NCBI GenBank assembly: GCA_024276745.1
Contig: JAJRWN010000078.1
Coordinates: 1 to 45,629 of the forward strand
Reading direction: 5' to 3'
Length of the DNA: 45,629 nt
Origin: Bacteroidota bacterium
GTDB taxonomy: Bacteria; Bacteroidota; Bacteroidia; Chitinophagales; S012-47
Every line of letters starts with the position of its first letter. The stretch's first letter is position 1. This document shows positions 1 through 45,629 of the stretch, in pieces. Position numbers and translations under genes: made by a program. The notes under the pieces are model-generated. The model saw only the letters and a program-made list of their open reading frames with translations. It was not told where the DNA came from and did no database searches.

Positions 1-96
1 CTTTCTTTATAAGATGCTAAAGATAATTCAACTTATATATTTTATAATGTACAGTTTTACGTCTTTTGTGACCTGTCAAATAAGTCCTTTCGTATG

Positions 97-118
97 ATAT
101 ATATATATATATATATAT
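97..118. repeat. (AT)11 dinucleotide microsatellite in non-coding DNA
   Basis: Uninterrupted ATATAT tract read directly at 97-118. Confidence 0.9.
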
Positions 119-347
119 TGATACTGAAGATGTTAGAAAAATAAAAATTGGGTTTAGGGGCTGATTTTGTGACATGGAATAGCTGTAGGCTTACTTTAAA
201 TCAGTTCTTTTAGCCAAAGTCTAAGACTTTATTATGGGGCCCATAATATTCTGCAAACGTGAAGCACAAGAAAATTGTTTTTGATTAATAGAGGTAGCGG
301 GAGAAGGAATGAGTTACCGACAGGAATCAATTAGCAAATAAATAGGC

Positions 348-932
348 TTATATCGTTTCGGCCACCACTTCTTTGATGCCCGGAATCATCCGTTTCAGCA
401 TGGCTTCAATGCCACTTTTAAGGGTTAGCGTAGCCGATGGACAACCACTGCACGCCCCTTGCAGTTGCACGGTTACTACACCATCTTCCACTGATTTAAA
501 TTGAATGGCTCCGCCATCCATTTGCACGGCAGGTTTGATGTATTTATCTAACACTTCGATAATTTGTTGCTCATCGGTACCATCATAAACGGGTTGATCG
601 GCTTTCAGCTTTTCCAATAATGTATCGTTTAAAACTTTTTTCTCGTGGGCAATATAAGCTTGCAGGAAAGCACGGATTGAAGGAATGACATCGTACCAAT
701 TTGTATTGTCATCTTTAGTTATGGTCACAAAATTATTAGCTATAAACACGCCCCGTACAAAGGGGAAACCAAATAATTCGCTGGCAAGCGGTGATTCTTT
801 TGCTGCATTTTCATCCGGCAAATCGATGGATAAGTTAGGCAACAACATTTTGTTCGAAACAAATTTCAAAGTGGCCGGGTTTGGTGTTGATTCGGTATAA
901 ATCAGAATAGCATTCAGATTGATTTCATTCAT
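348..932 (-). CDS. nfu: NifU-like Fe-S cluster scaffold/carrier protein (Nfu N domain + NifU C-terminal CxxC domain)
   Basis: YTESTPNPATLKFV (Nfu_N) and DGGAIQF...GACSGCPSATLTLKSGIEAML (NifU C-terminal, CSGC). Start chosen at MNEINLN; the track start at 1007 overlaps recX. MSFVKK at about 965 is an alternative. Confidence 0.93.
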   Translation of the reverse strand: MNEINLNAILIYTESTPNPATLKFVSNKMLLPNLSIDLPDENAAKESPLASELFGFPFVRGVFIANNFVTITKDDNTNWYDVIPSIRAFLQAYIAHEKKVLNDTLLEKLKADQPVYDGTDEQQIIEVLDKYIKPAVQMDGGAIQFKSVEDGVVTVQLQGACSGCPSATLTLKSGIEAMLKRMIPGIKEVVAETI

Positions 933-976
933 ATTTTGTGCTTTGGCTTTTTTAACAAACGACATGCTGCATTGGT

Positions 977-1453
977 TCAACTTTCGGTTCTTTTCAATAT
1001 TTTCCAAACCAATTCGGGTTCGTAGCCCTTGCGAATGGCAAAAGCAGCGCAGCGTTGATTAGCTTCAAAATTTTTCAGTCCGCTGATTGTTTTTCTTTTC
1101 TGTTCCAGGATGCCGCTTAAAGTGTTGAGATATTCATCTTCTTCAATTTCCTTCATTCCTTTGTTTATGCAATATTCCGAAATATGGAAAGTCTTAAGTT
1201 TTTGTTTGATTTTGATTCTGCCCCATTTTTTAAATCTGAATTTACCGCGAACATAAGCACAGGCAAAACGTTCTTCATTCAGAAAATTATCTTGAATAAG
1301 AAGGGAAATAATTTTTTCAAGTCTTTCGCCATATATTTCAAGTTCGAGTAGTTTGCTGCGAACCTGTGCATGGCAACGTTCCTGATAGGCACAATAATGT
1401 TGGAGCTTTGCCAACACTTCTTCATCAGAAAGATGCTTCTTAGCCTTTTTCAA
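977..1453 (-). CDS. recX: RecX family regulatory protein
   Basis: Small basic helical protein with RecX-type motifs (RCHAQVRSKLLE, FLNEERFACAYVRGKFRFKKWGRIKIKQKL). Confidence 0.85.
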   Translation of the reverse strand: MKKAKKHLSDEEVLAKLQHYCAYQERCHAQVRSKLLELEIYGERLEKIISLLIQDNFLNEERFACAYVRGKFRFKKWGRIKIKQKLKTFHISEYCINKGMKEIEEDEYLNTLSGILEQKRKTISGLKNFEANQRCAAFAIRKGYEPELVWKILKRTES

Positions 1454-1488
1454 TTTTCTATCTTTAATGCGCTAATTTAATCAAGCCT

Positions 1489-2778
1489 GTGGAGAATAAA
1501 CAAGCCATTATATTGCTCTTTGCCGCCAATACGATTTCGGGGGTAGCGCAAGGAATCAGCATGATTGCTATTCCCTGGTATTTTGCAAGTATGATGGATA
1601 TGGGTTCTACCTTTGGTATTTTATTCACTGTTTTAACCTTTATCTCTATTTTTTGGTCGCTATATGCCGGTGTGCTCATCGATCGATTTGACCGGAAAAG
1701 AATATTACAGGTTATTTCTCTGATTGGTGGTTTCATGCTCTGCGGCATTGCTTATCGGGGTTTTCATACCGGTGGCATGACGCCCTTGCTGGCGGGTGCT
1801 GCTTTTGCCACTACTTTTTTGATTTACAATATCCATTTCCCGAATTTATATGCATTTGCTCAACAGATTACAGCTCCACGTGATTATGGCAAAATTACGA
1901 GTTATATAGAAGTGCAAAACCAGGTAGCCTCGGCTTTATCAGGAGCTGTGGCAGCTATGTTGTTGGGGGGTGTTGAACCCGGAATGCATAAGCTTTTGGG
2001 TATGGAAATACATATTTCATTCAGCATTACAGCCTGGCCTTTACAAAAGATTTTCCTGCTCGATGGCATCACTTATTTTTTTGGATTTCTGTTGGTGAGT
2101 GGCATCAGTTATTATTCGGTTTCTCAACGGCAGACCGAGACAGGTGCTATTATGCAGCGACTGAAAACAGGGCTGGGATTTTTGAAAAAACATCCTATGC
2201 TATTTTTATTTGGTAGCTTTTCATTTTCCATTTTTGTTACCTTGATTATTGCGTCATTTTTTCTCATTCCTGTTTATATCAGTCAGCACCTGAAAGCGGG
2301 TGTGGGTGCTTATGCCGGTTTCGAAATCTTTTTTGCACTTGGAAGTATTATGGCCGGTTTATTTATCCGCACTATTTTTCAGAAAACAAAACCTGCCATG
2401 GCTGTTATCCTGATGACTTTTGTGGCTTCAGCTATCTTTTTTATCTCAATCTTTAACTATCATTTGTTATTTTTCTTTCTGCTCTTTATGCTGCTTGGTT
2501 TAACAAATGCCGGTTCCAGGGTGATGCGTGCTACCTATATATTCAACCATGTGCCTAATCAATTGATTGGACGAACAAATAGTGTATTTGCCCAGTTTCA
2601 TATACTTTTCAGGCTCAGTTTTATCAGTTTGTTTTCCTTACCCTTTTTTATGAAAAACGGACAAGTAATTTATGCTTTTCTGATTCTTGGATTTTTTAAT
2701 CTGCTGGCAGCAGGCTTGCTCTCGCTTTATTATAAACGAATCATTTCCGAGCCTCCACCCAGAGCTGAAAATACATAA
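1489..2778 (+). CDS. MFS transporter (12-TM class)
   Basis: Polytopic; GVLIDRFDRKRIL matches the MFS loop 2-3 motif. GTG start. Confidence 0.88.
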   Translation: MENKQAIILLFAANTISGVAQGISMIAIPWYFASMMDMGSTFGILFTVLTFISIFWSLYAGVLIDRFDRKRILQVISLIGGFMLCGIAYRGFHTGGMTPLLAGAAFATTFLIYNIHFPNLYAFAQQITAPRDYGKITSYIEVQNQVASALSGAVAAMLLGGVEPGMHKLLGMEIHISFSITAWPLQKIFLLDGITYFFGFLLVSGISYYSVSQRQTETGAIMQRLKTGLGFLKKHPMLFLFGSFSFSIFVTLIIASFFLIPVYISQHLKAGVGAYAGFEIFFALGSIMAGLFIRTIFQKTKPAMAVILMTFVASAIFFISIFNYHLLFFFLLFMLLGLTNAGSRVMRATYIFNHVPNQLIGRTNSVFAQFHILFRLSFISLFSLPFFMKNGQVIYAFLILGFFNLLAAGLLSLYYKRIISEPPPRAENT

Positions 2779-3793
2779 ACAGAAAACTGAACAAGAGTAA
2801 AATTCCTACTGCCTGATGAAATACTCCCAGGGTCAGTGGGATATGTCCTTTTGCACCTAATACGGTATAAATACCTAATATAATTTGTGTCGTAAGCAAG
2901 AAAGGAATAAGCCAAATCATTGGCCGGGCTGTTTTGGGCAAAGGATGAGCGGCTGCTTTCAATAAAAACCAGCTAATGAACAAAAAGGCTGTATAAGCAA
3001 TCAGGCGATGTGAGAAATGAATAAAAGCAATTGGAAATAAATTAGTTTCAAATTGGCCAAATGATTGAAAAGTCCAATTGGCACTATGGTGCATCACTTC
3101 GGGCATAAAGCGGCCTCCCATATCGGGCCAGCTGGGATAATAAAGGGCTCCGTGCATGCCCGATAATAAAGACCCAAAAATGACCTGAACGATTAGCAAA
3201 ATGAATATAAATCCCGAAAATTTTTTCAAGGTTTTATATTTCACAGATTGCTTATTTCCCTGCAGGTATTCCAGAGCCAGCCAAAAAGCATAGCCCATGG
3301 TTAGAAGCGCCAAAATAAGATGTGTGGCTAAGCGGTAAGGGCTTACGCTGGGGCGGTCAACCAAGCCGCTTCGTACCATCAGCCAGCCAAAAACGGCTAC
3401 CATAGCGCCCAGTAAAAACACAATGGATACTTTAAAAAGATATTCTCCTTTGAGTTTTCGCTTGTAAAGAAACCAGATGAAGGGAATCAGAAAAACAAAA
3501 CCCATGCTTCGTGCCCATAGGCGGTGAAACCATTCCCAGTAAAAAATTTTTTTAAATTCAGGCAGGGTCATGGCATAGTTTATTTTCTGATACTGTGGCG
3601 ATTGTTTGTAATGGCTAAAAGCTTTTTCCCATGAAGCATGACCTGTTGGCGGTAAGGTGCCGGTAATAATTTCCCATTTTGTGATGCTGAGACCGGAGCC
3701 TGATAAGCGGGTGATTCCTCCAAGAATAACCTGCACATAAATCATAAAAACACCAATAAGCAGCCATAAAGCCACAGACTTATCTTTATTCAT
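2741..3793 (-). CDS. ctaA: Heme A synthase, COX15/CtaA family
   Basis: GGITRLSGSGLSITKWEIITGTLPP, EWFHRLWARSMG, GLVDRPSVSPYRLATHL, FIHFSHRLIAY, GVFHQAVG are hallmarks of COX15/CtaA. Start moved from 3814 to MNKDKS because a TAnnTTTG motif lies at 3812-3819 (minus). Confidence 0.93.
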   Translation of the reverse strand: MNKDKSVALWLLIGVFMIYVQVILGGITRLSGSGLSITKWEIITGTLPPTGHASWEKAFSHYKQSPQYQKINYAMTLPEFKKIFYWEWFHRLWARSMGFVFLIPFIWFLYKRKLKGEYLFKVSIVFLLGAMVAVFGWLMVRSGLVDRPSVSPYRLATHLILALLTMGYAFWLALEYLQGNKQSVKYKTLKKFSGFIFILLIVQVIFGSLLSGMHGALYYPSWPDMGGRFMPEVMHHSANWTFQSFGQFETNLFPIAFIHFSHRLIAYTAFLFISWFLLKAAAHPLPKTARPMIWLIPFLLTTQIILGIYTVLGAKGHIPLTLGVFHQAVGILLLFSFLFMYFQLWVEARK

Positions 3794-3832
3794 TGTTGGC
3801 AATTTATATTGCAAAGTTAAGGTAGCAGGTAT

Positions 3833-3863
3833 AAAAAAAGCCCGGCAATAAGGCCGGACTTTA
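3833..3863 (-). terminator. Intrinsic terminator downstream of the 3884-4312 gene
   Basis: Minus strand: AAGTCCGGC-cttatt-GCCGGGCTT followed by TTTTTT; 9-bp stem with one G.U wobble. Confidence 0.8.
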
Positions 3864-3883
3864 AAATTATTTTTTATTAAGTA

Positions 3884-4312
3884 TTATAAAACTGATATCA
3901 GCCATTTAATAAAATAAATAGTTGCGAAAACCCATGCCACAAAACCTAAGAAATAGAAAATGTAAGCGATAAGACCAATGCCGATATATACGAAAATAGC
4001 ACCAACAATTTCAAGCAAAATAGTGGCACCGTAAAAGATAAGAGCTTTTAATAGATTGTCATCAAGTGAAGCGGAACTGACATGGCTAAATCCTTCAATC
4101 TTCTGATTCATTTTCTGAAGACTTTTTACAGCGATTCCCGCCATGAGTTTCATACTCTTTTTTTGAGTTTTAAGCGGCAAAATATGGGAGCTTTGATGAT
4201 TAGCCTGACGTGCCTGGCTGCCATGACCTCCATCTACCTCGGCATTCATCACCGGAAGATTGACCAGTAAGCCGAATGCAAGCATCAATGCAATTTTACT
4301 TAATAATTTCAT
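3884..4312 (-). CDS. Hypothetical exported/membrane protein with C-terminal TM helices
   Basis: Signal peptide-like N terminus (MKLLSKIALMLAFGLLVNLPVMNA) and two hydrophobic C-terminal segments; flanked by a terminator. Confidence 0.6.
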   Translation of the reverse strand: MKLLSKIALMLAFGLLVNLPVMNAEVDGGHGSQARQANHQSSHILPLKTQKKSMKLMAGIAVKSLQKMNQKIEGFSHVSSASLDDNLLKALIFYGATILLEIVGAIFVYIGIGLIAYIFYFLGFVAWVFATIYFIKWLISVL

Positions 4313-4514
4313 AGCACAATTTTTTAAGATTAATAATGCTGCAAGTTATACATTATTTTGATATTCTAAAAAGACTTAACAACGAAAAAGAAAAATTCTT
4401 TAGTACAATTCTTAAAGTTGTTATAAGTACAAATCACATGAACAATGAAAATCCCAGATTCTTTGTCAAGGCTGATAAATCAAGGGGGACACAGTATGAA
4501 TTTAAATAAAAAAG

Positions 4515-4587
4515 TGGTGCGGGGCAGGGTCGAACTGCCGACACCAGGATTTTCAGTCCTGTGCTCTACCAACTGAGCTACCGCACC
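4515..4587 (-). tRNA. tRNA-Phe (GAA)
   Basis: Reverse complement GGTGCGGTAGCTCAGTTGGTAGAGCACAGGACTGAAAATCCTGGTGTCGGCAGTTCGACCCTGCCCCGCACCA: 7-bp acceptor, D arm, anticodon GAA, TTCGA T loop. Confidence 0.97.
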
Positions 4588-4687
4588 TAATTATTCAATT
4601 TCATCCTGTAAAAACGGATGGCATGCAAAATTAATCGTTTTACTGTGTTTGCAAAAATTTGACCTAAAAGATTTTAATCCCTATGCT

Positions 4688-6931
4688 TTATAATGGATAA
4701 TTATTGTAAAATAAGCCGGTAGAATTCTGATACCAAACTTTTTCTGTTTGCTTTTGAATTAATAATTCATCTACAATGGCTTTATCACCTTGAACCTCAA
4801 GTTTGAAACGCATGCCGGCTTCGAAATGCTGTAGCGGAAATGAAATATTAAGCCATTCATTGTAAATTTCAACGCCTTCTTTTGGATTAATGTATTGATT
4901 TGCAATAAGGGTATTTGCCTGATCCCAAAGCTGCCAGTGAACCAGTGGAAAAGCAGGTCGTTGAGGGTGATAATGCATCCAAAAAGATACGATTAAAGGA
5001 TTAGGATAGCCGGTCTTTGAGAGCAAAGTATCGAGCAAGACCAAATTACCTTTATCATGGTATAATGAGCTGCGGCCTGCAAAAGTATAATCTTGAAAAT
5101 TTGTATGATCGAAATGCCGGTATATAAAAACGGCTTGCGAATCGCTTAAAAAATACATCCCTTTTCTTATTAGCGAATCTTTTTGAGCGTTAAAAGAAAG
5201 CTTCAACTGATGAGTCTGATCCTGTAAATCATTTATTTTTAAAGAGAATAGCGATAAGCCGTTTATATGGGCAATCAGGGTAGAACGGTCAATAACAGAT
5301 TGCTCGTAAGGTTTTAAGGCATCTGAACATGAAAGCACCAGGATGGGTTTTTGGTTTGGTAAATCCTGTACGATTGTTTTCTTAATCATGGGGCCCGAAA
5401 GGAGTTGAGCTTCTTTGAAACTTTGGCTGATTGAAGTGCGAGACAAATGTGTGGTGATGATGGGCAATCCCAGAGCGATAGAAGCCCTGCAACTTTCATA
5501 AATAGCCTTGTTTGAATTGCTGATATATAATTTTTCACTCCCGATATTGTAATAAGGTAAGGGTAGAATGGCCTGAAAATCATCGGCATTGATAGCATGA
5601 TTCTTAAGTGTTTGGTTTAAAGAGCTTTGCAAAAAAGTGCTTTTATTTTGTGGCATAGAATGATAAACCATGCGCAGGTTTAGGAAAACTTCAAAACCCC
5701 ATACCGACCAAAAAAGGGCTAAAATGCCCCATGCAAAGGATTTTAAATCAGCATCAAAAAGTATTTGGTAAAACCGTTTGATCAATACCATTGCATATAC
5801 GGCCATGACATAATAAAAGGGCCAGGCAAAGCGACCACAAGCTCTGAACTGATTAAAAACAGGAAAGCGATCGAGCAATTGAGGAAACCAGATAAAAGGA
5901 ATAGCCATGGAAAATACAAGCAAGACTATGGCGGCTATCAGGGATGCAGCCATAACCGGATTTTCAATTTTTATGCGAAGACTTTTATTCTTTATTATCT
6001 TACTGATAAACATTAAAAAGCCTGTGATAGCCATAATAGCTACTGCCAAACCCAAATAGGTTTTGTTTTCGATAGATAATGCAGAAATACCAAAAGCATT
6101 CATAAAATCGCTACCTTGTTTGAACAGTAAAGTGGCAGGAATATGCCTGAAACCGATGAAACCGTAAGGACTGATAGAACGGTCGCTCACCGGATCGGTA
6201 ACAAGAATCAACAATTTGAACAAAACCAAAGAAAGAACCGCTGCCGACAGAGGAGCAATAAATGATATTTTTTTTATAGGTTTTTTTATGATCCGGACAG
6301 CAAGAGTAAAAATCATGACGAAGGCTGCACCAATGACTAAAAAATAAATTTGGATCATAGCAGAAAATAAAAGTGCCATGAGCAGCAAAGCAGAAAATAT
6401 GAATGGTTTTTGGTGCTTATTTGCTTTTATGGTGAGCCACCAAAACATAGGAATAATAAATGCATGAGCCAGGCTATAGTGTGCAAAGAAACGCGGCAAT
6501 TGTGGATTCAGAAAGGTGATTAGCAGGCTTGTCAGGAGCGCCCATAACAGAGGAACTTTAAAATAGAGCAATATTTTAAAAAGAAAATATGCACATAGCA
6601 CTAAGGATAAGAACATCAAAAGATTGATGATTCCGGGTGTATAAAGAGCCGGGTTACTATTCACAGGAGCTACGCTGGCGATCATGAATGAAAAGATGGG
6701 TTGTATATCGGCAAAGAAGATATGCTCGCCATAAGGATAATTCATGCCACTGGTCCACCAGCCCGAATCGTGTGCCAGATACCAGGCCATGGTATAGTAA
6801 TTCTTTACCGCATCGCCACCGGTGGCCAATAAATATTGATTGGCATGAAAAACCCAATGTCCGAAGAAGAGCAGGATAATCAGGGTAGCCATAAAAGCAG
6901 CCATCCATGGTTTTATCGATAAGTTTTTCAT
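4688..6931 (-). CDS. Large polytopic membrane protein, GT-C-like glycosyltransferase candidate
   Basis: About 10 hydrophobic segments, N-terminal GGDAVKNYYT...MNYPYGEHIFFAD loop, large C-terminal extracytoplasmic domain; TAAATTTG promoter motif at 6939-6946 (minus). Confidence 0.65.
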   Translation of the reverse strand: MKNLSIKPWMAAFMATLIILLFFGHWVFHANQYLLATGGDAVKNYYTMAWYLAHDSGWWTSGMNYPYGEHIFFADIQPIFSFMIASVAPVNSNPALYTPGIINLLMFLSLVLCAYFLFKILLYFKVPLLWALLTSLLITFLNPQLPRFFAHYSLAHAFIIPMFWWLTIKANKHQKPFIFSALLLMALLFSAMIQIYFLVIGAAFVMIFTLAVRIIKKPIKKISFIAPLSAAVLSLVLFKLLILVTDPVSDRSISPYGFIGFRHIPATLLFKQGSDFMNAFGISALSIENKTYLGLAVAIMAITGFLMFISKIIKNKSLRIKIENPVMAASLIAAIVLLVFSMAIPFIWFPQLLDRFPVFNQFRACGRFAWPFYYVMAVYAMVLIKRFYQILFDADLKSFAWGILALFWSVWGFEVFLNLRMVYHSMPQNKSTFLQSSLNQTLKNHAINADDFQAILPLPYYNIGSEKLYISNSNKAIYESCRASIALGLPIITTHLSRTSISQSFKEAQLLSGPMIKKTIVQDLPNQKPILVLSCSDALKPYEQSVIDRSTLIAHINGLSLFSLKINDLQDQTHQLKLSFNAQKDSLIRKGMYFLSDSQAVFIYRHFDHTNFQDYTFAGRSSLYHDKGNLVLLDTLLSKTGYPNPLIVSFWMHYHPQRPAFPLVHWQLWDQANTLIANQYINPKEGVEIYNEWLNISFPLQHFEAGMRFKLEVQGDKAIVDELLIQKQTEKVWYQNSTGLFYNNYPL

Positions 6932-6958
6932 TATGCAGCAAATTTACATCAAATCGGT

Positions 6959-7876
6959 TTAGAGGGGCAAAGCGATGGTGATGGTATCTCCTTCGGCAGG
7001 GCTAAGTTTATTTCCCTTCATCCAGGGGTTTAATAATTTCAGCATTTTCAAATTTGTATGTTGTTCGATAGCAAATTTTGCAAGGTTATCAATTGGTTCG
7101 CTAAGGAAATAATTTTGATAGGGAACAGGTTGATAAAGGTCGCTTTCATTAAAACAAAAGCCATATCGAGTGGGATCGGACAAGATTAATTTAAAAGCCA
7201 GTATGCGATACATATACCGGGCGGTTTCTTTATTCAGGTAGAGATTGTAGTAGTTTGATATTTGTTGTTGTTCGATGGATTGAATCAATCGGCTACTTCC
7301 CATATTATAGGCGGCAGCGGCTAATGTCCAGCTATGAAGTTTTTGATAAGCATCGTTCAGATATTTGCAAGCTGCTTTGGTTGAAGCTACTACGTCATAA
7401 CGCTGATCTATTTCGGATGATATTTGTAATCCGTATTGCTTTGCGGTTTTGGGCATAAATTGCCAGAATCCACCGGCTCCTGCCGGAGATACTATATTTT
7501 GAAGACCACTTTCGGCTACTGCCAAATATTTGAAATCACCCGGAATGTTGTTTTCTTTCAGTATTTGAGTAATAATCGGAAACCAACGATTGGCCAATTT
7601 GATGATTCTCAGGCTTGACGAATGCCAATAGGTATTAATCAGTAGTTCCCGGTCGAGATGTTCTGCTATATCCCATTCTTTTATGGGTACTTGTTCACCG
7701 GCAAAATCTATTTGATCCGGAAGACTCACTGCACAATTTCCTTGAGGCCCGCTTATTTTGGCATGATCTGTATCGAATGTATTTAAGGTTTCTTTAGTAT
7801 CTCCGGCAGTATTAACGATTATAAATACGCCTGAAATAATTATTATTCCGGTAAACCATGGCCATAATTTCTTCAT
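6959..7876 (-). CDS. Lytic transglycosylase (SLT domain, MltD-like)
   Basis: AVAESGLQNIVSPAGAGGFWQFMPKTAKQYGL and AAAAYNMGSSRL are SLT active-site motifs. Confidence 0.92.
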   Translation of the reverse strand: MKKLWPWFTGIIIISGVFIIVNTAGDTKETLNTFDTDHAKISGPQGNCAVSLPDQIDFAGEQVPIKEWDIAEHLDRELLINTYWHSSSLRIIKLANRWFPIITQILKENNIPGDFKYLAVAESGLQNIVSPAGAGGFWQFMPKTAKQYGLQISSEIDQRYDVVASTKAACKYLNDAYQKLHSWTLAAAAYNMGSSRLIQSIEQQQISNYYNLYLNKETARYMYRILAFKLILSDPTRYGFCFNESDLYQPVPYQNYFLSEPIDNLAKFAIEQHTNLKMLKLLNPWMKGNKLSPAEGDTITIALPL

Positions 7877-8003
7877 ATAACGTATTTTTTATTTCACTAC
7901 GAACCATAAACACTCACGAAGCAAAATAGCTTAAAGTGGTTTACGCCTGGTGGTGAACCAAGGATTATCTAAAAAAGCAAAAAACTTTTATCCGGTAAAA
8001 AGC

Positions 8004-10166
8004 TTAATAAAATTTATAGCGCAAATCTTCAACATTTGCTGCACTCGAAATGGCTTTAAAGACACCTTGTGAATAATCGGGTCTTTTTTGAGCAATCATT
8101 TGCTGTTGCAATGCTTTTGTGTCTTCGGGTTCTTCTTGTGTATTGGTCGATAATGTTTCAATCATAAATACACCGCCATTTCCTTTATAAGGACCTGTCA
8201 TTTCGTTGGGTGTTAATTTATAGGCAATGGCTGCTATGGCCGGTTCGAAACCAAGTCCTTCGATGTATTGACCGCTAAGCGATACTCTGGTTGCAGTTTT
8301 TACTTCAAGATTGAGTTTCTCGGCAATCATTTCAAGTGAGTTTGCCCCTACAATGCCATTGGCCATTTGCTCACTTAGCTTGTCTAACATCATATCCTGA
8401 GCAACAATTTCTGTAATCTGGTCTCTTACTTCTTCTACATCGGGCAAACCTTTTTCTCTTACCTTAGTCAGCAGAGCAACGATGTATTTATCAGATTTTA
8501 ATTCATTTTCGGTAAAAAGGCGCATATCATTTACTTTGGCATTATAAGCCCATCTGACTACGGTTCGGGCCGGTACATTAATACCGGGAACATTGATATC
8601 GTTGGTTTTTAAGTTGTCTCCATATCTTTTGGTCAATCCTGCTTCGGTAATGCCTTGTTCAAACAATTCGGGAGTTTTATGGCTGGTGTAAAACTGCGAT
8701 GCCTGGTTGTAAACACTGTCGCGTGTAGTAGCACCCGGAACAATTTTCTCTGATAAAAAACCAACTTTTACAGCCGGGTGTTTTTCGCTTTCATCCATGA
8801 TTTGAATTAAGTGTACACCCGCTTGAGATTCTACTTTAAATACATCGCCTTTATGATGGTCCAAAAAACATGCATTTTTGAATGAAGCAAAGAGGTTATC
8901 GTCCGGTTTTATCCAACCAATTTCACCCTTGTTTGCGCGGGTATTGGCATCGTCAGTCAATTTGATAACCAAGGAATCGAAACTTACTCCTTGCTGGTAT
9001 AATCCCATAATAGAATCCATTTTCATTCTTGCAGAATCCATGGTTCCATTGGCCTTAATGCTCGATAAAATATGTCTTACTTTGACGGAATCGGCAATAA
9101 TACGGTGATCAAGCACTTTTGCTACTCTCAAATATCCGTTTTCAGTCCAAGGTCCGATATAAGTACCGGTATCGGCACTAAAAATAGAATCGGACATAAT
9201 GGTTCTTAACTGAGGAGCAAATAGAAAATTTCCATTGTAGTTTTCGCTTGAATAGCGGGCAAGAAACAAGGAATCGTTGGGAGTAGATTGAAAATCGGTA
9301 TATTTTTCATCAATCCATTTTTCAGCAGTGAGCGTATCCTGATGAGTCGGAAGAATATCCCAAACCACAAATTCTATATTGCGGATAGCATCTGTTTCAA
9401 AAACAGATTTATGATCTTCCAGATATTGTTTCAGTTGTTCGTCAGTAGGTTTAAAATCTTGCTTATTCAGATTTGAAAAATTAAGAGCAACATATTTAAA
9501 ATCGACCGTAGAATTTCTTCTAACAAAGTCGTCTTTTGCCTGCCATGAAGGAACGTAATTATTTTTTTGAAGCAGTTCTAAATATTTCTGACGTCTGATA
9601 TTTTTTTTAATATCTTTTTCCAGAAAAAGATAAAATTGTTTTAAAGGATAAGCCTGATCACCGGGGCCAATTTGTGGTAATTGAGCTATAAAATTTGCCA
9701 TAGCCGAGCGGTCGAACGGTGCCGCTTGATTATTGGTGAGATATTGCCGATAGAAAGATTGTATTTCCTGGGTAGGAGACGATCCTGTAATATATTGCTG
9801 TAGTTCCTGAGGGCTTACATAAAGACCTAAATCTGAGTATATGTTGCCCATTACTACATCTTCAACCAGATTGTCCCAGGTTTGTTGTCTGATTTGGAAT
9901 ATATCCTGATCGCTTAATTGATATCCGTTTAACCAAACACCTGAATAATATTTGGTTTTTTCTTCCATTTGATCATACATCCGGTTAAACTGGGTGTATT
10001 CAATTTTTTGCCCTTCAATTTTGCCAACAATATTTTGATCTTTATTTCTATTGAATATCCCGGTTCTCGAATTGAGTGAATCCATGGCAAGAAAGCTTAC
10101 AATAGCAATACCGATTGCAGCCACAATCAGGCCACCTCGTTTTCTCAAACTCATTATAACTGCCAT
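8004..10166 (-). CDS. Membrane-anchored peptidyl-prolyl isomerase (SurA/PpiD-like)
   Basis: N-terminal TM anchor; SurA_N-like helical region; parvulin motif VKVRHILSSIKANG...FDSLVIKLTDDANTRANKGEIGWIKPDD. Confidence 0.92.
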   Translation of the reverse strand: MAVIMSLRKRGGLIVAAIGIAIVSFLAMDSLNSRTGIFNRNKDQNIVGKIEGQKIEYTQFNRMYDQMEEKTKYYSGVWLNGYQLSDQDIFQIRQQTWDNLVEDVVMGNIYSDLGLYVSPQELQQYITGSSPTQEIQSFYRQYLTNNQAAPFDRSAMANFIAQLPQIGPGDQAYPLKQFYLFLEKDIKKNIRRQKYLELLQKNNYVPSWQAKDDFVRRNSTVDFKYVALNFSNLNKQDFKPTDEQLKQYLEDHKSVFETDAIRNIEFVVWDILPTHQDTLTAEKWIDEKYTDFQSTPNDSLFLARYSSENYNGNFLFAPQLRTIMSDSIFSADTGTYIGPWTENGYLRVAKVLDHRIIADSVKVRHILSSIKANGTMDSARMKMDSIMGLYQQGVSFDSLVIKLTDDANTRANKGEIGWIKPDDNLFASFKNACFLDHHKGDVFKVESQAGVHLIQIMDESEKHPAVKVGFLSEKIVPGATTRDSVYNQASQFYTSHKTPELFEQGITEAGLTKRYGDNLKTNDINVPGINVPARTVVRWAYNAKVNDMRLFTENELKSDKYIVALLTKVREKGLPDVEEVRDQITEIVAQDMMLDKLSEQMANGIVGANSLEMIAEKLNLEVKTATRVSLSGQYIEGLGFEPAIAAIAYKLTPNEMTGPYKGNGGVFMIETLSTNTQEEPEDTKALQQQMIAQKRPDYSQGVFKAISSAANVEDLRYKFY

Positions 10167-10250
10167 AAGAAATTCAGATTTTTTTTAAAATGAAATGCAA
10201 ATTTCGAGGATTTGGGGTTAATATCAAAATTTAGTTGATTGATTCTAAGC

Positions 10251-11513
10251 CTAAAAAGAATCATTATTTAGGATTTTTAGTTTTACAGTATCAATATGGG
10301 TTTCATTTGCTTTAAGTATTGTAAATTGAAATTCGTTTATTCTTATTGTTTCTTTTTCATGGGGGATACTTTCGCAGGAGTCCAGTATGAGTCCTCCCAG
10401 TGTTTCATATTCACCTTGCGGGAGATTTAATTGATAGGTTTCGTTGATGTAATCAATTTCTGTCCGGGCTGAAAAGATATATATGCCCTCGGCTATCTTT
10501 TGTTCAATCAGTTCGCTTTTGTCGTGTTCGTCTTCAATTTCTCCAAAAATTTCTTCCAATATATCTTCCAATGTAATAACACCTGCAGTACCTCCAAATT
10601 CATCGACCACCCATGCAATAGATTTTTTTCTGCTGATAAACAGATTTAATAAATCTGCTGCCGTCATGGTTTCGGGTATCAGGGGTAAACTGAATAATAT
10701 TGATTTTATTCTTCTGGGTTTTTGCCATAATGAGTGGTGATGAACATAACCAAGTATATTATCGATAGTATCGTCATAAACCAATAATCGCGATACTTCC
10801 GAATTGATAAAACTTTGCCGCAGGGTGGATATGGATGCGTGTACCTCAATGGCCATAATTTCAGTTCGGGGCACCATACATTCTCTTACTCTGACTTGGG
10901 GAAGATATAGTGCATTTTCAAAAAATTCGGCATTAAAATCTTGTTCTTCATTCGAGGCTTCTTCCGATTCTTTTACAAAATGTTCCAAATCGTATTTGGT
11001 AATTGATGGTGCTTCTTCAGTAATCCGTGTTTGTAAAAATATTTCCAAAAATTGTTTTGACATCCAGGTGATTCCAATAACCAACGGATAAAGCAAATAA
11101 AATATTCCTTGCATAGGTATGGCAAAAAAATTCAGTAATTTGTTTGAGTTAAAGCGGAATAAAACTTTTGGTATAAACTCACCGATTATCAATACAATCA
11201 ATGTTGAAATGATGGTTTGAAACAATAATATTAGAAAGTCTGAATTAAAATCATCGGGTAAAATATGCCGGATAACCGGTTCCAGGTTGCGGGCCATAAG
11301 CAAACCAAACAATACTAATGCTATGTTGTTGCCAACCAGTAAAGTACCGATAAACAAACTGGGTTTTTCGCTAAAACGGGATACTATTCGATTTGACAGT
11401 CCATTATTTTCATTAATGGCCAGTTTTAACCGGTTGGCCGAAACAAAAGCAATTTCCATTCCTGAGAAAAAGCCTGTAAACAATAAACAGATTAGGATAA
11501 AGCCAATGGTCAT
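10251..11513 (-). CDS. CNNM + CBS + CorC_HlyC domain protein (hemolysin/GldE-like)
   Basis: CNNM N terminus (FFSGMEIAFVSANRLKL), VRECMVPRTEIMAI CBS entry, WVVDEFGGTAGVITLEDILEEIFGEIEDEHD. Confidence 0.9.
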   Translation of the reverse strand: MTIGFILICLLFTGFFSGMEIAFVSANRLKLAINENNGLSNRIVSRFSEKPSLFIGTLLVGNNIALVLFGLLMARNLEPVIRHILPDDFNSDFLILLFQTIISTLIVLIIGEFIPKVLFRFNSNKLLNFFAIPMQGIFYLLYPLVIGITWMSKQFLEIFLQTRITEEAPSITKYDLEHFVKESEEASNEEQDFNAEFFENALYLPQVRVRECMVPRTEIMAIEVHASISTLRQSFINSEVSRLLVYDDTIDNILGYVHHHSLWQKPRRIKSILFSLPLIPETMTAADLLNLFISRKKSIAWVVDEFGGTAGVITLEDILEEIFGEIEDEHDKSELIEQKIAEGIYIFSARTEIDYINETYQLNLPQGEYETLGGLILDSCESIPHEKETIRINEFQFTILKANETHIDTVKLKILNNDSF

Positions 11514-11746
11514 GATGAACCGGAATTAGGTGTATGATTTGATTCTGAATGTTGCAGCATAATGCGGCTTTTTCTTTTTATAAACCACATAAAAATACTT
11601 AGTGCTGCAAGTAAGAGTAAAAAGTATCCGTTTTTATAGTCTTTTACACCGGAAATAAGCTTATAGATACCTAAAATGAGTGAGAGGCAGGCAATAATCA
11701 ACCAAGCCCACTCAAAGGTTTTTATCATTTGTATTTTTTTTAACAT
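11510..11746 (-). CDS. Small hypothetical membrane protein
   Basis: Two TM helices; overlaps the gldE-like start by 4 nt and the lptC-like 3' end, so translational coupling is likely. Confidence 0.55.
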   Translation of the reverse strand: MLKKIQMIKTFEWAWLIIACLSLILGIYKLISGVKDYKNGYFLLLLAALSIFMWFIKRKSRIMLQHSESNHTPNSGSS

Positions 11747-12266
11747 GGACTGTTCCTGTGATGTTTAAAATTTTATAATTACTTAAGTCTTGTTTTGCAC
11801 TAAATCCTGTTCCGGTCAATCGTTCATCGGGAGTAACAATTTTTACGAATTTATCAGATCTGATGCTTTGTTTGTTTTCATCCCAGATGAGTTCATCGGT
11901 AAATAATTGATAACCATCGGCATTAATGACTTGTACCGAATCACTAAATACTGTTTCGTTTTTGGTTTCGTATTTTATGGCTTTACGGGCACTAAGTTTT
12001 GTGCTTGTTGTGGAGCTGTCTCCATAAAATTCAATTTCAATTCCATCCGGAAATTCCAAATAGGCGTCTTTAACCTGATGTCTGATAATCAGAGGAGCTG
12101 TAAGGGTCATTTTTTGTATGCCTTCGGTGGAATAGTACATAACAACATTGCTGGCTCTTTCAAGGCTGGGTTCATACATTTTTGCGGTTTGCTTCACTTG
12201 CTGAATGTCGTTCCGGCAGGAAGTAAATACTAAAGAGACTATAAGTAAAAAGATGATTTTTAGCAT
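11712..12266 (-). CDS. lptC: LPS export periplasmic lipoprotein LptC
   Basis: Lipobox FTSC; TKLSARKAIKYETKNETVFSDSVQVINADGYQLFTDELIWDENKQSIRSDKFVKIVTPDERLTGTGFSAKQDLSNYKI is LptC-like. Confidence 0.85.
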   Translation of the reverse strand: MLKIIFLLIVSLVFTSCRNDIQQVKQTAKMYEPSLERASNVVMYYSTEGIQKMTLTAPLIIRHQVKDAYLEFPDGIEIEFYGDSSTTSTKLSARKAIKYETKNETVFSDSVQVINADGYQLFTDELIWDENKQSIRSDKFVKIVTPDERLTGTGFSAKQDLSNYKILNITGTVHVKKNTNDKNL

Positions 12267-12286
12267 ATTGAGATAAGTATAAAAGT

Positions 12287-12318
12287 AAAAAAATCTCCCG
12301 TTTAAGAGAGATTTTTTT
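12287..12318 (-). terminator. Intrinsic terminator hairpin between the TPR protein and lptC
   Basis: AAAAAAATCTC ... GAGATTTTTTT, 11-bp stem; A-rich and T-rich flanks. Confidence 0.75.
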
Positions 12319-12333
12319 ACTAAATACCGATTA

Positions 12334-13752
12334 TTATTTATCAGATGCTCTGATGGTTGTGGTTTCCTGTATCCAGCATTTTACGGTAAATGAATCGCCC
12401 AGATTGTAGCCACGACTAAATATTTCTTCAAATTTTGGCATATATTGGCTGTATTTGGCAATTTGTTTATTGGCTTCTGCGGCTACTGAAGGATCAACGG
12501 ATTTGGCTTTATACCATTTATCAATGGCAGGCCAAATGACAATCTGACTTTTCCATCCGGTTCCGGTTCCACACAGTTTTCCTGAACTGGCATATAAATT
12601 TCCAATTAGGATATAGGGTTGTCCCCAGTTTGTTTTGTATTTAAGTGCCTGATAGCTGTATTGACGTGCTTTAGGAAAATTTTTGAGTTTTGCATAATAT
12701 ATTAATGCAATTTTATAAGATAATTCTGCTTTTTGCTCTTGGTCTTCCACTTTAGCAATGGCATTTTCCATAAATTGAATTCCTTTATCGGAGTTTCCTT
12801 TATCAATATAGCAATCGGCAAGTTTCAGGGCCAGACTTGCGCTGGGTTCAATTTCATAGAGTTTATTGAACATTTCGATAATGGTATCGGTACAAGAGTT
12901 ACAATTGCCCAGTGCATTAAAGGCTTTTTTCCATATATCCTGATTATCAGGATTGTTTTGGTATGCATTGGTATAAAACGGAAGCAGGGTTTCGCAATTC
13001 AATACATTTTTTTCGGTAAGGTATGATACCACTCTATCCATTGCATTTTGATAATAAGTGGCATAACGTCCTTTCAGGTTATGATCTACAATTTCGGCTA
13101 CCCGTGCGTATTGATCCAGTAAATCTCCTACTTCAATTTCACCTTTGGCAAGCAATCGAAAATTTAATTTTATATAGGGTTCCAGCAAAAAATATTCTGC
13201 TTCCAGTCCGCTTTCATTGATGGCTTCATCCAGTGTGTTCCGTATGGCATCAATATTTTTTGGGGTATATCGCATCATATCGTAGGCTTTCCTGCCTAAA
13301 TTATAACCACGTTTACCAAAACAAATGATTCGATGATCATAGATAGAAAGCAAGGTATCGATATAGAGTGCTTTAGTGCTATCATTTTGCATCGTATCTA
13401 TGATAGATTTATAAATTTTTATACCATTGCTGTAAATAGCATCGTGAAACCCCGGTGCATTCCGGTAAACATAGCGCCAATAAGGAAGTGCTTCTACATA
13501 ATTTTGATGCGAATAAAATTCCATATATAGCGAAACATCATCGAGTGTTTTGTTGGTATCGGGGCCTAAAGAATCGCATTCACCTGCTATGTTGTTGAGC
13601 CATGTTTCGGGTAATATAGCAGATTCATTATTTGTATTTTCTGCTTGTTTTGGAGTTGTGCAAGCTTGTAGTCCGGTGGTATTTAATACCAAAACGAATG
13701 TTATTAAGGGTATTTTATTAAACCAATTATTCGTCATCAATTCCATAATCAC
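12334..13752 (-). CDS. TPR-repeat protein, secreted or lipid-anchored
   Basis: Hydrophobic N terminus ending in ACTTPK; helical repeats such as ALKLADCYIDKGNSDKGIQFMENAIAK and KAELSYKIALIYYAKLKNFPKARQYSYQALK. Confidence 0.8.
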   Translation of the reverse strand: MIMELMTNNWFNKIPLITFVLVLNTTGLQACTTPKQAENTNNESAILPETWLNNIAGECDSLGPDTNKTLDDVSLYMEFYSHQNYVEALPYWRYVYRNAPGFHDAIYSNGIKIYKSIIDTMQNDSTKALYIDTLLSIYDHRIICFGKRGYNLGRKAYDMMRYTPKNIDAIRNTLDEAINESGLEAEYFLLEPYIKLNFRLLAKGEIEVGDLLDQYARVAEIVDHNLKGRYATYYQNAMDRVVSYLTEKNVLNCETLLPFYTNAYQNNPDNQDIWKKAFNALGNCNSCTDTIIEMFNKLYEIEPSASLALKLADCYIDKGNSDKGIQFMENAIAKVEDQEQKAELSYKIALIYYAKLKNFPKARQYSYQALKYKTNWGQPYILIGNLYASSGKLCGTGTGWKSQIVIWPAIDKWYKAKSVDPSVAAEANKQIAKYSQYMPKFEEIFSRGYNLGDSFTVKCWIQETTTIRASDK

Positions 13753-13760
13753 TTTTTATT

Positions 13761-15191
13761 TTAATTGTATTTAGTTTTAAAAATCCAAAAATTATCATTC
13801 AAGTTCAAACCGAGTGTAAATTTGAAATAGTTTTCTTTTATCAAATTATTGGTAATAGAACCTGAACTTCCAAAATCAAAAGCAAAATTTATACTTGATG
13901 CTAAAGGACTTCTGGGTAATTTTTGTTTTACAGGAATACCAAAGCCAAATGTTATGCCAAATTCAGAAAGTGGGTTTTGATTGATCAATAGATTGGGTTT
14001 ACCGTAGAAAAAGCCACCCCTGTAAGTGAGTTTACTTAAAAAGTGAGTTTCTGCTTCAGCAAGAGAAGGTATATATTGAGCACCAAATTTTACTTTCCAA
14101 CTGTTTGTTAAGGGACTATTGACCAATAAACCGTTAAAAGCAGACCAGGTTGCCATACAGAAATCGGTTCCTATCATCCATTTGCTGCCTTTTTGTAATA
14201 CAAAACCTGCACCCAGGGTAGGTGGTAGTTTTAAGCTGGTAAGTCCATTATACCGGCTGCTTAATGAATCAAGATGTGATATATGGGATTCATCAATCAC
14301 AATAACCCGGTCGCGGGTAGTATCGCTTATCGTTCTTACGTTTATTGACGAATGCCCGTAAGCTCCAAATCTTATGGTTAAGCCGGATTTGATATCATGC
14401 TCATATTGAAGACCTGCATCCCAGGTTAATCCACCGGCATGATTTTGAATGGTTTCCCGCGTACCAAAAGAATTGATTTGATCCGGAAAGTAATTTGTTC
14501 GCATATTTTCCAAAGTGCCGAACAGGTAGGCTGCATTGGCACCCAAAGAAAATCCTTTATGTTTATATCCAATGCCGAAATTAAATTTATATAAGCGGCC
14601 ACTTCCTCTGAATACTTCGTTTTCGCGGCCAATCAAGGTATCTCTTGTTTGGCTTGTAAGGATATTATAGTTTACTATAGAATAGGGTATCAGGCCTATG
14701 CTTATTCCTCCAAATTTGGGAATAGGAAAGCCAAAATTCAAATAGGATAAAGAACCATCACCCGAAGGGTTGGTTCCGGATATATTTTGTGCATACCTGA
14801 AATCGGCATAAACACCGGTCTGTAAGGATGTGGCTTTGAATACATAAAACAGGGTATCGCGCAATATGGAATCTGTTACGGTCCGGGTAACTTCCCGGTT
14901 TTTAGCTTGATCGAAATAAGTAGTATCCTTTCTGATTTTATCGTAGTATTTGGCATATACTTCTTTGTAGAAATAGCCATACGAAGCAGGATTTGTGATA
15001 TTGATATTTTCTACTGATGCATAAGCAGCACTAATGCCTCCCATGGCCCGGTTTGAAGCAAATTGACTGGATAATAAATTGCCCAATCCGTAACGGGTAT
15101 AAGGCGCGTTTATTTGGGCAATTATTGAATGTGTACCTGATAATAAAATAATTAGCAATAATACCTTATGCTTTAATGTCATTATGTTCAA
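13761..15191 (-). CDS. Outer-membrane beta-barrel protein (FadL/OmpP1-like)
   Basis: Signal peptide, YTRYGLGNLLSSQFASNRAMGGISAAYASVENINITNPASYG, alternating beta-barrel strands, C-terminal aromatic residue. Confidence 0.8.
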   Translation of the reverse strand: MNIMTLKHKVLLLIILLSGTHSIIAQINAPYTRYGLGNLLSSQFASNRAMGGISAAYASVENINITNPASYGYFYKEVYAKYYDKIRKDTTYFDQAKNREVTRTVTDSILRDTLFYVFKATSLQTGVYADFRYAQNISGTNPSGDGSLSYLNFGFPIPKFGGISIGLIPYSIVNYNILTSQTRDTLIGRENEVFRGSGRLYKFNFGIGYKHKGFSLGANAAYLFGTLENMRTNYFPDQINSFGTRETIQNHAGGLTWDAGLQYEHDIKSGLTIRFGAYGHSSINVRTISDTTRDRVIVIDESHISHLDSLSSRYNGLTSLKLPPTLGAGFVLQKGSKWMIGTDFCMATWSAFNGLLVNSPLTNSWKVKFGAQYIPSLAEAETHFLSKLTYRGGFFYGKPNLLINQNPLSEFGITFGFGIPVKQKLPRSPLASSINFAFDFGSSGSITNNLIKENYFKFTLGLNLNDNFWIFKTKYN

Positions 15192-15903
15192 GGATTTTAA
15201 TGAGACCGGTGGCTACTAATTTAGGGTATGCAAATATCTTACTTTTCAGCTTAGTTTCAAAAATTTTTAAATCTCCACCTGTAATCATTACCCGCAGATC
15301 AGGAATTCTCTTCTTGTAATCTTGGATAAATCCTTCGATTTCTAATATCGTTCCATGCATCACTCCGCTTTGAATAGATGATTTGGTGTTTTTTCCACTT
15401 ACAGGAATTTCTTTTGGCCGGCTTATTAACGGTAAGTGATCGGTATAATTATGCAGTGCTTTAAATTTCATATCAATACTGGGTAAAATGCTTCCTCCTT
15501 TATAAATACCTTCGGCTGTCAGCAAATCTATGGTTATACATGTACCGGCATCTATAATCAGTATATTTTCTTTTGGCCGAATACTATGTGCTCCTGTTGC
15601 TGCTGCCAATCGATCGAGACCCAGGGTTTCGGGTGTTTCATAATCAATCATTATAGGCAGCGGTGTATCAGGTGTTAGTAATAGAAAATATGCTAATTCG
15701 TTCAGAAGTTTTATCAGGCCTGAGTCTGCTTTCCGTACCGATGATAAAATAGCTTTTTTTATTTGAAATTTATTGATGATATGCCTGATATCTTCATCCT
15801 GAATGCTTGGTTTATGCTTGTAATACACAAATTGATCTCCATCATGAACGGCTAGTTTCACCAAGGTATTTCCTGCATCTATAATCAATTTATATTGGTT
15901 CAT
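15166..15903 (-). CDS. coaX: Type III pantothenate kinase
   Basis: LIIDAGNTLVKLAVHDG, TLGLDRLAAATGA, ILIIDAGTCITIDLL, GGSILPSIDMKFKALHNYTDHLP, MITGGD. Confidence 0.95.
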   Translation of the reverse strand: MNQYKLIIDAGNTLVKLAVHDGDQFVYYKHKPSIQDEDIRHIINKFQIKKAILSSVRKADSGLIKLLNELAYFLLLTPDTPLPIMIDYETPETLGLDRLAAATGAHSIRPKENILIIDAGTCITIDLLTAEGIYKGGSILPSIDMKFKALHNYTDHLPLISRPKEIPVSGKNTKSSIQSGVMHGTILEIEGFIQDYKKRIPDLRVMITGGDLKIFETKLKSKIFAYPKLVATGLIKILEHNDIKA

Positions 15904-15917
15904 AACGGATAAAAAAT

Positions 15918-15955
15918 CATTGCAGAAAATCGATGATGCTCCATTTTCTGCAATG
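15918..15955 (-). terminator. Intrinsic terminator of the WKSEA-repeat gene
   Basis: Perfect 13-bp inverted repeat CATTGCAGAAAAT / ATTTTCTGCAATG with 12-nt loop; minus strand continues into ATTTTTTA. Confidence 0.8.
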
Positions 15956-15982
15956 TAGGTTTAAAGCGGTGGAAAGCAGGTT

Positions 15983-16297
15983 TTACTGATCGATATAACC
16001 CGCTTCACTTTTCCAGTCGGTATAATAAATAATTAAGTTTGCTTCCGATTTCCATTCAGTAAAATATACTTGCCAGTCTGCTTCACTTTTCCAATCAGTC
16101 CAATACCAAATACCACTTTCCGGTTCTGCTTCGCTTTTCCAATCGCTGATGTAAACTATCATATCTGCTTCCGATTTCCATTCGGTGACATATACAATCT
16201 TATCTGCTTCCGATTTCCATTCGGTTTGATAAACTACCTGAGCATCAGCATTTTGTAAGCCAATGCTTAGTAAGGTAAATATGATTAAAATTTTCAT
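15983..16297 (-). CDS. Small exported protein of six tandem 13-16 aa WKSEA repeats; probable DUF6150 / 7(1) septoil-knot family
   Basis: Signal peptide MKILIIFTLLSIGLQNADA, then VVYQTEWKSEADK IVYVTEWKSEADM IVYISDWKSEAEPESG IWYWTDWKSEADW QVYFTEWKSEANL IIYYTDWKSEAGY IDQ. Confidence 0.8.
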   Translation of the reverse strand: MKILIIFTLLSIGLQNADAQVVYQTEWKSEADKIVYVTEWKSEADMIVYISDWKSEAEPESGIWYWTDWKSEADWQVYFTEWKSEANLIIYYTDWKSEAGYIDQ

Positions 16298-16334
16298 TTT
16301 ATGTTGGTTTTAATCGTTATATTCAGGGCTGCAA

Positions 16335-17063
16335 TTATTGTTCCATGCTGAGCATGTCTTGATAATTAATAACTCTTTTCATGATTAATCCATCATCTAA
16401 GAACCAAAAATTAAGCGGTTGATTATTTAATATATTGTGTGATAGGTCTAATGATAATTTTGATACATTGGCCACAATGTTTGGATTTGTTTCAGCGCCT
16501 TCTTTCGATGCCATTTTTAATTGGTATGTGTTCGATTCTTTATCGCACATAAAGACAAAACCGTCTTTTTCTTTAATATAATTAGAGCTAATCATAAAAT
16601 CACAAATATTACCGGCTTCTGCTTTTTTTATGGCATCAGTATATATCATGGCATTATCTCCGAATCTGATGATGCCCAAGGGTAATAATTTCAGTGTTTT
16701 AAAACGAGGATCACACATGTCGATATTGATAGTATCCAGATTTAAAATTGAATAGGCGGTTTGAAATCCAAGTGTTTTTAAGAGTGATATCGTTGAGGCA
16801 TTATTAAGATAATCTTCTTTAATCACAAAGTTTATATGAGTGATTTTGTTGTCATCAAGCAGCAATTGCACAGAACGTTTGTCTCCATCTTTGCTAAAAA
16901 AACTGTTGTTGGTTAAAAAATCGGCAACTTGTTGTGCCTGAGCTTCATTGATTCCGTTTTTATAGAAAACATCGCCACCTTCTACTTCAACTTTCTTGCC
17001 GTAATTGGAGCATGATGCCAGCAGTAAAATCAGGGTTAAAAGGCTAATAATTGCACTTTTCAT
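16335..17063 (-). CDS. Hypothetical lipoprotein
   Basis: N-terminal lipobox (LILLLASCSNYG); soluble remainder; 37 nt upstream of the WKSEA gene on the same strand. Confidence 0.7.
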   Translation of the reverse strand: MKSAIISLLTLILLLASCSNYGKKVEVEGGDVFYKNGINEAQAQQVADFLTNNSFFSKDGDKRSVQLLLDDNKITHINFVIKEDYLNNASTISLLKTLGFQTAYSILNLDTINIDMCDPRFKTLKLLPLGIIRFGDNAMIYTDAIKKAEAGNICDFMISSNYIKEKDGFVFMCDKESNTYQLKMASKEGAETNPNIVANVSKLSLDLSHNILNNQPLNFWFLDDGLIMKRVINYQDMLSMEQ

Positions 17064-17079
17064 AGTTTTAAGTTTGGTT

Positions 17080-17388
17080 TTAGAAATTTATCTGCAAGGG
17101 TTTATAAATTTTATTATCTAAAATACTGTGTTCAAAGATATTAATAAGATTGGATTTATCTACGTGACCATACCAAATAGCTTGCGGATAGATAACCAAA
17201 GCATGCCCATAGCTGCAAGCATCAAGGCAACCGGCCCGGTTAATTCTAACCTGCCCGCTCAAATGATGTTCTCGTACTAGTTTTTTTAAACTGTTGATGA
17301 TATCGATACCTTCGTTTTCTCCACAGAATGAACGACCGTCTTTCCGTTCGTTTGTGCATACAAATACATGCTTTTTAAATCGAGACAT
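17080..17388 (-). CDS. (2Fe-2S) ferredoxin-domain protein (thioredoxin-like ferredoxin)
   Basis: HVFVCTNERKDGRSFCGENEG ... VRINRAGCLDACSYGHALVIYPQAIWYGHV. Confidence 0.9.
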   Translation of the reverse strand: MSRFKKHVFVCTNERKDGRSFCGENEGIDIINSLKKLVREHHLSGQVRINRAGCLDACSYGHALVIYPQAIWYGHVDKSNLINIFEHSILDNKIYKPLQINF

Positions 17389-17461
17389 TTAACATTGATT
17401 CGTGAATTAGTTTTTATGCAATGCTTATTATTGTAGCTGTAAATCTATAAAATCTTAGAAA

Positions 17462-18337
17462 ATGAATTATACAGACCCCATGCTTCCTGCCGGTAGTTTG
17501 AAAAATAAAGTTATTGTGGTTACCGGAGGAGCTACCGGTCTCGGGCGTTCTATGGCTACTTATTTTTCGGGTTTAGGGGCAAAATTGGTGATTGCCAGCC
17601 GGAAAATTGACCGGCTCAGTGAAACAGCCAGGGCTATCAGTAAGCAAACGGGCCATGAAGTACTTCCACTTGCATGCGATGTAAGAAATTATAACGAAAT
17701 TGAACACATGCTTCAGCAGTCGGTGCAGCATTTTGGAACAGTAAACGGTTTGGTCAATAATGCAGCGGGCAATTTTATCAGCCCTACCGAAAGACTTTCG
17801 CATAAAGCTTTTGATGTGGTGGTTGATATTGTGCTGAAAGGCAGTTATAATTGTTCGCTTGCTTTTGGAAAATATTGGATTCAGAATAAGATAAAAGCTT
17901 GCGTATTAAGTATCACAACCACCTATGCGTGGACAGGGTCAGGGTATGTTGTACCCAGTGCTTGTGGCAAAGCCGGAGTTTTGGCACTTACCCGTTCCTT
18001 GGCCGTTGAATGGGCCAAATATGGTATTCGTTTTAATGCCATTGCTCCGGGGCCTTTTCCAACAAAAGGTGCCTGGTCGCGATTATTTCCAAAAGCCTTA
18101 GAACATTTGTTTGATCCTAAAGCTGAAATTCCTTTAAACCGTTTTGGCGAACATCAGGAGTTAGCTAATTTGGCAGCATATTTAATGTCAGATTTTTCAG
18201 CCTATATCAATGGTGAAGTCATTACTATTGACGGGGGTGAGTGGTTGCAAGGTGCCGGAGAATTTAATGCTTTAAATAAATTACCGGCTCAAATGTGGGA
18301 TCAATTGCAAGCCAGTAAGAAATCGAAAAAAGACTAA
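17462..18337 (+). CDS. SDR family oxidoreductase, 2,4-dienoyl-CoA reductase-like
   Basis: VVTGGATGLGRSMA Rossmann motif, LVNNAAGNF, PSACGKAGVLALTRSLAVEWAKYGIRFNAIAPGP. Confidence 0.9.
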   Translation: MNYTDPMLPAGSLKNKVIVVTGGATGLGRSMATYFSGLGAKLVIASRKIDRLSETARAISKQTGHEVLPLACDVRNYNEIEHMLQQSVQHFGTVNGLVNNAAGNFISPTERLSHKAFDVVVDIVLKGSYNCSLAFGKYWIQNKIKACVLSITTTYAWTGSGYVVPSACGKAGVLALTRSLAVEWAKYGIRFNAIAPGPFPTKGAWSRLFPKALEHLFDPKAEIPLNRFGEHQELANLAAYLMSDFSAYINGEVITIDGGEWLQGAGEFNALNKLPAQMWDQLQASKKSKKD

Positions 18338-19950
18338 TCCTTTATGGTAAACCAAAAAACAGAACCCTTTCCTGATTCTGATTCTACCCACAACCGTCCT
18401 CCGTGTTGCTCTACAATTTTTTTACAGATTGCTAAGCCAATGCCCGTACCCTGATATTCCGATTGATTGTGCAATCTTTTGAATATCTCAAATATTTTTG
18501 TGTGATATAAAGGGTCAATTCCAATCCCATTATCTTTCACCCCAATTTGCCATTCAACGCCTTTTTTTTCTGCTGTTATGCTTATCATCGGTAAAGCATT
18601 TTTGGTTTGAAATTTTATAGCATTTGTTATAAGATTTTGTAATAATTGAAGTATTTGGGTAGGATTAACATCCAGTGCAGGAAGCTTATCGTAGGCAATG
18701 CTTGCCCCGCTTTGTTCAATCATCGGTTTTATGTTTTGCATTACATCGCATATAATATCTTCCAATTCGGTGTTTATGCGTATTTGTTCACTTCTCTGCA
18801 GCCGCGAAATGATTAATAAATCTCTAATCAGATTTTGCATTCTGCTTACCCCGGAGGTTACGTGCTGCATATAAACTTTTGCTTTTTCATCTAATTGAGT
18901 AATGTATTTTTTTTCAAGCAATTGCACAAAACTACCCACCATGCGAAGCGGCTCTTGCAAATCGTGTGAAGCTATATGAGCAAAATCTTTGAGTTCTTTG
19001 TTCCGGATTTCCAGCTCTTGTCTGTTTCGGTCAAGGGTAAGGCTGGTTGTTTTTAAGGCTGTAATATCCGTAAGATTTGCCATGATTAACGAATGATTAT
19101 GAAAATGTATCCGGTTTAAATTTAGATAAGCCCATTTTTTTTGACGCTGTAAATTTGAATAATCCAATTCTCCGAAACGGGTATTTTCTTTACTGTTTCC
19201 AAATATTTTTATCTCTCTAAGAATCTCTTCAGGTAGTTTTATTTTTTTTTGCTTTTGTTGATGCTTGTTTTCAAAAAACCATTCTTCTGCTCTGTCATTC
19301 CATTTAATCAGTTTCAATGTATCCGGTTCAAGCAATATAAATGCATCTGATGCATTCTGAAATATTAACTCTAGTAATTCTTCATTGGCGCTAAGTTTTT
19401 CCATCAATTCAAGTCGTGCACTGGTAATAATATATCCGATAGATACCATGATAATGATAAATAGTGTGAGCACAATTAAATTTGAAAAAGCATCACCGTT
19501 TATCGAAAGGAGGATATTAAAACCGGCAACGACAGCCAGGCCGAAGATAATGATGTGATTGGGCCTGTCGAGCAAAAGGGTTACCGCAAAAACGGCTAGC
19601 ATAAGACCTAAAATTTCATTTTGCGGAAAATGTGTTCTGTATCCGATCCAAAAGCCCCATGATGTAGCCAAAAGTATTAATACAAAATTGGTGATATGGA
19701 GATGTTTTTTAAAAAACTTGATATAATCCGACAGAAAAAAATTTGTCAAAAACACCAAAGATATAATGCCGCTTTCAATGGGTATATCGGGTGTGAAATC
19801 AATGGTATGAAAGAAGTAAATGCTTAAGGCCAATACCAGGAAAGAAATCGCTGCCATGAGTGTAATCATGCGGCCATAACTTTGAAATCCTGCTAAAGGT
19901 AGAAAGTACCGGTTTAAAGATTTGCCGGTATTATTATCATGTATCTCCAT
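18334..19950 (-). CDS. Membrane sensor histidine kinase with PAS-like domain
   Basis: N-terminal TM segments; PAS-like LIFQNASDAFILLEPD; HIASHDLQEPLRMVGSFVQLL H box; NAIKF N box; VKDNGIGIDP, GTGIGLAICKKIVEQHGGRLWVESE. Confidence 0.93.
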   Translation of the reverse strand: MEIHDNNTGKSLNRYFLPLAGFQSYGRMITLMAAISFLVLALSIYFFHTIDFTPDIPIESGIISLVFLTNFFLSDYIKFFKKHLHITNFVLILLATSWGFWIGYRTHFPQNEILGLMLAVFAVTLLLDRPNHIIIFGLAVVAGFNILLSINGDAFSNLIVLTLFIIIMVSIGYIITSARLELMEKLSANEELLELIFQNASDAFILLEPDTLKLIKWNDRAEEWFFENKHQQKQKKIKLPEEILREIKIFGNSKENTRFGELDYSNLQRQKKWAYLNLNRIHFHNHSLIMANLTDITALKTTSLTLDRNRQELEIRNKELKDFAHIASHDLQEPLRMVGSFVQLLEKKYITQLDEKAKVYMQHVTSGVSRMQNLIRDLLIISRLQRSEQIRINTELEDIICDVMQNIKPMIEQSGASIAYDKLPALDVNPTQILQLLQNLITNAIKFQTKNALPMISITAEKKGVEWQIGVKDNGIGIDPLYHTKIFEIFKRLHNQSEYQGTGIGLAICKKIVEQHGGRLWVESESGKGSVFWFTIKD

Positions 19951-19966
19951 TTTATTTGTTAACTAA

Positions 19967-20746
19967 TTAAGATTTTGTTTTGTGCGCTGTGATATCTTGC
20001 ACAATACCCAATACCAAATGGGTTTCATTTTTAATGGTTTTGGGTTTCATTTTTAAGTTAACCCAGGCCGTTGGCCCCGAAACAGTCGGTAAATCCATGC
20101 TTAATTCAAAGCCTTCTTGCATGCTTTGGGCGATATGATCTTTCAATTGAGCGGCCGATTCTGTAGAAAATCTGGATAAAAATTGATCAATTGTTGGTAT
20201 TATTTTCCCCTTTTTATATCCGAATAGCACATAAACTTCATCTGACCAATACATAATTTCCTTGCCTTGTTCATATTCCCAGGTTCCTAAACGTGCCAAC
20301 TCCTGGCCTTCTTCCAGTCTGCGTTTCATGACCGACAGATCGTAGGCAATTGATTTGATTTTTCGATTTTGCTGATGCCGTTCAAGTGCATAAGTTATTG
20401 ACCGGGTTAGTAAATCTGTGTTTAAATCATTTTTAAATAAAAAATCCTGTGCGCCCATTTTCGATGCCCATTTACCTACATCATCATCATCCAATCCGGT
20501 TAATACAATGATGGGCAAGTCTGAAAATTTATCGAGCAAAGTCATGCAGGTTACCAATCCCTGGCTGTCCGGTAAAAATAAATCCAGTAATACTATTTCG
20601 TATGTATTGCTCTCCAAAGTATTGATGGCTTTTCCTAATGAATCAACATGGGAAATTTCACAGGTAAATTCATTGGTATCGGTGAGGTATTCCTGTATCA
20701 GGAGTGCATCTCCGGGATTATCTTCTACCAGCAGAATATTAATCAT
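19967..20746 (-). CDS. Response regulator with receiver and PAS domains
   Basis: ILLVEDNPGDALLIQEYL, IVLLDLFLPDSQG, PIIVLTGLDDD, FLFKNDL; C-terminal PAS (GTWEYEQGKEIMYWSDEVYVLFGY). Confidence 0.9.
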   Translation of the reverse strand: MINILLVEDNPGDALLIQEYLTDTNEFTCEISHVDSLGKAINTLESNTYEIVLLDLFLPDSQGLVTCMTLLDKFSDLPIIVLTGLDDDDVGKWASKMGAQDFLFKNDLNTDLLTRSITYALERHQQNRKIKSIAYDLSVMKRRLEEGQELARLGTWEYEQGKEIMYWSDEVYVLFGYKKGKIIPTIDQFLSRFSTESAAQLKDHIAQSMQEGFELSMDLPTVSGPTAWVNLKMKPKTIKNETHLVLGIVQDITAHKTKS

Positions 20747-20762
20747 AGTTCAGGTATTTTCA

Positions 20763-21251
20763 TTATTTATTGGGCAGCGTAGCAACTTCAAACCAAAACT
20801 TTTCTATTATCCGGACGATTTCGGTGAATTGGTTGAAATCCAACGGTTTGCTTATATAACAATTTGCATGCAGTTTGTAGCATGTTTTTATATCAAAATC
20901 AGCTGTTGATGTGGTTAATACGATGACCGGTATAGTTTTTAAATCATCATCTTCCTTCAATTCTTTCAATACATCAAAACCATTTTTCCCCGGCAGATTT
21001 AAATCTAACAATATTAAATCAGGTCTTACTGCTTTTTCATAAGGTGTTTTATGAAACAAATAGTCTAACGCATCTTCACCTTTTGTACTTACTTGTAAAT
21101 TACATTTAATACCGGCCGTATCTAATGCTTCTTCAACCAATATGATGTCTCCCGGATTGTCCTCCACCAGGAGAATGATGGCAGATCTGTCTTGATACAT
21201 AATAGATTGTTTTTGGCTGTTTCCCGGCCGATGGCTCATTTTAACAGTCAA
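20763..21251 (-). CDS. Single-domain response regulator (Rcp1/CheY-like)
   Basis: ILLVEDNPGDIILVEEAL, DLILLDLNLPGKNGFDVLKELK, IPVIVLTTS, CYISKPLDF. A start nearer MYQDRSA is possible. Confidence 0.9.
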   Translation of the reverse strand: MTVKMSHRPGNSQKQSIMYQDRSAIILLVEDNPGDIILVEEALDTAGIKCNLQVSTKGEDALDYLFHKTPYEKAVRPDLILLDLNLPGKNGFDVLKELKEDDDLKTIPVIVLTTSTADFDIKTCYKLHANCYISKPLDFNQFTEIVRIIEKFWFEVATLPNK

Positions 21252-21306
21252 TCAACTTTTTTAAACGATTATTATTTAATATGGTTGTGCCCCGGTGCAA
21301 TAAATC

Positions 21307-21555
21307 TTAAATACCATATTCTTTTGCAAGAAAAACCCTGACCGGACAATTACAATAATAGCAAGAGCCAAGAAATAATGAAAATTTACAAAATGCAGAA
21401 TTCCTTTCTTTGCATGCTACAAAAGCACTGAGAATGATATCTTCAGCGTTGCATATTTCTTTAAATCCGGTTTCAAAACAGCGAAAGTTTTTGAAACAAG
21501 AGGTATTGTCTTTTAGCTTTTTTAATCTTGGATCCTGGCTGGGTTCCATGTCCAC
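21307..21555 (-). CDS. Small Cys-rich conserved-looking protein at the head of the two-component cluster
   Basis: CFKNFRC...GFKEIC...FVAC...FCKFSLFLGSCYYCNCPVRVFLAKEYG; CAAACATA (minus-strand TAnnTTTG) at 21567-21574 just upstream; ATG also at 21549. Confidence 0.75.
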   Translation of the reverse strand: MDMEPSQDPRLKKLKDNTSCFKNFRCFETGFKEICNAEDIILSAFVACKERNSAFCKFSLFLGSCYYCNCPVRVFLAKEYGI

Positions 21556-21667
21556 TTATTTTATGCCAAACATAGCTGATTATTCAATAGCTTTGAGATG
21601 ACTTTCGTCACCCGTATTATTCTTTTACTTTTGCTTTACAATGCTGCTTACAAATTTTTGTAAACCT

Positions 21668-22432
21668 ATGGATAATAGATTGATAACCAATATCAATTTG
21701 GCAAAATTGCAAGGCAAGAAGCAAATTGCCGTATTAATTGATCCGGACAAATACCGGACTGATAGTATTGAAAAGAACATTGAAATCTGTTTGTCTGCAA
21801 GCGTAGATTTTTTTCTTGTAGGCGGAAGTTTGATTAGTAAAAATTATTTGCCTGAATTAATCCGGCATATTAAATCGCTTACCTCAAAACCGCTTATCCT
21901 TTTTCCGGGCGATATTTATCAAATTGATCCTTCGGCAGATGCTATTTTGTTGTTAAGCCTTATTTCAGGAAGAAATCCCGAATTGTTAATAGGCAATCAT
22001 GTCCGCTCAGCGCCTTTCCTGAAACAGTCAGGTCTTGAAATTATACCAACCGGATATTTGCTTATTGACGGTGGCAAGCATACATCAGCCAACTATATGA
22101 GTCAATCCATTCCAATTCCTTACGATAAAGCTGATATTGCATCGGCAACAGCACTTGCCGGACAAATGCTTGGACATAAAATCATTTATCTTGATGCCGG
22201 AAGCGGAGCTTTGCATCATATTCATCCCGGTATGGTCAAAACGGTCAGCAAAACAGTGGATATACCCCTTTTTGTTGGAGGTGGTATTCGAAAACCCGAA
22301 CAGGCGGCTCAACTGGCCCGGGCAGGTGCAGACGTTATTGTGGTGGGCACTGCCCTGGAACAAAATCCTGCTTTTATTAGCGATTTGGCTCATGCAGTAC
22401 ATGAATCATCATCCATCATACATAGTAAGTAA
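21668..22432 (+). CDS. Geranylgeranylglyceryl phosphate synthase family protein (GGGPS/PcrB-like)
   Basis: AVLIDPDKY, FFLVGGSL, ILFPGD, GRNPELLIGNHV, IPTGYLLIDGGKHTSANYMSQSIPIP, YLDAGSGA, VGGGIRKPEQA, ADVIVVGTALEQ. Start set to MDNRL; TACTTTTG lies at 21626-21633. Confidence 0.92.
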   Translation: MDNRLITNINLAKLQGKKQIAVLIDPDKYRTDSIEKNIEICLSASVDFFLVGGSLISKNYLPELIRHIKSLTSKPLILFPGDIYQIDPSADAILLLSLISGRNPELLIGNHVRSAPFLKQSGLEIIPTGYLLIDGGKHTSANYMSQSIPIPYDKADIASATALAGQMLGHKIIYLDAGSGALHHIHPGMVKTVSKTVDIPLFVGGGIRKPEQAAQLARAGADVIVVGTALEQNPAFISDLAHAVHESSSIIHSK

Positions 22433-22443
22433 ATAGCGGATAA

Positions 22444-23382
22444 GTGAAAGGAAGAATCATCAAAACAACCGGTAGTTGGCAATGGGTTCAGCTCGATAAT
22501 GGAACCATGGTGGAATGCCGGACCCGGGGGAAATTGCGTATGGAAGGCCTGTCAACAACCAATCCGGTTGCCGTTGGCGATTATGTAGAACTTGAATTTG
22601 ACGAAAACCAGTCAAAAGGAAGTATTAAAATTATCCTTCAAAGAAATAATTATATCGTAAGAAAATCACCAAAACAAGGGAAGCAACGGCATGTACTGGC
22701 TGCCAATATTGACCTGGCTGTTTTGATATCTACACTCAAACATCCTGCTGTTAAATATGGCTTTATTGATCGCTTTCTTACCTCTTGCCAGTTATTTCAT
22801 ATCCCCGTGTTGATTGTTGTGAACAAAGAAGACCTGATTAATCATGAACTTAATGACGAATGGCAATTTTTCCAATCCACTTATCAGGCTATTGGGTATC
22901 CCTTGCTACGGATATCTGCATTGAAAAGAACAGGCCTTGAAGCATTGATGAAATATTTGAAAAATAAAACTTGCCTTATTACCGGTAATAGCGGTGTAGG
23001 GAAATCACTATTAATCAACCGGCTTATTCCGGATCTTAATCTCAAAACTGCTCCGCTATCAAAATTTACCGGAAAAGGAAAACATACAACTACTTTTTCA
23101 CAAATGTATCCTTTGCCTGAAGGAGGTTTTTTAATCGATACTCCGGGTATAAAGGAATGGAAATTAAGTGATGTAAAACCCCGCGAACTGGCTCATTATT
23201 TTCCTGAATTCATGCGCTTCATGAAAGATTGTAAATTTCAAGATTGCCAGCATTTGGAAGAACCGGATTGTGCAGTGAAAATAGCCGTGGAAAATACTGA
23301 AATTTCGCCTTTCCGTTATGAACAATATTTAAATATTTACAGAGAATTAAAGGCTGTTAACTATTGGGAATTAGATGATTAA
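22444..23382 (+). CDS. rsgA: Ribosome small subunit-dependent GTPase RsgA
   Basis: Circularly permuted GTPase motifs: NKEDL, GNSGVGKSLLINRLIP, FTGKGKHTTTF, DTPGIKEW, Zn-finger CKFQDCQHLEEPDC. GTG start. Confidence 0.96.
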   Translation: MKGRIIKTTGSWQWVQLDNGTMVECRTRGKLRMEGLSTTNPVAVGDYVELEFDENQSKGSIKIILQRNNYIVRKSPKQGKQRHVLAANIDLAVLISTLKHPAVKYGFIDRFLTSCQLFHIPVLIVVNKEDLINHELNDEWQFFQSTYQAIGYPLLRISALKRTGLEALMKYLKNKTCLITGNSGVGKSLLINRLIPDLNLKTAPLSKFTGKGKHTTTFSQMYPLPEGGFLIDTPGIKEWKLSDVKPRELAHYFPEFMRFMKDCKFQDCQHLEEPDCAVKIAVENTEISPFRYEQYLNIYRELKAVNYWELDD

Positions 23383-23387
23383 ATAAA

Positions 23388-23840
23388 ATGCGTGTAGTTA
23401 TTCAAAGAGTATCGAAAGCTGATGTAAAAGTCGGCCAAAATGAAATTTCAAAAATTGAGAAGGGTTTGCTTATCCTGGTTGGTTTCGAACAAAATGACAG
23501 CGAGGAAGATGTAGATTGGCTGCATACTAAAATTGTGCAATTGCGGATTTTTGATGATGAACAAGGAAGAATGAACAAATGTATTTTGGAAACAGGCATG
23601 GATATTTTACTTATTAGCCAGTTCACGCTTTATGCTTCTACTAAAAAAGGTAACCGGCCATCGTATGCAAAAGCGGCTCCTGCAGCTTACGCTGAAAAAC
23701 TATATACTTATTTTATCAGTCAACTGGAAAAACGGCTAGGTAAAAAAATAAATACGGGTATTTTTGGTGCCAACATGCAAGTAGCTTTGGTAAATGACGG
23801 ACCTGTAACAATTCTTATGGATACAAAAAACAAAGAATAA
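23388..23840 (+). CDS. dtd: D-aminoacyl-tRNA deacylase
   Basis: MRVVIQRVSKADVKV, LLISQFTLYAST, GNRPSYAKAAP, TGIFGANMQVALVNDGPVTILMDT. Confidence 0.97.
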   Translation: MRVVIQRVSKADVKVGQNEISKIEKGLLILVGFEQNDSEEDVDWLHTKIVQLRIFDDEQGRMNKCILETGMDILLISQFTLYASTKKGNRPSYAKAAPAAYAEKLYTYFISQLEKRLGKKINTGIFGANMQVALVNDGPVTILMDTKNKE

Positions 23841-24457
23841 TGGGAAAAATGAAACGTCATTTTGAATTTTGGTTAATTGCTTTTGTACTGTTGTGCTTGT
23901 TTTTACTGTATGGGCGTATGCAATTTGCTACTGCCCTTACGGTTGCCGCTCTTGGCATGTTGGGGCTTTATTACCTGCTTTCCGGAACATTAGTCTTGTT
24001 CGATAATCGCGTCAACCGGTCACTCCGTTTGGCTTATGGCATTGGTTTATGGGCTTTGGGTATGGGTATGGCAGGACTTATTTATACCTTCCATTTTTGG
24101 AAAAACAGCCGTTTTTTACTCATGATAGCCGTTGGATTTTCTATTGCAGTACTGATCCTTTTATTGATAAGCTATTACTTTTTACCTGTTGAAAACAAAT
24201 CCTCAAACGGCCGGCAATATGTTCCAATCCTGTCGCGGCTGCTGATTTATCTGCCTGTATTTTTACTGTTTATTTTTATACCAAACCGTACCTTATATCA
24301 TTATTTCGGTCCTTTCAGAGATAATGATAAATATATCGACCGGCTGATAGATGCACTCGATCATCCCGGGGATAGTACCAAAGCGTATCAACTGGAATTA
24401 ATAGAACAAAAACTTAATGAAGAGCATGACCATACAAGAAACCCAAAATCAAATTGA
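23840..24457 (+). CDS. Hypothetical multi-TM membrane protein
   Basis: Several hydrophobic helices; start overlaps the dtd stop (TAATG). Confidence 0.7.
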   Translation: MGKMKRHFEFWLIAFVLLCLFLLYGRMQFATALTVAALGMLGLYYLLSGTLVLFDNRVNRSLRLAYGIGLWALGMGMAGLIYTFHFWKNSRFLLMIAVGFSIAVLILLLISYYFLPVENKSSNGRQYVPILSRLLIYLPVFLLFIFIPNRTLYHYFGPFRDNDKYIDRLIDALDHPGDSTKAYQLELIEQKLNEEHDHTRNPKSN

Positions 24458-24752
24458 CCACTGGATAAAGAATACCGGCATTCGTTATTTCGATATCATG
24501 ACAAATATGGCCATCCTGAGCGAAGAAGTAGGCGAAGTTGCGCGGGTCATTGCCCGTCAATATGGCGAACAATCGGTCAAGGAAAACGAAAATAATTTGA
24601 ATCTGGCCGATGAATTAGCCGATGTATTATTTGTGGTTTTTTGTATCGCCAATCAATGTAATATTAATTTAAGCGAGGCCATTCAAAATAATCTTAAAAA
24701 GAAAACCCAAAGAGATGCCGGGCGGCATAAGAATAATCCAAAACTATACTAA
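24417..24752 (+). CDS. MazG-like nucleotide pyrophosphohydrolase
   Basis: MAILSEEVGEVARVIARQYGEQS...NLADELADVLFVVFCIANQCNINLSEAI. True start may be the ATG at about 24426. Confidence 0.9.
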   Translation: MKSMTIQETQNQIDHWIKNTGIRYFDIMTNMAILSEEVGEVARVIARQYGEQSVKENENNLNLADELADVLFVVFCIANQCNINLSEAIQNNLKKKTQRDAGRHKNNPKLY

Positions 24753-25466
24753 TCAATTAAGCTTTGTAAAGCGGTCTTTTTGCCAGAAAGGTATTACCGG
24801 TGCCACATCAATGGTGGCACAATACCGGGCATCCGCTTCATTGCCCAAACCGGATAATCTTCTATAATGATCACTCATTTTAAAGGCATCAAGAAGATGA
24901 TTTGAATACTTGTTGAATATAGTTTCGGCCATTAAGGATGCATCGTTTTTAATGGTATAAATGCTTTTAAGTTTCTGGACCAATGCTCCGGCAAATAAGG
25001 TATCTTCAAAACTGGGTTGATTACGCCAACCGGCACAAAGTAATATACTGTCCATCGGTTGCCTGATTATGTATTGAGACAATAGGTTGAAATTCACAAA
25101 TGCTCCGCAAAGTATTTCTGATGCTTGCTGTGCAGCCAAAACCGCCCGGGTTCCATTTGTAGTGCTTAATACCAGGATTTTATTATTCATATTTTTATCC
25201 TGATAGCTCAATGGTGAATTGCCATATTCAAAACCTTTAGCTGTTTTCCCCTGCCTTTCTGCCGCCCGTATATATTCTCCTCCTGCAAACGATTTGGTAT
25301 CCTCAATTTTCTCAAGCGTGATTACAGATTGCATACCATGGTATAAAGCCGAACATATCGTAGAGCTGGCACGCAAAATATCAATGACAATGACCCTTTT
25401 GCCCACACTGGTCTCCCGAGGGAAATGAGCCGGGCTCAGAAAACTTGTTAATTCGGCAGAAGACAT
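24753..25466 (-). CDS. 2-phosphosulfolactate phosphatase family (ComB-like)
   Basis: VIVIDILRASSTICSALYHG, AAERQGKTAKGFEYGNSPLSY, LVLSTTNGTRAVLAAQQA, LLCAGWRNQPSFEDTLFAGAL. Confidence 0.9.
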   Translation of the reverse strand: MSSAELTSFLSPAHFPRETSVGKRVIVIDILRASSTICSALYHGMQSVITLEKIEDTKSFAGGEYIRAAERQGKTAKGFEYGNSPLSYQDKNMNNKILVLSTTNGTRAVLAAQQASEILCGAFVNFNLLSQYIIRQPMDSILLCAGWRNQPSFEDTLFAGALVQKLKSIYTIKNDASLMAETIFNKYSNHLLDAFKMSDHYRRLSGLGNEADARYCATIDVAPVIPFWQKDRFTKLN

Positions 25467-25468
25467 AT

Positions 25469-26563
25469 TCAGGCTTGTTTGTAAAAAGGAGTTTTCTGTA
25501 CGATGGCCTTTAATGCTTTATTTCTGACTTCTATAAAAATTTCACTTCCGGTTTTACTGTGCTCCAAATCAACATATCCCATTCCAATTGCTTTATTCAG
25601 CAATGGAGATTGGGTACCTGAAGTTACCCGGCCGATAACAGATCCGGTATGATTCAATATGCGATAATCATGCCTTGGAATACCCCGGTCAATAAGCTCA
25701 AAACCAATTAATTTTCTTTTTAAACCGGCTTCTTTCTGACGAATGAAAAAATCTTTATTGATAAATTTATTGCCCGGTGCTTTTAGTTTGGTAATCCATC
25801 CCAAACCGGCTTCAAGAGGCGATGTATTTTCATTAATATCATTGCCATAAAGACAAAAACCCATCTCAAGCCGGAGGGTATCCCTGGCTCCGAGTCCTGC
25901 CGGTTCAGTACCGAATGCTTTACCGGCATCAAATATCGCTTCCCAGACCTGTTTAGCATATTTATTAGGAAAATATAATTCAACACCACCCGAACCGGTA
26001 TATCCGGTTGCAGAAATCAATACATTTTCAACACCGGCCAAAGGACCATAAGTGAAATGATAATATTCGATTTCATCCAAAGGAACCCTTGTCAGTTTTT
26101 GTAAAACTTTTATCGCATTAGGCCCTTGTACAGCCAGTTGGGCGATTTGGTCGCTTTCATTTTCTATTTGTGCTCCAACTTGGTTATGTGCCACTATCCA
26201 ATTCCAGTCTTTCTCAATGTTTGAAGCATTTACAACCAACAAATACCTGTCTTTGGCAATAAAATAAACCAGCAAATCGTCAACAATCCCTCCCTGTTCA
26301 TTCGGCAAACAGGAATATTGAGCGGCTCCGGGTTGCAATCGATCAATATCGTTTGTTGTTACATACTGAACAAGATCATGTGCATGCGGACCGCTTACCA
26401 TAAATTCTCCCATATGAGATACATCGAAAACACCCACATTATTGCGAATATTCAAATGCTCTTCTTTAATGCTGCTATAAACAACAGGCATTTTATATCC
26501 GGCAAATTCTACCAATCTTGCTCCAAGTGCTTCGTGTATGGAAAGGAAAGCAGTAGTCTTCAT
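25469..26563 (-). CDS. gcvT: Aminomethyltransferase, glycine cleavage T protein
   Basis: [64 protein letters not shown]. Start at MKTTAFLS. Confidence 0.96.
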
Positions 26564-26679
26564 TCTTATCAAGTTTATTTTAGCGGCAAAGCTAATAAAT
26601 ATGTCTCTTCCCGCAGCTAATTAATCACCCTTTAATAGGGAATTTTCATTTACATTTGACAATAAATAAAGCTAATATC

Positions 26680-27615
26680 ATGAAATTAAAAGAGGCGGTA
26701 TCGGTACAAGATATTTGCAATATCATAGTAGCTCAACATAGCGGCCATGGCCGGGAGTTGATTTCAGGTATCAATGAAATTCACAAAGTATCTCCCGGTG
26801 ATCTCACCTTTGTTGATTTCGATAAATACTATGATAAAGCACTGCAATCGGCAGCCAGTGTAATTCTGATTAATAAAAAACTTACTGCCCCCGAGGGAAA
26901 AGTATTGATTTTTACCCAAAACCCTTTTAATGACTATAATAAAATTGTAAAGCACTTTTATAAAAAACAAGTTTCCGCTAAAACCATGAATGGAGTCGTA
27001 GGAGCGAGCTCAATTATTTATCCGGGTGTTTATATCGGGCATGGTGTAAAAATCGGTGAAAATTGTATCGTTTATCCCAATGTTAGTATAATGGATCATA
27101 CAGAAATAGCCAACGGGGTAATTATTCAATCCAATACCGTCATCGGATCAGATGCCTTTTATTATAAAAGAGATAATCAAAAAGTATTTACCCGTATGGA
27201 ATCCTGCGGTAAAGTGATTATCAGAAACAATGTAGAAATAGGTGCAGGCTGCACAATCGACAGGGGAGTATCCGGAGAGACTATCATAGGAGCAGGAACA
27301 AAAATTGATAATTTGGTACATATCGGACATGGCAGCACCATAGGAGAGAATTGTTTGATAGCCGCCCAAACAGGTATTGCCGGAAAAGTAAAAATAGGTA
27401 ATCGTATAATGATATGGGGGCAAGTGGGTATATCAAAAGATCTTGAAATTGGTGACGATGCCATTATCTATGCCCAATCAGGAGTCATTAAATCATTGGA
27501 TGCCGGAAAAACCTATTTCGGATCACCCGTTGGCGAAGCACGGGAAAAAATGAAACAAATGGCCATGCTAAAATATTTACCGGTTTGGTGGGAAACTATT
27601 GTTAAAAAAAGTTGA
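26680..27615 (+). CDS. LpxD-like UDP-3-O-acylglucosamine N-acyltransferase
   Basis: LpxD N-terminal domain (VSPGDLTFVDFDKYYDKAL) and left-handed beta-helix hexapeptides (IGENCIVYPNVSIMDHTEI...IDNLVHIGHGSTIGENCLI). ATG at 26680; the track TTG start at 26656 falls in the TACATTTG promoter motif. Confidence 0.9.
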   Translation: MKLKEAVSVQDICNIIVAQHSGHGRELISGINEIHKVSPGDLTFVDFDKYYDKALQSAASVILINKKLTAPEGKVLIFTQNPFNDYNKIVKHFYKKQVSAKTMNGVVGASSIIYPGVYIGHGVKIGENCIVYPNVSIMDHTEIANGVIIQSNTVIGSDAFYYKRDNQKVFTRMESCGKVIIRNNVEIGAGCTIDRGVSGETIIGAGTKIDNLVHIGHGSTIGENCLIAAQTGIAGKVKIGNRIMIWGQVGISKDLEIGDDAIIYAQSGVIKSLDAGKTYFGSPVGEAREKMKQMAMLKYLPVWWETIVKKS

Positions 27616-27710
27616 TTTATTTCCCCTATATTAATATAGGTGTACTACCGGCTTTAATACAATATTTGTAAAAATGTTGCCTGCATGAAATAATAAACAA
27701 AAAAAAATCC

Positions 27711-27739
27711 TTGATAATTACACGATATTTTTATATTTG
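27711..27739 (+). promoter_or_regulatory. Putative Bacteroidota sigma-ABfr-type promoter (TTG - 18 nt - TAnnTTTG)
   Basis: TTG at 27711-27713 and TATATTTG at 27732-27739; about 265 nt upstream of the 28012 ATG. Confidence 0.55.
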
Positions 27740-28011
27740 CTACTTGACTGTAGGGAAAAAATGAGTTTTTTTTTCGAAAGTCGAGAACATGTTTTATATT
27801 TAACTTCAGAAAAATTATTTTCGAGAAGTTTTTTTTAATACATTTACAGTTCTCAATATAAACCAAAGTCTTTATTGGCTTGGTGTTGTTGGCATAAATA
27901 CCCTTTTTATTATATAGTGGCATTCAAATTTTATTAACTAACAGTTTTACAACAGGCAGGATTTAGTGCTATGTGGTGAAACCCAAATAAACCATTCTAA
28001 ATTTATTTATT

Positions 28012-28479
28012 ATGAGAGCATTAATCTACAAAGTATCGGGGATGTTGTCGATGCTTCTCATTTTGTTCAGTGCTTTGGTAACCAACGCCCAAACGCAAGA
28101 ACAAATTGACGAAGTCAACGCTTTTGAGCAAAAGATAGAAATCAACCAGAATAATCCTGGTTTTGATATGCAATCTGCTCAACAAGAACTGAACCTATTG
28201 AAAGAAGCCTATGGAATGATTCCCGCTTCAACCCAGGAAAACCCGGTAAGTCAGGTAGAACCGATTGCCGGTACAAGTTTGGCTGAAATTTCACCAAGCA
28301 CAGGAAATACCGGAGGCTCACAAGCCAAACCGATAGATCCTAATCATGTTCCTACCCGGGTAGAAGAAATCGAAGATCAAATTAATATGCTGAAAGGTGT
28401 AGATGACCCCAGAGCAGTTGATATGATTAATGATTTGCAAAAAGAATTAGAATATATCCAAAATAAGGATAAAAACTAA
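28012..28479 (+). CDS. Small secreted hypothetical protein
   Basis: Signal peptide (MRALIYKVSGMLSMLLILFSALVTNAQ); charged helical ends flanking a Ser/Pro/Gly-rich middle; 41 nt upstream of the adhesin on the same strand. Confidence 0.75.
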   Translation: MRALIYKVSGMLSMLLILFSALVTNAQTQEQIDEVNAFEQKIEINQNNPGFDMQSAQQELNLLKEAYGMIPASTQENPVSQVEPIAGTSLAEISPSTGNTGGSQAKPIDPNHVPTRVEEIEDQINMLKGVDDPRAVDMINDLQKELEYIQNKDKN

Positions 28480-28520
28480 ACGATTTGGTTTGATTTTGAA
28501 AATATAAAATCTTTAATAAA

Positions 28521-31500
28521 ATGAAAAGATTGACCTTTACACTAATAAGTACAATTTTGCTGTTGTTCGGTGCGAACCGGATGCAGGCACAAATCAGTAC
28601 TTTCCCGTACACTGAGGACTTTGAAACATGGTCAACTTGTACGACAGTATGTTATGGCTGGTACAGTACCTGTAATGCTCCTACTTCCTCACAATGGACA
28701 ATAGTAAACAGTAGCAGTACCACCCACTGGATTGTGGATGTTTGTGGTACTTCAAGTTTTGGAACCGGCCCTTCTGCCGACCATACTTTGGGTAATTGTG
28801 CAGGACACTATTTATATACAGAAAGTTCAGGATGTTATGGACAAACTGCAGAAGTGATTACACCTGAATTTAACTTCGCTGCCAGTACTGCCCCAATGAT
28901 GGAATTCTGGTATCATATGTATGGTAGCGCAATGGGTACCATGCACCTCGATGTAAGTTTTAATAACGGCTCTACCTGGACTACTGATATTATTCCCAGT
29001 TGGACCGATAATGTTAATGCCTGGCAATTGAAAACCGTTGACCTGAGTGCAACAGGACTGAATTATGGTGGAATGGCTTCGGTGAAATTTAAAATACGGG
29101 GTATTACCGGTTTTGGCTATACCTCAGATATGGCTATTGATGACTTCCGGATATACGAATTATTCGATTATGATGCTGAAGCAAGTGTAAATAACTCTGA
29201 ATATACGCTTATTCCGGTATCACAAGCCGAAGGTTCTATGATTGCTACCGCTACTAATGTTGGTATTCAAACTTTAAGCAGTGTAGTCATTCAAGCTGAT
29301 TTAAACGGTGTAAACAATGGCTTTATCTACAGCACAAACAGCACACCTGTTTCCCTGGCTCCGGGTGCAAGTACTACTTATTCATTACCCGGTTTACAAA
29401 ATACATTGAATTTATTAGCTAATCCCGGTGATGTTTATACCCTTACGATAACGGTTATAACAACTCCTACTGATCAATTCCTGGGAAATAACACTTCCAT
29501 ATCAACCTGGGTGATTGATGATACAACGTATGCTAGAGACGATGATGTTATTACCTTCGCTTACGGTATATATGGTAGTAACAGTGCCGGTGGTAATATC
29601 GGTAATCAATATACTATTCATAATCCGGCTGCTTTAACCAAAATTCAGATAAAACTGGGTAACCCCAATGGATTTGGTATGACGGTAAGCCCCGGTAATC
29701 AATATTCGGCTTCCTTATGGAGTTATAATAATGGTACGAATTTCCCTGATACGATTATTCAAAGCACTCCGGTTGCAACCGTTCCGTCTGCAACAACAGG
29801 TCAAGGTCATTCACTCGAATTTGCTCAGCCTATTATAGTTCAGGGCGGCAAAGAATATGTAGCTACCATTGATGAGCTTACCGGACAGAATGGTGTAGCT
29901 GTTTCAAAAACAGATAATATTTATACAAGCAGCAAAACCTGGCTTCGTTGGCCGACTAACCCTTATGGTAATGTTGACGGATGGTCACATGTTGACCCGT
30001 TTGGAGGTAATTTTGTTGGAACACCTGTAGTACGGATGATTTTCTGGGATGGTTGTTTAATTCCAATTCCGGGCTTAGACGATACATTATGCTATGGCGA
30101 TACAGCCGTATTGGGAGGAAGTCCTGCTGCTATGCTTGGAACACCTCCTTATACCTATTCATGGGCTCCAGCCGCTTCTTTAAACGATCCGACTTTAGCC
30201 AATCCTTTAGCATATCCTACAGTAACTACACAATATACATTAACCGTTACCGATGCGTTCGGATGTGCTTCATCTGATTCGGTAATTGTAAATGTAAATC
30301 CACTACCGATTGTAAATCAAACCGGTCTTGGTACTGATTATTGTATTGATGATAGTCCGGTAGCTGTTAAAGGAACTCCGGCCGGTGGGGCGTGGACTGG
30401 TGCAGGTACTACAAATCTGAGCGGTCCTTATTCTGCTGCTTATACCGGACCAGCGGTACCAATTGCTGACGGTGCAGGTACTTATAATCAGGAAAAATTA
30501 AATGTAAGTGGTTTACCGGGTTCTGCCTTAGGTGGCGATATCAAACTGGTAAGCGTTTGCTTCCAACTGAATCATACCTGGATCGGTGATGTAGCTATTC
30601 GTTTAGTTGCTCCTGACGGATCCACCGTTGATTTAATGGATCGTCCCGGTTATCCGGCATCTTTCTTTGGATGTATAGGTGACAATGTAGATGCATGTGT
30701 GGTTCCTGGTATTGGCAATGAGATGGAAAGTCAATGCGGTAATCTTCCTGCTATCAGTGGTTCATTTACTGCTGCCAACGGACAAGATTTAGATATCTTT
30801 AATAATGGTGTATTGAATCCAAACGGAATGTGGAAAATGGAAGCAGCCGACTTTGTTGGTGGTGACAATGGTGCAATAGCTAGTTGGACACTAAACTTTG
30901 TAACCGGTGACGGTGAATTTGACCCGGCCACAGCAGGTGCAGGTGTTCATACAATTTCTTATTGTTTCACTGATGCTAACGGCTGTACCAATTGTGCAGA
31001 TCAGGTTGTAACCGTACATGAATTGCCCGATGCATCCATAACTCCTGTTGGTCCGCTTTGTTTAGACGAGCCGGCCTTTAATTTAATACCTGCTACCCCA
31101 TTAGGTACTTTCTCAGGACCCGGTATTACAGATCCTGTAGCGGGTGTATTTAATGCCGGTGTTGCCGGTGTAGGTACACACAGAATTTATTATGATGTAA
31201 CCGATTTATATGGTTGCTACAATATTGACTCCATTGATATTGTTGTCAATGACGTTCCTACTGCCGATGCCGGTTTAGATGCCGTTATTTGTGAAGGTGA
31301 TAATGTGTTTATTGGTGGTGCTCCAACAGGAACACCCGGTGTATCAACACCTATCATTGTTTCTTATTCATGGGCGCCTGCAACAGGATTAAGCTCTTCG
31401 GTAGATCCTAATCCTTCCGCTTCACCAGCAGTAACCACTACTTATACAGTAACCGTTACCGATGCTAACGGATGTACAGGTGAAGATGTAGTTACTGTAA

Positions 31501-33488
31501 CGGTAAATGCAAATCCAATTGTTGATGCCGGTGCTGATGCAGGAATATGCAGTGGTTCAGGTGTTGTTATTGGCGGTACACCAACAGCCTCAAGTGGAAC
31601 AGCTCCTTATACTTATAGCTGGGCACCCGCAGGTGGTTTGAGCAGTACTACTGTTTCGAACCCCACAGCCAATCCGGCCGGTACCACTACTTATACAGTA
31701 ACCGTTACCGATGCCAATGGATGTTCAGGTACTGATATGGTTATGGTAACCGTATCGCCCAACCCAATTGCTTATGCAGGTGTAGATCAAACGATTTGTG
31801 CCGGTGATGTAGTTAGCATTGGTGGTGCACCAACCGGATCATCGGGAACACCTCCATATACCTATAGTTGGGCACCAGCAGCCGGATTAAGCAGTTCAAC
31901 AGCTGCAAATCCTGATGCTTCACCAACAGCTACAACAACCTATACCTTAACTGTAACAGATGCTGGTGGTTGTACAGCAACAGATATGGTAACCGTAACC
32001 GTTAATCCGGTTCCGGTAGCTACTGCAGGTTTAGATGCCGCTATCTGTAACGGAAGTTCAGTTATAATTGGTGGTGCACCAACCGGATCTGCCGGAACAC
32101 CACCTTATACTTACAGCTGGTCTCCTTCAGCAGGCTTAGTATCACCAACCGATGCAAACCCGACAGCTACTCCTTCTTCAACTACTCATTATGTAGTAAT
32201 TGTAACCGATGTGAATGGTTGTACAGCTACGGATGAAGTAATTGTAACGGTTAATCCAAATCCGGTAGCCGATGCAGGTTCTGACCAACAAGTGTGTGAC
32301 GGTAATACCGTTGCAATTGGCGGTGCTCCTTCTGCAAGTTCAGGAACAGCTCCTTATACTTATAGTTGGGCTCCTGCAGCCGGTTTAAGTTCCGCTTCAG
32401 TGGCTAATCCGGATGCAACTCCAACTGTTACTACTACTTATACACTTACGGTTAGCGATGCTAACGGATGTACATCAAGTGATGCGGTAATTGTAAATGT
32501 AATTCCAGGACCTACCGTAAGTGCCGGTAGCGATATATCAATTTGTATTGGAGAATCTACCATGATTGGTGGAAATCCAAGTGCAACAGGTGGTGCTCCT
32601 GCTTATGCATACAACTGGAATCCACAAGGTGACTTAGATAATTCAGTTGCTCCAAATCCAACGGCAACACCTACAACAACTACAACCTATTCCTTAGTTG
32701 TTACGGATGCAAACGGATGTACGGCTACTGATGAAATGACCGTAACGGTTAACCCATTGCCGGTTGTTAGTTTCAGTGGTTTGAATCCTGAATATTGTGT
32801 TGATGATCCAATGTCATTGATGCTGGGTAACCCAACAGGTGGTACTTATTCAGGACCGGGTATTTCAGGTACAGCCTTCAATCCTGCTAATGCAGGACCG
32901 GGCACTCATACCATTACCTATACTTATACCGATGCTAACGGATGTACCAATTCAATCGATATGTCTACCATTGTATGGGCATTACCGGTTGTATCGGCCG
33001 GAGCTGATGTAACGGTTTATTTAGGACATACCACACAGTTTAACGGCACGAGTAACCCTGCTGCAACTGTTTGGGATTGGCAACCAAATGATGGTAGTTT
33101 AGATGATAATAGTATTTCAAATCCGGTAGCTACGCCATTGGCAACAACTACCTATACTTTGACAGTAACCGATATTCATGGTTGTGTAAACAGCGATGAT
33201 ATGTTAACTACTATTGATCCGAATACTCCATTAGATGCACCAAACACCTTTACACCAAATGGTGACGGTACTAATGATACCTGGATTATTCCAATTATTG
33301 ATTTCTTCCCACAGAATTCAATGAAGGTATATAACCGTTGGGGACAATTGGTATATGACGCAATAGATTACTCAAATGGAAATGCCTGGGATGGGGGTAC
33401 ATTACCTGCCGGAACATATTTCTATGTAATCAAACTCGATATACAAACAGGTTTGGTACACCGTGGACCAATTACCATCATTCGCTAA
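28521..33488 (+). CDS. Large T9SS cargo protein: MAM-like N terminus, Ig/PKD-like repeats, P/homoB-like domain, gliding-motility type C-terminal domain
   Basis: Signal peptide; FPYTEDFE...FWYHMYGSAMGTMHLDVSFNNG (MAM-like); tandem IGGAPTGSxGTPPYTYSWAPAAGLSS repeats; C-terminal APNTFTPNGDGTNDTWIIPIIDFFPQNSMKVYNRWGQLVYD...GTYFYVIKLD (CHU_C/TIGR04131 type). Confidence 0.93.
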   Translation: MKRLTFTLISTILLLFGANRMQAQISTFPYTEDFETWSTCTTVCYGWYSTCNAPTSSQWTIVNSSSTTHWIVDVCGTSSFGTGPSADHTLGNCAGHYLYTESSGCYGQTAEVITPEFNFAASTAPMMEFWYHMYGSAMGTMHLDVSFNNGSTWTTDIIPSWTDNVNAWQLKTVDLSATGLNYGGMASVKFKIRGITGFGYTSDMAIDDFRIYELFDYDAEASVNNSEYTLIPVSQAEGSMIATATNVGIQTLSSVVIQADLNGVNNGFIYSTNSTPVSLAPGASTTYSLPGLQNTLNLLANPGDVYTLTITVITTPTDQFLGNNTSISTWVIDDTTYARDDDVITFAYGIYGSNSAGGNIGNQYTIHNPAALTKIQIKLGNPNGFGMTVSPGNQYSASLWSYNNGTNFPDTIIQSTPVATVPSATTGQGHSLEFAQPIIVQGGKEYVATIDELTGQNGVAVSKTDNIYTSSKTWLRWPTNPYGNVDGWSHVDPFGGNFVGTPVVRMIFWDGCLIPIPGLDDTLCYGDTAVLGGSPAAMLGTPPYTYSWAPAASLNDPTLANPLAYPTVTTQYTLTVTDAFGCASSDSVIVNVNPLPIVNQTGLGTDYCIDDSPVAVKGTPAGGAWTGAGTTNLSGPYSAAYTGPAVPIADGAGTYNQEKLNVSGLPGSALGGDIKLVSVCFQLNHTWIGDVAIRLVAPDGSTVDLMDRPGYPASFFGCIGDNVDACVVPGIGNEMESQCGNLPAISGSFTAANGQDLDIFNNGVLNPNGMWKMEAADFVGGDNGAIASWTLNFVTGDGEFDPATAGAGVHTISYCFTDANGCTNCADQVVTVHELPDASITPVGPLCLDEPAFNLIPATPLGTFSGPGITDPVAGVFNAGVAGVGTHRIYYDVTDLYGCYNIDSIDIVVNDVPTADAGLDAVICEGDNVFIGGAPTGTPGVSTPIIVSYSWAPATGLSSSVDPNPSASPAVTTTYTVTVTDANGCTGEDVVTVTVNANPIVDAGADAGICSGSGVVIGGTPTASSGTAPYTYSWAPAGGLSSTTVSNPTANPAGTTTYTVTVTDANGCSGTDMVMVTVSPNPIAYAGVDQTICAGDVVSIGGAPTGSSGTPPYTYSWAPAAGLSSSTAANPDASPTATTTYTLTVTDAGGCTATDMVTVTVNPVPVATAGLDAAICNGSSVIIGGAPTGSAGTPPYTYSWSPSAGLVSPTDANPTATPSSTTHYVVIVTDVNGCTATDEVIVTVNPNPVADAGSDQQVCDGNTVAIGGAPSASSGTAPYTYSWAPAAGLSSASVANPDATPTVTTTYTLTVSDANGCTSSDAVIVNVIPGPTVSAGSDISICIGESTMIGGNPSATGGAPAYAYNWNPQGDLDNSVAPNPTATPTTTTTYSLVVTDANGCTATDEMTVTVNPLPVVSFSGLNPEYCVDDPMSLMLGNPTGGTYSGPGISGTAFNPANAGPGTHTITYTYTDANGCTNSIDMSTIVWALPVVSAGADVTVYLGHTTQFNGTSNPAATVWDWQPNDGSLDDNSISNPVATPLATTTYTLTVTDIHGCVNSDDMLTTIDPNTPLDAPNTFTPNGDGTNDTWIIPIIDFFPQNSMKVYNRWGQLVYDAIDYSNGNAWDGGTLPAGTYFYVIKLDIQTGLVHRGPITIIR
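31524..32768 (+). repeat. Five in-frame 249-nt (83-aa) tandem Ig-like repeats
   Basis: Equivalent codons (xxx-GCx-GGT of DAG/YAG/TAG/DAG/SAG/SFS) at 31524, 31773, 32022, 32271, 32520 and 32769: exact 249-nt steps. Confidence 0.92.
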
Positions 33489-33497
33489 TCCAAAAAA

Positions 33498-34397
33498 TTG
33501 ATTACGACTATGAAAAGAATATCATTAATAGCAATCGTTCTTCTGGCCACCATCACAGCATGGGGCCAGCAAGAACCCCTGCTCACCAATTATCAGTTAA
33601 ATTATTTTACCTGGAATCCGGCCGCAGCAGGTAGTGCAGGACAATGGGCATTACGGACAGAAATCCGTGGAGAATGGCTTGGTTTTCCAGGTGCAGCCCA
33701 GACACAGAATATTACATTGCATGGTGCCATTGGCCGCGTTGGTTTGGGCGTCACTTTAATCAATGATTTGATTGGACCGGAACAAAGAACCGGTTTCCAA
33801 ACAGGTTATGCATATATGCTTCCTGTGGGTGACAATACCTTATCATTAGGTCTTGGACTGAATGCTGTAAAATACAGTCTTAAACAAAATGAGGTGACTA
33901 CCAATACACCTCTTGATCCGGCTGTTTTAGCATTAACCGGTGCATGGAATATAGATATGGCCTTTGGAGCCTATTTCTATGGTGAAAAATTTTATGCAGG
34001 TATTTCTGCACCAAGATTACTTCAACTCACAAAAATTGGTATAACCGATGCCATTCACTATAGTTTGATGGCAGGTTATAAATTGCATTCAAGCGATAAC
34101 TTTACATTCGAACCGTCTGTGATGTTGAAAGGTGCTTCTGGTGCTCCATTCCAATATGAAATTGATGCTAAAGCTCATTTGCTTAACGAACAATTGTACT
34201 TTGGTGTTGGTTATCGTGGTGGAAAAGGAAACTTCATCAGTGCTCTTGTAGGTGCTAAAGTGCTCAATAAATATCATTTAGCGTATAGCTATGACTTCAC
34301 AACCAGTGAATTCCAATCGTACAATTCGGGCTCTCACGAGTTGATGTTGGGAATGGATTTCAACTGGAAGCCAAAAGTTGAGCAAGCAGCAGAATAG
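33498..34397 (+). CDS. PorP/SprF family type IX secretion system membrane protein
   Basis: QQEPLLTNYQLNYFTWNPAAAGSAGQWALRTEIRGEWLGFPGAAQTQNITLHGAI...GVGYRGGKGNFISALVGAKVLNKYHLAYSYDFTTSEFQSYNSGSHELMLGMDF. Confidence 0.94.
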   Translation: MITTMKRISLIAIVLLATITAWGQQEPLLTNYQLNYFTWNPAAAGSAGQWALRTEIRGEWLGFPGAAQTQNITLHGAIGRVGLGVTLINDLIGPEQRTGFQTGYAYMLPVGDNTLSLGLGLNAVKYSLKQNEVTTNTPLDPAVLALTGAWNIDMAFGAYFYGEKFYAGISAPRLLQLTKIGITDAIHYSLMAGYKLHSSDNFTFEPSVMLKGASGAPFQYEIDAKAHLLNEQLYFGVGYRGGKGNFISALVGAKVLNKYHLAYSYDFTTSEFQSYNSGSHELMLGMDFNWKPKVEQAAE

Positions 34398-34425
34398 TAA
34401 TTGCAAGTATTTTGCAATGAAATTC

Positions 34426-34459
34426 ACAGGCCTTTAAACATATTTGTTTAAAGGCCTGT
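34426..34459 (+). terminator. Terminator hairpin between convergent porP/sprF-like gene and rnhB
   Basis: Perfect 15-bp stem ACAGGCCTTTAAACA-tatt-TGTTTAAAGGCCTGT followed by TGTTTTTTC. Confidence 0.92.
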
Positions 34460-35068
34460 TGTTTTTTCAAACAGGTCTATCTGTCTTGCCGTGGGATATA
34501 GCCTGAATGTTTTGCGGTGATAACTGCATGAACCGGCCTGAACTATTGCCATCCGGTGATGTGCTGTTGGGTATCCTTTGTTACGAGCCCAGGCATATAC
34601 CGGAAATTCTTTTGAAAGATTAATCATGTATGCATCACGTTCTGTTTTTGCTAAAATAGATGCGGCTGCTATGGATTGGTAAATACCATCTCCTTTTATG
34701 ATACAATGAAAGGGAATATTGTGATATGGTTTAAACCGGTTGCCATCAATGAGCAATCGATTCGGTATACTTGTTAGTTGGCCAATGGCCATGTGCATGG
34801 CTTTTATACTGGCATTAAGGATGTTTATTTTATCAATTTCATGGTTATCTACAAATGCTATGGCCCATGAAAGTGCTTCTTTTTTAATTTGTAATGCCAA
34901 ATATTCTCTTTTCCTGCGATTGAGTTTCTTGGAATCGTCAAGTCCTGATATTGTATTCGAGGAATTAAGAATTACAGCTGCTGCTACCACAGGACCGGCC
35001 AGGCTCCCTCGCCCTGCTTCATCACATCCGGCTTCTAGACCCTGTTTTTGGTAAAATGCTTTTAACAT
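34448..35068 (-). CDS. rnhB: Ribonuclease HII
   Basis: AGCDEAGRGSLAGPVVAAAVIL, GLDDSKKLNRRKRE, DGNRFKPY, IAAASILAKTERDAYM. Confidence 0.96.
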   Translation of the reverse strand: MLKAFYQKQGLEAGCDEAGRGSLAGPVVAAAVILNSSNTISGLDDSKKLNRRKREYLALQIKKEALSWAIAFVDNHEIDKINILNASIKAMHMAIGQLTSIPNRLLIDGNRFKPYHNIPFHCIIKGDGIYQSIAAASILAKTERDAYMINLSKEFPVYAWARNKGYPTAHHRMAIVQAGSCSYHRKTFRLYPTARQIDLFEKTTGL

Positions 35069-35146
35069 GTTTTAAACGCTTGTTTACCAATTAAATTTAC
35101 AATATTATTCAAGCATTTATATCTTTGCCAAGATTAAATATTTATT

Positions 35147-36043
35147 GTGGAAAATGTATTAAATATTTCTGCTTTAGTAAAACAGTACGGTAGAATTACT
35201 GCTGTAAATAATTTATCGATGAAAGTGCCTGAAGCTTCTGTCTTTGGAATACTCGGCCCTAATGGAAGTGGCAAAACAACTACATTAAGCATTATTTTGG
35301 GAATCGTCAATGCCGATTCCGGATATTTTGATTGGTTTGATGGTTTGAATGCCTCGGAAAGCAGAATGAATATTGGAAGTTTATTGGAAAAACCCAATTT
35401 TTATCCTTATCTAACGGCCGTAGAAAATTTGAAAATTACTGCAGATATCAAAGAAATACCTTACACTAATATAGCTGAGGTTCTGGATACAGTTAGTTTA
35501 TTGGATAGAAAGGATTCTAAATTCTCAACTTTTTCTACCGGTATGAAACAACGTTTGGGCATTGCAAATGCTTTATTAGCTAATCCCGATGTGTTGGTTT
35601 TGGATGAGCCTACCAATGGACTGGACCCACAGGGGATTTCAGATATAAGACAAATTATTATCGCACTCGGGGATTCTGGTAAAACCATTATTCTTGCAAG
35701 TCATTTACTCGATGAGGTAGAGAAAGTATGTTCTCATGTAGCAGTTATAAAAAAAGGAAAATTATTGGCAAGCGGGCCGGTTGCTGATGCTTTAAATGCT
35801 GAGGGAAAAATTGTATTGGCAGCTGATAATTTGTCACAATTGTCTTCGTTTTTAAGCAAGCATTACAATATCAGTAAAATTGAAAAAGAAGATGACAAAT
35901 TAGTTATTCCTATGGGAACGCTTTATCCAGCCGAAATAAATCAGAAACTATCGAAAGCCGGCATTTACCTGAAACATTTGAGTATAAGACAAAAATCTCT
36001 TGAGTCTCAATTTCTTGAATTAACTGCTGATGATGATGATTAA
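35147..36043 (+). CDS. ABC transporter ATP-binding protein
   Basis: GPNGSGKTTTLSIILG Walker A, FSTGMKQRLGIANALLANPDVLVLDEPTNGLDPQG signature/Walker B. GTG start; TATCTTTG at 35120-35127. Confidence 0.96.
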   Translation: MENVLNISALVKQYGRITAVNNLSMKVPEASVFGILGPNGSGKTTTLSIILGIVNADSGYFDWFDGLNASESRMNIGSLLEKPNFYPYLTAVENLKITADIKEIPYTNIAEVLDTVSLLDRKDSKFSTFSTGMKQRLGIANALLANPDVLVLDEPTNGLDPQGISDIRQIIIALGDSGKTIILASHLLDEVEKVCSHVAVIKKGKLLASGPVADALNAEGKIVLAADNLSQLSSFLSKHYNISKIEKEDDKLVIPMGTLYPAEINQKLSKAGIYLKHLSIRQKSLESQFLELTADDDD

Positions 36044-36812
36044 ATTATTGAAAATAGAGTGGAAAAAGATTAAGCCTTACTCTACATTCAGGTGGTTGAT
36101 TGGACTATATGTAGTGTGTCTTTTGCTATTTTTTATAAGTGCTCAAAATTTTAGGATAGGAAGTTTCAGACCCTTCAGTGATGATTTATTGAGATTTCCT
36201 GATGTATGGCATAATATTACTTATCTGGCAGCTGTTTTGTTTAATCTGATTCTTGGCGTTATTATTATTGTGCTGATCACTAATGAATATCAGTATAAAA
36301 CAATCAGACAAAATATTATTGACGGACTCAATAGAAAATATGTTGTCCTGGCAAAGACATATTTGTTGATTAGCATTGCCATTGCCTGCACTTTGATTGT
36401 TGCCCTTTTTGCCTTGATTATAGGCTTATGGAATACACCGGGAGATCGTATGGATTTGATTTTTGATAAAATCCTTTTTATTCCTGCCTATGCTGCACAA
36501 ACAATTGCACTGTTAGCCTTTGCGTCTTTGTTTGCTCATTTGTTCAGAAAAGCCGGTATTACTATTCTGATGTTTTTGCTTTACATTGGAGTAATTGAAC
36601 CTATTTTCAGGGGGCAAATTCCCTTTAAATTTGTAAATTATATGCCGGCTAAATCAATATATAGCATCATTCAATTTCCTTATATAGATTTAATATCCTC
36701 AAATTCCGGTTTAAGTGCTCAACCAGCATGGAATTATTGTTTAATAAGCCTCGGCTATACCTTTTTATTTATTGGTCTGTCTTATCTGCTCTTGAAAAGA
36801 AGAGATCTGTAA
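36030..36812 (+). CDS. ABC transporter permease (ABC-2 type)
   Basis: Six predicted hydrophobic helices; overlaps the ATPase gene 3' end by 14 nt. Confidence 0.87.
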   Translation: MMMIKLLKIEWKKIKPYSTFRWLIGLYVVCLLLFFISAQNFRIGSFRPFSDDLLRFPDVWHNITYLAAVLFNLILGVIIIVLITNEYQYKTIRQNIIDGLNRKYVVLAKTYLLISIAIACTLIVALFALIIGLWNTPGDRMDLIFDKILFIPAYAAQTIALLAFASLFAHLFRKAGITILMFLLYIGVIEPIFRGQIPFKFVNYMPAKSIYSIIQFPYIDLISSNSGLSAQPAWNYCLISLGYTFLFIGLSYLLLKRRDL

Positions 36813-36908
36813 TAAGTTAATTTTCCTTAAACCTAGGAAACATTCTTCGTGGCGATAGTTTCCATAGCCAAAATTCATTTATCTTTGCGGCAATCAAATA
36901 AGATAAGG

Positions 36909-37508
36909 ATGGATACGGTGAATGAAATACAAGCAAAGGCTGAAGAATTGTTTTTACAATTTGGTGTTCGCAGTGTGAGTATGGATGATTTGGCCAGTGC
37001 ACTGGGCCGTTCGAAGAAAACATTGTATAAATATTTTTCCTGTAAGCAAGATTTGGTTAAGCAGATATTGTTGGCTTATGTAGAGCGTGAAAAGACCGCT
37101 CTTACCTTAATCAAGCAGCAATCTGAAAATGCTATAGATGAATGGTATCGGGTATTTATGCATCATCTTGAATTTACTAAAAGCCTAAAAGTCTCTGTTC
37201 AATTTGATTTAAAGAAATACCATCCCAAAACCTGGGAAATCATTAAAAAATTTAAAAATCAATTTATCTATCAATTGGTATTGGAAAATGTAAAAAGAGG
37301 AAAGCAGGAAGCCCTCTACCGGCAGGATGTTAATGAAAAAGCAATTGCCATGTTTTACGTATCGAGAATTGAAGAAACCGTTGATAATGATATATCCAGA
37401 AAAATGAAGTTATCGCCCGGAGACTTATTCCTTTCTTTTGTTGACTATCATATTTATGGCATTGCAAGCCCTAAAGGTATAGCCATCTACAATGAATTAA
37501 AATCATAA
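36909..37508 (+). CDS. TetR/AcrR family transcriptional regulator
   Basis: AEELFLQFGVRSVSMDDLASALGRSKKTLYKYFSCKQDLV HTH; start moved to ATG 36909, downstream of TATCTTTG at 36880-36887. Confidence 0.93.
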   Translation: MDTVNEIQAKAEELFLQFGVRSVSMDDLASALGRSKKTLYKYFSCKQDLVKQILLAYVEREKTALTLIKQQSENAIDEWYRVFMHHLEFTKSLKVSVQFDLKKYHPKTWEIIKKFKNQFIYQLVLENVKRGKQEALYRQDVNEKAIAMFYVSRIEETVDNDISRKMKLSPGDLFLSFVDYHIYGIASPKGIAIYNELKS

Positions 37509-37509
37509 A

Positions 37510-38862
37510 ATGATGCACTATAAAAAAGCACTAATAAGTGTATTGCTAATTGTAATAGTTGGCAGTTTTCAAAATATTCAAGCCCAAACAAGTGGACCTG
37601 ATTTTTCATTAACAGAAGCCATTCAGTATGGATTGGAGCACAATGTTCAACTTAAAAACGCAAAGCTTGATATAAGTGAATCGAAAAAATCTGTTACTGA
37701 ACTGATGGCCAACGGACTTCCTCAAATAAATGCATCGGTAGGATATACTAATTATTTATCCTTACCTACATCATTAATACCGGCTGAGTTTTTGGGTGGT
37801 CAACCCGGTGAATTTGTGGAATTGAGTTTTGGTGTAAAGCATAATCTAACCGCATCGGTCAATGCATCACAAATGATTTTTGACGGTTCATATCTAATCG
37901 GTTTAAAAGCTTCGAGAATGTTTGTGGAAATGACGCGCAAGCAAAGCCGTCAGAGTGAGCGTGATATCAGTATGAATATTAGCAAAGCCTATTATCTGGC
38001 GCTTATAAGCCATAAAGCCTACTTACTCACGATTGATAATCAGAAGAATATTTCAAAAATGCTCAATGAAACTCAAGCCATGTATGACAACGGACTGATT
38101 GAGTCTATTGAAGTAGATCGTTTAAAATTATCAAAAGCAAATATTGATGCACAAATAAAGAGTTTGAAAAGAAAAGATGCCTTTGCCAAGCAATTGCTCA
38201 AATTTCAAATGGGTATGAATTTGCAGGATTCTATCAATCTAAGCGATAGTTTAACGGGTTTATTTGATCCTGATTCCGATTTATTAAATAAGTCTTTTAA
38301 TCAAACAGACAGGATTGAGTTTACTTTGCTTGATATGCAGGAACAGCTTACCGAATTGAATGTAAAACGTTACCGGGCCATGTATTTGCCTACATTAAGC
38401 GTGAATGCTGCATATCAGCAAAATGCTCAGCGAGATCAATTTGATTTTTATAAAAGTGATCAGCCTTGGTTTCAAACAGCCCTGGTGGGTGTGAACTTAA
38501 ACATACCCATTTTCGATAGTTTTAGAAAGCGTTCAACGGTACAGAAAGAACAAATAAATTTGATGAAATTGCACAACAGTAAATCACAATTAGCTCAAAG
38601 TTTATCAATAGAAGTCGGCAAGGCCAGAATTGATTATCTCAATGCCATGGAGCAATTTACCACTCAACAAGGAAATTTAGACCTTGCCCGTCATATCCTG
38701 GATGTTGCCACTACAAAATATCGGGAAGGTGTAGGATCAAGTCTGGAGGTAAACAATGCTCAAAGCACATTATTGCAAACACAAAACCAGTATATAAATG
38801 CGATTTATAATTTATTAATCGCAAAAACAGATCTTGAAAAAGCATTAGGACTTAAATTTTAA
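37510..38862 (+). CDS. TolC family outer membrane efflux protein
   Basis: Signal peptide, FSLTEAIQYGLEHNVQLKNAKLDI, VGVNLNIPIFDS, REGVGSSLEVNNAQSTLLQTQNQYINAIYNLLIAKTDLEKALG. Confidence 0.95.
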   Translation: MMHYKKALISVLLIVIVGSFQNIQAQTSGPDFSLTEAIQYGLEHNVQLKNAKLDISESKKSVTELMANGLPQINASVGYTNYLSLPTSLIPAEFLGGQPGEFVELSFGVKHNLTASVNASQMIFDGSYLIGLKASRMFVEMTRKQSRQSERDISMNISKAYYLALISHKAYLLTIDNQKNISKMLNETQAMYDNGLIESIEVDRLKLSKANIDAQIKSLKRKDAFAKQLLKFQMGMNLQDSINLSDSLTGLFDPDSDLLNKSFNQTDRIEFTLLDMQEQLTELNVKRYRAMYLPTLSVNAAYQQNAQRDQFDFYKSDQPWFQTALVGVNLNIPIFDSFRKRSTVQKEQINLMKLHNSKSQLAQSLSIEVGKARIDYLNAMEQFTTQQGNLDLARHILDVATTKYREGVGSSLEVNNAQSTLLQTQNQYINAIYNLLIAKTDLEKALGLKF

Positions 38863-38875
38863 ATAAAAAAAAATA

Positions 38876-40030
38876 ATGAAACAAATATTGCTTATTGTAT
38901 TGGCAATAATGACCATTGCCGGTATTTTTTCTTGTTCAAAAACGGATAGCAAGGATAAGCCACAAACACTGTCTGAGGTTAATGAATTGTTAAATACAAA
39001 AAAGAGTGAGGCAAGCCGATTGGAAAAAGAAATCAAGGAGTTGGAAAAACTACAGGATGATCTTGATACATCTGCTTCCATAAAAAAATTGGTTACCATT
39101 GATACTTTATTACCTCATCGTTTTGTGCATCAATTCAGTGTACAAGGAGTAGCGGCATCGCGCACCAACATACTGATAGCCAGCCAGGCAACGGGAGCTA
39201 TAGAGCATATTTATGTACAGGAAGGAGATTTGGTAAGTAAAGGTCAAAAATTGCTTGAATTAAATGCTTCCATCGTAGATCAAAATATCGCGGAAGTAAA
39301 AACCAATATTACTTTGGCTAAAACGGCTTATGAGAAACAAAGCAGATTGTGGAAGCAGGGAATCGGTTCCGAGATGCAATATCTGCAAGCCAAAAACAAT
39401 TATGAATCAATGCAAAACCGTTTGACAACCTTGCAGGCTCAGCGAGCTTTATATAGTGTAAATGCACCTGTTTCGGGCACAGTTGATGAAATCATGCCCA
39501 ATGAAGGAGAAATGGCCTTGGCCGGAAAAGCTCTGATGCGGGTAGTAAACCTTAATCAAATGGAAATTGAAGCAGAAGTACCTGAATCTTATATTGGAAA
39601 AATTCATAGAAATGATACTTGTGCAGTAAGTTTTGCTTCATTACCCGATTTTAAAAAAACGGGTAAGGTTGTGGCTGTCGGTCAGGTAATTAATGCGAAT
39701 AACAGAACCTTTAAGATTACGGTATTGATCAATAATAAGGATCATCAGGTAAAACCGAATTTATTGGCTTCGGTTCACATATATGATTATATCAAGGAAA
39801 ATGCTTTACTGGCTCCTACAAAACTAATATTGCGCGACCGGCAAGATTTTCCTTATCTGTTTAGTATCCGTCATCATGAAAATAGTCTTCAGGCTGTAAA
39901 GAAAATTGTTCAGCTGGGTTTGGATTATAATGGTGAAGTTGAAATTTTAAATGGTCTCCGGGAAGGCGATGTTTTTATTCGCGATGGATATCAGGAAATT
40001 TCTGACGGAGCAGATATTGATATTCAGTAA
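38876..40030 (+). CDS. RND efflux periplasmic adaptor (MFP/HlyD-like) lipoprotein
   Basis: Lipobox GIFSC; IASQATGAIEHIYVQEGDLVSKGQKLLEL, YSVNAPVSGTVDEIMPNEGEMALAGKALMRVVNL. Confidence 0.94.
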   Translation: MKQILLIVLAIMTIAGIFSCSKTDSKDKPQTLSEVNELLNTKKSEASRLEKEIKELEKLQDDLDTSASIKKLVTIDTLLPHRFVHQFSVQGVAASRTNILIASQATGAIEHIYVQEGDLVSKGQKLLELNASIVDQNIAEVKTNITLAKTAYEKQSRLWKQGIGSEMQYLQAKNNYESMQNRLTTLQAQRALYSVNAPVSGTVDEIMPNEGEMALAGKALMRVVNLNQMEIEAEVPESYIGKIHRNDTCAVSFASLPDFKKTGKVVAVGQVINANNRTFKITVLINNKDHQVKPNLLASVHIYDYIKENALLAPTKLILRDRQDFPYLFSIRHHENSLQAVKKIVQLGLDYNGEVEILNGLREGDVFIRDGYQEISDGADIDIQ

Positions 40031-40050
40031 ATCTTTATAAAAATACAGGA

Positions 40051-43000
40051 ATGCCTGATAAAATAAATCCAAAAAAACTCGATAGGGATTTTACCATTTC
40101 CACCTTATCCATCAACAACAGAACAACTGTTTTTCTGTTGACATTCATGTTAATACTTTTTGGATTTACGTCCTATTTTTCATTACCCAAAGAACAATTT
40201 CCGGAAATTGTATTTCCTCAAATTCTTATTGGAACAAGTTATCCGGGCAATTCACCGGCCGATATGGAAAATCTTGTTTCGCAGCCTATAGAAAACGAGC
40301 TTAATTCAATTTCAGGCATTAAAAAGATTACTTCCAACAATATGCAGGATTTTTCAATGGTCGTTGCCGAATTTAATCCTGATATTCTTATTGCCGATGC
40401 AATGGATAAGGTAAAAGATGCCGTTGATAAATCGAAAAAAGATTTACCAAACGATTTGCCTTCAGATCCTGATGTTTCAGAAATTAATTTATCCGATTTG
40501 CCGATAATGTTTATCAATATATCGGGCGACTATAGCTCGGAAGAATTGCGAAACTATGCCGAGTATCTTCAAGATGAAATTGAAAAACTACCTGAAATAT
40601 CCAAAGTTGAAATTAGAGGATTGCCTGAAAAAGAAGTTGAGATTAGTGTTGATTTATTTAAAATGGAATCACTCGAAATCAATTTCTCTGATATCGAGAA
40701 TAAAATAAGAAGCGAAAATCTGACTGCCTCGGGAGGTAATTTGCTGACCGATGAATATCGAAGATCTATTCGTGTTATCGGTGAATTTCATTCTATAAAA
40801 GATATAGGAAATGTAGTAGTAAAAAGCGAAAAACAAAATGTTATTTTTCTTAAGGATATTGCCAAAATTAAATTTAAGGATGAAGAGCGGAAAAGTTATT
40901 CCCGGCTTGACGGGCAACCGGTTGCCACACTTGATGTAATTAAAAGAAATGGTGAAAATCTTTTGGATGCTTCCGATAAAATAAAAGTTTTAATTGCCAA
41001 AGCACAAGAAGATTATTTACCTGCTGATATAAAAATAACAACGACCAATGATCAAAGCCGTTTTACCCGGAAAATGGTTAGCAATATGGAAAATAGTATC
41101 ATTTCGGGCGTTATTCTCGTGGTATTGGTATTATTGTTTTTCCTCGGTATCCGGAATGCTTTGTTTGTAGGTATTGCCATTCCCCTTTCCATGCTCATTG
41201 GTTTTGTGATTCTTGCCGCTATTGGTTCTACCATCAACATGATTGTGCTATTCTCACTCATATTGGCACTTGGAATGTTGGTAGATAATGGCATTGTAGT
41301 AGTGGAAAATATCTACCGCTTTGTCCAGGAAGGACTTCACCAAAAGGAAGCGGCAATACGCGGTGTCGGAGAAGTTGCATGGCCTATTATTGCTTCAACG
41401 GCTACCACGATTGCAGCCTTTCTACCTTTGATTTTCTGGAATTCGATTATGGGAGAGTTTATGAAATTTCTTCCAATCACTTTGATTATTGTTCTAAGCT
41501 CATCCTTGTTTGTTGCTTTGGTTATTAATCCGGTTATTGCTTCCCGTTTTGTGAAAATAGAAGAAATCAGAACTAAGCTGAAAACTAAAAGACTTTTTAG
41601 ATCAATCGGAATCATTGCCATCATCGCACTACTCGGTCATTTTGGAAACATGATTTGGCTTCGAAATCTTGGCATCATCATTATCTTATTATTATTGATA
41701 GACGCATACCTGATTAGACGCACTGCCCGCTGGTTTCAAGATAAATTTTTACCCTGGTTGGAGCATAGTTATCATCGTACCATTGCCTTTGCATTAGCCA
41801 AAAGAAGGCCATATTTATTTCTGAGTGGAATTGTTGCACTACTTATACTTTCTGTAGTTATCACTGTTGTCCGTGCACCTAAAGTTGATTTATTTCCAAG
41901 CAACGATCCTAGATATATTAATATCTATATCGAATTACCTATTGGCACCGATATCAACAAAACCGATCATTATGTAAAAGGAATTGAAGCCATCGTGGAT
42001 ACAGTACTTAAGCCGAATCAATTTTTGGTAGAATCCATGACCGCCCAGGTAGGTGAAGGAACCAACGATCCATCGAGAGGTCCAAGTGGAGGAAGTACCC
42101 CCAACCGGGCCAGGATAACCGTTACTTTTCTTGATTATGAATTTCGGCAGGGGGTAAGCACCAAGCAGGTAATGGAAGATATTCGAGATGCATTGAGCGA
42201 TATTCCCGGATCTGTAATAACCGTTGAAAAAAATTCCAATGGTCCTGATTTCGGAAAACCCGTAAATATTGAAATTTCCGGTGACAATCTGGATACTTTG
42301 GTCAATCAAGCCTATCATATCAAGCAGATTATCAATCAATCGGGTATTCTTGGAATTGAAGAGTTGTTAACAGATGTAGAACAAAATAAACCTGAATTAC
42401 TTATTCGTGTTAACCGTAAAGCTGCCGGCCGTTTTGGTGTATCCACATCAAGAGTTGCCAACGAAATCAGAACGGCTTTATTCGGAAAAGAGATTTCAAA
42501 ATATAAAATAGGTGAGGATAAATATCCGATTATGTTGAGGCTGGCTGATAAATATCGATACAATAGAGGTAGTTTATTCGATCAGAAAATCACATTCCGC
42601 GATCAGGCATCCGGAAGAATCAGTCAGGTACCCATTTCTACCGTTGCTACTGACAGCAGTACATTTACGTATAATTCAATTAAAAGAAAAGGATTGAAAC
42701 GGGTTGTGACCGTATATTCCAACGTAAAGGAAGGATATAATGCTACCGAGATTATCGATCAACTGAAAGTACTTTTTGCCGATTATAAACTTCCTCTTGG
42801 TTATGAGTTGAAGTTTACCGGACAGCAAGAAGAACAAAATGCATCAACTGCCTTTCTTGGTAAAGCATTGATGATAGCTGTGTTTCTGATTTTCCTGATT
42901 ATTGTTACACAATTTAATTCCATGGCTGCTCCGTTTATGATTATGCTTACCGTGCTATTCAGCTTGATTGGAGTGCTGTTTGGTTTAGCTATATTTAAAA

Positions 43001-43473
43001 TGGATTTTATCATTATTATGACCGGTATCGGTATCATTTCTTTGGCGGGGGTAGTGGTAAATAATGCTATTGTATTGATTGATTATATCAATCTGCTAAG
43101 AGAACGAAAGCGTCATGAATTGGGCGTGAATGTATTGAATGATGAAGATGTAAAAAAAGCCATTATCCAGGGAGGTTCCACAAGACTCCGGCCGGTATTG
43201 CTTACGGCCATTACAACCGTATTGGGTTTAATACCATTGGCGGTAGGTTTGAATTTTGATTATGCTTCTTTAATTAATGAACTGAATCCTCATATTTACT
43301 GGGGAGGCGATAGTGCCGGTTTTTGGGCACCTATGGCATGGACGGTAATCTTTGGTTTATCCTTTGCTACTTTCCTTACACTTGTTATTGTTCCGGTAAT
43401 GTATCTGATTATTGAACGTATCAAAAGGAAAATCTACCATATCAATACTAAGAAGAAAAACATGAGCGTTTAA
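40051..43473 (+). CDS. RND family efflux transporter permease (AcrB-like)
   Basis: LPKEQFPEIVFPQILIGTSYPGNSPADMENLVSQPIE, LILALGMLVDNGIVVVENIYR, GIISLAGVVVNNAIVLIDYINLLRER, GGSTRLRPVLLTAITTVLGLIPL. Confidence 0.97.
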   Translation: MPDKINPKKLDRDFTISTLSINNRTTVFLLTFMLILFGFTSYFSLPKEQFPEIVFPQILIGTSYPGNSPADMENLVSQPIENELNSISGIKKITSNNMQDFSMVVAEFNPDILIADAMDKVKDAVDKSKKDLPNDLPSDPDVSEINLSDLPIMFINISGDYSSEELRNYAEYLQDEIEKLPEISKVEIRGLPEKEVEISVDLFKMESLEINFSDIENKIRSENLTASGGNLLTDEYRRSIRVIGEFHSIKDIGNVVVKSEKQNVIFLKDIAKIKFKDEERKSYSRLDGQPVATLDVIKRNGENLLDASDKIKVLIAKAQEDYLPADIKITTTNDQSRFTRKMVSNMENSIISGVILVVLVLLFFLGIRNALFVGIAIPLSMLIGFVILAAIGSTINMIVLFSLILALGMLVDNGIVVVENIYRFVQEGLHQKEAAIRGVGEVAWPIIASTATTIAAFLPLIFWNSIMGEFMKFLPITLIIVLSSSLFVALVINPVIASRFVKIEEIRTKLKTKRLFRSIGIIAIIALLGHFGNMIWLRNLGIIIILLLLIDAYLIRRTARWFQDKFLPWLEHSYHRTIAFALAKRRPYLFLSGIVALLILSVVITVVRAPKVDLFPSNDPRYINIYIELPIGTDINKTDHYVKGIEAIVDTVLKPNQFLVESMTAQVGEGTNDPSRGPSGGSTPNRARITVTFLDYEFRQGVSTKQVMEDIRDALSDIPGSVITVEKNSNGPDFGKPVNIEISGDNLDTLVNQAYHIKQIINQSGILGIEELLTDVEQNKPELLIRVNRKAAGRFGVSTSRVANEIRTALFGKEISKYKIGEDKYPIMLRLADKYRYNRGSLFDQKITFRDQASGRISQVPISTVATDSSTFTYNSIKRKGLKRVVTVYSNVKEGYNATEIIDQLKVLFADYKLPLGYELKFTGQQEEQNASTAFLGKALMIAVFLIFLIIVTQFNSMAAPFMIMLTVLFSLIGVLFGLAIFKMDFIIIMTGIGIISLAGVVVNNAIVLIDYINLLRERKRHELGVNVLNDEDVKKAIIQGGSTRLRPVLLTAITTVLGLIPLAVGLNFDYASLINELNPHIYWGGDSAGFWAPMAWTVIFGLSFATFLTLVIVPVMYLIIERIKRKIYHINTKKKNMSV

Positions 43474-43530
43474 TTAAGACAGTCAGTCAAAATTGTACTG
43501 TAGAACAGTCAATTTCTTTTCATAAGTGAT

Positions 43531-43555
43531 AAACATCCGCTCATTGCGGATGTTT
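43531..43555. terminator. Hairpin terminator between convergent RND and thiL genes, probably bidirectional
   Basis: Perfect 10-bp stem AAACATCCGC-tcatt-GCGGATGTTT. Confidence 0.85.
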
Positions 43556-43559
43556 TCAT

Positions 43560-44618
43560 TTAGCTTGGATTTAAATGATTCCAACCCTGAGCAATAAGTT
43601 GATGCACTTGTCCTGAATTTGAAATGAGATTATATCCTTCTTTCTGAGCAGTAATTTCGCCAATTACACTGAATAAAGGATTTTTGATTATTTTTTCTGT
43701 GTCCTGTGCACTCAGCGTAAAAAGAATTTCGTAATCTTCTCCACCGCTTAATGCAGCCGTAAGGGGTGGAATTTGAAATTTTACCGCCCGTTCAAAAGTT
43801 TCCTTAGCAATGGGAATACCTGATTCCTGCAAACGGCAACCCATACCGGATGCAGTACATATTTGCAAAATATCAGAGGATAAACCGTCTGACACATCAA
43901 TCATGGAATGGGGTTTGATTTTTAACTCTCCCAAAATATCAATAATTTCTTTGCGTGCTTCCGGTTTTAATTGCCTTCTTAAAATATAAGTTTCTTGTTC
44001 TAAATCGGGTTGCACTTCGGGATTTTCTAAAAATATTTGTTTTTCCCTCTCCAATAATTGTAAGCCTAAATAGGCCGCACCCAGATCACCGCTTACTATA
44101 ATTTGATCTCCTGCTTTTGCTCCGTTTCGATATACAATTTGCTTTTGCGAAGCTTCTCCGATTGCCGTTACGCTAATGAGTAAACCTTTTTCGCTGGCCG
44201 ATGTATCTCCACCTATTAAATCTACTTCATAATAATCGCAGGCATGCCAAATACCATCATAGAGTTCATCCAGTGCTTCAGCAGAAAAACGGTTTGATAC
44301 CGCTATAGAAACTGTAATTTGAGATGGCCTTGCATTCATGGCATAAAGGTCTGATATACTAGCAACAACTGCTTTATAACCTAAATGCTTCAAGGGATGA
44401 TAGGATAAATCAAAATGGATACCTTCTATCAGCAAATCGGTGCTGATGAGCATGGCTTTACCTTTTCCGGTGGCAATCACCGCACAATCATCACCTACTC
44501 CTTTCAGGCTGCTGGCATGGCGCAATTCAAAATTCTTAGTCAATCGATCGATGATTCCAAACTCACCCAATTCACTAATTTCAGTTCTATTGGTTTTCTT
44601 ATCATTTTGTGCTTCCAT
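43560..44618 (-). CDS. thiL: Thiamine-monophosphate kinase
   Basis: GVGDDCAVIATGKGKAMLISTDLLIEGIHFDL, GYKAVVASISDLYAMNARP, VDLIGGDTSAS, SMIDVSDGLSSDIL, ALSGGEDYEILFTL. Start at MEAQND, not the track start 44666. Confidence 0.95.
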   Translation of the reverse strand: MEAQNDKKTNRTEISELGEFGIIDRLTKNFELRHASSLKGVGDDCAVIATGKGKAMLISTDLLIEGIHFDLSYHPLKHLGYKAVVASISDLYAMNARPSQITVSIAVSNRFSAEALDELYDGIWHACDYYEVDLIGGDTSASEKGLLISVTAIGEASQKQIVYRNGAKAGDQIIVSGDLGAAYLGLQLLEREKQIFLENPEVQPDLEQETYILRRQLKPEARKEIIDILGELKIKPHSMIDVSDGLSSDILQICTASGMGCRLQESGIPIAKETFERAVKFQIPPLTAALSGGEDYEILFTLSAQDTEKIIKNPLFSVIGEITAQKEGYNLISNSGQVHQLIAQGWNHLNPS

Positions 44619-44654
44619 AATGAGTAAATTTCTATTCGATTTAAAGAATAACTT

Positions 44655-44671
44655 TACTTTTGACAAAAATA
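44655..44671. promoter_or_regulatory. Interlocked divergent -7 elements (TACTTTTG on +, TATTTTTG on -)
   Basis: + TACTTTTG 44655-44662; - TATTTTTG 44664-44671 (CAAAAATA on + strand). Confidence 0.55.
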
Positions 44672-44682
44672 AGCATTAGTGC

Positions 44683-45629
44683 ATGAAGCTGTTTTTATCT
44701 CTACTTGGTATTGTTTTAGTCGGTTCGTGTATTTCCATACGTAATCCCAGGGCTGATTTTACCGATGCCACTGTTCCTTCTGCTCCTGATTATGCATTGC
44801 AAAAAAACTGGGCTGCCTTGCCGGGTATGAGCGATTATTCCGATTTATTGCCCGATAGCAGTTTGAATTTTGCCGGGGATAGTGCTAAAGCTGATGTGTT
44901 TTTTATTCATCCAACCAGCTACTATAAAGGTAAAACCTGGAATGCCGATCTTAATGACCAAGTGCTTAATTTGCAAACCGACCAATATTCGATAAAATAT
45001 CAGGCAACAGTGTTCAATGGTAGTTGCCGGGTTTTTGCACCCCGCTACCGGCAAGCGGTTATAAAAGCATTCTATGTGGATGATGATAATTCAAAAAAAG
45101 CCTTTGCATTAGCTTATTCCGATATTAAAGCAGCATTTCAATATTATCTTGATCATTATAATCATGGCAGACCTATTGTGATTGCAGGGCATAGTCAGGG
45201 TGCCCTTATGGCCATGTGGCTGCTTCGCGATTATTTCCAAAATGAAGATATGCTCAATCAATTGGTAGCGGCATATCCGGTCGGCTGGCCTGTACCGCCC
45301 GATTCTATTCCTATGATACCTCCCTGCCGCGAAGCCGGTCAAACGGCTTGCTATGCTTCCTGGAATACCGTTGCATGGTCTTATAAATTGAGCAATTCAT
45401 CGTACGATTTTTATGCCGGTGCACTTTGTACCAATCCTTTGAGCTGGACGGTTGACGAAGCTTACTCTGCGGCTGATTTTAATTTAGGTGCTTTACCAAA
45501 ATCTTTTGATCATCTTGTTGCCGGTGCTTGCGATGCTCAAGCACATGGACCGATGCTTTGGATACACAATGATCAGTTGCCACTTATTATTAAACTTAAA
45601 GGAAAACGATTGCATATTCTTGATTATAA
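44683..45629 (+). CDS. DUF3089-type alpha/beta-hydrolase lipoprotein (partial, runs off the window)
   Basis: ATG at 44683; MKLFLSLLGIVLVGSC lipobox; DVFFIHPTSYYKGKTWNADL, VFAPRYRQA, RPIVIAGHSQGALMAMWLL. Frame stays open to 45629, so it is absent from the ORF track. Confidence 0.88.
   Translation, partial: MKLFLSLLGIVLVGSCISIRNPRADFTDATVPSAPDYALQKNWAALPGMSDYSDLLPDSSLNFAGDSAKADVFFIHPTSYYKGKTWNADLNDQVLNLQTDQYSIKYQATVFNGSCRVFAPRYRQAVIKAFYVDDDNSKKAFALAYSDIKAAFQYYLDHYNHGRPIVIAGHSQGALMAMWLLRDYFQNEDMLNQLVAAYPVGWPVPPDSIPMIPPCREAGQTACYASWNTVAWSYKLSNSSYDFYAGALCTNPLSWTVDEAYSAADFNLGALPKSFDHLVAGACDAQAHGPMLWIHNDQLPLIIKLKGKRLHILDY

Follow-up and report, generated by a model that had tools for sequence, protein, structure and literature searches.

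A six-repeat exported DUF6150 protein from the Bacteroidota and its suggestive likeness to the 7(1)-knotted fold of Q9PR55

What fold and what function might belong to a small exported protein that carries one and the same pentapeptide core six times? The question is raised by a gene at 15983..16297 (minus strand) of a stretch of Bacteroidota DNA of 45,629 nucleotides, which is termed the window. The coding sequence begins with ATG, comprises 104 amino acids plus the stop codon and coincides exactly with the reading frame named in a preliminary description of this DNA; its assignment is based on the open reading frame, a profile match and purifying selection. In comparison with the genes of L002, L003 and L004, which lie nearest to the window protein in the tree, albeit without strong support, synonymous differences have reached or nearly reached saturation (pS 0.70-0.84), whereas dN across pairs among the four is only 0.17-0.27. 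The reading frame is therefore a real gene, and it is under purifying selection. A whole-genome profile search revealed a single copy of the family in the genome of the window.

The mature domain of 85 amino acids (15986..16240, minus strand; QVVYQTEWKSEADKIVYVTEWKSEADMIVYISDWKSEAEPESGIWYWTDWKSEADWQVYFTEWKSEANLIIYYTDWKSEAGYIDQ), delineated by its composition and by a structural model with a mean pLDDT of 92.8, starts with Gln and is filled by six units of the form [hydrophobic]-Y-x-[TS]-[ED]-W-K-S-E-A, so that the six short repeats previously described for a mature protein of about 85 residues are directly visible. The WKSEA cores begin at residues 27, 40, 53, 69, 82 and 95 (16205..16219, 16166..16180, 16127..16141, 16079..16093, 16040..16054 and 16001..16015, respectively, all on the minus strand). 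Their spacing of 13, 13, 16, 13 and 13 residues defines two groups of three 13-residue units, between which, after repeat 3 and before repeat 4, a central segment EPESG (16112..16126, minus strand) precedes a Trp that is conserved in alignments of the family. The earlier wording of "near-invariant" cores can be sharpened, since all six repeats have an identical core. When the mature sequence was shuffled 20,000 times, no 5-mer occurred more than twice, compared with six occurrences of WKSEA in the real protein. At the DNA level, Tandem Repeats Finder reports a 39-base array at 16125-16225 which covers part of the repeat region. The mature protein contains neither Cys nor His, has a pI of about 4.1 and is rich in aromatic residues (18 of 85).

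Residues 1-19 (MKILIIFTLLSIGLQNADA; 16241..16297, minus strand) constitute a signal peptide with a hydrophobic core (mean Kyte-Doolittle value 2.8 over residues 3-14) and an AxA|Q site, the predicted cleavage ADA|Q being read by eye. A Gln at position +1 is found in 35 of 40 members of the family, apparently phage-borne copies among them. In Bacteroidetes, signal peptidase I has been described to expose such a Gln, which is then cyclised to pyroglutamate (PMC5837995; PMC10653852), and the window protein conforms to this Q-rule for Bacteroidota Sec/SPI substrates. Export by a Sec-type signal peptide, already proposed in the preliminary description, is thus well supported by the hydrophobic segment, the ADA|Q site and the like arrangement in relatives. 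A few distant relatives (L082 and L086) have no signal peptide. In L086 the product of the gene at 7186-7905 (minus strand) has an N-terminal DUF6150-like repeat region devoid of the central segment, to which a Ser-rich linker, a hydrophobic stretch and another domain at the C-terminus are attached, and possibly represents a different architecture. In L084 two tandem DUF6150-like genes (7895-8975) both encode signal peptides and degenerate repeats.

A Pfam HMM search bore out the family assignment of the preliminary description: the window protein matches PF19647 (DUF6150) over profile positions 6-89 of 98 with an E-value of 3.6e-13 and 49.8 bits, compared with a curated cut-off of 27, and is thereby confirmed as a member of a known family of unknown function. 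Of 60 relatives sampled within the same family or order, 18 carry a member, as do 18 of 299 genomes from a phylum-wide sample; the 14 control genomes yielded none. The six-unit layout is common to the members in alignments of 23 and 40 sequences, except for a few degenerate ones; G62 and W64 of the central G-x-W motif are invariant in the 23-member alignment, and the motif spacing across the central segment is restricted to 14-16 residues in 35 members. The propellers of LRP6, the top phmmer matches, were rejected as relatives on account of coincidental YWTD motifs, and the matches to AflY and ExbD were dismissed as noise.

The preliminary description had linked the repeats to a protein backbone in a 7(1) knot, after which DUF6150 was presumably renamed; in the Pfam version searched PF19647 is still named DUF6150, and our literature search found no paper tying this family to the knot. 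AlphaFold2, supplied with an alignment of 15 rows (the window protein and loci from the related-locus search), produced a best model with a mean pLDDT of 92.8 and a pTM of 0.78, the only one of five models above 90 (the others reaching 82.5, 72.8, 71.1 and 69.7). It consists of six strands (residues 2-5, 14-18, 27-31, 44-48, 56-61 and 69-73) between which the S-E-A residues form short helical turns. An alignment of six sequences gave a useless model with a pLDDT of 37. When the best model was compared by Foldseek with 350,542 PDB chains, seven matches with E <= 10 were obtained, of which ranks 1-4 are chains of Q9PR55 (8iwa, 8iwb and 8jrm; E 0.04 to 1.1) and the remainder is noise. Q9PR55 of Ureaplasma urealyticum was predicted (PMC9278004) and subsequently solved (PDB 8IWA; PMC13352647) as a 7(1) knot, and its homologue P73136 is predicted to form a 5(1) knot, the pair indicating that members of one fold family can differ in knot type (PMC9278004). 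The matches to Q9PR55 are weak (E 0.04 and probability 0.66 at best, TM 0.34, rmsd 10 Å, 16-20% identity), and the TM value and rmsd imply that the model and Q9PR55 do not superpose in the Foldseek alignment; this could result from misregistered repeats or from a different topology.

The Q9PR55 fold had been named beforehand in the preliminary description, so that its appearance at rank 1 counts, and the pLDDT-37 model of the same sequence, used as a control, retrieved mostly antibody domains, Q9PR55 being absent from the 50 matches ranked highest, so that composition alone does not account for the match. A fold search of a viral structure library with the model gave no match. Q9PR55 (8iwa, 8iwb, 8jrm) was likewise absent from PDB sequence and profile searches with family members; since the HMMER filters drop weak matches, distant homology is still compatible with this result. 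The proposed link to the 7(1) knot has thus gained a first-ranked structural match, while an E-value of 0.04, a TM value of 0.34 and the missing sequence link keep the kinship suggestive only. An entangled fold appears likely.

Our leading proposal, to which we assign about an even chance, is that the exported DUF6150 protein adopts an entangled beta fold of the Q9PR55 type and acts by multivalent binding or capping of a partner in the envelope or at the surface rather than as an enzyme. The mature chain would form a compact entangled structure whose topology might be that of a torus-type knot such as 7(1) or one closely related to it, and such a knotted fold would render the protein rigid and protease-resistant outside the cytoplasm. 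Its six equivalent turns would display the same lineage-specific tetrapeptide, here W-K-S-E, as expected for multivalent binding or capping. An enzymatic role is unlikely because Cys and His are lacking and lineages differ freely in their core residues.

The most serious competitor, doubtful as we consider it, is an unknotted repeat fold such as a short beta-solenoid or prism with a structural or binding role, which would share with Q9PR55 only the local strand-turn geometry. The TM value of 0.34, the high rmsd and the regular 13-residue repeats typical of solenoids speak in its favour, as does the fact that the topology of AlphaFold models can reportedly be wrong, a matter said to be the subject of one paper. 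However, the PDB is rich in solenoids and none is found among the seven matches with E <= 10; the confident plain beta-solenoid which the preliminary description had named beforehand as the outcome opposed to its proposal did not appear. Moreover, the layout of three plus three units around a nearly fixed central segment would better suit a two-fold intertwined chain than a coil of uniform build.

Further clues to the function come from the way in which the repeats evolve. Within a protein, core positions 0 to +3 are alike (0.68 identity in 35 members), compared with a mean of 0.35 and a maximum of 0.39 when repeats are dealt among proteins at fixed index, and between proteins the core identity is nearly equal for the same and for different repeat indices. 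Offsets -5, -3 and +5 behave oppositely, being specific to the repeat index in the same 35 members. The uniformity within proteins indicates that each lineage tends to one core, such as WKSE, YKYD, YASR, AEYK, YENQ or YESQ, and uses it up to six times; WKSEA is specific to the lineage of the window. At the third core position, 13 of 19 proteins draw their Ser codons from one class only (AGY or TCN throughout), compared with 2.1 expected from neighbouring genes, a figure to be read in view of the relatedness of the proteins and the slow change of Ser codon class. For many lineages this purity suggests common descent of the repeats at the DNA level or conversion of short tracts. In the window gene, repeats 1-6 use TCG, TCG, AGC, AGT, TCG and AGT, a mixture which shows that core identity is held there at the protein level. 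Recent whole-repeat duplication as the sole cause of the uniform cores was discarded, given the index-specific strand positions and the mixed Ser codons of the window.

From these uniform cores we infer multivalent binding, and the same pattern can be turned into a clearly less probable alternative, a surface binder of the lectin or ice-binding type, knotted or not, whose patches of aromatic, Lys, Ser and Glu residues attach to a repeating ligand, for instance polysaccharide or ice. Export, the small size, the six equal motifs and the high aromatic content would suit this function, and a motif that is kept uniform within a lineage but differs from one lineage to the next would be expected of a surface matched to a changing ligand. 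Yet neither a lectin nor an ice-binding family or fold came up in the profile and PDB fold searches, and T-x-T ice-binding arrays are absent.

Downstream of the DUF6150 gene, all on the minus strand and supported by synteny, follow coaX for a type III pantothenate kinase as next gene (15166..15903; PF03309, 5.5e-40), a gene for an outer-membrane protein weakly resembling FadL/TodX (13761..15191; PF03349, 2.9e-4, below cut-off), one for a TPR protein (12334..13752; PF14559, 2.3e-5) and one for an LptC-related protein (11712..12266; PF06835, 6.9e-11, 42.5 bits versus 21). The same order and strand are retained in five genomes, namely the window, L059, L061, L066 and L067, and L064 has parts of the coaX-LptC block on the opposite strand. 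Upstream, at a distance of 37 bp, an open reading frame for a lipoprotein-like protein of 242 amino acids (16335..17063, minus strand) is perhaps co-transcribed with the DUF6150 gene; its product matches no Pfam family above cut-off, and in the neighbour clusters it was not found beside relatives. These clusters contain no partner gene common to the whole DUF6150 family. A relative of thioredoxin-like [2Fe-2S] ferredoxins (17080-17388; NCBIfam fdxn_Clost, 2.8e-20, below cut-off) also adjoins the DUF6150 gene in L059. The only tRNA gene of the window is tRNA-Phe (gaa) at 4514-4587.

Members of the family are also present on IMG/VR contigs (L024, L045/L046, L089, L090, L093/L094/L102 and L095), with signal peptides in the copies L024:3720-4052, L045:4959-5288, L089:5974-6327, L090:5968-6276, L095:606-953 and L102:6001-6381. 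The L045/L046 contigs of 344 and 348 kb carry a DNA primase gene near DUF6150, L089 carries CobS/CobT-like phage genes, and L095 a thymidylate synthase gene; in L090 the copy is located on a 266 kb contig. Such contigs are apparently phage; some contigs, e.g. L100, may be chromosomal. None of three DUF6150 queries found a counterpart among 50,697 phage records, and the queries tried gave no match in plasmid record collections; the PHROGs score of the window protein, 20.9 bits without a passing stretch, is not convincing, the L045 copy matches no PHROG, and PADLOC yielded no match. A phage-spread fitness factor kept by resident bacteria, acting for example by receptor masking or another change of the cell surface, would account for the several distinct IMG/VR contigs, some near phage-type genes, for the patchy occurrence within the phylum and for the different neighbourhoods of L002, L003 and L004, to which the window protein is most similar in sequence. 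We regard it as improbable in view of the fixed chromosomal place beside coaX in the five genomes of the window's clade and the failure of the three queries among the phage records.

The weakest reading regards the protein as the repetitive precursor of a ribosomally synthesised, modified peptide, the Trp-Lys cores serving as maturase substrate. It can draw on identical short cores in tandem behind a leader and on a sub-threshold NCBIfam radical SAM maturase match that amounts to noise (13.5 bits versus 350), but is rejected as highly implausible because neither the close neighbours nor the genes conserved beside relatives include a recognised maturase, the leader is of the Sec type, the cores vary to YESQ, YASR and AEYK, and the model is confidently folded.

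Protein knots of high complexity are rare, Q9PR55 being the solved example of a 7(1) knot. If the exported DUF6150 family shared this topology, nearly identical repeats would tie a deep knot after unfolded passage through the Sec system, and knotting outside the cytoplasm would become directly testable. A high-order knot would further imply that knot complexity arises from adding windings, as the 5(1)/7(1) pair of P73136 and Q9PR55 suggests. The boldest version, a near-perfect tandem-repeat protein, exported and phage-carried, which ties a high-order torus knot and whose six turns co-evolve as a lineage-specific multivalent display, is held by us only tentatively, with rather low expectation. 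The lineage-switching uniform core together with the phage-borne copies provides a first handle on the function of DUF6150.

Compared with its DUF6150 relatives, the window protein shares the six repeats, the central G-x-W motif and the signal peptide, whereas many relatives exhibit Y-E-S-Q or other cores in place of the WKSEA that is invariant here and end in a C-terminal tail K-x-H-L-x-Y which is absent here. The Knotted Solenoid proteins with their 3(1) knot combine repeats and a knot as proposed for the window protein, but are described as differently built solenoid coils (PMC13123833), and they did not match the model in the PDB fold search. Q9PR55, despite the weak structural match and the lack of a link in sequence searches, is the sole solved fold above noise for the window model and, with 89 amino acids, a protein of similar size.
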